A stretch of DNA of 54,528 bases, taken from assembly GCA_903873295.1 (NCBI GenBank), contig CAIQNV010000089.1, positions 1 to 54,528 on the forward strand, written 5' to 3'. The translations under genes and the position numbers were made by a program. The DNA is from an uncultured Elusimicrobia bacterium (GTDB lineage Bacteria; Elusimicrobiota; Elusimicrobia; Elusimicrobiales; UBA9959). Of this stretch, positions 1-54,528 are shown in pieces. Numbering within the stretch: the stretch's first letter is position 1; every line of letters begins with the position of its first letter. The notes under the pieces are model-generated. The model saw nothing but the letters and a program-made list of their open reading frames with translations. It was not told the DNA's origin and did not search any database.

Positions 1-8
1 AAAAAGTT

Positions 9-95
9 CGGAGAGGAAGGGATTCGAACCCTTGATACCCTTGCGAGTATACAGACTTTCCAGGTCTGCGCCTTCAACCGCTCGGCCACCTCTCC
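9..95 (-). tRNA. tRNA-Ser (GGA anticodon)
   Basis: The minus strand folds into a class II tRNA. It has a 7-bp acceptor stem (GGAGAGG with CCTCTCC), a G discriminator, a D-arm with GGCCGAG, an anticodon loop with GGA, a long variable arm typical of serine tRNAs, and a T-arm with GGTTCGAATCC. The long variable arm and anticodon both point to serine (UCC/UCU codons). The 3' CCA is not encoded, so it would be added by a nucleotidyltransferase. The gene lies on the strand opposite smpB. Confidence 0.95.
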
Positions 96-190
96 CTCTG
101 TCGCACCCCGCATTCGCGGGGCGGATTAACCGCCGGGCCTCTAAAGGAACCCGGCCCGCGATAAAAACTGCGGGGCTGGATACGCTACGG
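96..190. other. Intergenic region with small hairpins
   Basis: The 130 bp between the tRNA and smpB hold three small inverted repeats: CCCCGC/GCGGGG around 105-120, GGCGG/CCGCC around 119-133, and GCCGGG/CCCGGC around 133-156. They lie upstream of the tRNA in its direction of transcription, so they could form part of a precursor leader. No open reading frame with coding character is seen. Confidence 0.4.
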
Positions 191-193
191 TGT

Positions 194-219
194 TATAATT
201 TTAGGATATTTGGTAAGAT
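194..219 (+). promoter_or_regulatory. Candidate smpB promoter
   Basis: Two -10-like boxes precede smpB. TATAAT at 194-199 has an upstream TG (extended -10). TAAGAT at 214-219 ends 6 nt before the ATG at 226. No good -35 is visible for either, and there is no Shine-Dalgarno motif before the ATG. The second box would give a leaderless mRNA and the first a leader of about 20 nt. Confidence 0.4.
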
Positions 220-225
220 GACACA

Positions 226-705
226 ATGGCGAAAGAGGAAAAGAAGGAAAAGATAGAGCCGGTGGCGACCAACCGCAAGGCGCGGCACGACTACCTTATA
301 ACCGATACTTACGAGGCCGGCCTATCGCTGCAGGGGCCGGAAGTCAAATCGCTGCGGCTCAAGCAGGCGACACTGACTTCAGCTTTCGCCCGGGCGGAGA
401 AGGACGGGCTTTATCTGTACGGCCTGCACATAGCGCCCTACGCTTTTAATACCCTGGAAGCAATCGACCCCATCCGGACGCGCAAGCTTTTACTGAGGCG
501 GCAGGAGATAAAGCGCCTCACCGGCGCGCTGACCATAAAAGGGCTGACCCTGGTGGCGCTTGAGCTTTATTTCAAGAACGGCTGGGCCAAGGTGCTGCTG
601 GGCCTTGCGAAAGGCAAGAAAGCGGCGGACAAGCACGAGTCCATAAAGAAGCGCGACATCGACCGCGAGCTGCGCAGGGAATTCAGGGAAAAATTCAAGG
701 GCTAA
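226..705 (+). CDS. smpB: SsrA-binding protein SmpB
   Basis: The 159-aa protein is the partner of tmRNA in trans-translation. It binds the tRNA-like domain of tmRNA and helps load it on ribosomes stalled at the end of broken mRNAs. Visible family features are the N-terminal NRKARHDY motif, the conserved segment LQGPEVKSLR, the YLYGLHIAPY strand, and the basic C-terminal tail (KKRDIDRELRREFREKFKG), which enters the empty mRNA channel. Length is normal for the family. No Shine-Dalgarno precedes the ATG. No ssrA gene is seen in this window. The gene stands alone between the divergent tRNA and a convergent barrel protein, with 8 bp to the latter. Confidence 0.97.
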   Translation: MAKEEKKEKIEPVATNRKARHDYLITDTYEAGLSLQGPEVKSLRLKQATLTSAFARAEKDGLYLYGLHIAPYAFNTLEAIDPIRTRKLLLRRQEIKRLTGALTIKGLTLVALELYFKNGWAKVLLGLAKGKKAADKHESIKKRDIDRELRREFREKFKG

Positions 706-713
706 GAGGCAGT

Positions 714-1430
714 TTAGAACCGGAACCCGGCGCCGGCGTTCACAAGCGCCCGGTCGTGAGTGTAGGTAAGCCCGCCCGCAAGATACCCCAATTTAAGTTT
801 CGCCCGCATGCCGACCGTAAACCGGGCGGCGGAGACGGAGACTTCTTTACCTATCAGAGAGGCGTCAGTTACTGTCTGGGCCTCAAGCCGCGTAAAATCG
901 TAGGCGACGCCGAGATACGGCGCCACCACCGGCACGTTGACCGAGCAGACAAGACCGGTATTAAAATGCACGGCGTAAAAATATTTATGCGTCGCCATGT
1001 CGGCCATGCCGACCAGCATGGCGTTGATCTTATATTTTTCGTCGGAGACGTTCCAGAGGCCGTAGCGCAGTCCGCCGCCTGCCACGGAGATCCCCTCAAA
1101 GGATCCGGCGCGCACGAAGCCGTCTATGCGGTACGGCATGCCGATCTCCGCCTGCAGAAAGCCCATGCCGAAAATGTTGTTTTTCTTCAGCACCGTATCG
1201 TTAAAGGAGGGCTTGAACTGGCCCACCCAGCGCACGCCGAGATCGAAGCCGGCGAAGCCCAGGGGCCTGGCGGTCTGGTTGGAGCCCGAACCGAGCAGGC
1301 CGCCGATATCGCGGGCAAAAGGTTTAAGGGAGCCGGCAGTCAGGTTCCGGAAATTATCGTAGTTCGCCGCGGCGGCGCAGGATAGACCCAGCAGCGAGGC
1401 GAAGGCGAAACAAATTATTTTTTTGGCCAT
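714..1430 (-). CDS. Predicted outer-membrane beta-barrel protein
   Basis: This 238-aa protein of unknown function begins with a clear signal peptide (MAKKIICFAFASLLGLSCAAAA). It continues as alternating polar/hydrophobic strands rich in Gly, Tyr and Phe, and ends in GAGFRF, a terminal-phenylalanine pattern typical of proteins inserted by the BAM complex. Those features suggest a small barrel of about eight to ten strands in the outer membrane. It starts 11 bp after the end of the GspE-like ATPase gene, so the two are probably co-transcribed. I do not recognise a named family. Confidence 0.65.
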   Translation of the reverse strand: MAKKIICFAFASLLGLSCAAAANYDNFRNLTAGSLKPFARDIGGLLGSGSNQTARPLGFAGFDLGVRWVGQFKPSFNDTVLKKNNIFGMGFLQAEIGMPYRIDGFVRAGSFEGISVAGGGLRYGLWNVSDEKYKINAMLVGMADMATHKYFYAVHFNTGLVCSVNVPVVAPYLGVAYDFTRLEAQTVTDASLIGKEVSVSAARFTVGMRAKLKLGYLAGGLTYTHDRALVNAGAGFRF

Positions 1431-1441
1431 TGCAGCTCCTA

Positions 1442-3253
1442 TTAATCTTTCTCGGCCGCTCCGCCCAGAACTTCCTTGACCGTAGTAAGCCCCAGCAGAA
1501 CCTTCTCCAGACCGTCCTGGGCTATGGTGCGCATCCCGTTCCTCATCGCGATCTCCTTCACGGGGATGGCGGAAGGGTCCTTCAGCAGCTGCAGCCGGAT
1601 CTCGTCGTTAAGGATAAGCAGCTCGTGCATGCCGACGCGGCCCTTGTAGCCGGTGTCCTTGCAGACATCGCAGCCCTTGGCCCTGCACAGCTTGGCTCCG
1701 GGCTGAACCTTGACCCCGTTAGCCTCAAAAACGGCGAGCTCCTCGGGCGTGGGATCGGCCTCCACCTTGCAGTCTTTGCAAAGACGGCGGGCCAGGCGCT
1801 GCGCCAGCACGGCCTTCATCGTATTGGCCACCACGAAGCGCGGCAGGCCCATCTGGGTGAGGCGCTCCAGGGCCGACGGGGCGTCGTTGGTGTGGATGGT
1901 GGAGAAAACCAGGTGGCCGGTCATGGCGGCCTCGAGCGCGATATGGGCCGTTTCCTCGTCGCGGATCTCGCCGACCATGATAACGTCGGGGTCGAGACGC
2001 ATGAAGGAGCGCAGCGCGGAAGCAAAGTCGAATTTTTTATCTCCGCCGAGTTTCACGTCGGGGTTCACGGGCACCTGGACGATACCGTCGATATTGTATT
2101 CTACGGGGTTCTCGGCGGTAATGATCTTGATGTCCGGGCGGTTGACATGGTTGAGGCAGGCGTACAGCGTCGTGGACTTGCCGGAGCCGGTGGGGCCGCA
2201 GACCAGCACCAGGCCGAAATTCTTCTTGCCGCCTATGCCCGCGAACTGCTGGAGCAGCTTGACTTCGGTGTCGGGCAGGAAGCCCATTATCTTTATGTCC
2301 ACGCGCACCGAGGAGCGGTCCAGGATACGCATGACGCAGGACTCGCCGAACACCGTGGGCACCATTTCCACGCGGAACTCGATGGGGTTGCCTTTGGCGA
2401 TGATCTGTATGCGGCCGCTCTGCGGGATGCGCCGCTCCGTGATATTCATGGAGTTGGACATGATCTTGATCTTGGCGCTGATGGCCTGGCGGAAAGCCCA
2501 GGGGATGCTGAAAGAGGCGGGGCGCAGCATACCGTCCACGCGGTAGCGCACCATCACTTTGGAAGTTTTACCGTTGGGATCTTCAAAGGGCTCGATATGA
2601 ATGTCGGAAGCTTTTATGCTGAGGGCGCCCAGGATTATGGCGTTGACGAGTTTTTCCACCTCCGGAGCGTTGGAGTCGATCTCATTGATATCTTTTTTCT
2701 CGGCCTCGGTGGCGAGCGAAAAACTTTCCTCCGCGCCTTCCGCCTTTGCCGCGTTCTGGCTCTGCTGCACGGACTCCATCAGCTTTTCTACCTGTACGTT
2801 GTCCTGCTTGCCGTAAACGGTATCCAGCACCCTGAGTATCCAGGGAGCGAGCGCCAGGTACGGCTTTATATCAAGCCCGGTGCGCAGGCTGATGTCCTCG
2901 ATGATCAGGAAGTCCCTGGGGTCCGACATGGCGAGGAAGAGGTCGTTCTCCTGCCGGGCGAAAGGGACGCAGATCTGCTTGCGCGCGATATGTTCGGGGA
3001 GCAGCTGCACGACTTCGGGCGGAGCCTCCACCTTGGAAAGGTCCACCGCCTTAAAGCCCCATTCGTCGGCCAGCACTTTCAGCAGTTTTAGCTCGGGGAT
3101 GAGTTTAAGCTCGGCCAGAACCTGCTGCAAAGGTTTATTGTCTTTTTTGGAGGTCTCCTCGGCGGCCTTCAGCTGCTCCTCGGATATGAGTTTCTCCTCA
3201 ATGAGGATTTCCCTCAAATTCCGTTTGCGCTGAAAACCTTTAGCCGGGGGCAT
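1442..3253 (-). CDS. GspE/PilB-family secretion or pilus-assembly ATPase
   Basis: This 603-aa cytoplasmic hexameric ATPase powers type II secretion or type IV pilus extension. Residues 10-150 match the N-terminal GspE/MshE domain. The ATPase core has Walker A GPTGSGKS (353-360), an Asp-rich segment after it, Walker B DPDVIMVGEIRD (421-432) and a His box (TGHLVFSTIHTND, 446-457). A zinc-binding tetracysteine follows (C492, C495, C528, C531). These features separate the GspE/PilB class from PilT retraction motors. No other secretion or pilus gene lies nearby, so the assigned role (PilB or GspE) is open. A strong promoter sits directly against the ATG, and no Shine-Dalgarno is present. Confidence 0.93.
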   Translation of the reverse strand: MPPAKGFQRKRNLREILIEEKLISEEQLKAAEETSKKDNKPLQQVLAELKLIPELKLLKVLADEWGFKAVDLSKVEAPPEVVQLLPEHIARKQICVPFARQENDLFLAMSDPRDFLIIEDISLRTGLDIKPYLALAPWILRVLDTVYGKQDNVQVEKLMESVQQSQNAAKAEGAEESFSLATEAEKKDINEIDSNAPEVEKLVNAIILGALSIKASDIHIEPFEDPNGKTSKVMVRYRVDGMLRPASFSIPWAFRQAISAKIKIMSNSMNITERRIPQSGRIQIIAKGNPIEFRVEMVPTVFGESCVMRILDRSSVRVDIKIMGFLPDTEVKLLQQFAGIGGKKNFGLVLVCGPTGSGKSTTLYACLNHVNRPDIKIITAENPVEYNIDGIVQVPVNPDVKLGGDKKFDFASALRSFMRLDPDVIMVGEIRDEETAHIALEAAMTGHLVFSTIHTNDAPSALERLTQMGLPRFVVANTMKAVLAQRLARRLCKDCKVEADPTPEELAVFEANGVKVQPGAKLCRAKGCDVCKDTGYKGRVGMHELLILNDEIRLQLLKDPSAIPVKEIAMRNGMRTIAQDGLEKVLLGLTTVKEVLGGAAEKD

Positions 3254-3260
3254 GATTATT

Positions 3261-3289
3261 ATTATAAATATATTAGCCGCGACTTACAA
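3261..3289 (-). promoter_or_regulatory. Sigma70-type promoter of the GspE/PilB gene, leaderless
   Basis: On the minus strand, TTGTAA (3284-3289) is separated by exactly 17 nt from TATAAT (3261-3266), which ends 7 nt before the ATG at 3253. Transcription would begin at or next to the start codon. No ribosome binding site fits in the space. Confidence 0.7.
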
Positions 3290-3297
3290 GGCGGTTC

Positions 3298-3636
3298 TTA
3301 CCGAAAACTCAGGATATCCCCCTCCGCAACGCGGCCGGCGCCGCGGCCGGCAGGCAGTTCAAGTACGCCCCTCGCGCCGCGGACCCAGGGAGAAAAGCGC
3401 CAGGGCTTGAGATTTTCTATCACGCGGAGCACTTTCAGGCCGCGGTCGAGAAACACCGCGTCTATCGCGAAGCTCATAAAACACATATGTATCATGGCGC
3501 AGGGCTCAAGCCAGAGGCCCTCCTCAGCACCCAGGTAACGCCGGGGGATGAGGCCGAAGAGCCTTGCGGCAAAAGTATCCGCCCGCGCGGCCGCGCCGCT
3601 GACGATAGTATCTTTAGTTGTGTTGAAAACTATCAT
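3298..3636 (-). CDS. DUF192 family protein
   Basis: This 112-aa protein matches the DUF192 fold. The signature is the segment GLWLEPCAMIHMCFMSFAID followed by VFLDRGLKVLRV, and the C-terminal strand with VLELPAG. The molecular function of the family is not established. Members are often exported, but this copy starts directly at the domain and has no signal peptide, so it is probably cytoplasmic or the N-terminus is short. It lies 31 bp downstream of the subtilase gene as the last gene of the efp operon. Confidence 0.85.
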   Translation of the reverse strand: MIVFNTTKDTIVSGAAARADTFAARLFGLIPRRYLGAEEGLWLEPCAMIHMCFMSFAIDAVFLDRGLKVLRVIENLKPWRFSPWVRGARGVLELPAGRGAGRVAEGDILSFR

Positions 3637-3667
3637 AGGTCATACCGGAGGCCGAACGGCCGGAGAG

Positions 3668-5266
3668 CTAACGGATCAAAGCGAATTTTCCTACGGCGGA
3701 GCCCTTGTCGGTCTTAACGCGGAAAAGGTAGACGCCGCTGGCCACGGCGGCGCCGGTCTCATTTTTTCCGTCCCAGGCCATGCCTTCCAGCTTTTTCACC
3801 AGTTCCCCCTCGGAGGTGTAAATTTTCACTTCCACGCCTGAAGCCGTCATTCCTTCGGTCAGGGCGAATAAAACCAGGCGCTGGGTTTTGGGCCTGAAAG
3901 GATTGGGGTAAGCAGCGGCTTTATTTGTGGAGGCGGAATTCATTGACCCGGTAACCGCAAGGCGCAGGGCCTTCAGCGCGTTTATGCGCCCCCAGCCGAA
4001 ATCGCGGTCCGGCCCCGGCGAGCCGAGGTCGTCGGCGGAATTCTTCATTTCGTTCCAGATACCGGCGGCCGTCTTTCCCGGTTTGGCCGACCAGAGCAGG
4101 GCCGCCAGGCCCGCGGCCATCGGGGAAGAGAAAGAGGTACCGGAGACGGAGGCGTAGCCGCCGCTTAGATCGGTAGTATAAAGGTCCACGCCGGGCGCTG
4201 TCAGCCCTTTGGTGCTCATCAAAGTATCGCTGTTAGAAAAAGAAGCCAGGTTGTCATGCAGGTCGGTCGCGCCGACGGCTATAACCCCGTCGCAGTTGGC
4301 CGGCGAGTCCATAACAGAGCCGCCGTTATTTCCCGCGGCCGCGAACATCATTATCCCGGCGTCAGCCGCGGAATTGACGGCGGTTTGAAGAGGGTCAGAA
4401 CAAGTTCCATTACTGCCGAGGCTCATGTTTATGATCACCTTTCCGGCCGCGGCGGTGTCATGAAGAGCGATCACGTCGTTGACGGCGGCGGCGATGGCGG
4501 TTTCACTGGCGCTGCAGGAGCCGTAGGCGGCTTTATCAGAGCAATCCGGGGTGCAATCTCCGTCGGCAAAAATCTTCAGGGACAGCAGTTTAGCGCCCCA
4601 GGACATTCCCGCTACTCCGATGGAATTATCCGAAACAGCTGCGGCCACACCCGCCGCCCTGGTGGCGTGATCGCAGGCGGCAGTAGTGGGAGCCGCGTCA
4701 TCCGACGCGCCGCCGCTCAGCGGGTCAAAAACGCGGCCGGGCAGCACGATCTTGCCGGCCAGGTCCGGATGCGAACCGTCGATGCCTGTATCCAGGATCG
4801 CTACCGTAACGCGGCTGGAAAACCCCGTCTCATATTCCCAGGCGCCAAAGGCCTGCACCTGCCCCAGGGCGTATTGCCGGCCGACGTACGGATCGTTCGG
4901 GACGCGGGAGGGCTTAAAAACCCGGTTCGGGGAAGCGGTCTCAACCTGCGGCAAACTGTCAAGCATCGACAGCCCGGCCGAAACACTAAGCCCTTCAGGC
5001 AGTTTTACGGACGAAAAATTAAAGCGCGGGAAGGTCGCGATAATATGGAAATTATTCTGCTCCAGGGCCGCGGCGGCGGCTGAAGTGGAAACACCGGCCT
5101 TGAACTTTACGATCGCGGAGCCGGCCGCGACTTCGAGACTGGAAGTTTTACCGGAGGCGGGAGAATACCGGGCGAGGCGCTCGGTCTTAAGGGCGAAAGC
5201 GCGGCCGCCCGGCAGAGAGAGAAGCAGGAGGATCAGCCCGGGAACCGCGCTCTTTGAGAACTTCAT
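3668..5266 (-). CDS. Secreted subtilisin-like (S8) serine protease with FlgD-like C-terminal domain
   Basis: This 532-aa exported protease has a signal peptide (about 1-25), then a propeptide-like region (45-115) of the inhibitor I9 type. The S8 catalytic domain has Asp159 (AILDTGIDGSHPDL), His200 (DHATRAAG), oxyanion Asn313 (AAAGNNGG) and Ser378 (SGTSFSSPMAAG). The usual HGTHVAG motif is altered to HATRAAG, but the catalytic His is kept. Several Cys in 199-252 may form disulfides. Residues 450-532 form a separate domain starting YPNPFRP, with the DGKNETGAAVASGVYLFRV pattern of FlgD-like/type A sorting domains. It lies 18 bp after the small secreted protein gene, within the efp operon. Confidence 0.92.
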   Translation of the reverse strand: MKFSKSAVPGLILLLLSLPGGRAFALKTERLARYSPASGKTSSLEVAAGSAIVKFKAGVSTSAAAAALEQNNFHIIATFPRFNFSSVKLPEGLSVSAGLSMLDSLPQVETASPNRVFKPSRVPNDPYVGRQYALGQVQAFGAWEYETGFSSRVTVAILDTGIDGSHPDLAGKIVLPGRVFDPLSGGASDDAAPTTAACDHATRAAGVAAAVSDNSIGVAGMSWGAKLLSLKIFADGDCTPDCSDKAAYGSCSASETAIAAAVNDVIALHDTAAAGKVIINMSLGSNGTCSDPLQTAVNSAADAGIMMFAAAGNNGGSVMDSPANCDGVIAVGATDLHDNLASFSNSDTLMSTKGLTAPGVDLYTTDLSGGYASVSGTSFSSPMAAGLAALLWSAKPGKTAAGIWNEMKNSADDLGSPGPDRDFGWGRINALKALRLAVTGSMNSASTNKAAAYPNPFRPKTQRLVLFALTEGMTASGVEVKIYTSEGELVKKLEGMAWDGKNETGAAVASGVYLFRVKTDKGSAVGKFALIR

Positions 5267-5284
5267 TGCCTTGTAAATTCCGTA

Positions 5285-5830
5285 TCAGGGCTTCCGGCCG
5301 CCGGATTCTTTGTTTTTCTTCGCCCAAGCCGCGATCACGGCCGATTCCACGGCGCTCTTGAAAGCCCCGTCGGGAAAAACCAGGCCGGGAGGGAAGGCGA
5401 TCCAGAAGGTCCCCTCCTCTTTGGAGGAAGCCATGACGCCGCCGACAGCCAGAAGCTCGCCGTCGAAAGTGATCTCGGCGTTGGCCACGCGGACCTTTGA
5501 CTTCAGCGGCTTGAAGGAATCCACCTTTATGACGGGGGCCGCAGGGGCTTTGGCGGGCTTGGTAAAGCCGTTTTTAAAGCAGCCCTCCAGCTTCCCATAA
5601 AGCGCTTTCGAGAGCAGCTTTATGTCGGTGTAGGTTCTGCCCTTATTTTCGGTGAAAGGCATTACCACGCCGCCTTTTTCATAAACGACAGCTTTCACGG
5701 CGATAGCGCCGAAAGTGAAATCGGCTTTGGCCGCGCCTTTTACCGCCGCCGGAGCTACCGCGGTTATTTCCAGCGCGCCCGCCGAGCGGACGGCCAGGCA
5801 GAGGGCCAGAATGCTAATGATGTTTTTCAT
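5285..5830 (-). CDS. Small secreted protein of unknown function
   Basis: This 181-aa protein has a signal peptide (MKNIISILALCLAVRSAGA). The mature part is rich in Ala, Lys and Val with alternating beta-type segments, and a predicted helix near the end (FKSAVESAVIAAWAKKNKE). I do not recognise a family. Its start overlaps the end of the HAD hydrolase gene by 17 bp and its end is 18 bp from the subtilase start. Co-expression with the protease makes a role as substrate, inhibitor or chaperone possible, but this is only inference from position. Confidence 0.7.
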   Translation of the reverse strand: MKNIISILALCLAVRSAGALEITAVAPAAVKGAAKADFTFGAIAVKAVVYEKGGVVMPFTENKGRTYTDIKLLSKALYGKLEGCFKNGFTKPAKAPAAPVIKVDSFKPLKSKVRVANAEITFDGELLAVGGVMASSKEEGTFWIAFPPGLVFPDGAFKSAVESAVIAAWAKKNKESGGRKP

Positions 5831-6503
5831 TTATCCTCCTGATTATCCCCACGATATCGTGTATGTCGTCCAGCTCGTAGTCGGCGCCGGAGACCTTAGT
5901 GTCGAACTCATTGCCGTATTTGGCCCAGGCGGTCCGCATGCCGAAAGCTTTCGCGCCCTTTATGTCCCGCTCGGCCCAGTCCCCGACCATCAGGGACTCG
6001 CCGGGCTCGACGGCGAGCATGCCCAGTATTTTTTTGAAAGGCTTGGGCGAGGGCTTCTTCTCGCCGGTATCGTCGAAGGTCACCACGTGCTCGAAGTAAT
6101 GGTGCAGGCCGAGGCCCACGATGCGCATCCAGACGCTCAGGCGCGGGGCGTCGGAGACCACGCCCATGCGCACGCCTCTTTTAAGCAGGTCGGTAAGCGT
6201 AAGGCGCACGTGCGGGTACAGGGTCATGTGACCCTCCTTGGCCCGCTTATAGCCCAGTATGCCGGCGGCCAGTATCTTGTAGTCTATCTGGCCGAACTCC
6301 TTGGTGAGGACTTTGTCGAAGATGTTCTGGTCCTCTATCCCTTCGTCCCAGTAGACTTTAAAGATCTTTTCCACCATCTCCCGCTTAGCCATGGCCAGGC
6401 CGGAGTCTATCATGGCGTCGACGGCCGCGTCCACGGCGGCGCGCTTCATGCGCATGAAGTCCATCAGCGTGTTGTCGATATCGAAAATAACGGCTTTGAT
6501 CAT
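5814..6503 (-). CDS. HAD-family phosphohydrolase
   Basis: The protein begins MIKAVIFDIDNTLMDF, the haloacid dehalogenase motif I with nucleophile Asp and acid/base Asp. Motif II is VVSDAPRLS, the motif III Lys lies in KKPSPKPF, and motif IV is MVGDWAERDIKGA. An alpha-helical cap sits between motifs I and II, as in subfamily IA. Enzymes of this kind dephosphorylate small phosphometabolites, and the substrate cannot be read from sequence. The ATG at 6503 puts motif I at the extreme N-terminus as usual. An upstream GTG at 6515 would add four residues. It follows efp by 23 bp. Confidence 0.9.
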   Translation of the reverse strand: MIKAVIFDIDNTLMDFMRMKRAAVDAAVDAMIDSGLAMAKREMVEKIFKVYWDEGIEDQNIFDKVLTKEFGQIDYKILAAGILGYKRAKEGHMTLYPHVRLTLTDLLKRGVRMGVVSDAPRLSVWMRIVGLGLHHYFEHVVTFDDTGEKKPSPKPFKKILGMLAVEPGESLMVGDWAERDIKGAKAFGMRTAWAKYGNEFDTKVSGADYELDDIHDIVGIIRRINEKHH

Positions 6504-6526
6504 AAGTTCAAACACTCACTGTCGCT

Positions 6527-7102
6527 TTACCGTTTCGGCTCGGTGTACCGCTCGACGTAAGCCATCGTGCGGGTATCCACGCGCACTTTGTCGCCCTCTT
6601 TTATGAACATCGGGACTTTTATCTCAAGACCCGTGGAAACCTTGGCGGACTTCAGCGTATTGGAGACCGTATCGCCCCTCACGCTGTCCACGGTTTCGGT
6701 TATTTCCATTATCAGGTTCGCCGGGAGCTTGATGTTGAAGAAAACACCGTTGAGGTAAAGTCCCTCTACCTGCATGTTCTCGGTCATGAACGGCAGGCTT
6801 GCCTCCAGCTTGGCCACCGGCAGGCCCGTCTGCTCGTAGTTCTCGTTGTCCATAAAATAGGCCATTCCCCCGTCCGTATAGACGTAGGTTTTGGGCCGCT
6901 TTTCGATGGAGACGTCCTTAAACTTATCTTCGGGACGGTAGGCGGTCTCTATTATCGAACCCGTTTCCACGTTACAGAGCTTCACGCGCACTACGGCGCG
7001 GGCCTGGGATTTGCGGTGATGCTGAACGCTCATAACCTCTACGGTCTGGCCGTTTTCGTTTATGAACATGTTCCCTTCTTTGAATTGGCTCGCAAGTATC
7101 AT
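6527..7102 (-). CDS. efp: Elongation factor P, non-canonical loop residue
   Basis: This 191-aa protein has the three-domain EF-P fold: an N-terminal KOW-like domain, a middle domain (from about 68) and the C-terminal OB domain ending GDKVRVDTRTMAYVERY. EF-P rescues ribosomes stalled on polyproline. The loop that reaches the peptidyl-transferase centre is usually PGKGxA with a modified Lys34. Here a gapless alignment gives R30-K31-S32-Q33-A34-R35, placing Gln at the Lys34 position. A good ribosome binding site (AAGGAGA) precedes the ATG. The gene leads the operon that continues through the HAD enzyme and subtilase. No EpmA/EpmB/EarP modification gene is seen nearby. Confidence 0.95.
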   Translation of the reverse strand: MILASQFKEGNMFINENGQTVEVMSVQHHRKSQARAVVRVKLCNVETGSIIETAYRPEDKFKDVSIEKRPKTYVYTDGGMAYFMDNENYEQTGLPVAKLEASLPFMTENMQVEGLYLNGVFFNIKLPANLIMEITETVDSVRGDTVSNTLKSAKVSTGLEIKVPMFIKEGDKVRVDTRTMAYVERYTEPKR

Positions 7103-7197
7103 TTGTGTCTCCTTGGTCAGTCTGAAGTCCGAGAGTACTAGAGTCTAAGCGTCTTAGAGTCTAAGATCAAGCGCCTGAATTCCCCGGCCGTTCCCGC
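7103..7197. other. Intergenic region with 11-bp direct repeat
   Basis: The 95 bp between htpX and efp contain the repeat TAGAGTCTAAG twice (7139-7149 and 7155-7165). Between the copies lies a small inverted repeat CTAAG/CTTAG. No terminator with a T-tract is evident. The function is unknown. Confidence 0.45.
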
Positions 7198-8238
7198 CTA
7201 AGCCTGCGGGTGGGCCGCCTGGTAGGCCATAACTTTAAGCGCAAGTATGCGCTTTTCCATAGGCGGATGCGTGGCCAGCAGATCGGCCGCGAAGCCCGTT
7301 TTTTCCTCTATCAGGCTGCCGCGGGGATCGGCGATGCACATATGCGCCACGCCGTTATTTATAGCGTTGGTCGGCATCACCGCCCGCCGTATTTTTTCAA
7401 GCGCCGAAATAAGGGCCAGCGGGTTGCGCGTCAGCTCCGCGCCGCTGGCGTCGGCCAGGAACTCGCGCTGCCGCGAAATGGCCATGGCCAGCAGGCGCGA
7501 AATAAGCGGCGCCAGGATAACCAGCACTATCCAGACGACAAAAACTATAAGCATTATCACGCCGCCGCCTTTGCGGCCCGAACCGCGCGAGGCCGAGGAG
7601 GCGCTCCTGCCGCCGTAGCGCATGCTGCGCCCGGCAAAGTCGCTCAGCAGCGCTATGGCGCCCATCAGCGCCGCGGTGACGGTCAGCAGGCGCATATCGT
7701 AGTTGCGGATATGGCTCATCTCGTGTGCCACCACGCCCTGCAGCTCCTCCCGGTTCAGCGAGGCCAGTATGCCCTCCGTCACGGCGATAACCGAATTTGA
7801 CGGGTTTGTGCCTGTGGCAAAAGCGTTCAGGTCGGGATCCGGCACTACATAGGCGGCCGGCAGGGGCAGGCCGGAAGCGGTAGCCATTTCGGCCACCACG
7901 TTCAGGAACTGCCGCTCCTTTTCTACCGACGAGACCGCCCGGCGGGCCATGGTGGAGCGCAGAACCATGCTAGGCCCGTTGATAAGACTGTTAACTGACA
8001 TCCCCAGGCCGACCAGCAGCGCTATAATGGTGCCGAATGGTATCGAGGTGGCGGCGGCCTGCGCCCGCAGCTCATAATAACCATCCGCGTTCATACGCAT
8101 CTGCGGGGCGCCCCGCGGGTTGAAATTAAGGTAGAAATAATCGAACCCCAGACCTATAAACAGAAAAAAAGCCACGAACACGGCTATCATCATAGCCGTC
8201 ATCCGCCGGTTGGAAGCCTGCTGTTCGTAGATATTCAT
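7198..8238 (-). CDS. htpX: HtpX-like membrane zinc metalloprotease (M48)
   Basis: This 346-aa integral membrane protease is of the type that degrades misfolded membrane proteins. Two N-terminal transmembrane segments are visible (about 16-36 and 65-85). The zinc motif is VVAHEMSHIRNYD, followed by two more hydrophobic segments (about 185-200 and 225-250). The third zinc ligand is Glu in REFLADASGAELTR. Length and order match HtpX/M48B. A lemA gene lies directly upstream, a pairing common across bacteria. The glycine- and serine-rich loop after the fourth segment (SSASRGSGRKGGG) is unusually low in complexity. No clear ribosome binding site is seen. Confidence 0.92.
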   Translation of the reverse strand: MNIYEQQASNRRMTAMMIAVFVAFFLFIGLGFDYFYLNFNPRGAPQMRMNADGYYELRAQAAATSIPFGTIIALLVGLGMSVNSLINGPSMVLRSTMARRAVSSVEKERQFLNVVAEMATASGLPLPAAYVVPDPDLNAFATGTNPSNSVIAVTEGILASLNREELQGVVAHEMSHIRNYDMRLLTVTAALMGAIALLSDFAGRSMRYGGRSASSASRGSGRKGGGVIMLIVFVVWIVLVILAPLISRLLAMAISRQREFLADASGAELTRNPLALISALEKIRRAVMPTNAINNGVAHMCIADPRGSLIEEKTGFAADLLATHPPMEKRILALKVMAYQAAHPQA

Positions 8239-8255
8239 CGCAAAAAATGTCGCAA

Positions 8256-8315
8256 GTCGGGAGTCAGGGGAGAGGAGATAGTAAAAAATAAATCCTCCGC
8301 TCCCCGACGCCCGAC
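8256..8315. repeat. Imperfect inverted repeat between lemA and htpX
   Basis: Left arm 8256-8277 (starting GTCGGGAGTC) and right arm 8295-8315 (ending GCCCGAC) are complementary apart from two mismatches and one bulge, with a 17-nt A/T-rich loop. It would fold in the lemA-htpX transcript. There is no U-tract after it on the minus strand, so it is not a classic terminator. It could act in mRNA processing or stability. Confidence 0.6.
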
Positions 8316-8332
8316 CCTTGACCCTTGATTTT

Positions 8333-8896
8333 CTACACCGTCAGATCCACTTTCGGGGTTTCCCTTTCGACAGAATCCGCCGGCAGCTCCCACAGCGCCG
8401 AAGAGGTGAAACCCAGCAGCGCCGCGAACATATTGGCGGGGAACACCTGCTGCTTCGTGTTGAACTGCGTCACGACGTCGTTGTAGAACTGGCGCGAGAA
8501 ACCGAGCTGGTTCTCGGTATGGGTCAGCTCTTCCATCAGCGTCTTGACCGATTCGTTAGCTTTAAGGTTGGGATAATTTTCGGAAAGGGCTATCAGCTTG
8601 CCCAGCGCCTGGGTAAGCATCCCCTCCTTGGCCAGCACCTCGTTCATGTTGCCGCCCTGCCCGGCGGAAACCGCGGCGGCGCGGGCCTGTACCACGCGCT
8701 CAAGGGTCTCTCTCTCGAACTTCATCTCCCCCCTGACCGACTCTATTAAGTTGGGGATAAGGTCATGCCGCCTTTTAAGCTGCACGTCTATCTGGCGGAA
8801 AGCGTTGGCAACCTGGTTGCGCAGCTTGATCAGCCCGTTGAAAATAAGTACCAGCCACCCGCCCAGAACCAGCAGTACGATAGCTAATGGGATCAT
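8333..8896 (-). CDS. LemA family protein
   Basis: This 187-aa protein has the LemA pattern: an N-terminal membrane helix (IPLAIVLLVLGGWLVLIFNGLI) followed by a long helical domain with RNQVANAFRQIDVQLKRRHDLIPNLI and ENYPNLKANESV. LemA proteins are membrane-anchored helical bundles with the bulk of the protein outside the cytoplasm. The biochemical role is not settled. The ATG is preceded by a strong AGGAGG site. It lies upstream of htpX in the same direction, 94 bp apart, suggesting joint function in membrane quality control. Confidence 0.93.
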   Translation of the reverse strand: MIPLAIVLLVLGGWLVLIFNGLIKLRNQVANAFRQIDVQLKRRHDLIPNLIESVRGEMKFERETLERVVQARAAAVSAGQGGNMNEVLAKEGMLTQALGKLIALSENYPNLKANESVKTLMEELTHTENQLGFSRQFYNDVVTQFNTKQQVFPANMFAALLGFTSSALWELPADSVERETPKVDLTV

Positions 8897-8980
8897 TCTT
8901 CCTCCTGTTAATAGCAGATAAGTCAGGCAAAAGCACGGGCAGAGTAACCGAGAAGTCTCACTTTACCCTCGCCTCCGATT

Positions 8981-10027
8981 TCACCTGGTCTCTGTTAGTA
9001 TCTCGCAGCCTGTCTTTGTAACCAGCACCGAATCTTCTATGCGCACTCCGAATTTGCCGTGCAGGTAAATGCCCGGCTCCACCGTAACCGTCATACCGGC
9101 GCGCAGCACGGCCTCCACAACGGTATTCATCCGGGGAAATTCATGTATCTCAAGGCCCAGGCCGTGGCCCGTGCCGTGGATGAAGTACTGGCCGTAGCCG
9201 GCGTCGGCTATAAGGTCGCGGCAGGCCGAGTCCACGGCGCGGGTCCTGACGCCGTGCTTCACCCTCGCCAGGCCGGCCTTCTGGGCGGCAGCCACTATGC
9301 CGTACACTTTCCTGAATTCTTCCGTAGGCTTGCCGTGGAAATAAGTGCGGGTTATGTCCGAGCAGTAATTTTCATATACGCAGCCGTAGTCCAGCAGGAC
9401 GGCCTCATTGTTCCTAAGCCTGCGCTCCGAGGTCTCGTGGTGCGGCATGGAGGAGTCGGGGCCGAAGCCCACGATCATATTGAACGACGGGCCCTTGGCG
9501 CCCAGGGACTGCATAACGTCCTCGAGCTCGCGGTAGACCGACATCTCCGTGCGGCCGGTCTTGATATGGGGCCTGACTATGCCGAAAGCCCTGGCGGCGA
9601 TGCGGCAGGACTTGCGCAGATTTTCTATCTCTTCGCCTTCTTTTACCGCGCGCAGCGCTCCGATAAGCCCGTCTTTCTCGATAAGCCCCGCCTTTCGCCA
9701 GGCGGTTCCCCGCTTATAGGTTTCGGCTTCCGGCTGGAAAGCGGCGCGCTTGAACTTAAGCTCTTTTACCTTGGCCGCGGCCCGGTCGGCGGCGCTGGGG
9801 TCGGCGGCCACGGCGGCGGCAAAATCCACCTTGGACTTAAAATGATCTACGAACATTTTCGGCATGAAGACCCAGGCGTCGACGCGGGAGACGAGCATGA
9901 CGCAGTCTTCGAGATAAAAGCCGGTAAGGAAACCCACCTCCAGCCCCCGGCCCATGACCATGGCGTCCAGGCCGTGCTTCCTTAGCATATACTGCAGGTC
10001 TTTGATGCGCTTGGCGTGCGTGTTCAT
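8981..10027 (-). CDS. M24-family metallopeptidase (Xaa-Pro aminopeptidase-like)
   Basis: This 348-aa protein has a creatinase-like N-terminal domain (about 1-125) and the pita-bread catalytic domain of M24 peptidases. The five metal ligands are visible: two Asp in LLDYGCVYENYCSDITRTYF, His in IHGTGHGLGLEIHE, Glu in VTVEPGIYL and Glu in VRIEDSVLV. The family cleaves the N-terminal residue before proline (PepP/PepQ-like). The size is close to PepQ/YpdF-type enzymes. It has a GGGGAG ribosome binding site and sits 69 bp downstream of the long murC operon, so it may be read through from it. Confidence 0.9.
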   Translation of the reverse strand: MNTHAKRIKDLQYMLRKHGLDAMVMGRGLEVGFLTGFYLEDCVMLVSRVDAWVFMPKMFVDHFKSKVDFAAAVAADPSAADRAAAKVKELKFKRAAFQPEAETYKRGTAWRKAGLIEKDGLIGALRAVKEGEEIENLRKSCRIAARAFGIVRPHIKTGRTEMSVYRELEDVMQSLGAKGPSFNMIVGFGPDSSMPHHETSERRLRNNEAVLLDYGCVYENYCSDITRTYFHGKPTEEFRKVYGIVAAAQKAGLARVKHGVRTRAVDSACRDLIADAGYGQYFIHGTGHGLGLEIHEFPRMNTVVEAVLRAGMTVTVEPGIYLHGKFGVRIEDSVLVTKTGCEILTETR

Positions 10028-10096
10028 GCGCTCCCCGTAAAATGAAATATGCCCCGGCGCTCCGGAAGCCCCTCAATTATACTATTTTTATATTAT

Positions 10097-10825
10097 TCAG
10101 CGGTAGCGGGCGGTGCGGACCAGGCCCGTTTTGTTCAGAAGGAATTCGGCCGCCGCCAGCAGGGTTGCAAGACCGTAGCGCACCCCGCCGGCGAAGGCTA
10201 TGGAGGAGGCCTCGCTGAAATATTTGGCCGGCACCGGAATATCTCCGAGACGCAGCCCCTTGAAGGCCGCCTGAAAAAGGTATTGAGAGTCGAAGGCGAA
10301 GCCTTCCGAGTTGTCCGCCCAGTTAATTTTTTCAAGAGCGGCCCGGGAGTAGGCGCGCAGACCGCTGTGCCACTCGCCCAGGTTCTGCCCCGCGGCCAGG
10401 TTCTCCGCGACCGTCAGGAACCTGTTAGCCAGATACTTGTAGACCGGCATGCCGCCGGCCAGGGCCTCGGCGCGGGTGCGGATGCGGTTGCCGAGCACCA
10501 CGTCGCAGATACCGCCCTCGATGATGCCGGTCATAAAAGGGATCACGCGCGGGTCGTACTGGTAATCCGGATGGAGCATTACTACGATATCGGCCCCCCG
10601 CTCTAGCGCCAGCGCGTAGCAGGTCTTCTGATTGCCGCCGTAGCCGCGGTTGCGGGGGTGCTTTACGGCTTTTATACCCAGCTCCAGCGCCAGTTCATAA
10701 GTGCCGTCGGACGAGCAGTCGTCCACTAGCAGCACCTCGTCGAAAGAGCCGGCGGGCAGCGAGCCGACGGTTTCCCTGAGGGTTTTTGCCGCGTTGTAGG
10801 CGGGCAGCACTATTATCTTTTTCAT
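10097..10825 (-). CDS. Family 2 glycosyltransferase (dolichol-phosphate sugar transferase-like)
   Basis: This 242-aa cytoplasmic GT-A enzyme has the nucleotide-binding start IIVLPAYNAAKTLRETV, VDDCSSDGT, the RNRGYGGNQ segment, and HPDYQYDP in place of the usual DADGQHDP metal site. The later EWHSGLRAYSR and SEGFAFDSQ segments fit processive or lipid-linked sugar transferases. It probably transfers a sugar from a nucleotide donor to a polyprenyl phosphate or glycan; the acceptor is unknown. Its start overlaps the ksgA stop by 4 bp, making it the last gene of the operon. Confidence 0.88.
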   Translation of the reverse strand: MKKIIVLPAYNAAKTLRETVGSLPAGSFDEVLLVDDCSSDGTYELALELGIKAVKHPRNRGYGGNQKTCYALALERGADIVVMLHPDYQYDPRVIPFMTGIIEGGICDVVLGNRIRTRAEALAGGMPVYKYLANRFLTVAENLAAGQNLGEWHSGLRAYSRAALEKINWADNSEGFAFDSQYLFQAAFKGLRLGDIPVPAKYFSEASSIAFAGGVRYGLATLLAAAEFLLNKTGLVRTARYR

Positions 10826-11589
10826 TTTTTCTCCAATATGGCCGAGAGCGCGGCAAAGCTCTCCAGGGAAATCTCCTGTGCCCTTACCGAGGCTTTAAAG
10901 CCGGTCTTTTCGACCGCGGCGGCGGCGACGGCCTTGTCCACGCCGCAAAGCCCCAGTGAATTTACCAGCGTCTTGCGGCGGTGAGCGAACGCCTTTCTCA
11001 CGAGCGCGCGGAAGGCGGCCTCTTCGCCCGGCGCGCTGAAAAAAACTTTAGGCCGGAATATCAGCACGGAGGAATCCACGGCCGGCACGGGGCTGAAACT
11101 GGCGGCCTTTATGTCCAGCAGCAGCTCCGCCGAGGCCCGCGAGGCCGTCAGCAGCGAAAGGCCGCCGTAGTCGCTGTCTCCCGGTGAGGCGGTGATGCGG
11201 CGGGCCACTTCTCTCTGGAACATGAACACCGACAGCTCCAGTCCGCCGTAAAAAAGGGTTTTTTCAAGGATAGCGGTGGCGCAGTCGTACGGCAGGTTGC
11301 CTATGAACGCCGCCCGCCCGGGTCCGGCAAGAGCCGCCAGGTCCGTTTGCAGAAAATCCGCGTTGACCACCTCCAGGCCCTTGAACTTTTCGCGCAAAGC
11401 CGGCAGCAGCGCGGAGTCAATTTCCACCGCTTTCATAAGCCCGCCGTACCTGGGGAACAGGAAGGAAGTCAGCGCGCCGCCGCCGGGGCCTATCTCTATA
11501 AGCCTGTCAAAGGAGGCGCCCTCCAGCGCGCCGGCGATGCGCGCGCAGATATCCTTGTCGTTTAAAAAAACCTGGCTGTATTTAGGCAT
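10822..11589 (-). CDS. rsmA: 16S rRNA dimethyladenosine transferase RsmA/KsgA
   Basis: This SAM-dependent enzyme dimethylates the two adjacent adenines in the loop near the 3' end of 16S rRNA. Features are QVFLNDKDICARI (family start, often QNFL), the SAM site IEIGPGGGALT, the NLPY catalytic motif (GNLPYDCATAI), MFQREVARRI and the C-terminal RKAFAHRRKTL. The ATG at 11589 places MPKYSQVFL at the start, 12 nt after the murC stop. An in-frame TTG at 11598 is less likely. No clear ribosome binding site is seen, so translation may depend on coupling to murC. Confidence 0.95.
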   Translation of the reverse strand: MPKYSQVFLNDKDICARIAGALEGASFDRLIEIGPGGGALTSFLFPRYGGLMKAVEIDSALLPALREKFKGLEVVNADFLQTDLAALAGPGRAAFIGNLPYDCATAILEKTLFYGGLELSVFMFQREVARRITASPGDSDYGGLSLLTASRASAELLLDIKAASFSPVPAVDSSVLIFRPKVFFSAPGEEAAFRALVRKAFAHRRKTLVNSLGLCGVDKAVAAAAVEKTGFKASVRAQEISLESFAALSAILEKK

Positions 11590-11600
11590 AAATAACAAGA

Positions 11601-13010
11601 TCAGGCATCGGGTTCCAGACTTCCCCCGAGCGTTTTCATTTTCATTTTAATTTCCTCGCCGAGCTTCCAGACGTCGCCGGCGCCCAGCGTCAAAAAAACG
11701 TCTCCGGGCCTGAGCTCCTTCATGGTTTCGAGCACGCCGCGGAACTCCGAGGCGGCCGCGCCGTTTCTTCTGAGCTGCCGCAGTATCAGGCCGGAATCCA
11801 CTCCGGGCAGGGGCTTTTCGCCCGCCGCGTAAACGGGCGCCACGTAGACCCCGGCGGCGCCGCCGAAAGCTTTGCCGAAATCTTTATAGAGCAGCGAGGT
11901 GCGGCTGTAGCGGTGCGGCTGAAAAAGCGCCACCAGCCGCCTGCCGGGAAAAAGCCCGCGGGCGGCGGCCAGCGTCGCCCTGATCTCGGTCGGGTGGTGG
12001 GCGTAGTCGTCCACGAACTCCACTCCGCCCGCCGCGCCCAGCCTGTCCATGCGCCGCTTCACTCCGGCAAAGTTCCAGAGGCCCTGCGCCAGCTTCGTGA
12101 AGTCAAAGCCCAGATAGGAGCCGGCGGCCAGCGCCAGCAAAGAGTTGCGCACATTATGGGCTCCGCCGCAGCGCAGCCGGACGCGGCCTTTAAGCCTGCC
12201 CCTGAAATAAACGCTGAAAGCGGCGCCGGCGGGAGAAAAGACCGCGTCCCGCGCTCTCCAGTCCGCCCCGGCGCCCAGGCCGCAGGTCAGCAGCGGGACT
12301 TTGAGCGACGGAATAATTTCGCGTATTACCGGGTCGTCGGAGCAGAGGACCGCCATGCCGTAGAAGGGAAGCCTGCCCAGATGCTTCCTGAAAGCCTCCT
12401 TCAGATTTTCCATGCTGCCATAATGGTCCAGATGGTCGGAATCTATATTCGTGACGCAGGCCACCAGCGGCGAGAAATAAAGGAAGGAGCCGTCCGACTC
12501 GTCAGCCTCGGCCACCAGGTAGCGGCCGCCGCCCAGCCTGACGTTCGAGCCCGCGCCCTTTATTATTCCGCCTACCACGGCGGTGGCGTCGGCGCCGGCG
12601 GCTTCAAGCGCGGCGGCCGTCATGGTGGTGGTGGTGGTCTTGCCGTGCGTGCCGGCCACCGTCACGGTTTTTTTCAGCTCGGCCAGCTTTGAGAGCATCA
12701 GCGCGCGGCGCGCCACCGGCAGGCCCCGCCTGAAGGCGGCTTTAAGTTCGGGGTTGTCGGGCTTTACCGCCGAGCTTATAACCACGATGTCGGGCGAGCC
12801 CAGCGCTCCGGCCGAGTGGCCCTCCGTTATTTTAGCGCCTTCCCGGGCCAGCGCGCGCGTGATCTCCGAGGCTTTGGCGTCGGAGCCGCTCACCTCGTAG
12901 CCCAGCCCCAGCATGAGGCGGGCTATGCCGCTCATGCCGATGCCCCCGATGCCTATAAAGTGGGCTTTCTTTACGTCGTCGATCGAAAAATCCTCGGTGC
13001 AGTTCGTCAT
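11601..13010 (-). CDS. murC: UDP-N-acetylmuramate--L-alanine ligase MurC
   Basis: This 469-aa enzyme adds the first amino acid of the peptidoglycan stem peptide. It shows the N-terminal Rossmann motif HFIGIGGIGMSGIARLM, the P-loop GTHGKTTTT (from residue 120), the central EADESDGSFL and NIDSDHLDHYG segments, and the ligase C-terminal domain with DDYAHHPTEI and FQPHRYSRT. The window shows no other mur genes, so it is detached from the usual division and cell wall cluster. The start overlaps the upstream stop by 4 bp (ATGA), indicating coupled translation. A GGGGAAG site precedes it. Confidence 0.97.
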   Translation of the reverse strand: MTNCTEDFSIDDVKKAHFIGIGGIGMSGIARLMLGLGYEVSGSDAKASEITRALAREGAKITEGHSAGALGSPDIVVISSAVKPDNPELKAAFRRGLPVARRALMLSKLAELKKTVTVAGTHGKTTTTTMTAAALEAAGADATAVVGGIIKGAGSNVRLGGGRYLVAEADESDGSFLYFSPLVACVTNIDSDHLDHYGSMENLKEAFRKHLGRLPFYGMAVLCSDDPVIREIIPSLKVPLLTCGLGAGADWRARDAVFSPAGAAFSVYFRGRLKGRVRLRCGGAHNVRNSLLALAAGSYLGFDFTKLAQGLWNFAGVKRRMDRLGAAGGVEFVDDYAHHPTEIRATLAAARGLFPGRRLVALFQPHRYSRTSLLYKDFGKAFGGAAGVYVAPVYAAGEKPLPGVDSGLILRQLRRNGAAASEFRGVLETMKELRPGDVFLTLGAGDVWKLGEEIKMKMKTLGGSLEPDA

Positions 13011-13555
13011 AGCTTCCCCGTCATGCCGGCCTTCGCGTCCAGCCAGGCCTCTGCGGCCGCCACCGCCTCCGCCCAGCCGGGTCCGGTCAGCTCGATCTTA
13101 ACCGTATCCCGCATTTTAGAAAAAGCGTCTTCAAAAACGGCGGCGCCTCTGCGGTAGAAAACCAGGCACGGCGCGGGCGAGAAGAGCAGCTCGACGGCGC
13201 GGGAGCTGAACTTTTCAGACTTCATTGCCATAGGCCCCAGCTCGTCGAACAACAGCACCTTCCCACCGGCGGCGGCGGCCTCGAGGGCCGACAGGGCCGT
13301 AACCTCTAGCGCGGCCGGATCAAGCGCGTATTTATTAAAAGGAACTGCGGAAACTATACCCCTGGAGGCCAGCACGGACCGCTCCCCGCCCAGCGCTTCT
13401 ATTTCAAAACCCTCGCGCGTTCCGCCCCGCCGGATCTCAAGTGTGCGGAAGCCCCCCAGCCAGCGCCCGTAGGAATCGCAGAGCCTGGCCGACAGCCGCT
13501 CCTTCAGCGCGCGGTCAGTGAAGCTGAAGACCAGTTTCAGGGGCGGTGTTCTCAT
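13007..13555 (-). CDS. THEP1-like NTPase-family protein lacking the P-loop
   Basis: This 182-aa protein aligns with the NTPase_1/THEP1 family through GGFRTLEIRRGGTREGF, the NKYALDPAALE segment, the Walker B-like VLLFDELGPMAMKSEKF (D104, E105) and the C-terminal helices. The N-terminal strand, where family members have GxPGxGKTT, reads SFTDRALKERL (residues 11-21), with no Gly-Lys-Thr/Ser. ATP binding in the usual way is therefore unlikely. The start at 13555 overlaps the TPR gene stop (ATGA) and has a GGAGGG site; an upstream in-frame ATG at 13570 is less plausible. It is cotranscribed with murC; its function is unknown. Confidence 0.75.
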   Translation of the reverse strand: MRTPPLKLVFSFTDRALKERLSARLCDSYGRWLGGFRTLEIRRGGTREGFEIEALGGERSVLASRGIVSAVPFNKYALDPAALEVTALSALEAAAAGGKVLLFDELGPMAMKSEKFSSRAVELLFSPAPCLVFYRRGAAVFEDAFSKMRDTVKIELTGPGWAEAVAAAEAWLDAKAGMTGKL

Positions 13556-15198
13556 TTGCCCTCCAGCCACGCCCGGTTGGCCAGGGCGGTCTTATTGCCG
13601 GGTTCCAGGCGCAAGGCTTCCAGACACTCGGCCAGGGCTTTCTCTTCCGAGCCGGCCTCCACCCAGGCCGCGCAGCGCCCGAGCGCCGGCTGAACGCCGC
13701 CGCCGGAAAATTCCTCAAGGGCCAGCGGGGGTTCACCCAGGAGGAGGTAGCCGAGACCCTTGATCAGCTTGAAATCGGGGTCCGATACGGAGCCGGCGGC
13801 CTCTATCTCCTCGATGGCTTCGGCGGCGTTGTCCAGCCAGTTGTCTCCCATCACCCACAGCCCCATATCGTTCCCGACGTCGCGCGGCTTATACAAAGCT
13901 TTGTTTTTAGGGTCCTTGCGCGAAGCGGAGGGAGCGGAGGTCTCGATATTAAAATTGAGCCGCGCGTCGCTGTCGGAGGAGACGCCTTTTAAAAGCTTAT
14001 CGGTTTCGGCGGCTATCTCTCCCGCTCTCCTCAGCCTTTCCTCCGGCGTGGAAGCCGGCAGGAAATATTCGCGCTTCGTATAGCCGACCTTGGGTCTTTT
14101 GAAAGCCGCCTGCAGCCGCCCCGCCAGTTTTTCTCCCCGCGGCGCGTCGGTAAGGACCGCCTTGGGAGTCTCAAGCAGCTCGATAACCGCCCTGACCTCC
14201 TGTTCCGGAGGGATCTTGGAGAGGGCTGAAAACAGCGGGCTCTGCTGCTGCTCCGCCGCCCCCCCCGCGGCTTTAGCGCCGGACGGGGCTCCGGCGTAAG
14301 CCAAAGCCATCGAGATGCCGCCCTGTTCATTGGCCGGCGCCAGCAGGAAGGCGCCCTCCAGCGCTTTTTTAGCCTCTCCGCCGCGCCCGGCCTTGCGCAG
14401 CGCCCAGGCCAGCCTGAACCTGGCCACGGAATCGCGCGGCTTTATTGAAAGCGCCCGGCGGTAAAGTTTTATGGACTCGGCAAGCCTGCCGTCGCGCTCC
14501 CTCAGCACGGCGAGCTCCAGCACCGCGTCCTCGTAGTCGGAAAACAGCGAAACGGCTTTTTCGAACTGCGCGGCGGCCTGGTCGTAGCGGCCGGAGCGGG
14601 AATAAAACATTCCCAGTTGGAAGCGGTAGAGCGGGTTGGAGGGCTCGGCGGCCACGGCCGCCCTGAAGTAGTCCAAAGACCTGCCGGGATTGCCCAGCGC
14701 CTGGTAAACCGAGCCCGCGTTCATTTTTACGTCGGAGCGCTCGGGGGCCAGCCGCTCGGCCTCCAGGAAATCCGCGAGGGCCTCCTGATAAAGGCCGGCG
14801 CGGGCCCGCACTATGCCGCGCAGCTGGAAAGCCATGGAATTCGCGGGGTCGAGGCGCAGCGCCTCCTCGAACTCGGAGAGGGCCTTATCCGGCTCTCCCA
14901 GCCAGTACAGCGCGGAGCCGTAAAGCAGGCGCGGCCAGGGGCTTTCAGGGTTTTTCTGTGCGGCTTTAAAGAACTCGTCCGCTGCTTCGGGGTAATTCTC
15001 CTCGCCCATCAGGGCGTAGCCGCGCCGCAGATTTATGGCGCTCTGGTCCTCCATGATGCGGTCCCATACCGTTTTACCGGAGGCGGTCTCCGTCACGCCG
15101 GAGGCCGGCCGCCAGAGCGCGGACAGGCAGGCGCAGCCCAGCAAAAAAGCCGCGGCTGATTTTCTAGTCGGGAAACGATAGATAAAGTCTGTTTTCAT
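13552..15198 (-). CDS. TPR-repeat protein, probably envelope-anchored
   Basis: This 548-aa protein has an N-terminal hydrophobic segment (AAAFLLGCACLSALW, about 15-30), which may be a signal peptide or anchor. A run of at least seven tetratricopeptide repeats follows (about 55-310), with the typical W-LYG-A / A-Y--G-A spacing. After an Ala-rich linker there is a second helical region ending in two more TPR-like units (about 470-548). TPR domains scaffold protein complexes. It lies 8 bp after the LysM/FecR gene, so an envelope-assembly role is plausible but not shown. No enzymatic motif is visible. Confidence 0.85.
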   Translation of the reverse strand: MKTDFIYRFPTRKSAAAFLLGCACLSALWRPASGVTETASGKTVWDRIMEDQSAINLRRGYALMGEENYPEAADEFFKAAQKNPESPWPRLLYGSALYWLGEPDKALSEFEEALRLDPANSMAFQLRGIVRARAGLYQEALADFLEAERLAPERSDVKMNAGSVYQALGNPGRSLDYFRAAVAAEPSNPLYRFQLGMFYSRSGRYDQAAAQFEKAVSLFSDYEDAVLELAVLRERDGRLAESIKLYRRALSIKPRDSVARFRLAWALRKAGRGGEAKKALEGAFLLAPANEQGGISMALAYAGAPSGAKAAGGAAEQQQSPLFSALSKIPPEQEVRAVIELLETPKAVLTDAPRGEKLAGRLQAAFKRPKVGYTKREYFLPASTPEERLRRAGEIAAETDKLLKGVSSDSDARLNFNIETSAPSASRKDPKNKALYKPRDVGNDMGLWVMGDNWLDNAAEAIEEIEAAGSVSDPDFKLIKGLGYLLLGEPPLALEEFSGGGVQPALGRCAAWVEAGSEEKALAECLEALRLEPGNKTALANRAWLEGK

Positions 15199-15206
15199 CC
15201 GTGCCG

Positions 15207-16364
15207 CTATCTGCCTCCGCTTACCTTTACCGCGCGGGGCGCGCTGAACTTCCCCTCGAAGCCCAGCAGGTCCACCAGCGCGATGCGTATGACGTAGTCG
15301 CCGGGGGGCAGCAGCTCGTTAAGGTCCAGACTGTTATAAGCGTCGTAATTCTTATCCAGGACGGTGGTGCTGAAGCTCTGCTCTTTTGAGACCTGCAGGT
15401 GGTAGCTTTGCACGGGGTTGCCCACCGAGATGATCTTGACTATCTCGCTGGCGTCTATCCCCTTGTCGTTAGTGTCTCCCGCCGCCGGGATATTTTTAGT
15501 CAGGTCCGTATTGGGCAGGTTCGCGGTCAGGGCCGGGATTTTTACGGGGGTTTTCATGTTGAGGGAAACGACCCCGCCCTCGGTTTTAAGCTGCGGCCCG
15601 CCGGAAGTCGAAAGAACCGTCGAGGAGCCCTGCGCGAACTGCGGCAGCGGGGGCAGCTTCACCGCCTTGGAAGGGGGCATATCCAGCCTGACTTCGGAGG
15701 CGAAGCCCTCGGCGACCTCTACGGTCCTGCCCTGCGCTTCCACGTCGACCTTCCCCTTGGTGACCTGCACCAGCGTGGTAAGGTCGTCCTTAAGCTTGGC
15801 CCCGAACTCGGTATCCCTGGTTTTGGGGGTTATCCTGGCCGAAGCGGTGATCACGCGCGACCTGACGCTGCGCAGTTCTCCGGACAGCAGTTCCACGTCG
15901 ATATCTTTCGCGCCGGGCGGGCGCAGCACCGCGATGGTATTGGGGTAAAGACTGAGCAATTCTCCGGTATAGAATTCCACGTCGGCCCGCGCGCCCGTCA
16001 TGGTGTGCAGCGTGTCGCTTTTGAACAGGCTCATCTTAATGTTCACGCCTTTCCAGTCTTCGCTCCCGGTGCGCCTGAAGAGCACCTCGTTAAGGAAATA
16101 AACCAGCCTGGCCGCCCTGTACTGCTCCTTGATGAGGGTTACAGGCACCCGCAGCTGCATCCCGGGCAAAGCTATCGAGGGGTCGCCCGAGGGCAGACGG
16201 TTATATCTGATTATCACGTTCCACTTCTTCGGGTCCTTAAGATAGGTCTTGGAGATGCTCCAGAGCGTGTCGCCCGGCTTGACCACTATGGTCTGGAGCT
16301 CCTCGGCCGCAAGGGCGCGGCCCGGGCGCAGGAGCAGCAGGAAGCCCAGCAATAAGCTCTTCAC
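15207..16364 (-). CDS. LysM and FecR-domain envelope protein
   Basis: This 385-aa exported protein has a signal peptide (about 1-20) and a LysM domain (VKPGDTLWSISKTYLKDPKKW to LRVPVTL, about 27-75), which binds peptidoglycan glycans. A FecR-like beta domain follows (about 110-220: TMTGARADVEFYTGELLSLYPNT, IDVELLSGELRS, VQVTKGKVDVEAQG). The C-terminal part (about 290-385) has Ig-like strands. The family combination suggests a periplasmic cell-wall-bound protein. Its start overlaps the histidine kinase stop by 4 bp, so the two are translated together and may form a sensing unit. Confidence 0.85.
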   Translation of the reverse strand: MKSLLLGFLLLLRPGRALAAEELQTIVVKPGDTLWSISKTYLKDPKKWNVIIRYNRLPSGDPSIALPGMQLRVPVTLIKEQYRAARLVYFLNEVLFRRTGSEDWKGVNIKMSLFKSDTLHTMTGARADVEFYTGELLSLYPNTIAVLRPPGAKDIDVELLSGELRSVRSRVITASARITPKTRDTEFGAKLKDDLTTLVQVTKGKVDVEAQGRTVEVAEGFASEVRLDMPPSKAVKLPPLPQFAQGSSTVLSTSGGPQLKTEGGVVSLNMKTPVKIPALTANLPNTDLTKNIPAAGDTNDKGIDASEIVKIISVGNPVQSYHLQVSKEQSFSTTVLDKNYDAYNSLDLNELLPPGDYVIRIALVDLLGFEGKFSAPRAVKVSGGR

Positions 16365-18493
16365 CCGGCCGCCTTAAGGACCACATTGCCGTCCTCGTCC
16401 TTGCAGAGGTTCTTCGGGATCGTAAAAATGAACTTCGCCCCGCTGCCGGGCTCCGACTCCGCCCACACTTTTCCCAGGTGGGCCGTGACGACATACTTGC
16501 AGATGGTGAGGCCCAGTCCGGTGCCGCCGGCCTTCTGTCCCTTGACCTGCTCGAATTTTTCAAAGACCTTGTCCAGGTATTCCGGCGGTATGCCGTCGCC
16601 CGTGTCGCGCACCCAGGCCGTTATATGGTCCCCGTCGTCCGAGATGCCGGTGGTGATAACCCCGTCTTCCGGGGTGAATTTTATGGCGTTGCCGATAAGG
16701 TTGGTGAACATCCGCTCCATAAGGCCGGTGTCGGCGTTCACCAGCGTCTGCGCCGCCCCCTCGACTTCAAAGCGGATATGCTTGCGCTGGCCCAGCGACT
16801 CCATCAGCGAATTGACCCTGGCGGCTACATCCATCAGATTCACCGGGGACAGGCTTATAGACATCTTACCGGCTTCCATTTTCGCGGAGTCGAGGATATT
16901 ATTTATCATGCCCAGCAGCCGGAACGACGCGCGGTCTATGGAGACCAGCATTTTTTTCTGCTGCTCGTTCACCGGGCCGGGGATTTCCTTCAGCAGGAAT
17001 TCCACGAAGCCCTTTATCGCGCCCATCGGATTGCGCAGGTCGTGCGTGATGGATTGGAGGAACTCGTCCTTTATCCGGGCCAGCTCCTTGTCCAGCGTTA
17101 TGTCGTAGAAACCGATAAGCCTGCCCAGCGGCTCCGGGCACCCCGGCGCCGTTATCGGCATGGCGAAGCACTTGAAGAAGCGGCGGGAGTGCTCCTGCAG
17201 GATCTCTATTTCCCTGAAATATTTTTCCCCGCGGCTTCCGAACACGTCCAGCACCGGTTCTTTTATGGCTTCGGAGGCGAGGAGAACTTCCAGTCGCTTC
17301 CCCTCTACGGACTCGAGCTGGCCTATGCCCAGCACCGATCTGGCCTTGCGGTTGGCGACCTGCACCCGGCCCGCCATATCGGTCATGACGATGCCGTCTT
17401 CGGTAGAGAAAAGGATGGCCTCGGTATTTTTCTGCTCCCGTATGATGCGGTCCACCTGCATATCGGAATAGGACTTGAGCTGCGAGACCATGTTATTGAA
17501 AGTTTCAGCCAGGTCCTTAAGCTCGTCGGAAGTGTCGACCTCCGCCTTGCACGAAAAGTCGCCGGCGGCCACATATCCGGCCGCGCGCGTAAGCACCGTT
17601 ATCGGTTTGGTAAGGCTGCGGCTCAGGAACCAGCCCGCCGCCACGGCCAGGGACAGGAAAATCAGCACCGCGTAAACGGCCTGCTTCCGCATGAACATCG
17701 CGTAGCGGTAAGCCCCCTCCCGGGGCTGGCTCACCACCACGGCGCCGCCCAGTTCCGAGATAGGGGAGTAGGCGCCCAGCATCTCGCGCCCGGAGGCGTC
17801 CAGGAACTCGGCGGAGCCGGAGGAAAGGGACTTTACCGCGTTCTTCGAGATCTCCCAGCCCGCGGCGGCGGCGGCCGTTTCCGCGGACAGCTCGCCGGGC
17901 CAGGCGATAGGGACGCCGGAAGAGTTTAGGATAACGGGGAAGCCTTCGGAGCCTACGCTTTTGAGGTCGAGGGAATCTATAAAAGAAGGCAGGTCAAGCT
18001 CGGAGCGCAGCACCAGGTCTTTGCCGAACGGATAATAAAAAACCGCGAAGCGGGTCTTTCCGTCCACCGAGAGGTGGCGCCCCCCTGCCCTGGCGGCCTT
18101 GAAGCCGGCGGCCCCCGGATATTTCATCAGCTTCCCGCTGCCGTTTACAAAAGGGGAGATGATCTTTATTTTCTCCGTGCCGGCCTTATCAAGCACCGAA
18201 ATCTCCCTGATCTCCCTGCGGGTTTCCAGCAGGGCGGCAAGCATCACCTGATTATTTTCCCAGTCCATCCGGGGCATGGCGTTCATGGCGGAGCGCAGGC
18301 CCGCGTCGGCGCTTCTGATGTAGGCGTTGAATTCCGAGGAAATTTTATCGGCCGCGGTGAGGTTAAGCTCCATTATGGCCGTGCGCACCCCCAACTGTCC
18401 CAGGCTTATCAGCCTCAGGCCCAGCAGGACCATAGGAAGCACTGAAACCAGCGCCAGCACGGCTACGAATTTATGGAGAAGCCTCAATTTCAT
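16361..18493 (-). CDS. Membrane sensor histidine kinase (Cache-like, HAMP, PAS)
   Basis: This 710-aa protein has a first transmembrane helix (about 9-30), a large periplasmic sensor of dCache type (about 35-265), a second helix (272-292), HAMP (about 293-345), PAS (about 352-470), HisKA with the phospho-accepting His484 (SITHDLRNPMG), and an HATPase domain with N-box NLIGNAIKF, G1 DTGDGIPPE and G2 GTGLGLTI. It would autophosphorylate in response to an extracytoplasmic signal. No response regulator gene is adjacent, so it is an orphan kinase. It lies between rdgB (30 bp gap) and the LysM/FecR gene. Confidence 0.95.
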   Translation of the reverse strand: MKLRLLHKFVAVLALVSVLPMVLLGLRLISLGQLGVRTAIMELNLTAADKISSEFNAYIRSADAGLRSAMNAMPRMDWENNQVMLAALLETRREIREISVLDKAGTEKIKIISPFVNGSGKLMKYPGAAGFKAARAGGRHLSVDGKTRFAVFYYPFGKDLVLRSELDLPSFIDSLDLKSVGSEGFPVILNSSGVPIAWPGELSAETAAAAAGWEISKNAVKSLSSGSAEFLDASGREMLGAYSPISELGGAVVVSQPREGAYRYAMFMRKQAVYAVLIFLSLAVAAGWFLSRSLTKPITVLTRAAGYVAAGDFSCKAEVDTSDELKDLAETFNNMVSQLKSYSDMQVDRIIREQKNTEAILFSTEDGIVMTDMAGRVQVANRKARSVLGIGQLESVEGKRLEVLLASEAIKEPVLDVFGSRGEKYFREIEILQEHSRRFFKCFAMPITAPGCPEPLGRLIGFYDITLDKELARIKDEFLQSITHDLRNPMGAIKGFVEFLLKEIPGPVNEQQKKMLVSIDRASFRLLGMINNILDSAKMEAGKMSISLSPVNLMDVAARVNSLMESLGQRKHIRFEVEGAAQTLVNADTGLMERMFTNLIGNAIKFTPEDGVITTGISDDGDHITAWVRDTGDGIPPEYLDKVFEKFEQVKGQKAGGTGLGLTICKYVVTAHLGKVWAESEPGSGAKFIFTIPKNLCKDEDGNVVLKAAG

Positions 18494-18523
18494 AATAGAT
18501 GTATCTTATTAATTATAGCATTC

Positions 18524-19129
18524 TTAAAAAGAGGCGACGAAGCGCAGCAGTTCGGGGAGCAGGACTTTCAGGGCCTGCGCCCGGTGACTGACGAGGTTTT
18601 TTTCCTCCTCCGAAAATTCCGCCAGCGTTACGGGGCCGCCGCCGACCTCGAACAGCGGATCGTAACCGAAGCCTTTAACGCCGCGCGTCGCACCGGTTAT
18701 CCTGCCTTCAAGTATCCCGCGCGAAATTTTAACGACGCCGGAAGGAGAAGACAGCGCCATGACGCAGGTAAAGCGCGCCAGGCGCTTTTCCGGCGGCAGG
18801 CCTTCAAGCGCGGAAAGCAGCCTGGCGTTGTTCTCCGCCGGGGAAGCTTTTTCTCCCGCATACCGGGCAGACCATACTCCCGGGCCGCCGTCCAGCGCGT
18901 CCACCTCAAGCCCGGTGTCGTCGGCCAGCGCGCAAAGGCCGGTAAAGCGCGCGGCGGCCAGCGCCTTTTTAACAGCGTTCTCCTCGAGCGTGGCGCCGTC
19001 CTCGTCCGGCGGACAGGCCCCGGAAAACTCGGAAAGAGCCTTCAGCGCGAACGGCAGCGCGGGAAGGATGGCGCGGATCTCCCCCAGCTTGTGAGGATTA
19101 AAAGTGGCGACGACCAGTATTTTCTGCAT
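18524..19129 (-). CDS. rdgB: XTP/dITP diphosphatase RdgB
   Basis: This 201-aa Ham1/RdgB enzyme hydrolyses non-canonical purine nucleoside triphosphates (dITP, XTP) to monophosphates and keeps them out of DNA. Features are ILVVATFNPHKLGEIR at the start, the ALADDTGLEVDALDGGPGVWSARYAG signature, ARFTCVMALSSPSG, and the C-terminal FGYDPLFEVGG and SHRAQALK motifs. Length is typical. It leads the long minus-strand operon through murC to the glycosyltransferase. Its ATG is only 15 bp from the divergent TPR gene ATG and has no ribosome binding site. Confidence 0.97.
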   Translation of the reverse strand: MQKILVVATFNPHKLGEIRAILPALPFALKALSEFSGACPPDEDGATLEENAVKKALAAARFTGLCALADDTGLEVDALDGGPGVWSARYAGEKASPAENNARLLSALEGLPPEKRLARFTCVMALSSPSGVVKISRGILEGRITGATRGVKGFGYDPLFEVGGGPVTLAEFSEEEKNLVSHRAQALKVLLPELLRFVASF

Positions 19130-19144
19130 TAAATATAATAAAAT
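19130..19144. promoter_or_regulatory. 15-bp divergent promoter core between rdgB and TPR gene
   Basis: The whole spacer between the two start codons is A/T only. On the plus strand TATAAT lies at 19134-19139 and ends 5 nt before the ATG at 19145. On the minus strand TATTAT lies at 19135-19140 and also ends 5 nt before the rdgB ATG (19129). Both transcripts would be leaderless, and any -35 elements would fall inside the opposing genes. Confidence 0.55.
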
Positions 19145-21565
19145 ATGTCCGTGGCGGAAAACTCTGCAAATCTTAACATTTTTGAAGGCGCCCCGGCCTC
19201 GTTCCGGGATGCCCTGCCGCTTTTTTCCGGCGTGGCCGGCACGGCGCTGCCGGTGCGGCAGGAGGCGGCCGGCCCGGCACAGCTATATACTCTCGCCTCC
19301 GTTTCGGAGGGAGGCCAGCCCGCCCTGCCGGCTTTCACGAGCGAAGAGCTGCTTATCCCCCCGCTTATCAGCAAGAGCCTGGCCGAGACCGCGGCGCTTT
19401 TCTTTCACGCCCCGGCCCATGAAATTTTTATTTTTAACCCCTGCCACCCGCAGTCCCGCTCGAACACAGTTCCCCTTAAAGCTTCCCGGCGCGACATTTC
19501 CCTGCTCGCCGGATTTCTCAAGACGGCCGGGAAAAATATACAAGCGGACCCTGCCCGCCTGGCCGCCGGGGAATTCGCGCTCGGGAACCTGCACGCGGCG
19601 CATTACCTCTATGCGGCGGCGGCGGCGAGAAATCCGGCTTCCCGCGCGCGCTTCCAACTGGGCGCCGTCCTTGTGGAGCTGGGCCTGCTGCAGGAAGCCT
19701 ACGACTCGCTCAAAGACGATACCGACCCCGAAGCTTTGCTTTGCCTGGCGGTGATCCATAGGAAGACCGGGAACACCGCCCTGGCGAGAAAAACCCTTTC
19801 CGCCCTCGGACAGGGCACGCAGATCGAAGAGCGCCGGGTGCTTGAGGCCGCCTGGCTTGACCTCGAGGAAGGGAAAGAGGAAGAGGCGGAAAAAGTGTTC
19901 AAACGGCTTTCGTCGTCGGCCTTCGATAAGGCGGAGGCGCTTTCCGGACTTGGCGCGGCCATGGCGAAAACGGCTTTCAGGACCAAAGACCGGGGCAGGC
20001 TCGCGGCCGCGGCCGCCTCGCTCAGGTCCGCGCTTTCCACCCCCTCGCCGGCTTCCGTACACATTTTTTTTCAGCTCGGGAATCTTTATTTCCGCTCGGG
20101 AGACGCGGCGCAGGCGGAGGCCTGCTACAGGCGTTCCGCGGCTTTGGCCCCGGCGGTACAGGCCCTGGCCAACCTGGCGCTTACGCTGATAAAAACAGGC
20201 AAGCAGTCCGAAGCCGCCGCGGTCACCGCGCAGGTGGCCCTTACCGACATCGCCTCGGCCAGACGCCTCGCGGCCGAGTTCCCGAAAGACAGCCTCGCCG
20301 GGCTCTTTCAACCGCAGGCGCAGGCGCCCAGCGTGATGTCTCAGCCCGCGCCCGCCGCACTGGCCGCCCCCTCCCCCGCGCCCGGCGTGACTCCCCAGCC
20401 TGCGCCGGCAGCTCCGCTGACCCCTGAGCCGGCCGCGGAACACGGCTCCGGCGCGGGAAAAAGCGACACCGGCCCGGATAAACTGGAGAACGCCGGCGGG
20501 AACTTCAAGTTCATAAACCCCTCGGCCACGCCCCCGCCCGCCCCGGCGGGGGAGGCGAGCCCGCTTTCCGCGGCTAAGCCGCAGGCGGCGTCCGTTTCAG
20601 GTAGAAAGCCCGGGGCCGCCGGCCCCGCGCCGGCGCCGCGTATCCAGTTCGAAACGGTGCGCGACGTAATGGCCTCGGCCTCGCAGCCCACCGAGGCCGA
20701 AAGCCGTAAAGACGATTTCATCTCGCGCGCCTTTACGCTGGCCTCCGCTCTTGAAGACGAACTCGGGCGCAAAATTTACTTTAACCTGGACGGGTTGAGC
20801 GAGGTGGAACGGAGGCTGCGGATTAAATTTATTAAGGCCGGATCCAGCCCGCAAGGAAACCTTGAGACGGTCAGGGACTGCGCGGCCTTCCTGTGCTATT
20901 TCCTTCAGGAGAGGCACAAGGGCCGCCTCCTCAAACTGACGGAGTTCGACCCCTGGGGCTGGCCTATGGTTTTCGAGCAGCCCGGACTGAAGGTTACCAC
21001 CTACCCGGTGCAGCGCGCCTGGCGCTTGCTCTGGGAAGAAACCGTCCCTGAACCGGGCTGGCTGACAAAATATTCCAACTGGGTCGCGGATAAGCTTAAG
21101 GCAACCTCCCCGCCTGTCTGCGGAGCGGCCGCGGCCCGCGCAAAAGCGCGGAGCCACCCGGAAAGGCTTATCGACGCGCAAACCGAACACAGGCGCATGC
21201 TGGTGCTGATCACTTCGCTGAGCGAAACCGCCCACATCGAGATAAGCCGCACGGGGCTGGCAAGGCTGGAGAGCGCGGTAAAAAGCAATTTCAGGCCGGA
21301 CATCCCTCCCTCGGCGGACGGGTGGAAGCTGCTGCGCTGCTACGGCCACCTGCTGGCCGCCATCCTGGCCAAGGACTTCAAGGCGGTCTGGTACAATGTA
21401 GACGGCGATGACGGCGGCTGGTCCATGCAGCTGCCCTGGAAAACCTTCGTCTTCCCCCTGGGGAAAATTTACAAGACGGCTTCCCTCCGCGACGATCTGG
21501 GCGCCTATTACGAAACCCTTCTCGGCGAGAAGCTCAGATACCAGTCAGGACCTAAGGCCGGCTAG
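19145..21565 (+). CDS. Cytoplasmic TPR protein with Ala/Pro-rich linker and unrecognised C-terminal domain
   Basis: This 806-aa protein has no signal peptide. Residues 1-140 form a mixed N-terminal domain. Residues 140-390 hold TPR-like helical repeats. Residues about 395-510 are a low-complexity linker rich in Pro, Ala and Gly. Residues about 520-806 form a compact C-terminal domain with conserved-looking aromatic motifs (FDPWGWPMVFEQ, YNVDGDDGGWSMQLPWKTF). I do not recognise that domain. The TPR part suggests a scaffold. It is divergent from rdgB and has no ribosome binding site, consistent with leaderless expression. Confidence 0.75.
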   Translation: MSVAENSANLNIFEGAPASFRDALPLFSGVAGTALPVRQEAAGPAQLYTLASVSEGGQPALPAFTSEELLIPPLISKSLAETAALFFHAPAHEIFIFNPCHPQSRSNTVPLKASRRDISLLAGFLKTAGKNIQADPARLAAGEFALGNLHAAHYLYAAAAARNPASRARFQLGAVLVELGLLQEAYDSLKDDTDPEALLCLAVIHRKTGNTALARKTLSALGQGTQIEERRVLEAAWLDLEEGKEEEAEKVFKRLSSSAFDKAEALSGLGAAMAKTAFRTKDRGRLAAAAASLRSALSTPSPASVHIFFQLGNLYFRSGDAAQAEACYRRSAALAPAVQALANLALTLIKTGKQSEAAAVTAQVALTDIASARRLAAEFPKDSLAGLFQPQAQAPSVMSQPAPAALAAPSPAPGVTPQPAPAAPLTPEPAAEHGSGAGKSDTGPDKLENAGGNFKFINPSATPPPAPAGEASPLSAAKPQAASVSGRKPGAAGPAPAPRIQFETVRDVMASASQPTEAESRKDDFISRAFTLASALEDELGRKIYFNLDGLSEVERRLRIKFIKAGSSPQGNLETVRDCAAFLCYFLQERHKGRLLKLTEFDPWGWPMVFEQPGLKVTTYPVQRAWRLLWEETVPEPGWLTKYSNWVADKLKATSPPVCGAAAARAKARSHPERLIDAQTEHRRMLVLITSLSETAHIEISRTGLARLESAVKSNFRPDIPPSADGWKLLRCYGHLLAAILAKDFKAVWYNVDGDDGGWSMQLPWKTFVFPLGKIYKTASLRDDLGAYYETLLGEKLRYQSGPKAG

Positions 21566-21576
21566 GACTTTTGACC

Positions 21577-21604
21577 TTGATTCAGCCGCTTTTTTCAGTA
21601 ATAA
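21577..21604 (+). promoter_or_regulatory. Candidate promoter for the clostripain-like gene
   Basis: TTGATT (21577-21582) is followed after 16 nt by TAATAA (21599-21604). About 40 nt remain to the ATG at 21645, including a GGAG ribosome binding site, so this gene has a conventional leader. Confidence 0.4.
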
Positions 21605-21644
21605 TTAATCTGGCGTCAGTATGTTCGACATATAGGAGCCGACC

Positions 21645-23003
21645 ATGATTCTCTCTTTTCTCTCCTCGCTGCTGCTGGCCTCGGCCTGCGCCGCTCCCGC
21701 GATAGACTCGCTTTCAGAGCAGGCCGGCCCTGCCACGGCCTTGGCCTCGCCTGAACCCGGGCGCCCGCCGCTCCGGGACTGGACGGTAATGGTTTATATG
21801 AACGGCAAAAGCAATATCGAGCCCTTCGCACTGGGCGATCTGAACCGTTTTGAAACAGTAGGCTCAAGCGAAAAAGTGGCGATCGTGGCGGAACTAGGCC
21901 GTTCGAAAGGGCTGGACAACGACACCACGGCCGATGGGGACTGGGCCGGGGTGCGCCGCTATTTCGTAACAAAGGACCAGGATAAGGAACACATCGCCTC
22001 CACGCTGCTCGCCGATCTGGGCAACCCCGACATGGGCGATTGGAAGGAGGCGGCTTCTTTCCTTAAATGGGCAAAAGCGGAGTACCCCGCGAAAAAATAT
22101 CTCTTCATAATCTGGGACCACGGCTGGGGCTGGATAGATCCTAAAAAACCGGGCGACAACCTGTTGGACGGAACCAAGTCCATCTCGCACGATTTTGTTT
22201 CCGGCAACTACATTAAAACCACCGAGATGGGAAATATTTTCCGGGAGGCCGGCCGGGTGGACCTGTACGTCTCGATGGCCTGCTTCATGCAGATGGCGGA
22301 GGTGGCCTATGAGATAAAGGACGGCGCCGACGTGATAGTCGGCTCCGAAGAGGTCATACAGCTGCCCAGCCTCAACTGGGAGGATTTTTTCGCGCTGCTT
22401 AAAAAGAACCCCGGGGCAAAAGCCGAAACCGCCGGGGTGTACATGGTTGACACCTTCAGGGAGATGTACGGGCGCCCTGAATACGCGGAGATGCTGGAAA
22501 AAACTAAATACGGAGTGCAGCTCTCGGCGCTGCGCGCGGCAAAACTTCCCCTGTTCGTGAAAAAAGCGAAGACCTGGTACTCCCTGGCCATGGCGGCGGA
22601 CGACCGGAGGGCGCTGGCAAGAGCCAAGGCCGAAGTGCTGCGCTTCGAGGTGGGAGACGAGGTTTCGGACCCCGATAAAAGGATCTCCTTCTACGGGGAC
22701 CTGCACCATTTCGCGGATCTGGCCGGCCGCTACGCCGATCCCGCCAGGCCCGGGGCGAAGGAACAAGCTTCCGCCGGGGAAGCTCTTAAGGATTTTATTA
22801 CCGGAGAGCTGATCATCAAGAACGTCTGGCTGGGCAAAGACCGCACGGGTAAGGAATATTCAAGCACGCGCGGCCTGGGCATACAGATCCCGGGCAGACC
22901 GGGGAATCTTATCGAATACTATCCCACTTATTCAAAGCTGGCCTTCGAAAAAGCCTCGGGCTGGGACAGTTTCGTGAAATACCTGGAAAGCATCGGGGAG
23001 TAG
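21645..23003 (+). CDS. Clostripain-like cysteine peptidase (C11 family)
   Basis: This 452-aa protein carries the C11 signatures: the first strand DWTVMVYMNGKSNIEPF, the catalytic His159 in FIIWDHGWGW, and the catalytic Cys213 in YVSMACFMQMAEV. Family members are secreted cysteine proteases specific for Arg/Lys that often self-activate. The N-terminus (LSFLSSLLLASACAAP) is a short hydrophobic export signal, and the Cys at 15 may be lipidated, although the usual positive charge at the start is missing. A GGAG site precedes the ATG, and a terminator follows. No linked inhibitor gene is evident. Confidence 0.88.
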   Translation: MILSFLSSLLLASACAAPAIDSLSEQAGPATALASPEPGRPPLRDWTVMVYMNGKSNIEPFALGDLNRFETVGSSEKVAIVAELGRSKGLDNDTTADGDWAGVRRYFVTKDQDKEHIASTLLADLGNPDMGDWKEAASFLKWAKAEYPAKKYLFIIWDHGWGWIDPKKPGDNLLDGTKSISHDFVSGNYIKTTEMGNIFREAGRVDLYVSMACFMQMAEVAYEIKDGADVIVGSEEVIQLPSLNWEDFFALLKKNPGAKAETAGVYMVDTFREMYGRPEYAEMLEKTKYGVQLSALRAAKLPLFVKKAKTWYSLAMAADDRRALARAKAEVLRFEVGDEVSDPDKRISFYGDLHHFADLAGRYADPARPGAKEQASAGEALKDFITGELIIKNVWLGKDRTGKEYSSTRGLGIQIPGRPGNLIEYYPTYSKLAFEKASGWDSFVKYLESIGE

Positions 23004-23035
23004 CCGCCGTTTCCTCCCCGGCAGGCCGCCGGCTG

Positions 23036-23066
23036 AAGCGGGCCCCAGTCCGGGCCCGCTTTCTTC
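23036..23066 (+). terminator. Rho-independent terminator after the clostripain-like gene
   Basis: Arms 23036-23045 and 23052-23061 (AAGCGGGCCC with GGGCCCGCTT) enclose a 6-nt loop and are followed by a T-rich run (TTTCTTCT). Confidence 0.8.
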
Positions 23067-23086
23067 TATTAAAACCGGGCCGGGGG

Positions 23087-23115
23087 TTTCAATTACGCGC
23101 TCAATTTTATAGAAT
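23087..23115 (+). promoter_or_regulatory. Candidate dcd promoter
   Basis: TTTCAA (23087-23092), a 17-nt spacer and TAGAAT (23110-23115) fit a sigma70 promoter with a weak -35. It would give a leader of about 120 nt before dcd. Confidence 0.35.
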
Positions 23116-23159
23116 TGATTAAATTCGAAGCCGCCCGCACCGGAGGATTTTACGCCGGG

Positions 23160-23206
23160 CGCGGGGGCTTAAGGGCGAAGAGGGGCGGGCGCGGCTTAAC
23201 CCCGCG
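23160..23206 (+). other. Hairpin in the dcd leader
   Basis: Arms 23160-23173 and 23195-23206 pair as CGCGGGG with CCCCGCG, then a 2-nt bulge, then TTAAG with CTTAA. The loop is about 21 nt and G-rich. There is no T-tract. It lies 37 nt before the dcd start codon and could be a regulatory leader structure. Confidence 0.5.
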
Positions 23207-23243
23207 GAAACACTTACAGCGCTTTTAAAGATCTGGAGATGCC

Positions 23244-23807
23244 ATGTTAAAATCGGACACTTGGATACGCGAGATGTGCCGGAAGAAAAAAATGATCGCC
23301 CCCTTCGTGGAGGGGCTCGTGACAAAAGGAAAAGTTTCCTACGGCCTCTCCTCCTACGGCTACGACATACGGGTCGCGGACGAATATAAGGTTTTCACCG
23401 ACGTGCACAACTGCGTGGTGGACCCCAAGGCTTTCAACGAGAAATCTTTCGTGAACATCAGGGCCCGGCACTGCATAGTGCCGGCGCATTCCTTCGCGCT
23501 GGCCCGCTCGGTGGAATATTTCAGGATACCGCGCAGCGTGATAGGCCTCTGCATAGGCAAGAGCACCTACGCCCGCTGCGGCATAGTGGTGAACATCACC
23601 CCGCTGGAGCCGGAGTGGGAAGGCCACCTGACCCTTGAGATTTCCAATACCACCCCGCTGCCCGCCAAGATCTACTCCGACGAGGGGATAGCCCAGCTGG
23701 TCTTCCTGGAAGCCGACAGGGAGTGCGAAACCTCCTATAAAGACCGGAAGGGCAAATACCAGGCGCAGCGCGGCGTAACCCTGCCGCGCATACTGAAGCC
23801 GCGCTAG
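23244..23807 (+). CDS. dcd: dCTP deaminase
   Basis: This 187-aa trimeric enzyme deaminates dCTP to dUTP for thymidylate synthesis. Features are the N-terminal [13 protein letters not shown], the substrate-binding [13 protein letters not shown], and the catalytic Glu in [17 protein letters not shown]. The remaining residues match the monofunctional dCTP deaminases more closely than dUTPases or the bifunctional archaeal type; the assignment within the family is by motif only. A GGAG site precedes the ATG. The downstream TPR gene starts after 4 bp. Confidence 0.95.
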
Positions 23808-23811
23808 CCGG

Positions 23812-25872
23812 ATGAGAATATACCCCGGCTTTAAAACGATGATCGCGGCGGCCGGCCTGTTGGCCGTCCCGTTTTTTATCTGCAGCGCGGCCGCAGCCGG
23901 AGAAGAGCTTAAGCACGCCCGGGAAGCGGCGGCGCCGGGCTCCGAGGGAAGGGCTTTCGACATAGCCATGTCCGGCCTCAGGCCCCCCGGCGCGCCGGCG
24001 GACCGGAAGGCCGCCCCGCCGGACAGGGAGCTTTTCCTCTATGCGGTGGAGATGCTGCCTGAGAACTCCCCGGGCCGCGCCGGCGCGCTCGCCGCCGCCG
24101 CGGAAGAGCTGCTCGTCAGGCAGGGCGACGACTACGCCTGGTACCTGGGGATCTGCAAAGCCCTGCGGGTTTCGGCGCAGACCGCGGAAGCCGTCTCGAA
24201 CTGCAAGAGAGCCCTGGAGCTGGACCCCACCGTTTATCCTGTTTACCGCGAACTGGGGCTTACCTATGCCGCGGCCGGCAATCCCCGCAAGGCGGCAGAG
24301 ACCCTCGCACAGGGCGTCGAGATCTCGTCGTCAAACTGCCAGGCGCACTACTACCTGGCGAAAGTACTGGAGAAGCGCGGCGACTCAAGCCGGGCGGCGG
24401 CCTCCTACGCCGACGGCCTCTCCCTGGCGAAGCGCGACCCCGGCCCCGACGCGGCCTATTACCGGGCCCTGCTGAAGGACGGACTGAGAAGGACGGCGCA
24501 GAAAAAAGAAAAAGCGCGCGTGAGAATTCCCGGGCCGGCCTCCCCCGGCGACAAGCAGCTTGCGGCCGCCTGCCTGGAAAAATTCAGAGAGGAGTTTCTT
24601 AAGGACAACCTCGGCACCGCGCTGACGGAGAGCGACAGCTGCCTTAAGTTCGCGCCCGCCGACCCCCGGCTGGCCGCCGAGCGCGCGCCGCTGATGGTGC
24701 GGCTGGGCAGATACGAGGACGGCGTGAGGGAGTATGAGCGGGCGGCCTCCCTGTACGGAGAGAAGGATCCGGCTTCGTCGCTTTGCAGGATAAAAGCCGC
24801 CGAGACCTGGATCAAGCTGGGCAGCGGCGACAGGGCGGTGACCCAGTACCGGCTGGCCCTGAAAGCCGCTCCGCGGGACATGAACGCCCTTAAGGGGCTG
24901 GCCGCGGCGCTGGAAGCCCGCTCCTCTTTCAGCGAGGCCATAGAAACTTACGAAGAGATACTGAAGCTGGAGCCCGGGAACGAAAGGGCCCGCGTAAGGA
25001 AGGACGAGCTTAAGTCCGGCACGCTTACCAGCGCGCAGATACTGGAAGGACTTAAACTGCGGCTGGTCGCGGATGAGAAAAAGACGACCCTGCAGCCGGA
25101 GGACGTAAAACTTTTCAAGGCTATAAAAGCCGCTGAAACGGGCGGCGCGGTGGACTACCTCAAGAAAAAAGTCCCTTCGCTAAGGGGGCTGATCGCCGAG
25201 CGAAAGACCGGTGAAGGCGTCAGGCTGCTGCTGACCGGAGACGGCTACAAGGCCTATAGTTTCCACGCCTCGCGCGACGCCGTAAAATTTCTTGAAGGGC
25301 AGGGAGTGGGCCTGAGGGAAATTTTCAAGCTGCGCACGCTGGCCGGCGCGTCTGTTTTCGACCAGGGCGGAAAGCTTACCGCCGAGGGGGAGGAGCTCTG
25401 GAGGAAGTCCTCGCCGGGGACAAAGAACTGGCTGCTCACCTATGAACCGGTGCCCGCCAGCCCGCAGGCCCGGCAGGCGAACCTGGAGCTCACGGAGGCG
25501 GAAAAAACCGGCTACAGGGAGATCTCGGAGCCGGAATATCTGTGGCTGCTGCGCGCCACCGACTGTCCCGAAGACGTCCTGCAGAAATACCCGATCATCC
25601 TTAAAGTGATCAGCGACGGGGCCAGGGTGCGCTATATGCTCTGCTATATAGAGAACGCGCTCTGCATGAACCCGATGAATTCAAAGCTTCCTTCCTATAT
25701 AGAGGCCTACCGCTCCGGGAACGATTTCATTTCCGACGCCAAAGCCTCCACCGCTTTCTTCGGGAGCGGCGGAATCAGGAAGCACCGCTTTTGCGAGAAC
25801 GGAAAGCTCTGGGGCGGCAACGTCGATCCGGTCGAACCGGTCAGGGCCGCCGGAGCCGTTTCAAAACCATAG
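23812..25872 (+). CDS. Exported TPR-repeat protein
   Basis: This 686-aa protein has a signal peptide (KTMIAAAGLLAVPFFICSAAAA). Two blocks of tetratricopeptide repeats follow (about 115-220 and 245-395), joined by a basic linker. The C-terminal part (about 400-686) is mixed alpha/beta without a motif I recognise, and it contains several Cys (TDCPEDVL, YMLCYIENALCMNP, HRFCENGK) that may form disulfides in the periplasm. It is likely a periplasmic or membrane-associated scaffold. It starts 4 bp after dcd and is presumably cotranscribed. Confidence 0.75.
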   Translation: MRIYPGFKTMIAAAGLLAVPFFICSAAAAGEELKHAREAAAPGSEGRAFDIAMSGLRPPGAPADRKAAPPDRELFLYAVEMLPENSPGRAGALAAAAEELLVRQGDDYAWYLGICKALRVSAQTAEAVSNCKRALELDPTVYPVYRELGLTYAAAGNPRKAAETLAQGVEISSSNCQAHYYLAKVLEKRGDSSRAAASYADGLSLAKRDPGPDAAYYRALLKDGLRRTAQKKEKARVRIPGPASPGDKQLAAACLEKFREEFLKDNLGTALTESDSCLKFAPADPRLAAERAPLMVRLGRYEDGVREYERAASLYGEKDPASSLCRIKAAETWIKLGSGDRAVTQYRLALKAAPRDMNALKGLAAALEARSSFSEAIETYEEILKLEPGNERARVRKDELKSGTLTSAQILEGLKLRLVADEKKTTLQPEDVKLFKAIKAAETGGAVDYLKKKVPSLRGLIAERKTGEGVRLLLTGDGYKAYSFHASRDAVKFLEGQGVGLREIFKLRTLAGASVFDQGGKLTAEGEELWRKSSPGTKNWLLTYEPVPASPQARQANLELTEAEKTGYREISEPEYLWLLRATDCPEDVLQKYPIILKVISDGARVRYMLCYIENALCMNPMNSKLPSYIEAYRSGNDFISDAKASTAFFGSGGIRKHRFCENGKLWGGNVDPVEPVRAAGAVSKP

Positions 25873-25874
25873 TT

Positions 25875-25903
25875 TTGCATAAACTCCGGAAATTTGGTAT
25901 CAT
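25875..25903 (+). promoter_or_regulatory. rplM promoter, leaderless
   Basis: TTGCAT (25875-25880), a 17-nt spacer and TATCAT (25898-25903) lie 9 nt before the ATG. The -10 context TTTGGTATCATA and the 9-nt distance are the same at rplU. No Shine-Dalgarno is present. Confidence 0.7.
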
Positions 25904-25912
25904 AATCCTACT

Positions 25913-26371
25913 ATGACACAGAAAACTACACTGCCAAAAGCCGATACGGCCGAAAAAACCAGGAAATGGCATTTCCTCGACGCTTCCGACCAGGTGCTTG
26001 GCAGACTTTCCACAAAGATAGCCGTCCTCCTGATGGGCAAGCACAAGCGCGACTTCTGCCCCAATGTGGATTGCGGCGATTTCGTCGTGGTGACCAACAC
26101 TGATAAAGTGCGCATCACCGGCAACAAGGCCGAAGATAAGTTTTATTTCCGCCACTCCGGCTACGCCGGCGGCGCAAAGACCATCCCTTACAAGAGGCAG
26201 ATGGAAAACGATTCAACGAAGGTGATGGAGCTGTCCGTGCGCCGCATGCTGGACGACAACAGACTGCGCGACAAGCGCATGAAGCGCCTCCGCATTTTCT
26301 CCGGAACGCAGACGCAGTTCCCCCTTCCCAAAGCCGCGAAGACCGCGACCGTAACCGACACTAAGGAATAA
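25913..26371 (+). CDS. rplM: 50S ribosomal protein L13
   Basis: This 152-aa protein matches L13: WHFLDASDQVLGRLSTKIAVLLMGKHK, the DFVVVTNTDKVRITGNK segment, YFRHSGYAGGAKTIPY, and VRRMLDDNRLRDKRMKRLRIF. L13 is an early-assembly large-subunit protein. The C-terminal tail (about 10-15 residues, ATVTDTKE) is slightly longer than in E. coli. It is followed after 7 bp by rpsI, the conserved L13-S9 operon. Confidence 0.98.
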   Translation: MTQKTTLPKADTAEKTRKWHFLDASDQVLGRLSTKIAVLLMGKHKRDFCPNVDCGDFVVVTNTDKVRITGNKAEDKFYFRHSGYAGGAKTIPYKRQMENDSTKVMELSVRRMLDDNRLRDKRMKRLRIFSGTQTQFPLPKAAKTATVTDTKE

Positions 26372-26378
26372 AGAGACT

Positions 26379-26777
26379 ATGGAAAACACGAACCTCATAC
26401 TGGCGACCGGGCGCCGCAAGACCTCCGTGGCCCAGATACGCATGACCCAGGGCGGCGAAGGCAAGATAACCATCAACACCAAGACCCCCGAAGACTATTT
26501 CGGCAATAACCCCAGGCTCCGCCACGAGATAACCCGGCCCTTCGACCTTGCTAAAGACCAGAAATTCGACTGCGTGATCAAGGTTGACGGCGGCGGACTT
26601 TCCAGCCAGGCCGGCGCGATACGCCACGGGATCTCCCGCGCTATCGCCAGCCTCGGAGACAGCTTCCGCGCCTCCATGAAGAAGGCCGGGTTCCTTACCC
26701 GCGACTCCCGCATGGTGGAAAGAAAGAAGCCCGGCCAGCCCAAAGCCAGGAAACGCTTCCAGTTCTCCAAGCGCTGA
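26379..26777 (+). CDS. rpsI: 30S ribosomal protein S9
   Basis: This 132-aa protein shows ATGRRKTSVAQIRM at the start, GEGKITINTKTPEDYF, the KVDGGGLSSQAGAIRHGISRA core, and the conserved C-terminal KARKRFQFSKR tail that reaches the P-site tRNA. It is translated from the rplM transcript. Confidence 0.98.
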   Translation: MENTNLILATGRRKTSVAQIRMTQGGEGKITINTKTPEDYFGNNPRLRHEITRPFDLAKDQKFDCVIKVDGGGLSSQAGAIRHGISRAIASLGDSFRASMKKAGFLTRDSRMVERKKPGQPKARKRFQFSKR

Positions 26778-26799
26778 TCCAGCCTTGGCGCGCTGCCAG

Positions 26800-26835
26800 C
26801 CGCGGGAGGCCCACAAGCCTCCCGCGGTTCGTTTT
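26800..26835 (+). terminator. Terminator of rplM-rpsI
   Basis: An 11-bp perfect stem (26800-26810 with 26817-26827, CCGCGGGAGGC) has a 6-nt loop and is followed by TTCGTTTT. Confidence 0.85.
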
Positions 26836-26848
26836 GGGAGACTTGATT

Positions 26849-26854
26849 TATTAT
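26849..26854 (+). promoter_or_regulatory. -10 box of the Ala-rich protein gene
   Basis: TATTAT ends 7 nt before the ATG at 26862. No convincing -35 is seen and there is no ribosome binding site, suggesting a leaderless mRNA. Confidence 0.4.
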
Positions 26855-26861
26855 CAGCCTT

Positions 26862-27407
26862 ATGAGAAAATTCCGGCTTGCGCTTACGGACGCGCGGATC
26901 AAAGCGGTGCTCGCTATTCTGCGGGCCGCCGGGCCGGGCCTGGGAGACCTGGTCACAAACCCCGGCGCCGCTCCTGATTTTCTCGGGCCTCTGCGCGCCG
27001 GCCTCAGGCGGGCAGCCTCGGCCTCCCCCTCCTCCTCCCCGGCCGCCCCGCAGGCGCTGGCAGCGGCGGAGGAGTTCGCGGCGCGGCTCGAAGATTTTTT
27101 TTCCGGGCTGGCCCTTCACCGGACCGCGCCGGATACGGCCGCAATGGAAGCGCTGCTCCGCCTGCAGCAGGCCTGCGCCCGGGCCCCGGAGCTTCTTTCC
27201 TTAAGCGGCAGGACGCGTGCCGCCGCCGAAATACGGGGGCTTTCCTCCGGGGCGCATAAAAGTCTTACGCTGGCCGGGGCAGCGGCCGTATCGTCGCCGG
27301 ATAATTTTCCGCAAAATCTCAAATTTAGTAGTATATACTCCGGGCTTGACGCGGTTTTTGACGCTTATGAACGCTGCGCCGAGGCCCTCTTCGCTATAGA
27401 CGGCTGA
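26862..27407 (+). CDS. Ala-rich protein of unknown function
   Basis: This 181-aa protein is very rich in Ala, Leu and Arg, with predicted helices throughout and a Ser/Pro/Ala linker (about 50-63). It has no signal peptide, membrane segment or catalytic motif that I can identify. GC content and codon use match its neighbours. It lies after the ribosomal terminator and before the 5'-nucleotidase, with 36 bp to the latter, so it may share transcription with the nucleotidase operon. Confidence 0.55.
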   Translation: MRKFRLALTDARIKAVLAILRAAGPGLGDLVTNPGAAPDFLGPLRAGLRRAASASPSSSPAAPQALAAAEEFAARLEDFFSGLALHRTAPDTAAMEALLRLQQACARAPELLSLSGRTRAAAEIRGLSSGAHKSLTLAGAAAVSSPDNFPQNLKFSSIYSGLDAVFDAYERCAEALFAIDG

Positions 27408-27443
27408 AGATGAGCCGCCGGACACTCGCAAGACAGGAGCCCA

Positions 27444-28994
27444 ATGAAAAAGATATTAACGGCAGCCATACTGTTTTCCTGCCTTTCCCCGGCGTGGACG
27501 CTGACCATCTCCGTCTACCACACCAGCGATGTCCACGGCTGGTACTCCTCCCGCCCCGCCAAGTGGGACAAGGAGAACTCTACCCGCACGATAGGCGGAT
27601 TCCCCGCGCTGGCCTCGCTGGTTAAAGCGGACAAGAACCCGCACATACTGCTGGATTCGGGCGACACCTTCCAGGGAACCCCGGAAGGAAACCTGACAAA
27701 AGGAATGGCCACTGTCGCCCTGATGAACCAACTGGGCTACTCGGCGGCGGAAATGGGGAATCACGACTACGACTACTCGGAGGCCAACCTGAGGACCCTG
27801 GTGGCGGCCTCTTCCTTCACCTGGCTCGGCGCGAACGTCTACGTCAGGGAGACCGGTGCGCACGCCGATTATCTTAAGCCGTACACGATCATAGAAAAAG
27901 CCGGCAAGCGTATAGCCGTTATAGGCATAGCCGGCCGCCACACGGCCACCTCGACGTTCCCGGCTTACGTTAAACACCTCGAGTTCAGGAACGAGGCGGC
28001 CGAAGCGGCCAAATGGACCGGGGAAGTTAAGAAGCTCGGGCCCGACGCGATAATCATTCTCGCCCATGTCGGTTTCGGCGGAGATTTCTCCGGCAAGGCT
28101 GAAATTTCGACCTGGACTTTCACGAATTCCCAGACCGATTACGGAACGCTCCCGATAGCCCGCGCGGCGCGATACGCCGACGTGGTGATAGGCGGGCACA
28201 ACCACGTCGGACTGCTCCGCGGCTACACCGACAAAGAAAGCGGCGCGCTGATAGCTGAAAGTTATTTCGGGCTTACCGACGTCTCCAGGATCAGCCTTGA
28301 GTTCGACGACGCCACAGGCAAGTTCAAAGGCGCCTCGGACGAACTGGTCTCCCTCTGGACGGATAAGACCGGAGAGGACCCCGCCGTCCTTGAGACGCTG
28401 AAGGTCTATACCGCGGCCGCGGATAAGGAGATGGGCAAGGCGATCAGCGAGAGCGCCGTCGATCTCGGCTTCTCCGAAACAGGCCTCGACTCGGACATCG
28501 GCAACTGGTTTTCCGACGCGATGCGCCGCCAGACCGGCGCCGACGCGGCATTCCAGAACACCGCCGGAGTGCGCTCCGACATAAAAAAGGGCCGGATAAC
28601 GATACGCGACATCTTCCAGGTGATGCCTTTCGAGAACACGATAGTGAAGCTGACGATGACCGGCGACCAGATAAGGCGCCTGATAGCCGACAACCTGCGC
28701 GGCGGACGCTCAAAGCTGCAGGTCTCGGGCCTTACCGTCAAGTTCAGGAATACCCCCCAGGGCCCGCAGGATATTACAATTGAAAGGAACGGGACGATAG
28801 TAAAGCCCGAAGACAAGCTGACTATAGCCACCAACAATTACCTCACCACCGGCGGCTCCGGCGGCAAAGTTTTCAGCGAGGCTGAAAAGTCGGAAGACAC
28901 GATGATCCCGGTGCGCGACCTGCTGCTCAGGGACATAATAGCCAACCCGGTAAAAGCCGCTCCGGAAGGCGGAAGGATAATCCGCCTGGAATAA
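27444..28994 (+). CDS. Secreted 5'-nucleotidase/UDP-sugar hydrolase family enzyme
   Basis: This 516-aa exported protein has a signal peptide (about 1-19), a calcineurin-like metallophosphatase domain and a C-terminal 5'-nucleotidase domain. The dimetal ligands are present: Asp29 and His31 (HTSDVHGW), Asp74 (DSGDTFQG), Asn106/His107 (MGNHDYDY), His208 (ILAHVG), His252 and His254 (GGHNHV). The C-terminal half has the substrate-site motifs FQNTAGVRSDI and VMPFENTIVKL. It should release phosphate from nucleotides in the periplasm. A good AGGAG site precedes the ATG. It heads a three-gene operon with two degenerate relatives of phosphatases. Confidence 0.93.
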   Translation: MKKILTAAILFSCLSPAWTLTISVYHTSDVHGWYSSRPAKWDKENSTRTIGGFPALASLVKADKNPHILLDSGDTFQGTPEGNLTKGMATVALMNQLGYSAAEMGNHDYDYSEANLRTLVAASSFTWLGANVYVRETGAHADYLKPYTIIEKAGKRIAVIGIAGRHTATSTFPAYVKHLEFRNEAAEAAKWTGEVKKLGPDAIIILAHVGFGGDFSGKAEISTWTFTNSQTDYGTLPIARAARYADVVIGGHNHVGLLRGYTDKESGALIAESYFGLTDVSRISLEFDDATGKFKGASDELVSLWTDKTGEDPAVLETLKVYTAAADKEMGKAISESAVDLGFSETGLDSDIGNWFSDAMRRQTGADAAFQNTAGVRSDIKKGRITIRDIFQVMPFENTIVKLTMTGDQIRRLIADNLRGGRSKLQVSGLTVKFRNTPQGPQDITIERNGTIVKPEDKLTIATNNYLTTGGSGGKVFSEAEKSEDTMIPVRDLLLRDIIANPVKAAPEGGRIIRLE

Positions 28995-28995
28995 A

Positions 28996-30459
28996 ATGAA
29001 AGCTAAAACCGCGCTCCTGGCCGTTCTTCTTTTCGGCGCCGGGGCCTGCGCAAAGAAAGAACAGATCGTAATTTTCGCTACGGGCCGGTCCCAGGGCCGC
29101 CTGTGGGCGGAGGAAACGCGCGACCACGCCGGAAAGGCCGGAGGGTTCGCCGTTTTCAAGAGTCTTTACGACCAGGAAATGCGCCCCAAGCTGGCGGTGG
29201 ATACGGGCAACTGGTTTTCAGCCACTCCGGAAGGCTGGCTGACGCGCGGCCGCTCTACCCTGGCCTGCCTTAACGCGGTGCCCTACGCCGCCGCGGCTGC
29301 CGGGCTGGAGGACCTTTCGCTGCCTCCCCAGGAACTGCAGAAACTGGCGGAGTCCTCGCCTATGCCGCTGCTGGCCTCCAACCTTTACCTGAAAACCAAT
29401 AAAAAACCGGCTTTCATTTTCAGCTCCCGCATAGTGGAGGCGGGCGGGCACAAGGTGGGCCTGTTCTCGCTTCTTATCTCTTCCCCCTCAAACCACAATA
29501 AGCCCAAATACCTGCCCAGCTACAAGCTGGAGAAGGAAACTTACGAAGCGCAAAAGGCTATAAAAGAACTCAGGGACGGGGGCGCGCAGCTGATAGTAAT
29601 GCTGCTGGGCGTCAACCCCAGGGAAAAAGCCCCGCAGGATTTTTTTCGCCTCCTCCTCTCGAAGCTTCCCCGGATAGACCTGGTGATAACCGACGAGCCC
29701 GCAGTAAAAAAGCCGTTCCTGGTGGACCGCGCCTGGGTGGCCGGGGCGGGGTTGGAAATGGCTTCCGCTGCCAGGCTGGTGCTCACGCTGGACCGCGCGA
29801 CGGGAAGAATGACAGGCCTGAACTGGAAAAAGGTCCCGCTCAGCGCCGAAAAATACGGCGAAGATCCCGCCATGCTTAAAATTATCGCCGGCTACAGAAA
29901 ATCCACTTCCGCCCATTTCGCGAAACGCGTGGGCTTCCTGAACGACGCCCTGCCCCTGAGCGACCGCGGCGCTACCCCGGCGGCCGATTTCGCAGCGGAC
30001 TGCATGCGGCGCTGGGCCAGGACCAACGCCGCCATCATCGGCCTCAAGGAACCGGCCGCGGGTTTTTCGAGCGGGACCGTCACCGTGGGGGACCTTTACG
30101 GCTCTTTCCCGCTGGACTCCAGCGTTGTTTTCGTGAAGATACGGGGAGACGACCTGGAGCGGGCGCTGGCGGGACTTCAGCCCGGCGAGATAAGCGTTTC
30201 CGGGCTGCGGCTTTTCCTCAGGGACGGCGCGCTGGAGCGCGCGGAAAGCGACGGCGGGCCGCTGGTCCCGGGGCATATTTACAGGCTGGCCGTGCCTGAT
30301 TCCCTCGTCAGCGGCCGGGAGAACCCCCTGCTCTCGAGCGCGATGGAGTTCGCAAATTCAAGGCGCTACCTGCGCGAGATAGTGGGCTGGTGCTTTTCAA
30401 AGCAAAGCTCCTTCTCCAGGCCCGACGGGGGCAGGATAGTAAGCGCCGGGGAAAAATAA
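28996..30459 (+). CDS. Degenerate 5'-nucleotidase-like lipoprotein (predicted pseudoenzyme)
   Basis: This 487-aa protein is a diverged paralogue of the preceding gene product. A lipoprotein-like signal ends at Cys18 (LLFGAGAC). Position by position, the metal ligands are gone: TSDVHG becomes TGRSQG (31-33), SGDTF becomes TGNWF (N72), MGNHD becomes AGLED (104-106), the ILAHVG His is replaced in MLLGVN, and GGHNH becomes TDEPA. The TPEGWLTRG segment and the C-terminal domain (SDRGATPAADFAADCMRRW) still match. It is intact as a reading frame. It is 1 nt after the upstream stop, so it is made together with the active enzyme. A non-enzymatic binding or partner role is the inference. Confidence 0.8.
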   Translation: MKAKTALLAVLLFGAGACAKKEQIVIFATGRSQGRLWAEETRDHAGKAGGFAVFKSLYDQEMRPKLAVDTGNWFSATPEGWLTRGRSTLACLNAVPYAAAAAGLEDLSLPPQELQKLAESSPMPLLASNLYLKTNKKPAFIFSSRIVEAGGHKVGLFSLLISSPSNHNKPKYLPSYKLEKETYEAQKAIKELRDGGAQLIVMLLGVNPREKAPQDFFRLLLSKLPRIDLVITDEPAVKKPFLVDRAWVAGAGLEMASAARLVLTLDRATGRMTGLNWKKVPLSAEKYGEDPAMLKIIAGYRKSTSAHFAKRVGFLNDALPLSDRGATPAADFAADCMRRWARTNAAIIGLKEPAAGFSSGTVTVGDLYGSFPLDSSVVFVKIRGDDLERALAGLQPGEISVSGLRLFLRDGALERAESDGGPLVPGHIYRLAVPDSLVSGRENPLLSSAMEFANSRRYLREIVGWCFSKQSSFSRPDGGRIVSAGEK

Positions 30460-31046
30460 TGTTCCAGGCTATCGCCGCTTTTTTTTCTAAATGGTTCGGC
30501 AGGCTCAAGGCTTTTTCAATGGTGGCCGGAGCCTGGGGCTTCCTTTTCAGCGTAAACTCGCTCATAGGTTTCCGGGCCGGCTTTGAATATGACGACGGGC
30601 TGGTCTACTCCGCGCCGGCTTTCCAGGCCGCTGAAAAAGACAAGGCACCAAAGGGCGGGCCTGATTACTGGAACTCGGTCAACCGCTCCTTCAGCTACGA
30701 GCGCCTGAAGCCGGTTCCGTGGCTGGCAGCCTGGACGCTGAAAGTGCTGGGGGTAAAAATAGCCTTTTTCTGCGACCGCGGCAGCGAGGGCGCCGACAGC
30801 CTTGAGGTTTCCTGGAGGAGGCTGGCCGATTATTTTTATTTCACCGGGTCGGAAGACGAAAAATACAGGATCCTTGAAAAAGGCCGTTTTATCTTTTACG
30901 CCGCCCCCTCGGACTCGGGAATAATACAGGCCAGGAAGGCCGGCGTGACCCCGCTGCGCATAAAGAAGAGCAAGAAATCCACCAACCCGCTGGAGAGCAC
31001 CCCCGGCAAGTTCGGCGAGCGCACCCTCCCCCTCTCCGAATTTTAG
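30459..31046 (+). CDS. Degenerate class B (AphA-like) HAD phosphatase homologue
   Basis: This 195-aa protein aligns with the class B acid phosphatase AphA. FEYDDGLVYSAPAF (42-55) stands where AphA has FDIDDTVLFSSPGF, DYWNSVN matches the VFWEKMN segment, FFCDRGS (103-109) stands for FFVTGRS, and the end FIFYAAPSDSG...KFGE stands for RIFYGDSDNDI...AFGE. The nucleophile Asp is Glu43, the motif II Thr is Asp106, and the motif IV GDSD is replaced. Phosphatase activity is therefore doubtful. It has an N-terminal hydrophobic region (about 18-38). Its ATG overlaps the upstream TAA by 1 bp. Confidence 0.75.
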   Translation: MFQAIAAFFSKWFGRLKAFSMVAGAWGFLFSVNSLIGFRAGFEYDDGLVYSAPAFQAAEKDKAPKGGPDYWNSVNRSFSYERLKPVPWLAAWTLKVLGVKIAFFCDRGSEGADSLEVSWRRLADYFYFTGSEDEKYRILEKGRFIFYAAPSDSGIIQARKAGVTPLRIKKSKKSTNPLESTPGKFGERTLPLSEF

Positions 31047-31111
31047 CCAGCCCTCCACACCCCCCCATCGCTCAGCGGCTGGCAGGGGTTTTGCCCCGCG
31101 CACCCTTTTTC

Positions 31112-31244
31112 GCGGGTTCAAGGGTGCCGGATTAGCAAAACCCTCACGGAGGTCGACGCTTGCGTAAGCGCGGAGACCGAGTGAGGAGGGGCGGGCACGG
31201 TGTGCACGACCCCGTGTTTTGCGTTCCGGCACCCTTGGACCCGC
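31112..31244 (+). repeat. Structured intergenic repeat, copy 1
   Basis: A 19-bp outer stem (31112-31130 with 31226-31244, one G-T wobble) closes an inner stem GCAAAA/TTTTGC (31135-31140 with 31217-31222). Inside are two hairpins: CCTCAC/GTGAGG (31142-31147 with 31181-31186), which carries CGCTT-GCGT-AAGCG at 31157-31170, and CACGG/CCGTG (31196-31200 with 31212-31216). The same architecture recurs, inverted, at 35439-35553. It ends 7 bp before the HIT gene promoter. There is no open reading frame. Confidence 0.85.
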
Positions 31245-31251
31245 CCCCCCA

Positions 31252-31280
31252 TTGCCCTCCCCCTCTATAAAATATAAAAT
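31252..31280 (+). promoter_or_regulatory. HIT gene promoter, leaderless
   Basis: TTGCCC (31252-31257), a 17-nt spacer and TAAAAT (31275-31280) lie 7 nt before the ATG at 31288. No Shine-Dalgarno is seen. Confidence 0.6.
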
Positions 31281-31287
31281 ATACTTA

Positions 31288-31629
31288 ATGGCGGACTGTA
31301 TTTTCTGCAAGATAGCCGCAGGCGAGATAAACGCAAGGGTCGTTTATGAAGACGCGGATACGATCGCGTTCCTGGACCTTAATCCGCAGGCCCCCGCGCA
31401 CGCGCTGATAATACCCCGCAGGCACATACCCCGCCTGACAGCGGCGGAAGACGGCGACGCGGAACTCCTGGGAAAGCTGCAGCTGGCGGCGGTCAGGACC
31501 GCAAAATTTTTAAAAGTAGAAGGCGCCTTCAGGCTGGTTACGAATAACGGCAAGGCCGCGGGGCAGTCGGTGGACCATCTGCATTACCACCTCCTCGCCG
31601 GAAGAAAACTGCTCTGGCCCCCGGGCTGA
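31288..31629 (+). CDS. HIT-family nucleotide-binding hydrolase (HINT-like)
   Basis: This 113-aa protein starts MADCIFCKIAAGE and has the Zn-type Cys pair (C4, C7), the FLDLNPQAPAHALIIPRRHI core, and the histidine triad HLHYHLL (H97, H99, H101) in GQSVDHLHYHLLAGR. The family hydrolyses nucleoside phosphoramidates and related nucleotide conjugates (HINT branch). It is shorter than Ap4A hydrolases and matches the bacterial HinT class. It has a leaderless-type promoter and no ribosome binding site. Confidence 0.95.
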   Translation: MADCIFCKIAAGEINARVVYEDADTIAFLDLNPQAPAHALIIPRRHIPRLTAAEDGDAELLGKLQLAAVRTAKFLKVEGAFRLVTNNGKAAGQSVDHLHYHLLAGRKLLWPPG

Positions 31630-31668
31630 TCCTGAAGAACAGATCTACATGTTTTAGTGTAATACCCA

Positions 31669-31681
31669 AAAGGTGGTGATC
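31669..31681 (+). promoter_or_regulatory. Near-perfect Shine-Dalgarno sequence of rpsU
   Basis: AAAGGTGGTGATC matches the complement of the 16S rRNA 3' end (AAAGGAGGTGATC) with one mismatch. It fixes the start of rpsU at the GTG at 31685, not an in-frame GTG at 31673 that lies inside the site. Confidence 0.6.
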
Positions 31682-31684
31682 AGC

Positions 31685-31876
31685 GTGGTATTTATCAAAG
31701 TAAGAGACGAAGAATCCATTGAAGAGGCTCTCAGGCGTTTTAAACATGACTGCGAGCGCAACGGCATCCTTAAGGAGATCAAACGGCGGGAGCATTATAT
31801 GACCCCCGTTATGAAGCGCAAGCTAAAGTCCCAGGAAGCCCGCCGCAAAGTACGCAAAGGCAGAAGGTCGTTCTAA
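31685..31876 (+). CDS. rpsU: 30S ribosomal protein S21
   Basis: This 63-aa basic protein (VFIKVRDEESIEEALRRFKHDC, LKEIKRREHY, KRKLKSQEARRKVRKGRR) matches S21, which sits near the mRNA exit site of the 30S subunit. The start is chosen at GTG 31685 because the strong ribosome binding site occupies 31669-31681. It is the first gene of the rpsU-dnaG-rpoD (macromolecular synthesis) operon and is separated from dnaG by a terminator-like hairpin. Confidence 0.95.
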   Translation: MVFIKVRDEESIEEALRRFKHDCERNGILKEIKRREHYMTPVMKRKLKSQEARRKVRKGRRSF

Positions 31877-31893
31877 ACGCTGCCACACAAAAG

Positions 31894-31921
31894 GCCGTCC
31901 GCTTACGGCGGACGGCTTTTT
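31894..31921 (+). terminator. Intra-operon terminator/attenuator between rpsU and dnaG
   Basis: A perfect 9-bp stem (GCCGTCCGC, 31894-31902, with GCGGACGGC, 31908-31916) with a 5-nt loop is followed by TTTTT. It would end most rpsU transcripts and lower dnaG/rpoD expression. A terminator at the same place is known in the E. coli operon. Confidence 0.85.
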
Positions 31922-31953
31922 GCCTATTTTACCCGCAGGCGGCTGTTCATATA

Positions 31954-33696
31954 ATGAGTTCATCCCCCGTCATAGAACTTATCAGGGAAAAACTGGACAT
32001 CGTAGATGTCGTCAGGGAGTACGTCCCTTCCCTTAAGAAGGCCGGCCGCAACCACAAGGCTAACTGCCCGTTCCATAACGAGAAATCCCCCTCCTTCACC
32101 GTCAGCCCCGACAAGCAGATCTTCTATTGCTTCGGCTGCAACGAGGGCGGTGATATTTTCACTTTCGTAATGAAGATAGAAGGGCTCACCTTCCCCGAAG
32201 CCGCCCGCAAGCTGGCCCTTAAGGCCGGCGTGGAATACGGCGACGAGCGCTCGCACGCCATGACCGAAGCCGACAAGGAGCGCCTGGAGATAAAGAAGCT
32301 CCTGACCGCGGCGGCGGCCTTCTACAATAAAACTCTTTTTTCTCCGGCGGGCGAGAAAGCCCGTCTTTACCTGGGGGAGCGCAGGCTGAGCAAGGCCACC
32401 GTGGAGCGCTTCGAGCTGGGCTGGGCCCCGGCCGGCGGCACGGCGCTGATGGACGAGATGAAAGCCAGGGGCTGGAGCCGCGACCTGGCGCTTAAGGCGG
32501 GGCTTATCACCGAGCGGGAGGGCGGGCTGGTGGCCGATACCTTCCGCGGCCGCATCATGTTCCCGATACGCAATCAGGCCGGCGACACCGTAGCTTTCGG
32601 CGGGCGCGTGCTGGACCCCGAAGCGCAGCCGAAATACCTGAACTCCCCGGAAACCGTTCTCTTCTCCAAGCGCCGCACCCTTTACGGCCTGCACGAGGCC
32701 CTGCCGCAGATACGCAAATCGGCCAAACTGCTGCTGCTGGAAGGTTATATGGACGTGATCGGCGCGCACCAGCACGGCGTGGACTGGGCGGTAGCCCCGC
32801 TGGGCACGGCCCTTACCAACGAGCACGCGGGCCTGATAGGCCGCTACGCGAAAGACACCGTAGTAATGTTCGACGGGGACCGCGCCGGGATAAACGCTTC
32901 CGTAAGGGCGGCTGAAATTTTCATGGAGGCCGGGATCTACGTGCGCCTGGCGGACCTGGGCTGCACGCTGGACCCCGACGAGTTCCTTAACGAATACGGC
33001 CGGGAGGAGTTCGAGAAGAAGATGGCCGAGGCCTCCGACCCGCTGGATTTCCGGATGAACCTTTTTTTCAAGGGCCGGAAAACCCCGCCCTCCTCACAGG
33101 AGAAGGCCCAGGCGATAGCGGTGCTGCTTAAAACCGTGGCCAAGCAGCCCGACGAGATCCTGAAGAGCGAATGGGTAAAGTCCCTGGCCACCCGCTTCGG
33201 AGTGGAGGAAGCCTCGGTGCTGAAGCAGCTTAGAAAAGTCCCCGGCGCGAGCCCTAAGGAAGCAAGGCGCGGCGCGGCGCAGGCCGTACAGGCCCTGCCC
33301 TCGATAGAGCGCGGCTTCGTGCAGCTTCTGCTGAGGGACCCTTCGCTTATAGAGGCCTCGGCCCTCCTCGAGCCGGAAGATTTTTCCAGCCCGCTGGCGC
33401 GGCGGCTTTTTGAAGCCATGCGCGCCCTTCCCGCGACGGAGAGGGCCAAGGCCGCCACCGCGCTGGCCGCGCAGTTCCCGGAAGACGCCGCGCTCATACT
33501 GGAACTGGCCGTGGCGGACCTGGGCGGAGAAACCTTCGGGGCACAGAACGCGGCCGGGGCGATAAAGATGCTTAAGCGCTTTTCCGTGGAAAGGCGGCTG
33601 AAAGAGCTGAAGGCCGCGGAGCCCATGGACCCGCAGCAGTTCAAAGAGTACAGCAGGCTTATGTCCGAGCTTAAATCCTCGGCGAAAGAGATTTAG
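31954..33696 (+). CDS. dnaG: DNA primase DnaG
   Basis: This 580-aa primase makes RNA primers for lagging-strand synthesis. The N-terminal zinc-binding CHC2 domain has Cys38, His41, Cys59 and Cys62 (NCPFHNEKSPSFTVSPDKQ, FYCFGCNEGG). The RNA polymerase/Toprim core shows LLLEGYMDVIGA, the MFDGDRAGI metal motif and DPDEFL. The C-terminal part (about 440-580) is the helicase-binding region, poorly conserved as usual. The start ATG is weakly preceded by AGGCGG. rpoD follows after 24 bp. Confidence 0.97.
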   Translation: MSSSPVIELIREKLDIVDVVREYVPSLKKAGRNHKANCPFHNEKSPSFTVSPDKQIFYCFGCNEGGDIFTFVMKIEGLTFPEAARKLALKAGVEYGDERSHAMTEADKERLEIKKLLTAAAAFYNKTLFSPAGEKARLYLGERRLSKATVERFELGWAPAGGTALMDEMKARGWSRDLALKAGLITEREGGLVADTFRGRIMFPIRNQAGDTVAFGGRVLDPEAQPKYLNSPETVLFSKRRTLYGLHEALPQIRKSAKLLLLEGYMDVIGAHQHGVDWAVAPLGTALTNEHAGLIGRYAKDTVVMFDGDRAGINASVRAAEIFMEAGIYVRLADLGCTLDPDEFLNEYGREEFEKKMAEASDPLDFRMNLFFKGRKTPPSSQEKAQAIAVLLKTVAKQPDEILKSEWVKSLATRFGVEEASVLKQLRKVPGASPKEARRGAAQAVQALPSIERGFVQLLLRDPSLIEASALLEPEDFSSPLARRLFEAMRALPATERAKAATALAAQFPEDAALILELAVADLGGETFGAQNAAGAIKMLKRFSVERRLKELKAAEPMDPQQFKEYSRLMSELKSSAKEI

Positions 33697-33720
33697 ACGG
33701 CGGAGAATTAGGAGACTACT

Positions 33721-35430
<1,710 letters not shown>

Positions 35431-35438
35431 GGGCTCAC

Positions 35439-35553
35439 CGGGGACCGGAACGCAAACCACGGCGTCGCGCACACAGTGCGCGCACCTCCTCTCTCAGTCG
35501 CCGCGCTTACGCAAGCGGCTCCTTCCGAGAGGGGTTTGCTAACCCGGTCCCCG
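35439..35553 (-). repeat. Structured intergenic repeat, copy 2 (inverted)
   Basis: This copy is in reverse orientation to copy 1. Outer stem 35439-35448 with 35544-35553; inner stem 35452-35458 (GCAAACC) with 35533-35539; hairpins CCTCTC/GAGAGG (35488-35493 with 35527-35532), which carries CGCTT-ACGC-AAGCG (35504-35517), and CGCGCAC/GTGCGCG (35466-35472 with 35476-35482). The stems differ from copy 1 by paired changes while the loops are conserved. It follows rpoD and precedes its terminator. Confidence 0.85.
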
Positions 35554-35571
35554 CTTCGCCTGCATTAAATG

Positions 35572-35602
35572 AAAAAACCCCGGAATCAGTCCCGGGGTTT
35601 TT
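35572..35602. terminator. Bidirectional terminator after rpoD
   Basis: CCCCGG (35578-35583) and CCGGGG (35592-35597) are flanked by an A-run (35572-35577) and a T-run (35598-35602). It can stop transcription from both rpoD and the convergent MscS-like gene. Confidence 0.9.
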
Positions 35603-35622
35603 CCATTTAGGCCGGAAAGGCT

Positions 35623-36309
35623 TTATTTTTCTTCTTTGTTTTCGGTGAAGAGGCTTTTAAGCAGGTCGCTCGCCATATCCTTGGCGCCCAGGCCCACCGC
35701 TATGGCGAAGGCCAGGCCCAGCGAGGCCAGCATGATATTTATGCCGCCGATGATCATCTTCATCTTTATCCCGAGCTGCTCGATGGCCGCGATAAGCGTG
35801 AAGACCACTATCACGAAGTGCACGATCTTCGACAGCGAGCGGCCGCCGCGCAGATTGTTGGACGTGGCGGAGTTGAGGACGATATCGGCCATGAAGCGCG
35901 CGAACAGCAGGCCGCCGAACCCTATGAAGATGGCGGCTACCATCCGCGGCAGGAAAATGACGACGAACCGCTGAAGAATATCGGAGATGACCGTGAGGCT
36001 GAGGATATTGGCCGCCGTGACAAGAAAGACCAGCAGCAGCGCCCAGTAAACCGAGAAGGAAACGACCTGCGTCGGAGACTTGCCCAGGCCGAAGCGGATA
36101 AGTATTTCATTGATGCCGACCCGGCTGGTATAGGAATCGAGCTTTATCTTCCGGAGGAACTGCTCGAGCAGCGAGCTGGCGACGCGGGCGATAAAAAGTC
36201 CGAAAAGAACAAAGGTGAAAGCGGCCACGAGCTTGGGAACGTAGGCGGAGAATTTTGCCCACACTTCAAGCATAGGCTGAAAAAAAGGTTCTGTTATTTC
36301 ATTGATCAT
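35623..36309 (-). CDS. MscS-related small membrane protein (conserved TM helix family)
   Basis: This 228-aa protein has three or four transmembrane segments in a repeated pattern: FIARVASSLLEQFLRK, FARFMADIVLNS, VVIFLPRMVAAIFIGFGGLLF and ALGLAFAIAVGLGAKDMASDLL. The last is the TM3-type helix of MscS channels (glycines and GAKD). It lacks the large MscS cytoplasmic domain, so it belongs to the shorter conserved TM-helix/CmpX-like group. A role in mechanosensing or membrane-stress response is inferred. A GGAGGC site precedes the ATG. Confidence 0.8.
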   Translation of the reverse strand: MINEITEPFFQPMLEVWAKFSAYVPKLVAAFTFVLFGLFIARVASSLLEQFLRKIKLDSYTSRVGINEILIRFGLGKSPTQVVSFSVYWALLLVFLVTAANILSLTVISDILQRFVVIFLPRMVAAIFIGFGGLLFARFMADIVLNSATSNNLRGGRSLSKIVHFVIVVFTLIAAIEQLGIKMKMIIGGINIMLASLGLAFAIAVGLGAKDMASDLLKSLFTENKEEK

Positions 36310-36355
36310 TAAATTGCCTCCGTCACTATTCTATTATTTATGCTCTTTAGAAAGC

Positions 36356-36382
36356 AAAAAACCCGCGAAGGAGCGGGTTTTT
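36356..36382 (-). terminator. Terminator downstream of the small secreted protein gene
   Basis: CCCGC (36362-36366) and GCGGG (36373-36377) are flanked by A6 and T5. On the minus strand it ends the gene at 36406-36840; the symmetry would permit function in both directions. Confidence 0.75.
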
Positions 36383-36405
36383 CGGGGCCACCTTGCGGCC
36401 GCGCT

Positions 36406-36840
36406 TTAGAAAGTATCTTTCGCTTTTATCGGATCGGTATGCAGCGGGCGCCCGGCTTTGATCTTGTTCATTAAGGGCCGCGCCTTTACCGGCCCGGCAG
36501 CGCCCCGCTGAGCCCCTTTTGAAATGGGGGCGTCGCGCATGCTCTCCTTGGCCGCGTTCTTTTTTTCCGCGTCATTTTTCATGATCTGCTTAAGCAGCTC
36601 TTTCGAGCCTTCGCGGTAAAGCGGGTCGTCCACGGCGCTGAAGGCGTCGAAATCGGTATAGCCCGTGACGCCGGTTTTCAGCTGCGCCGTGGCCGGCTCC
36701 ATGAGTTCCGCCGTAAGGGGAGCCGCTGAAATTTTAACGGGCGTATTGAGAGCCAGCAAAACCTTGTCTTCGGCGCGCGCGGCGCCGGAAAAAACAATAA
36801 CGGCGCAAGCCGCCGTCAGAAAACCGCATAGCTTTAACAT
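36406..36840 (-). CDS. Small secreted protein of unknown function
   Basis: This 144-aa protein begins MLKLCGFLTAACAVIVFSGAARA, a clear signal peptide. The mature part has a segment with VTGYTDFDAFSAVDDP and then a Lys/Ala-rich, likely disordered C-terminus. The ATG at 36840 is chosen because a GGAGG site stands directly before it and the signal peptide starts there; longer in-frame extensions have no support. No family is recognised. It is divergent from rplU. Confidence 0.7.
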   Translation of the reverse strand: MLKLCGFLTAACAVIVFSGAARAEDKVLLALNTPVKISAAPLTAELMEPATAQLKTGVTGYTDFDAFSAVDDPLYREGSKELLKQIMKNDAEKKNAAKESMRDAPISKGAQRGAAGPVKARPLMNKIKAGRPLHTDPIKAKDTF

Positions 36841-36970
36841 TGAAGCCTCCGTATCGAACTCAAATTCCATGGTTATATTATGGAATAAAAAGCTTAAGCG
36901 CGGAAGTGGCCAAAGGCCCAGTTCCGCATGGGCACTAAGGACCCGCCGCGGGACGGCGTGCTCTTTTTGT

Positions 36971-36999
36971 TTGCCTGTTCCGGTATTTTTTGGTATCAT
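36971..36999 (+). promoter_or_regulatory. rplU promoter, leaderless
   Basis: TTGCCT (36971-36976), a 17-nt spacer and TATCAT (36994-36999) lie 9 nt before the ATG. It shares the -10 context and the 9-nt spacing with the rplM promoter. No Shine-Dalgarno is present. Confidence 0.7.
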
Positions 37000-37008
37000 A
37001 TACATACT

Positions 37009-37320
37009 ATGTACGCAATCATTGAAACAGGCGGCAAGCAGTACTGGGTAGTCCCCGGCGAAATCCTGCAGGTTGAAAAACTCACGGAGCTGGAAGGCGC
37101 GGAAGTGACCTTCAAGGCCCTGTGGTCAGCCTCGCTGGATGAGAAAAGCGCCTCGGCCACCAAGTCTCCCTCCGCTAAAGTAACGGCCCGGATAGTCCGG
37201 CATTTCAAAGGCCCCAAAATAATAGTTTTCAGGAAAAAGTCCAAGAAAGCTTATGAAAAAGGTTCGGGGCACCGCCAGGAACTCACTGAGATAGAAGTTA
37301 AAGATATCCAGTTAGCGTAG
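37009..37320 (+). CDS. rplU: 50S ribosomal protein L21
   Basis: This 103-aa protein ([66 protein letters not shown]) matches L21 well. The ATG at 37009 gives the conserved [12 protein letters not shown] start, preceded by a leaderless-type promoter. rpmA follows after a 115-bp gap, longer than usual for this pair. Confidence 0.98.
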
Positions 37321-37435
37321 TTTTTGGCCCGCTGTTGGAAGGCGCCTCTTAAGGCTTGGCCGTCCGGTGAGCGCAGCTCCCGATACGGCGCCCGCGAAGG
37401 CATTGTCACCAACGATTTACATCCAGAGGTTCAAT
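37321..37435 (+). other. rplU-rpmA spacer
   Basis: The 115 bp hold no convincing reading frame. In some bacteria a small gene (Prp protease) lies here, but none is seen. A weak AGAGG site is the only ribosome binding signal for rpmA. A short GGCGCC repeat at about 37340 and 37389 is visible but of unclear value. Confidence 0.4.
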
Positions 37436-37696
37436 ATGGCGAGTACCAAATCACAAGGTTCAAGCACTAACGGCCGCGACAGTCACGGCCAGCGCCTCGG
37501 CGTAAAACGCTACGGCTGCCAGGCTGTTAACGCGGGCGAGATCCTGGTCCGCCAGCGCGGCACCAAGTTCCTTCCCGGCGAAAACGTCAGGCGGGCTTCC
37601 GACGACACCCTTTTCTCCATAGTCACGGGCATCGTAAAGTTCGAGTGGGCGAAGCGCGGCAAGAAGCAGATCAGCGTTTACCCCCCCGCGAAATAA
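37436..37696 (+). CDS. rpmA: 50S ribosomal protein L27
   Basis: This 86-aa protein has the L27 signature [21 protein letters not shown], the [21 protein letters not shown] core and the [15 protein letters not shown] tail. The N-terminus begins MASTKSQG and has no Firmicutes-type cleavable extension. The start at 37436 is chosen to match the conserved family start. It lies upstream of obg as in many bacteria. Confidence 0.97.
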
Positions 37697-37714
37697 CCTT
37701 TCCGAAAGGTAAAG

Positions 37715-37749
37715 CCTCCTGGGTGCTGACCGCGTTCAGGAGGTTTTTT
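37715..37749 (+). terminator. Terminator-like hairpin containing the obg Shine-Dalgarno
   Basis: CCTCCTG (37715-37721) pairs with CAGGAGG (37737-37743), with a 15-nt loop and a T6 tract (37744-37749). The 3' arm holds AGGAGG, the only ribosome binding site before the obg ATG at 37756. Folding would both stop rpmA transcripts and hide the obg site. Confidence 0.75.
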
Positions 37750-37755
37750 ATTATT

Positions 37756-39123
37756 ATGAGCAAAATACAAGATCACCGCATAGCTTCGGGCTTCATCGAC
37801 ACCGCCCGCGTATACCTGAAGGCGGGCAAGGGCGGCGACGGCTGCTCCTCCTTCCGCAGGGAAAAATATATCCCCTACGGCGGCCCTGACGGCGGACACG
37901 GCGGCAAGGGCGGCAGCATCTGGTTCGAGGCCTCCGCCAACATCACCACGCTGGCGGAAATAGCCTGCCATCCGCATATAACCGCCGACGACGCCTCGCC
38001 CGGCAAGGGCAACCGCAAGGACGGCGCCTACGCCGAAGATCTGGTCCTTTATGTCCCGTGCGGCACGGTGGTTAAGAGGGCCGGGACCGTGCTGGCGGAC
38101 CTGAAGAAGCACGGCGAGCGCTTCATGGCGGCCAGGGGCGGGCGCGGCGGGCGCGGCAACACGGCTTTCAAGACAAGGTTCAACACCGCCCCCAAGATCT
38201 CGGAGCTCGGCGAGCCGGGAGAGGAATACGAGGCGCGGCTGGAACTCAGCGTGCTCGCGGACGTGGGCTTTGTAGGCCTGCCCAACGCCGGCAAGTCCAC
38301 GCTGCTCTCGGCCATCTCTGCGGCCAGGCCGAAGATAGCGGATTATCCTTTCACCACCCTGAACCCGAATATCGGCATAGTCACCCATAAGGGCAAAAGC
38401 TTCGCGGCGGCGGACATCCCGGGCCTTATCGAAGGCGCCCACGACGGAAAAGGGCTGGGCGTTCTTTTTCTCAAGCACATCCTGCGCACAAAGCTGCTGG
38501 TGCATCTGGTCGACCCCCTGGGCTTCGACGGCATGAAGCCGGAGAAGGCCGTGCGCGTGATCGAGAAGGAGCTTAAAGACTATCACCCGCTGCTGGCGAA
38601 GAAAACCGTCATCCTGGCCGTGAACAAGTCGGACCTGCCCGAGGCGGAAAAGGTGCAGGAAGCCCTGGCGAAGAAATTCAAGAAGCGGGAGATCTTCCTT
38701 CTTTCCGCGGCTACCGGCAAAGGCGTAAGCCGCCTGCTGGACCGCATACTGAAACTACTGCCCTCGATAAAAGAGGAGGACCTCTACCAGGCCGCCGCGC
38801 AATCAGTCCCCGCCGTCAGACAGCCGAAGGGAGGCTTTACGGTGGCTATGGACACGGAAGGCGTTTATTCGGTCAAAGGGACAAGGGTCGAAAAGCTTAT
38901 TGCGATGACGAACTTCAACCAGCCCGACTCCTGGGACAGGCTGCACCGGATCTTCAAGACCATCGGGATGGACAAGGCCCTGAAGAAGGCCGGCTGCGTA
39001 CAGGGCAATATGGTGCGAGTAGGCAATAAGGAATTCGAGTGGACCGACGCTACCATGGCGGCCGGCAAGCCGGGCAAGTTCGCCTATAAGTACAGGAAAT
39101 TCGACCAGGAATACGGCGACTGA
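37756..39123 (+). CDS. obg: GTPase Obg (CgtA)
   Basis: This 455-aa large-subunit-associated GTPase acts in ribosome assembly. The N-terminal Obg glycine-rich domain (FIDTARVYLKAGKGGDGCSSFRREK, GGRGGRGNTAFKT) is followed by the G domain with G1 GLPNAGKS, G3 DIPGLIEGAHDGKGLG and G4 NKSD, and the C-terminal OCT domain (about 350-455). The ATG at 37756 restores the conserved MSKIQDHRIASGFID start. Its ribosome binding site is in a hairpin (see 37715-37749), with 12 nt to the ATG. Confidence 0.97.
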   Translation: MSKIQDHRIASGFIDTARVYLKAGKGGDGCSSFRREKYIPYGGPDGGHGGKGGSIWFEASANITTLAEIACHPHITADDASPGKGNRKDGAYAEDLVLYVPCGTVVKRAGTVLADLKKHGERFMAARGGRGGRGNTAFKTRFNTAPKISELGEPGEEYEARLELSVLADVGFVGLPNAGKSTLLSAISAARPKIADYPFTTLNPNIGIVTHKGKSFAAADIPGLIEGAHDGKGLGVLFLKHILRTKLLVHLVDPLGFDGMKPEKAVRVIEKELKDYHPLLAKKTVILAVNKSDLPEAEKVQEALAKKFKKREIFLLSAATGKGVSRLLDRILKLLPSIKEEDLYQAAAQSVPAVRQPKGGFTVAMDTEGVYSVKGTRVEKLIAMTNFNQPDSWDRLHRIFKTIGMDKALKKAGCVQGNMVRVGNKEFEWTDATMAAGKPGKFAYKYRKFDQEYGD

Positions 39124-39140
39124 ACCGCAGCAGGCATTAA

Positions 39141-39174
39141 AAATGACCCGGAGCTATCTCCGGGTCATTTTTTT
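39141..39174. terminator. Bidirectional terminator between obg and pal-like gene
   Basis: A 13-bp perfect stem (39141-39153 with 39158-39170, ATGACCCGGAG core) has a 4-nt loop and is flanked by an A-run and a T7 run. Confidence 0.9.
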
Positions 39175-39196
39175 ATCCCGCCCCGATCCCTGGTCG

Positions 39197-39685
39197 TTAA
39201 TACACCGTGCCCCAGTCGCGCGTCGTGATGCGGAACTCAACTCTGCGGTTCAGTGCGCGGGCCTGTTCGGTGGTATCCTTCACCACCGGCATCTTCTCCC
39301 CATAGCCGTACACGCGCACGGAATCCGGGTGGACCCCCTTCGTAGCGAGATACATCTTCACCGCGCTGGCCCGCTTCTGCGAAAGCTCTTCATTATACTC
39401 GTCAGAGCCCACGTCGTCGGTATGCCCGGAGACTATCAGCTTAAGCCTGTTGTGGCTAAGCAGCACGTCGGCTATCCGGTCCAGCACCGGCCTCGAGGAT
39501 TCCAGCAGGCGGGAGGAGCCTGATTCAAACTCCACAGGGGAGATCTGCCCCGAGGAGATCATGTCCAGAACCGAGGTCAGTTCAAGCTCCGCCCTGCGCA
39601 CCTCTTCTTTCTCGGCCGGATTAAGCTGCCTCGCGCAGCCGCAAATAACGACTGCACCCGCAAGCAGGATAAAAAGTTTCCTCAT
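39197..39685 (-). CDS. Pal/OmpA-family peptidoglycan-binding lipoprotein
   Basis: This 162-aa protein has a lipoprotein signal (LLAGAVVICGC, Cys17) and an OmpA-like domain (about 50-160) with LIVSGHTDDVGSDEYNEELSQKRASAVKMYL and the RRVEFRI end. The domain binds peptidoglycan and ties the outer membrane to the wall. It resembles Pal but no tol genes are near. Its start overlaps the end of the upstream synthase gene by 4 bp, so the two are translated together. Confidence 0.92.
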   Translation of the reverse strand: MRKLFILLAGAVVICGCARQLNPAEKEEVRRAELELTSVLDMISSGQISPVEFESGSSRLLESSRPVLDRIADVLLSHNRLKLIVSGHTDDVGSDEYNEELSQKRASAVKMYLATKGVHPDSVRVYGYGEKMPVVKDTTEQARALNRRVEFRITTRDWGTVY

Positions 39686-40752
39686 ATCGCCCTCCCCTCG
39701 TAATTGCCGCCCGTGATCGAGCCGATAAGGGTCTCCCGGCGGAACCGGTAGCCGCGCGCGAAAGCCGTGTTGCTGAGCAGCAGCGGCGGCGTGGCCGCTA
39801 TGGTGGTATAAATGCGGCTGCGCTTCACGATGGGCCTGTCGTCGGGGTCGAGCAGGTTGGAATGCGCGGCCTTTTCAAGCGTGTCCATACCCCAGTATAC
39901 CGGCCAGATCACCGCCGCCCGCATAGCCATCTCGGTCTTTGGAATGGCGGAAACGAAAACTTCACACTGGTCCAGCCTGTCCAGGGACCAGTACATCCAC
40001 TTTGAAGTTATATCGCGCAGCCTCTCCATATTGGAAGGCAGCAGCAGGTCCGGCGGCTTCAGATTTTTCACATCCAGCTCTTCCTGCGGCAGGTAACAGC
40101 GCCCCAGCCTGAGATCGGCGGCCATGTCCTTAAGAAGATTTATCATCTGCAGCGCCGAGCCTATCATTTCGGCGTCCTTTTCCGACGGGAAATTAGAGAC
40201 GCTGCCGCCCGAACGCCTTATAGCTTCGCGATAAAGGCGGGCCCAGAACACTCCGGGCGAGCCGCCCGTGTGCGCGCAGTAGCGCTCCAGCTCGGGCGCG
40301 GTTTTAAAAGCCGCCGGCTCGCCGCCGGGGAAGGAGCGCACGGCCATCTCCAGGCCGGAGGAAACCCCGTGAAGCAGCCCCCCAAAAAAAGCCCTGTCTT
40401 CAGTAGGGAGAGAAGAGTAAATTGCAAGTATTTTTCCGAACTTAAGCAGGAGCTCGCGCTCGCCCGGAGAAGCCGGCAGCGCGGCCACAGCGCGGATCTT
40501 TTCCAGGAGCGCGGGGGCGTTGTCCGGGTTATCCAGCCCGCGGACCAGGGCCAGCATCGCGAGCTTTTCCGCGGCGGGAACTCCGGGAATGTCCGCCACG
40601 GCGTCCACGGACCTGCACAGCAGGTAGCCCATAACCATGGAAGTTCTTACCGGCTCGGGCAGGATATTCAGGCTGAGGTAAAGGGTGCGCGAGACCTTTT
40701 TAAGTATGGTCTTGATTTCTCCGGGAAGTGGGACTCTGTCGCGTTTTTCCAT
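39682..40752 (-). CDS. Squalene/phytoene synthase-family enzyme
   Basis: This 356-aa protein is of the trans-isoprenyl head-to-head condensing family. It has the first Asp motif DAVAD (D50, D54), the YCAHTGGSPGVFWARLY segment, and the second motif INLLKDMAADLRLGRCYLP (about 200-220). Such enzymes join two farnesyl or geranylgeranyl diphosphates to give squalene or phytoene; size and motifs lean to the squalene type, but the product cannot be settled. No hopanoid or carotenoid genes are adjacent. No ribosome binding site precedes the ATG; TAAAAT ends 8 nt upstream. Confidence 0.85.
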   Translation of the reverse strand: MEKRDRVPLPGEIKTILKKVSRTLYLSLNILPEPVRTSMVMGYLLCRSVDAVADIPGVPAAEKLAMLALVRGLDNPDNAPALLEKIRAVAALPASPGERELLLKFGKILAIYSSLPTEDRAFFGGLLHGVSSGLEMAVRSFPGGEPAAFKTAPELERYCAHTGGSPGVFWARLYREAIRRSGGSVSNFPSEKDAEMIGSALQMINLLKDMAADLRLGRCYLPQEELDVKNLKPPDLLLPSNMERLRDITSKWMYWSLDRLDQCEVFVSAIPKTEMAMRAAVIWPVYWGMDTLEKAAHSNLLDPDDRPIVKRSRIYTTIAATPPLLLSNTAFARGYRFRRETLIGSITGGNYEGRAI

Positions 40753-40760
40753 AACAATTA

Positions 40761-40766
40761 ATTTTA
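40761..40766 (-). promoter_or_regulatory. -10 box of the squalene synthase-like gene
   Basis: On the minus strand TAAAAT ends 8 nt before the ATG at 40752. No clear -35 is visible. The arrangement matches the other leaderless-type starts in the window. Confidence 0.45.
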
Positions 40767-40841
40767 CAATATTTGAGTACGGTGACCGGGCCGCCGGAGA
40801 CCGGCCGGGCGCGCCAGCCCGCGCCGCGCCCCGTTTAGCGG

Positions 40842-42179
40842 TCAGCTTTCAGGCGGCGCCGTCAGCTCCGAAGCGGACTCCAGGCCGGCGGCTACGGCCG
40901 GCACTATGCCCAGTCTGGCGTAGACCGGCTGTATTTTTTCGCGTATCCTCCCCAGTCTGGTAGAGAAAGTCAGGGCGCCGGCGATGGACAGCGCGCCGCT
41001 GAGCATGATCGTGTGAGGCGCCCCTATGCGGCTGGCTATCCAACCGGCCATTATGCTGCCGAACGGCGCCATGCCCATAAAGGCCATAGCGTAAATAGCC
41101 ATAACGCGGCCGCGTTTATCGTCATCCACCACGGTCTGGATGATAGTGTTGGAAGACGCCATCTGGCTTATCATGCCGAAACTGGCCAGCGCTATACAGG
41201 CCGCGGAAACGGGGAAGCTGCGCGACATTGAGAGGGCTATAAGGCCGGTCCCGAAAGTGAGACCGGCCGCGGGTATTCGCTTTTCAAGCCCGGCGGCGCT
41301 CTTTCTGGACGCCAGCGCGAGGGCGGCGGACAGCGCCCCGACGCCCGAGAAAGCCATCAGGAAGCCGAGCATCCTCGGGCCGCCGTGCAGTACCTCCTTG
41401 ACGAAGACAGGCATCAGCACGGTGTAAGGCATACCGGTCAGGCTGGTGAGCGCCAGCAGCAGGATCATGTACCTGATAGGCTGAAAATCGTACACATAGC
41501 TGAACCCTTCCTTAAGGCGCTTGAAAACAGCCTCGGGAGGCGGCGGCTTTTTAGGCGCCGGTACGCGCATGGCCAGCAGGGCCGCGATAACGGCCAGATA
41601 GCTGACGCCGTTAAGCAGGAAGCACGTCCCCTCGCCGACCGCGCTTATCAGAATGCCGGCCATGGAGGGGCCCAGCAGGCGCGCGCCGTTGAACATGGAG
41701 GAATTCAGGGCTATGGCATTGCCCAGGTCCTCCTTCTTCTCCACCAGCTCTATTACGAACGACTGGCGCGCCGGGATATCGAAAGAATTAACCAGCCCGA
41801 GGAAGGTGCTGAGGACTATTATATGCCAGACCTCGATCTTACCGGACAGCACCAGGTACGCCAGAGTGAAAGCCTGCAGCATCGCCAGATTCTGCGTAAC
41901 GATAAGTATTTTGTAGCGGTTGATCCGGTCGGCCAGCACGCCGGCCAGCGGGGAAAGGATAAAGACGGGGATCTGCGCGCAGAAACCGACTACGCCCAGC
42001 AGCAGCGCGGAACCGGTAAGGCTGTAGACCAGCCAGCCCATCGCGACGTTCTGCATCCAGGTTCCCACAAGGGAAATGCCCTGTCCTCCGAAGAAGAGGC
42101 GGTAATTCCTGTACTTGAAAGCCCTCAATATCAGCGATAGCCTCGAGGCGGGGGCACGGGCATCAAGGCGGAGTGTCAT
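40842..42179 (-). CDS. MFS transporter (EntS/DUF894-like)
   Basis: This 445-aa protein has twelve predicted transmembrane helices. The N-terminal half starts AFKYRNYRLFFGGQGISLVGTWMQNVAMGWLVYSLTGS, typical of the MFS_3/EntS group, with the LADRINRYKILIVTQ loop motif. Members export siderophores or drugs; the substrate is unknown here. The C-terminal tail is cytoplasmic. It overlaps the 3' end of anmK by 17 bp, suggesting a shared transcript. Confidence 0.85.
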   Translation of the reverse strand: MTLRLDARAPASRLSLILRAFKYRNYRLFFGGQGISLVGTWMQNVAMGWLVYSLTGSALLLGVVGFCAQIPVFILSPLAGVLADRINRYKILIVTQNLAMLQAFTLAYLVLSGKIEVWHIIVLSTFLGLVNSFDIPARQSFVIELVEKKEDLGNAIALNSSMFNGARLLGPSMAGILISAVGEGTCFLLNGVSYLAVIAALLAMRVPAPKKPPPPEAVFKRLKEGFSYVYDFQPIRYMILLLALTSLTGMPYTVLMPVFVKEVLHGGPRMLGFLMAFSGVGALSAALALASRKSAAGLEKRIPAAGLTFGTGLIALSMSRSFPVSAACIALASFGMISQMASSNTIIQTVVDDDKRGRVMAIYAMAFMGMAPFGSIMAGWIASRIGAPHTIMLSGALSIAGALTFSTRLGRIREKIQPVYARLGIVPAVAAGLESASELTAPPES

Positions 42180-43296
42180 TGTTGCGGGAATTGATCACTT
42201 TACCCAGCACGCGCGGACCGCGCGCGCCCGTGGCGGAGGGGCAATGGTTAGCGCGGCCCCCGGCGGCCAGCCAGGCCAGCAGGGCGAAGCAGGCCGGCTC
42301 TTTGGCCAGCGGGTGCAGGTCCAGTTCGGCGCAGCTGCGCACCCTCGCGCCGGAGGGCAGCAGAAGGGCCGCGATATTATCCATCAGAACGGGATTAAGC
42401 GCGCCGCCGCCGCTGACGACCAGCTCCCGCGTTCCGCGCGGCGCGTAACTCTTAAAAGCCAGGGCGACAGACGCCGCGGTAAAAAGGTTAAGCGTGGCCA
42501 GCAGATCGGCGGCGCATTTTTTATTAAGGCGGCCGGGGAAATGTTTTTGGATAAAGCTCAGGGAATATTCATTGCGGTCAAGCGACTTGGGCGGCCTGCG
42601 GCGGAAAAAAGGCGCTTCCAGCAGGCGATAGACTTTTTTCAGGTCCGGGCTGCCGGCGGCGGCCCAGGCCCCGCCTTTGTCGTATGCGAGTCTGCCGCCC
42701 GAGAGCCGGTAAACCGCGGTATCCATCAGCGAGTTGCCTGGGCCGGTGTCGAAGCCGAAAGTTTTAACCCCTCTTCCGACAAAGGCTATGTTGCCCACGC
42801 CGCCGATGTTCTGCAGGGCTGTGGGCTCCCCCCCTCCGTAAAGATATTCGTCCAGGAAAGGGATAAGCGGAGCGCCCTCCCCGCCCGCGGCCATGTCGGC
42901 GGGGCGAAAATCGCACACCACGGGCCGGCCGGTTTCCTCGGCGAGGAACGAGGCCTCCCCTATCTGCAGGGTGTGGCCCGGTTTTCCCGGGGCATGCCAG
43001 ACCGTCTGGCCGTGAGAGCCTATCACGGCGATGCTTTTATAAGCGATCTTGTGAGCGCGGCAGAAGCTGCGCACCATGCCGGCCCAGAGGCGGCCCAGCT
43101 CGAAATTGAGCGCTGAGAGCTCCGGCGCTTCCAGCCCGCTGGCGGCTATGATCCGCGCCTGCAGCCCGGCGGCATAAGGGTAACTGGAAAATTTCAGGAC
43201 TTTAAGACCGCGGCCCGCCGCTTCGCAAAGCGCTATCGAAAGCCCGTCGGCGGAGGTTCCGCTCATAAGCCCAAGTATTTTCGCAGGTTTGATCAT
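42163..43296 (-). CDS. anmK: Anhydro-N-acetylmuramic acid kinase AnmK
   Basis: This 377-aa enzyme phosphorylates 1,6-anhydro-MurNAc recovered from peptidoglycan turnover to MurNAc-6-phosphate. Features are the starting LGLMSGTSADGLSIALCE, IAVIGSHGQTVWHAPG, the ALQNIGGVGNIAFVGRG segment and FDTGPGNSLMD. The partner etherase MurQ is not in this window. It is the gene after the Nudix hydrolase in the cys operon direction, with 20 bp between them. Confidence 0.95.
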   Translation of the reverse strand: MIKPAKILGLMSGTSADGLSIALCEAAGRGLKVLKFSSYPYAAGLQARIIAASGLEAPELSALNFELGRLWAGMVRSFCRAHKIAYKSIAVIGSHGQTVWHAPGKPGHTLQIGEASFLAEETGRPVVCDFRPADMAAGGEGAPLIPFLDEYLYGGGEPTALQNIGGVGNIAFVGRGVKTFGFDTGPGNSLMDTAVYRLSGGRLAYDKGGAWAAAGSPDLKKVYRLLEAPFFRRRPPKSLDRNEYSLSFIQKHFPGRLNKKCAADLLATLNLFTAASVALAFKSYAPRGTRELVVSGGGALNPVLMDNIAALLLPSGARVRSCAELDLHPLAKEPACFALLAWLAAGGRANHCPSATGARGPRVLGKVINSRNNDTPP

Positions 43297-43316
43297 AATT
43301 CAAGCGGCACTCGTTC

Positions 43317-43775
43317 TCAGTATTTTACCACGCCGTGCTTCACAAGGCGGCCGTCCCTGTACTGGAACTTGCCGGAGAAATAACCGCGGCGCTTAAGCAG
43401 CGGCAGAAAAACCCTGTCGCCCTCCCAGAGATCCAGCTTCAGCAGGTCGCGGTCTTTTATCCAGGCCAGGTTCCCCTCGTCGGAATCAAGCAGGCGGCCC
43501 GTGAACTTTGAAGCGGTAAAAACAAAAACATACCAATCCTCGCCCCCGGCGAAGTCGGGAAAAGTTAGCACGCCTTTCAGCAGCGGGTCCTTTATCTTCA
43601 GGCCGGCCTCTTCGAGGATCTCGCGTTTTACGCAATCCTCCGGAGATTCGCCCCGCTCGAATTTGCCGCCCAGCCCGTTCCATTTCCCCTCGTGCACATC
43701 GTCCCGTTTCTTAACGCGGTGCAGCATGAGGGTCTTTCCGCCCTCGCGGACATAGCACAGGGTAGCGAGTTTCAT
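43317..43775 (-). CDS. Nudix hydrolase (8-oxo-dGTP diphosphatase type)
   Basis: This 152-aa protein holds a complete Nudix box: G37-x5-E43-x7-RE(51-52)-x2-EE(55-56)-x-G58 in GGKFERGESPEDCVKREILEEAGL, split at the family spacing. The rest resembles MutT/MTH1-type enzymes that clean the nucleotide pool. Substrate is not fixed by motif. It lies 8 bp after cysK and before anmK. Confidence 0.88.
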   Translation of the reverse strand: MKLATLCYVREGGKTLMLHRVKKRDDVHEGKWNGLGGKFERGESPEDCVKREILEEAGLKIKDPLLKGVLTFPDFAGGEDWYVFVFTASKFTGRLLDSDEGNLAWIKDRDLLKLDLWEGDRVFLPLLKRRGYFSGKFQYRDGRLVKHGVVKY

Positions 43776-43783
43776 GTCCGGTC

Positions 43784-44710
43784 CTATTTCAGATCTTCGA
43801 ACAGCCAGGTGCTCAGGTAGCGCTCGCCGGTGTCGGGGAGCACGACCACTATCGTCTTTCCGGCTGAATCCGGCCTGCCGGCTATTTCCACGGCGGCGTG
43901 CATGGCGGCCCCCGAAGAAATGCCGGCCAGGACGCCTTCCTCGGCCATCAGGCGGCGGGCCATGGCGCCGGCGGCGGCCTCTTCCACTTTCACCACTTCG
44001 TCAAGCAGGCTCCTGTCCACGTTCTCGGGGATGAAATTAGCGCCTATGCCCTGTATCTTGTGCGGACCCGCCTTCCCGCCCGAAAGCATCGGGGAAGCCG
44101 CCGGTTCAGCGGCTACTATCCTCAGCCCCGGCCGGCGCTTTTTAAGCGCGCGGGCCACCCCGGTAATGGTTCCGCCCGTGCCTACCCCGGCCACGAAAAT
44201 ATCAATTTTTCCGTCGGTATCCGCCCAGATCTCCTCGGCGGTGGTGCGCTCGTGTATGGCCGGGTTGGCCGGGTTGGAGAACTGCCTGGGCATGAAAGCC
44301 CCGGGATTGGCGGCAAGTATTTCTTCCGCCTTGGCCACGGTGCCCGCCATGCCGGCGGGACCGGGGGTCAGCACAATTTGCGCGCCGAAGGCCTGCATGA
44401 TCTTACGGCGTTCCACGCTCATGGTCTCCGGCATGGTGAGCGTAAGCTTATAGCCCCTTATCGCGCAGAGCCAGGCCAGGCCTATGCCGGTATTGCCGCT
44501 GGTGGGTTCCACCACCATCACGCCCGGCCTTAGCAGACCCCGGTCCTCCGCGTCTTTGATCATGCCCCAGGCGGCCCTGTCCTTGACGCTCGAAGAAGGA
44601 TTGAAGAATTCAAGCTTGGCCAGCAGCAGGGCCGAATTACCGGCCAGCCGGTTTATTTTCACCAGCGGAGTGCGGCCGATAAGGCCGCTCATATCTTCGG
44701 CGTATTTCAT
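43784..44710 (-). CDS. cysK: Cysteine synthase (O-acetylserine sulfhydrylase)
   Basis: This 308-aa PLP enzyme makes cysteine from O-acetylserine and sulfide. The PLP Lys43 is in [13 protein letters not shown]. The loop [12 protein letters not shown] and the glycine-rich phosphate site GTGGTITGV are present. The ATG at 44710 overlaps the cysE stop by 4 bp and has an AAGGAAA site, giving the conserved [17 protein letters not shown] start. Type A versus B is unresolved. Confidence 0.95.
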
Positions 44711-45327
44711 TTTTTTGTTATTTCCTTTTTCAGCTCGTCCAGCTGGCGCTGGACTCGGCGCATTTCCTCGCTGCAATAGTCAGGCAGCTTATTATGGTCC
44801 AACTGGGCCCGGGCCGGCGCTCCGCCGCGCGCGCTGTGCGCCGGGATGCCGAACACCGTGGTGTCCGGCGGAACCTCGTTGAGGACCACGGAGCCAGCGC
44901 CAATGCGCGAGCGGTCGCCTATTTTAATGGCGCCGAGTATAGTGGCGCCGGCGCCCACTACCACGCCTTTGCCCAGCGTCGGGTGCCGCTTTTTGTGTTC
45001 GAGCGAAGTTCCGCCCAGGACCACGCCCTGATACAGCAGCACGTCGTCGCCTATCTCCGTAGTCTCGCCGATCACTACGCCCATGCCGTGGTCTATGAAG
45101 AAGCGGCGGCCTATTTCAGCGCCGGGATGTATCTCCACTCCGGTAAGGAACCGCGCCAGGTGGGACAGGAGACGCGCCGGGAAATACAGTCCCGCTTTCC
45201 AGAGCCAATGCGCCTGGCGGTACAGCCACACGGCATGCAGGCCCGGGTAACAGAAAAGCACTTCCGCAAAACTCCTGGCGGCGGGGTCCTTTTCAAATAC
45301 CGTCTTTATGTCCTCGGCGAAATTCAT
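44707..45327 (-). CDS. cysE: Serine O-acetyltransferase
   Basis: This 206-aa protein has an N-terminal helical part and a left-handed beta-helix of hexapeptide repeats ([33 protein letters not shown] and later [28 protein letters not shown]). The active His are in DHGMGVVIG and [11 protein letters not shown]. It makes O-acetylserine for CysK. The ATG at 45327 has a GGAGCAAAGGAAA site; an in-frame start at 45372 would add 15 residues. The C-terminus lacks the long tail that binds CysK in enterobacteria, so complex formation is uncertain. Confidence 0.93.
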
Positions 45328-45428
45328 TTTTTCCTTTGCTCCGGGATTTTTTCTCACCGTATTTTCTATCACCGCGCAAAAGTATTATATAATTTTTATA
45401 TTACGCCACCCGCTTAAGGAGAATTATA
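45328..45428. other. cysE-argF divergent intergenic region
   Basis: The 101 bp hold TATAAT at about 45391-45396 on the plus strand, a probable -10 for argF, without a good -35. An AAGGAG site precedes the argF ATG. No operator is recognised. Confidence 0.4.
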
Positions 45429-46433
45429 ATGGGATTCAATCTGAGAGACAGGCACTTCCTCAAAGAGCTCGACTTCACGAAAGAAGAACTGGTTTTCCTT
45501 CTTAAATTGTCGAAGGACCTCAAAGCCGCGAAATACGCGGGCACCGAGCAGCAAAGACTGGCAGGAAAGAACATCGCCCTTATATTCGAAAAGTCCTCCA
45601 CCCGCACGCGCTGCGCTTTCGAGGTGGCAGCGCACGACCAGGGCGCCCATGTGACCTACCTTGAGCCGACCGGCAGCCAGATGGGGCACAAGGAAACGGT
45701 TAAGGACACCGCCCGTGTTCTGGGCAGGATGTACGACGGCATCGAATACCGCGGCTTCGGCCAGGCGATAGTGGAAGAGCTGGCTAAATTCGCCGGCGTC
45801 CCCGTCTGGAACGGCCTGACCAACGAATGGCATCCGACCCAGATGCTGGCCGACGTGCTGACCATGACGGAGCACTGCACCAAGCCTTTAGAGAAGATCT
45901 CCTACGCGTATCTCGGCGACGCCAGATTCAATATGGGCCGCTCCCTGCTGGTTATCGGCTCTATCCTCGGCATGGACGTGCGCATCTGCGCCCCGAAGGG
46001 CCTCCAGCCCGACGCGGAGCTGGTCGCCGCCTGCAAGGAGATAGCCGGAACCTCCGGCGCCCGCATCACCGTTACCGACAAGGTGGACACGGCCGTAAAG
46101 GGAGCGGATTTCATCCATACCGATGTCTGGGTGTCCATGGGCGAACCCAAGGAAGTGTGGGCAGAGCGCATAAAGCTCCTGAAGCCCTACCAAGTCAACC
46201 CGTCGGTCATAAAGAGATCCGGCAATAAGAACGTCAAGTTCATGCACTGCCTGCCGGCTTTCCATAACGCGGACACCAAAGTGGGCAAACAGGTGTCCGA
46301 GGAGTTCGGCCTGAAGAACGGCATCGAGGTCACCGAAGAGGTGTTCGAATCGAAAGCCTGCATCGCCTTCGACCAGGCTGAGAACCGCATGCACACCATC
46401 AAAGCCGTAATGGTCGCAACCCTCGGGCGCTGA
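45429..46433 (+). CDS. argF: Ornithine carbamoyltransferase
   Basis: This 334-aa enzyme makes citrulline from ornithine and carbamoyl phosphate. The carbamoyl-phosphate site [13 protein letters not shown], the HPTQ motif ([15 protein letters not shown]), and the ornithine/catalytic motif [10 protein letters not shown] are all present. Length and the [14 protein letters not shown] segment match E. coli-type OTC. No other arginine genes are adjacent, so anabolic versus catabolic use is open. A clear AAGGAG site precedes the ATG. Confidence 0.96.
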
Positions 46434-46461
46434 ACCGAAGCCGCCGGCACGGGCGGGAACA

Positions 46462-46499
46462 ATGAGGAAGGCCGGGACAACTGTCCCGGCCTTCCTCAT
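46462..46499. other. Long perfect hairpin between argF and tldE
   Basis: Arms 46462-46478 and 46483-46499 are fully complementary (ATGAGGAAGGCCGGGAC core). No T-tract follows on either strand, so this is not a classical rho-independent terminator. It sits between convergent genes and probably blocks read-through or processes 3' ends. Confidence 0.6.
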
Positions 46500-46515
46500 G
46501 CTCCGGCGCAAGCGG

Positions 46516-47808
46516 CTAGAACTCCGTCTTGCTGACGAAGTTGAAGTCCTTGACCGTTATCGGGGGGATGGAGGTGAATACCATCGACTTTTCTTTCCCT
46601 ATCTCCGCCGTATTGAGCAGCAGGTCGAAAACGCTCTGGTTGAAGCGGAAATTATTAACGCTCCCGGCCAGCTTCCCGTCCTTTATCCTGAAAAGGCCGT
46701 CCCTGGTCATGCCGGTAAAGATGCCGTCCATAAGGTCCACCAGGCGTATATACCAGAAGCTGTTGACATACAGCCCGTTCTCCACTCCGGAGATGAGCGT
46801 GTCCAGAGGTTTCTCCGTTCCTTTAAAAATGACGCTGCCGGGCGCTCTCCCTGTCGCCCGGACGCCCTTCTTCCCGGCATAGAACCGGGAGTACCAGGGG
46901 CTGGCCAGCTTGCCGTCCCTGATCATATCGAAGTCGATATAAGGCATGGCGTCCCCGGCGGAGAACGGGAACAGGCTGGACTTTTCATGGTCGGGCCTGG
47001 AGTAAATATGTATCGCCTCGTCCGCGATGCGCGCGCCGGGCCTTTTCGACAGGGCGGACCGGCCCTCGTCTATGGCTTTAGCGTCCATATTGTACCAGAG
47101 GAACGCCATCAGCAGCTCCTCTACGGCCGAGGGAGAGAGCACCACCGTGTATTTACCCGGCTCCAGCGGGGCCGGGTCCTTTGAGAGGCGGGTCTTGGCG
47201 ATGATATCCGAGACGAAGGCCTTCCCGTCATAGCCGGAAAAGTCTTTGGAGAAGTGCGCGTCCTTAAAAGAGGAATTCCCGGTCATGGCCGTGAGCGAAA
47301 AGACCGAATAGCAGTTGCTGTGACAGGCGCGCACGCCTTTATTGTTGTAAACCGCCACCGTGTAAGGATTGGTGGAAAGGCTTCCGGCGGAGTTCAGCCC
47401 GGCCTTTTTGAGCTCGCCGAACGCGTCCCGGAGGATGCCGTATTTTTTCTCTTCCGTGAATTCGCCGAAGACCGGCTTGAAGTTTTTTGTGGCCCGCGCC
47501 TCCTCCGTAGTCACCGGAGGCATATATTCCGGGTCTTTCGGCAGCAGCTTCGCCGCCTCGTAAGCTTTTTTCACCGCGTATTTTATCCCGTCCTCGGACA
47601 AATCGTTGGTTTTGTAGGCGCCGGTCCTGCCCTCGTAGCCGACCTCGGCCTTCACCTCTTCGTCGAGCTTGAAGAGGTTTTCCCTGTTCACGGAGTTATT
47701 GGAGAACCTTATGTGGTGCGTCTCGGCCTTTTCGTAGGAGAGAACGACGTGGTCGGTCACCGGCTCTTTCAGGATCTTTTCCAGGATGAGATTCGTCTTG
47801 TTCATCAT
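46516..47808 (-). CDS. tldE: TldE/PmbA subunit of TldD/TldE protease
   Basis: This 430-aa protein is the non-catalytic subunit of the TldD-TldE metalloprotease. It matches PmbA (RFSNNSVNRENLF, YEGRTGAYKTNDL, the VVLSPSAVEELL segment and the GSVNNFRFNQSVFDLL C-terminal part) and has no HExxxH motif. The complex trims peptides, including leader-derived ones in microcin maturation. It overlaps tldD by 4 bp. Confidence 0.9.
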   Translation of the reverse strand: MMNKTNLILEKILKEPVTDHVVLSYEKAETHHIRFSNNSVNRENLFKLDEEVKAEVGYEGRTGAYKTNDLSEDGIKYAVKKAYEAAKLLPKDPEYMPPVTTEEARATKNFKPVFGEFTEEKKYGILRDAFGELKKAGLNSAGSLSTNPYTVAVYNNKGVRACHSNCYSVFSLTAMTGNSSFKDAHFSKDFSGYDGKAFVSDIIAKTRLSKDPAPLEPGKYTVVLSPSAVEELLMAFLWYNMDAKAIDEGRSALSKRPGARIADEAIHIYSRPDHEKSSLFPFSAGDAMPYIDFDMIRDGKLASPWYSRFYAGKKGVRATGRAPGSVIFKGTEKPLDTLISGVENGLYVNSFWYIRLVDLMDGIFTGMTRDGLFRIKDGKLAGSVNNFRFNQSVFDLLLNTAEIGKEKSMVFTSIPPITVKDFNFVSKTEF

Positions 47809-49241
47809 TTCGCCCTCCTGACCATGATATTGCGGAACCTCGCCGGGCTGGCGCCGTGCGTCATCTGGGCCGCCTGCATGGGATCGCCCTTGCCGCAGGT
47901 GATGAACCCCGCCCTTTTGAAAGCCCGCTCGTCGGCGATGGCGTCGCAGCTGCGCCAGAATTCGTAGGAGATGGCGTTATAGACCACGTTCTTAAGCATG
48001 CCCGTAAGCTTCCCCTTTTTTATCTCCCAGAAAGCGTCGCCGCCGAACTGCATATTAAGCCGCATCTGGTCGATGCTGAACGAGCCCATGCCCTCGATAT
48101 AGATCCCGTCTTCCGTGTCCGCTATCAGCTCCTCCGCCGTGAGCGGCTTCCCGCCGGGCGCGAGATAAAGGTTGGGCATCCGGGTGATGGGCACATCGGA
48201 GTATTTGGTGGCCCTGGTGGTGCCGTTGGCGCGCGGCATCTTCATCCTGTGAGCCAGCTCCCGGTTCACCACGTACCCGGAAAGTATCCCGTCTTTAACG
48301 ATATGCCACTTCTGGCATTCCACTCCTTCGTCGTCGTAGCCGCAGCTCGCGAGGCCCCCCTCGAGAGTATTGTCGGCCACCAGGTTGACTATCTCCGAGC
48401 CGTACTTGAAAGTATTAAGCTTGTCCATGGTGGCGAAGCTCCTGCCGGCGCAGGACTCCTCGTAGCCCAGGACGCGGTCCAGCTCCGTCGGATGGCCCAC
48501 GGATTCGTGCATGGTAAGGGCAAGGTGCTCGGGGTCGAGGATGAGGGTCGCGGGGCCGCTTTCGCAGGATCTGGCGAAGCAGTGTTCGCGGGCCTGCGCG
48601 GCTATTCTCTCGGCGTTAGCCCTGAAATCAAGGCCCCTGAAATATTCGTAGCCGGCGTTCATCGGCGCGGGCCAGTAATGCCGCGACTTCACCTCGCCGT
48701 TCGCTTTGGCCGTAGCCTCTATCTGAGGAAGTATCGTAAAGACATCGGTCTCTATGAGCGAATCTTCCGTATTCGCGTATTTTTTCTTTATGTTCCTTAG
48801 CACGAGATAGGAGCCCGCCTTGATAATATCCTTCCCCTTCAGGATCGTTTCGCCCGCCTGTATAAGTACGCCGGCGGCATCGCTCATGTCTACCAGGAAC
48901 GGGTCTTCTTTTATTTTGGTCGCGAATTTCGCCACGTGTTTCGGCTCGGCGGCCAGCTCGACTTTCCCCGCGGCGGAGCTGTCGGCGTACCTGGCGAGGG
49001 ACAGCGCCTTGTCGGCCGTTCTCCTGAGGGAGTCGAGGTCCACGGCGCTCGTGGAAGCGTAGCCCCAGCCGTTCTCATAGAGCACTTTTATGCCGACGCC
49101 CGAAACGTTCTGCTCGGTGATCTGTTCGACGCGGGTGTCTTCCGTCGCTATTTCCCGCTCGCGGAAAAGATGTTCCCGCGCGTCCGCGAAGCGGACCTTT
49201 TTCCCTTTCAGATAGCTTATGATCTCCCGGAGGTTGTCCAT
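47805..49241 (-). CDS. tldD: TldD catalytic subunit
   Basis: This 478-aa protein contains the zinc motif HESVGH (His245, Glu246, His250) in ALTMHESVGHPTELDRVLGYEES, as in TldD, and the later GMGSFSIDQMRLN and GKGDPMQAAQMTHGASPARF segments. It forms a heterodimer with TldE and degrades unfolded or small peptides. It has an AGGGGA site. No linked RiPP precursor is recognised in the neighbourhood. Confidence 0.93.
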   Translation of the reverse strand: MDNLREIISYLKGKKVRFADAREHLFREREIATEDTRVEQITEQNVSGVGIKVLYENGWGYASTSAVDLDSLRRTADKALSLARYADSSAAGKVELAAEPKHVAKFATKIKEDPFLVDMSDAAGVLIQAGETILKGKDIIKAGSYLVLRNIKKKYANTEDSLIETDVFTILPQIEATAKANGEVKSRHYWPAPMNAGYEYFRGLDFRANAERIAAQAREHCFARSCESGPATLILDPEHLALTMHESVGHPTELDRVLGYEESCAGRSFATMDKLNTFKYGSEIVNLVADNTLEGGLASCGYDDEGVECQKWHIVKDGILSGYVVNRELAHRMKMPRANGTTRATKYSDVPITRMPNLYLAPGGKPLTAEELIADTEDGIYIEGMGSFSIDQMRLNMQFGGDAFWEIKKGKLTGMLKNVVYNAISYEFWRSCDAIADERAFKRAGFITCGKGDPMQAAQMTHGASPARFRNIMVRRAK

Positions 49242-49351
49242 ATAGTCCCCTATAGTCCGCAGGCGGCTTTAACGAGGCTTGTCCAGAATATAATACAAAA
49301 AATGGTCAGACTATCCCGCAAGGCGGACCTGCGGTCGGACCAAAAAAGAAA

Positions 49352-49369
49352 CCCGGGGCTTGTCCCGGG
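49352..49369 (-). terminator. Terminator downstream of the secreted-protein gene
   Basis: Read on the minus strand, CCCGGG arms (49364-49369 and 49352-49357) are followed by TTTCTTTTTT. It ends the gene at 49401-50300. Confidence 0.75.
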
Positions 49370-49400
49370 CTCCTTTCCAGCGGCTTATGGCGCCTGACCG

Positions 49401-50300
49401 TCACAGTCTGTAAATATCCAGCGTGCCGCCTTCCAGCCTGAAGCCGTAATCTTTCTCGAACGAGGGGAAGGCAGTTCCGGAGGGCTTTATATCGGAAGCG
49501 TTAAAAATGAAGTAGGAAGCCGCGTCCACGACCGGGAACGGGATCATCAGCACCAGCATTTTCTGGGTGAAATTAACGCCTTGGGGGCCCTGCACTATTT
49601 CGTTGCCGTAAGCCAGCTTGTAAACCTTGCCCAGCTTAACATCCACGCCCATGGCCGCCACGCCGTCCCCGACCTGTTTAAGGGAGGAGTTCAGCGCCAC
49701 GCCGCGGGGCCCTTTGACCTCCAGTCTGCTGTTCTCGGGGGTGGAAGCGTTGGCGTATATCTTCACCACGTATTTTTCTCCGTCTATGGTGACGGTCTTT
49801 GAGCCGCTGTAAAGGATGCCCCAATTAAGGATATCAACGGCCCGCACGAAGAAACTCTCGTTCTTGCCGGTGGTCAGCACAAGGAAAAACTTGTCCTTTT
49901 CGGCGCAGGAGCTGCCGCCGTCCGGGCAATTTGAAGCTTTGGTGCCGCTGACATACACTTTTGTGCCGGCTCCGGTGGTAAAAATAATAGCGGGCTTTAA
50001 GTAGGCGTTCTTTATGGACTCCAGCTTTACGGAAACCACGGCAGCCGTTCTAGCGCCTTTTCTGATCACCAGCATTTCAGGCCTGGGCGTTTCGCCGTAG
50101 CCGAAGTAGCGGAAAAGACCCAGGTCCCTGGCTTCAGACTGCGCGGCGGCTTCGGAGGAGGGAGCCGGAACCTCCGGCAGGCCGACAGTTTCAGCGCCCA
50201 GGCCGGCGGAGTTTAAAACTCCGCTTTCCACCGCGAAGACGCAGGAAATAAAGTTAAAGGATAAAAGTCCCGCTGTCGCAACCTTGGTAAAATTTATCAT
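49401..50300 (-). CDS. Secreted protein of unknown function
   Basis: This 299-aa protein has a signal peptide (about 1-24, ending FISCVFA). The mature part has beta-rich segments with VIRKGARTAAVVSVKLESI, a possible disulfide (Cys in ASNCPDGGSSCAEKD), and a C-terminus GGTLDIYRL. No family is recognised. It has an AGGAG ribosome binding site. It lies between tldD and the MFS gene; codon use and GC are like its neighbours. Confidence 0.7.
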   Translation of the reverse strand: MINFTKVATAGLLSFNFISCVFAVESGVLNSAGLGAETVGLPEVPAPSSEAAAQSEARDLGLFRYFGYGETPRPEMLVIRKGARTAAVVSVKLESIKNAYLKPAIIFTTGAGTKVYVSGTKASNCPDGGSSCAEKDKFFLVLTTGKNESFFVRAVDILNWGILYSGSKTVTIDGEKYVVKIYANASTPENSRLEVKGPRGVALNSSLKQVGDGVAAMGVDVKLGKVYKLAYGNEIVQGPQGVNFTQKMLVLMIPFPVVDAASYFIFNASDIKPSGTAFPSFEKDYGFRLEGGTLDIYRL

Positions 50301-50368
50301 TTTAAAACTCTCCTGATATAATTTTTTATACCGTCACCCTATTTATACCACAGAAAAACACACAGCGC

Positions 50369-50406
50369 AAGACCTATAGGTCTTGTCTTGTCAAGACAAA
50401 GGACCT
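50369..50406. repeat. Twin overlapping palindromes
   Basis: AAGACCTATAGGTCTT (50369-50384) is a perfect palindrome. Next, TTGTCTTG-T-CAAGACAA (50383-50399) is a second. A larger hairpin (50378-50406, AGGTC...GGACCT, two 1-nt bulges) competes with the first. The sequence is AT-richer than its surroundings. It may be an operator, a processing site or an alternative-fold RNA element. Confidence 0.55.
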
Positions 50407-50476
50407 GCTTCTGCATAGGCACAAAGGCCCATATTCTTAAGCGGGGAGCGGACAGGGGAACAGGCAGCCGCGGAAA

Positions 50477-51766
50477 CTACCCGACGAGGGGCTTGAAGCC
50501 GGAAACAAAAAGCAGCAGTTCCACCGGGCCCACAGCCCTCACGGAGCGCACTTCGCGCACCATCAGGAACAGCGGGATAACGGCCAGTGCCCGGAGAAAA
50601 GCCGAAATAAGCAGCAGGAAAATAAAAGCGCTGCCCCATATAGCGGGGAGCCGCTCGTAAAGCCAGCCGCCGGCTAGCGCTCCGCCGAACTGTGCCAGGC
50701 CGTTGGTGAAGCTGAAAAAAGCGTTATACCCCGCGCGGGAATGCGCCGGAATAGTCTCATAAATGAAGTTATTCATCCCTATAAGATAGGCCCCCCAGAT
50801 GATCCCCGAGCACATCTCCACCGCCGCCAAATAGTAAAAATTCCGGCTGAGGGCCCAGAGGAGCGGCACGGCGGGAATAAGCAGGAAGGCGGCTTTAAGT
50901 ATCTTCACGCTGCCATAGGCGTCGGCAGCCTGCCCCCAGCGCTTCATGAACAGATAAGTCATAAGCGGGCCTATGGTCATAAGCACCATATAATGAAAAT
51001 AATCGCACCTGAGCTCTTTAAGCGAGTAAACGCTGAAGTAGGGCGCAGCCAGGTAAGTAGACGCCAGCAGCACCAGCACCGAGAAGAAAAGCGCCGGAAC
51101 GCGCCCTTTGCGGAAATCGAAGGAGGCCAGGAACTTGACCTCAGTGCCGCGCGGCATGTGGAAGCAGGTGCGCGGCTCGTGCATTAAGGTGAGAAAATAA
51201 TAAGACATAACCCTGAAGACGCCGGCCGCGCAGAAAACCGCGCAGAAGCCCCAGAGCGTCCCCTTGCCGGCCAGCCCTAGTATTTCCGAAGCCAGGAAGC
51301 TGGCCGCGAAAAAAGTGATCCCCACCACCTGAGATCTAAAGCCGAAAAAATTGCCGCGCTTCGAGGCCGGGATATATTCGCCCATAAGCACGGCCCAGGG
51401 CGGGCCCGACATATTGCCGGCCACCGCGTAGACAACTACCGCGGCCAGCAGCGCCGGGAAAGCCGCTCCCGCGGGCAGAAAGACGGCCGCTGCGGCGGCA
51501 AAAAGCGAAAGAGTCTGCACAAAGACGGTCAGCAGCAGCGCCTTTTTGCAACTGCCCAGGCCACGCACCATCCTTTCGTTGAAAAATTGAAAGATAGAGG
51601 ACGCCAGCGAGGGGATAGAGCGCAGCACGCCCACGCCCATAGTGGAGGCCCCGAGCGCCATCGCGAAGGGTACGGCGTAGGGGTCGGCAAAGCCGCTCAT
51701 GGCGGCCCAGGCCACGCCGTCTTTCATAGAGGCTCTTACGCTGCTTTTGACGCGCTGTTTTCGCAT
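50477..51766 (-). CDS. MFS-family membrane transporter
   Basis: This 429-aa protein has about twelve hydrophobic helices with MFS-like loops (FFNERMVRGLGSCKKALLLTV, GEYIPASKRGNFFGFRSQ, IPAHSRAGYNAFFSF). The N-terminus is basic and no signal peptide is present. No substrate motif is evident. TATAAT stands 12 nt before the ATG on the minus strand and there is no ribosome binding site. It is divergent from the FadL-like gene (119-bp spacer). Confidence 0.8.
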   Translation of the reverse strand: MRKQRVKSSVRASMKDGVAWAAMSGFADPYAVPFAMALGASTMGVGVLRSIPSLASSIFQFFNERMVRGLGSCKKALLLTVFVQTLSLFAAAAAVFLPAGAAFPALLAAVVVYAVAGNMSGPPWAVLMGEYIPASKRGNFFGFRSQVVGITFFAASFLASEILGLAGKGTLWGFCAVFCAAGVFRVMSYYFLTLMHEPRTCFHMPRGTEVKFLASFDFRKGRVPALFFSVLVLLASTYLAAPYFSVYSLKELRCDYFHYMVLMTIGPLMTYLFMKRWGQAADAYGSVKILKAAFLLIPAVPLLWALSRNFYYLAAVEMCSGIIWGAYLIGMNNFIYETIPAHSRAGYNAFFSFTNGLAQFGGALAGGWLYERLPAIWGSAFIFLLLISAFLRALAVIPLFLMVREVRSVRAVGPVELLLFVSGFKPLVG

Positions 51767-51846
51767 GTTGTCCCGTAAATTATATAAATTATGGCCTGCC
51801 TCCTTTTTATTGACCTTCGTTAAGTTTTTTTGCGGAGGGTTTTTTG

Positions 51847-51852
51847 TATAAT
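51847..51852 (+). promoter_or_regulatory. -10 box of the FadL-like gene
   Basis: TATAAT at 51847-51852 is preceded by a T-rich stretch without a clear -35. It gives a leader of about 25 nt with a strong GGGGAGG site before the ATG at 51886, a conventional start unlike the leaderless genes. Confidence 0.5.
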
Positions 51853-51885
51853 TTGGGGGTAGTCAAATTGATTAGGGGAGGAATA

Positions 51886-53091
51886 ATGGTAAATATAACA
51901 GTTCTATTGCTGGCAGGCCTCATGGCGATGGCTGGAAATGTCAACGCAGCCGGCTTCCGCCTTGCAGAACAGGACGCTAAAGCTACCGGCATGGGCAATT
52001 CGTTCGTGGCCGTGGCCGACAATGCGTCGGCAGTGTGGTACAATCCCGCAGCAATTACCCGCCTTGAGGGAACTAACCTCTCGCTCGGCACCGTAATGGT
52101 AGCCCCCTTCATGGAGCATACCAACACTAGCGGCACCATGGACCGGGTGGAGAAAAAAGTACATGTCCCCCCCCATTTCTATGCCACGCACAAACTGAGC
52201 AATAAGTTCTCCCTGGGCCTTGGCGTTAACGCTCCTTTCGGTCTTTCCACGAAATGGGACAATACGGCGAACACCTCATATGTTGCCACCAAGTCTGAAA
52301 TAACGGCGATAAACTATAATCTCAACGGCGCATTTAAGGCGACGGAAAAGATTTCCGTGGCGGCCGGTCTTAGCTACGTTATGGTCGACGCGACACTCAA
52401 TCGCATGGCCTCCCCGTTTCTGCCTGGTGTACCCGCGAACCTTAAGGGCGACGGCAAGGGCATGGGGTATAACGCAGCCGCCATATACAAACTCAACGAC
52501 AAGTGGAACTTCGGAGCCAACTACCGCAGCAAGGTCAAGGTAAAGCTTGAAGGCGATCTGACAACCACCTCCGTAACTAAGATTAAAGCGGACCTCACAC
52601 TGCCAGACATGATGCAGTTCGGCGCGGCCTATAAACACAGCGACAAGTGGCTGTTCTCCGCCGAAGCCGACTACACCAACTGGACGACCTACAGGAACAT
52701 TATCATAGAAAGCGATGCCACCGGCGCAATGCTTTCCAAAGACATCAAGAACTGGAAAAGCGTCTGGGCCTTCCGCGCCGGCGCCGAACATAAAGTCTCC
52801 GATGCCTGGAAATTCCGCGCTGGAGCCTTCTACGACATGAACCCCGTCGGGAACAAGCACTTTGAGACCCGCGTACCGGATAGCGACCGCATCGCCGTCT
52901 CCGTGGGTACAGGCTACACCGTGGGAAACATCACCATTGACGCTTCCTATATGTACCTGAAGTTCCTTGAAAGAAGGATCACAAACAGCATGGGCGGCGA
53001 CACGGCGGTCAGCACCACCGACAAGACCATGAACGGCAAATACAGCGCAGTCGCGCGGCTGCCCGCCATCACCGTCGGCTACAAGTTCTAA
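51886..53091 (+). CDS. FadL/OmpP1-type outer-membrane transport protein
   Basis: This 401-aa protein begins with a signal peptide (VNITVLLLAGLMAMAGNVNA) and the family N-terminus AGFRLAEQDAKATGMGNSFVAVADNASAVWYNPAAI, seen in the FadL/OmpP1/TodX group. A beta-barrel follows and ends VGYKF with terminal Phe. FadL proteins move long-chain fatty acids or other hydrophobic compounds across the outer membrane. The ATG at 51886 is chosen because GGGGAGG precedes it. A strong terminator follows. Confidence 0.93.
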   Translation: MVNITVLLLAGLMAMAGNVNAAGFRLAEQDAKATGMGNSFVAVADNASAVWYNPAAITRLEGTNLSLGTVMVAPFMEHTNTSGTMDRVEKKVHVPPHFYATHKLSNKFSLGLGVNAPFGLSTKWDNTANTSYVATKSEITAINYNLNGAFKATEKISVAAGLSYVMVDATLNRMASPFLPGVPANLKGDGKGMGYNAAAIYKLNDKWNFGANYRSKVKVKLEGDLTTTSVTKIKADLTLPDMMQFGAAYKHSDKWLFSAEADYTNWTTYRNIIIESDATGAMLSKDIKNWKSVWAFRAGAEHKVSDAWKFRAGAFYDMNPVGNKHFETRVPDSDRIAVSVGTGYTVGNITIDASYMYLKFLERRITNSMGGDTAVSTTDKTMNGKYSAVARLPAITVGYKF

Positions 53092-53113
53092 GCTGACATT
53101 GATAAAGGCATAA

Positions 53114-53148
53114 CAAAACCCCGTCCGCGTAATGCGGACGGGGTTTTG
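53114..53148. terminator. Bidirectional terminator after the FadL-like gene
   Basis: A 15-bp perfect stem (53114-53128 with 53134-53148, CAAAACCCCGTCCGC) with a 5-nt loop and A/T flanks serves both the porin gene and the convergent radical SAM gene. Confidence 0.9.
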
Positions 53149-53173
53149 CTTTAATGTCTTTAGCTATGCGCTC

Positions 53174-54397
53174 TTAGGGGCACTGGATTATGCCCTGCGC
53201 CCAGAGGCAGCCGCCGCAGGTTTCGGGGAAAACATTGCCGCCGCAGTCCTCGGCGTTATCGCCGGAGAAGCCGCAGCCCCCGCATACATGGCACGGTGAA
53301 AAATTAAACTCCGACACCTTCTCCCTGAAAAGCGAATACTCTTTGGAGGTCCAGATCTCCCAAAAGCCGCGCTTCGCGAGATCGCCGAAAGAATGGCTCT
53401 TATTGCGCCGCTCAGCGCCGTGAAAATGCACCACGTGGGAATGCAGCAGCGCCATGCAGGGCGCCACCTTGCCGTCCCAGCGGATAAAGGAGCAGCGCTC
53501 CCGGATAAAGCGGCACTCGTCGACGCGCGCGCCGAGGGGCGTGCCCATGAGCGAAAGTGATTCATTGCCCACGGCAAGCCGCCAGAGCGTCTCCCGGGTG
53601 GAATCATTCAGGTCTATCCGCGGCAGGTCCACCTCGGCGCCGCCGCGCTCCCGGGCCATGGAACCCAGCCTGAGCGCCAGCGAGCAAACCATCTGGCGCT
53701 CCATTTCCGGGGCGTAGGGGATAACATTGCTGACGGAAACGAAAGCCGCGCCCGTCTTCTTCGCCAGCCAGCCCAGGTTTTTCAGGTCGGCGAAATTGGC
53801 GCGCGAAACCACAAAAGCTATGCCCAGCTCAAGTTTGCCGCGCAGCGGCTTGATATTTTCCACAACTTCCCTGAAGCGCGCGCCCTGCCGGTTGCGCTCA
53901 AAATTCAGCTCGTCCGCCCCGTCGAAGGATATCCAAAGGCGGTCGAGGCCGGCGGCCAGCAGCCCGTCCGCCATTTTCGCGTCCAGCAGCGTGCCGTTCG
54001 TAACCATCTCGACCCTGACGCCGGTCGCTTTTAGGGCTGAAACCATGCGGAGCAGCTCCGGATGGGCCGTGGGCTCGCCGAAGCCGCCGAGCATTACCGA
54101 TTCCAGATGGGGAAAGCGGCGGAGGTCCTTAAGAAGCCTGTCGAAAACCGCGGGGGCCATGTCCCCCTGCGGCTCGTCCCAGGTCCTCTGGATGCAGGTG
54201 CGGCAGGTAAGATTGCATCTCGAGGTAGGCTCGATATAAACTCTGGAAAGGCTGTGGATGTCGGGCAGGATCTCGATCCGGCCGCGCTTAACCACAACTT
54301 CCAGCCGCGCCCCCGCCGACAGCCCCAGCCGCCGCGCGGCCTCGGGAGGCAGCTCAAGGGACCGTTCATCTATAGCTTTAGCCTGCTTTTTATCCAT
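53174..54397 (-). CDS. Radical SAM protein, tungsten-cofactor oxidoreductase maturase-like
   Basis: This 407-aa protein has an N-terminal AbrB/SpoVT-like segment (about 8-46: LELPPEAARRLGLSAGARLEVVV) and a radical SAM domain with C61-x3-C65-x2-C68 (IEPTSRCNLTCRTCIQ, then WDEPQGDM). The C-terminal region holds a SPASM-like set of Cys (CRFIRERCSF, APCMALLHSH, CHVCGGCGFSGD, CGGC). The IEPTxxCNLxCxTCI-x3-WxEPxGxM pattern resembles maturases of tungsten aldehyde oxidoreductases. The matching oxidoreductase would be expected beyond the right edge. The substrate is inferred only from similarity. Confidence 0.75.
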   Translation of the reverse strand: MDKKQAKAIDERSLELPPEAARRLGLSAGARLEVVVKRGRIEILPDIHSLSRVYIEPTSRCNLTCRTCIQRTWDEPQGDMAPAVFDRLLKDLRRFPHLESVMLGGFGEPTAHPELLRMVSALKATGVRVEMVTNGTLLDAKMADGLLAAGLDRLWISFDGADELNFERNRQGARFREVVENIKPLRGKLELGIAFVVSRANFADLKNLGWLAKKTGAAFVSVSNVIPYAPEMERQMVCSLALRLGSMARERGGAEVDLPRIDLNDSTRETLWRLAVGNESLSLMGTPLGARVDECRFIRERCSFIRWDGKVAPCMALLHSHVVHFHGAERRNKSHSFGDLAKRGFWEIWTSKEYSLFREKVSEFNFSPCHVCGGCGFSGDNAEDCGGNVFPETCGGCLWAQGIIQCP

Positions 54398-54444
54398 ATT
54401 CTTTTGAGGCTTCCGGATTTAGCCTGGTTACGGGCCGGACATGG

Positions 54445-54528
54445 GGTTGCTCTGGAGCCGCTTTGCGGAGGGGGGCCCCGCTTCGGGGGGAACCACGCAA
54501 GGGTTCCTGCGCGGCGGAATGGGCAACC
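54445..54528. other. Truncated hairpin cluster at the window edge
   Basis: GGTTGC (54445-54450) can pair with GCAACC (54523-54528). Between them lie CCGC/GCGG, a GGGGCCCC-type and a GGAACC/GGTTCC hairpin (around 54500-54518). The region is non-coding and continues past the edge. Relation to the structured repeats is not established. Confidence 0.35.

Follow-up and report, generated by a model that had tools for sequence, protein, structure and literature searches.

A compact promoter region between the divergent genes rdgB and a TPR-repeat gene in Elusimicrobiota, with a candidate rdgB promoter inside the opposing coding sequence

Divergent genes whose start codons nearly touch raise the question of where their promoters lie and whether both can be used at the same time. 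Such a pair, consisting of rdgB on the minus strand and a TPR-repeat gene on the plus strand, is found in a stretch of 54,528 nt (the window) from the 3.49 Mb draft genome of an uncultured Elusimicrobia bacterium. The ATG of rdgB (19129-19127, minus strand) and the first in-frame ATG of the TPR open reading frame (19145-19147, plus strand) enclose a spacer of 15 bp, TAAATATAATAAAAT (19130-19144), which consists of A and T only, as originally predicted. Each strand carries a hexamer ending 5 nt from its ATG, TATAAT on the plus strand (19134-19139) and TATTAT on the minus strand (19140-19135). Both had been read as -10 elements of leaderless genes, with -35 regions inside the opposite coding sequences. 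Comparison with relatives, the named ones being Elusimicrobia MAGs, indicates that the promoter region is real, compact and in part conserved, and that its details had been misread.

The rdgB protein matches PF01725 (Ham1) with 197 bits (cutoff 22.5) and TIGR00042 with 153.6 bits, above the curated cutoff of 145.35, which places it in the RdgB/HAM1 pyrophosphatase family. In the rdgB homologues found, the start codon is located at the same position. In the TPR protein as translated from 19145-21565, the repeats are confined to the middle part; the C-terminal region, at about residues 460-806, shows good conservation across the family but lacks any Pfam match. The order of the two genes is retained in all examined relatives whose contig extends far enough, and a TPR homologue located away from rdgB was not found. 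The predicted unusual compactness was borne out: the pair is the tightest of 32 divergent pairs in a 446-kb sample of the same genome, the next one having a distance of 37 bp, with gene starts called by script and hence approximate. At another divergent pair in this sample (G000:C49:27382-27460, 77 bp), a -10 of the leaderless type lies within a few nt of the ATG in both genes. The features of the rdgB/TPR locus are compiled in Table 1.

Table 1. Genes and putative promoter elements at the rdgB/TPR locus; positions refer to the window.
Feature	Position	Strand	Remarks
rdgB (RdgB/HAM1 non-canonical purine NTP pyrophosphatase)	18524..19129	-	First gene of the leftward gene run
TPR-repeat gene, corrected start GTG	19151..21565	+	Start codon aligned across relatives; TPR matches
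Likely TPR -10 TAAAAT, 6 nt before GTG 19151; overlaps TATAAT 19134-19139	19139..19144	+	Conserved spacing; genome-wide 6-nt peak
TATTAT, mirroring the -10 on the plus strand; may be a secondary rdgB start	19135..19140	-	Present; near-start -10 not conserved
Extended -10 candidate for rdgB, TGTTAAGAT, hexamer TAAGAT 19175-19170	19170..19178	-	TGnTAnnAT conserved, enriched before first genes
TPR codons 7-11, N-L-N-I-F, AAT CTT AAC ATT TTT, counted from GTG	19169..19183	+	Strongest synonymous constraint in the gene

The plus-strand motif is not a chance occurrence, as its position is conserved across the family. A TANA(A/G)T hexamer and the TPR N-terminus could both be located in 33 homologous loci; in 29 of them this hexamer ends 6 nt (n = 15) or 7 nt (n = 14) before the TPR start, and in the remaining four the distance is 10, 14, 14 and 2 nt. 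Across the loci, 8 to 274 nt separate the hexamer from rdgB. With a fixed spacing to TPR and a variable one to rdgB, the hexamer is assigned to the TPR gene. Within the genus of the window it is part of the conserved block AAATATAWTARAAT.

The same alignments bear on the TPR start codon. The TPR homologues begin at a codon aligned with GTG 19151, which is GTG across the genus and ATG in a few members. In 14 of the 15 loci with the 6-nt spacing, the hexamer itself contains an in-frame stop (its TAG or TAA), therefore no TPR start is possible further upstream. In the window this stop is the TAA at 19139; ATG 19145 and GTG 19151 are both located downstream of it, and only the position of the GTG is conserved. 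The use of ATG 19145 as TPR start was thus rejected by the alignment in favour of the conserved start two codons downstream, and GTG 19151 is the likely start codon. Since the aligned start is usually this GTG, the likely -10 is TAAAAT and the spacer becomes 21 bp. With TAAAAT as -10, position +1 at the usual 7 nt coincides with the G of the GTG. GTG was found to equal ATG on leaderless mRNAs in mycobacteria, though it is weak in E. coli (PMC4633059).

These data support the A/T core as the promoter of the TPR gene, the mRNA of which probably begins, without a leader, at the GTG. The predicted leaderlessness of the TPR gene is therefore very probably right, while its start and the register of its -10 had probably been placed too far upstream. 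A consensus scan of the window for -35/-10 pairs reported no promoter at the spacer, and a recognisable -35 was found on neither strand. In some more distant relatives TTGACA is located 17 nt upstream of TATANA, as expected of a sigma-70-type promoter.

Leaderless-type -10 elements are ordinary in this genome. In the 446-kb sample, a -10-like hexamer ends 3-9 nt before the start of 23 out of 172 likely first genes, compared to 7.4 in shuffled sequences, with a peak spacing of 6 nt and a Shine-Dalgarno match in 0 of the 23. Genome-wide, the pattern TATAATN3-7ATG occurs 148 times versus 64 times for the reversed pattern; GTG starts after TAWAAT are only in slight excess (119 versus 87 in the control). 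The double motif TATAATAGAAT is also present in front of two other genes (L097:683-693 = G000:C82:6582; G000:C82:37578), ending 6 nt from the ATG, and therefore looks like a recurring form of leaderless promoter. The TPR side resembles the leaderless TANNNT genes described by Zheng 2011 (PMC3160421) and Zhong 2025 (PMC12340547) in its conserved -10 about 6 nt before the start and in lacking a Shine-Dalgarno sequence, but here the start codon is mostly GTG. Elusimicrobiota are absent from the main text of both papers.

The minus-strand hexamer near the rdgB start behaves differently from its plus-strand counterpart: the position of the latter is kept in the relatives, whereas only 5 of 40 loci have, at the place suited to leaderless transcription of rdgB, a -10 that matches in at least 5 of 6 positions. 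The leaderless TANNNT pattern is thus not recovered on the rdgB side, and the leaderless rdgB proposed on the basis of TATTAT is not supported by conservation. In random 15-mers of A and T only, hexamers of at least 5/6 match occur near the start on both strands in 13% of cases; once TATAAT is fixed in such a spacer, a minus-strand hexamer of this quality appears in 50%. Because a mirror -10 is expected beside TATAAT in about every second case, the minus-strand hexamer is weak evidence by itself, and the doubling of hexamers largely reflects the symmetry of TATAAT.

A stronger candidate for the rdgB promoter was found within the TPR gene. Synonymous constraint in TPR codons 7-11 reaches 41.8 in a five-codon window, compared to a gene mean of 7.3 (sd 4.2) and 23.7 in the next separate window; these binomial figures ignore shared ancestry, and same-amino-acid codons elsewhere in the gene, which vary, served as control. 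The isoleucine codon in this stretch is ATT in 22 of 22 genus members, although ATT accounts for 14% of the Ile codons genome-wide. Synonymous constraint can also arise in other ways: codons near the gene start generally end in A or T in this genome, which explains part of the codon bias.

On the minus strand these codons read AAAATGnTAnnAT, which contains an extended -10 pointing to rdgB, and TGnTAnnAT is found at this place in most relatives. Over 37 loci, G-14, T-12 and T-7 are each invariant (37/37), A-11 is kept in 35 and A-8 in 32, whereas substitutions fall mainly on -13, -10 and -9, the positions that are free, even where the amino acid changes. Before first genes TGnTAnnAT occurs 15 times, versus 2.9 in shuffled sequences and 6 for the reversed motif; before internal genes it was found once, without enrichment. 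The predicted rdgB start near 19163 would give a leader of about 34 nt in the window and of 31-141 nt (mostly 34-70) in the relatives. Some family members lack the codon element, and its loss does not follow spacer length consistently: it is present at some of the long spacers and missing at some of the short ones.

Extended -10 promoters (TGnTATAAT) that function without a -35 are a known promoter type. The candidate shares with them the conserved TGn directly before a TANNAT hexamer and the lack of a visible -35. It differs in being embedded in the start of the coding sequence of a divergent neighbour, with A-rich sequence upstream of the TG.

Two other explanations were weighed against a promoter inside the TPR codons. 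As the original prediction implies, the A/T core could be a single symmetric bidirectional promoter with the overlapping -10 elements TATAAT and TATTAT, in which case rdgB transcription would begin at its own ATG or close to it. The two hexamers of the window indeed coincide reciprocally at their -7 and -11 positions, which places the predicted starts 16-18 bp apart, as in the commonest bidirectional promoters of E. coli and Salmonella (PMC10268837). Overlapping and opposed -10 elements with predicted starts within 7-25 bp, for which mutual exclusion is expected, define the bidirectional promoters described by Warman and Grainger (PMC12825309, PMC10268837). The motif TATAWTA, symmetric in this sense, is moreover kept in most genus members. 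However, the start that this arrangement would use for rdgB is not conserved, as seen from the 5 of 40 loci mentioned above, the symmetry is a consequence of the plus-strand -10 in any case, and the constrained TPR codons are left unexplained; a better rdgB candidate is located beyond the TPR start, in a face-to-face orientation. We regard a purely bidirectional core as rather unlikely.

Alternatively, the constrained codons may act on the plus strand, as an unstructured A/U-rich early region that aids leaderless translation or as the site of a regulator, with the rdgB promoter elsewhere. A/T-ending codons are favoured early in general, slightly more so in leaderless-like genes, and the predicted fold leaves these codons unpaired; yet that fold is no weaker than those of shuffled sequences, nor did the two predicted 5' ends show RNA structure exceeding that of shuffled sequences. 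At TPR codon 2 the G/C-rich GCG predominates, and the constraint is limited to five later codons with particular bases, the free positions of which fit an extended -10 on the minus strand. Speaking against a regulator site, the element lacks palindromic symmetry. Its interpretation as a repeated regulatory motif was likewise rejected: TTAACATTTTT occurs in four copies in the genome, the other three in unrelated settings. A plus-strand role appears improbable to us, even more so than a purely bidirectional core.

We therefore lean, with moderate confidence, towards two sigma-70-type promoters that overlap face to face and not back to back, a leaderless one for TPR and an extended -10 one for rdgB inside the TPR gene. 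The A/T-rich gap would carry the TPR -10 (TAAAAT, within the conserved TATAWTARAAT), and the TPR mRNA would start at or next to GTG 19151. The rdgB gene run would be transcribed mainly from TGTTAAGAT in TPR codons 7-10 on the minus strand, with a start near 19163 and a short leader; further minus-strand starts may come from the symmetric A/T core. As far as can be read from the sequence, one putative transcription start is thus located inside the neighbouring gene and one translation start probably further downstream than in the original prediction, both of which that prediction had itself named as grounds against it.

The predicted starts at 19151 (plus strand) and 19163 (minus strand) face each other, and the transcripts would overlap by about 13 nt (19151-19163). 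Each polymerase would transcribe through the promoter of the other. As the DNA stretches covered by the two polymerases would overlap as well, initiation in one direction is expected to exclude the other transiently; we infer that mutual exclusion between the two promoters is likely, and competitive expression may follow from it. In the bidirectional promoters of E. coli opposed polymerases cannot bind together and exclusion is documented; there, opposed promoters interfered little at basal activity, and interference emerged upon activation of one side (PMC12825309). An excludon was considered and rejected, as it requires a long antisense overlap of divergent transcripts, compared to about 13 nt between the predicted starts here. 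The kind of arrangement is known, but the version found here is unusually tight.

At the sequence level, the locus provides evidence of leaderless-type promoters in Elusimicrobiota; our literature search found no start-site map for this phylum. Both the start codon and the promoter register of the TPR gene were corrected by comparison, and reading one genome alone would have erred on both. Tentatively, the rdgB run of Elusimicrobiota may be driven from the first codons of its divergent neighbour, opposing the leaderless promoter of the latter, in a conserved switch in which each transcript crosses the promoter of the other. The locus is also a clear example of codons in one gene that seem to be constrained by a promoter belonging to the neighbouring gene, and start prediction as well as tests for codon selection would therefore need to consider the opposite strand.
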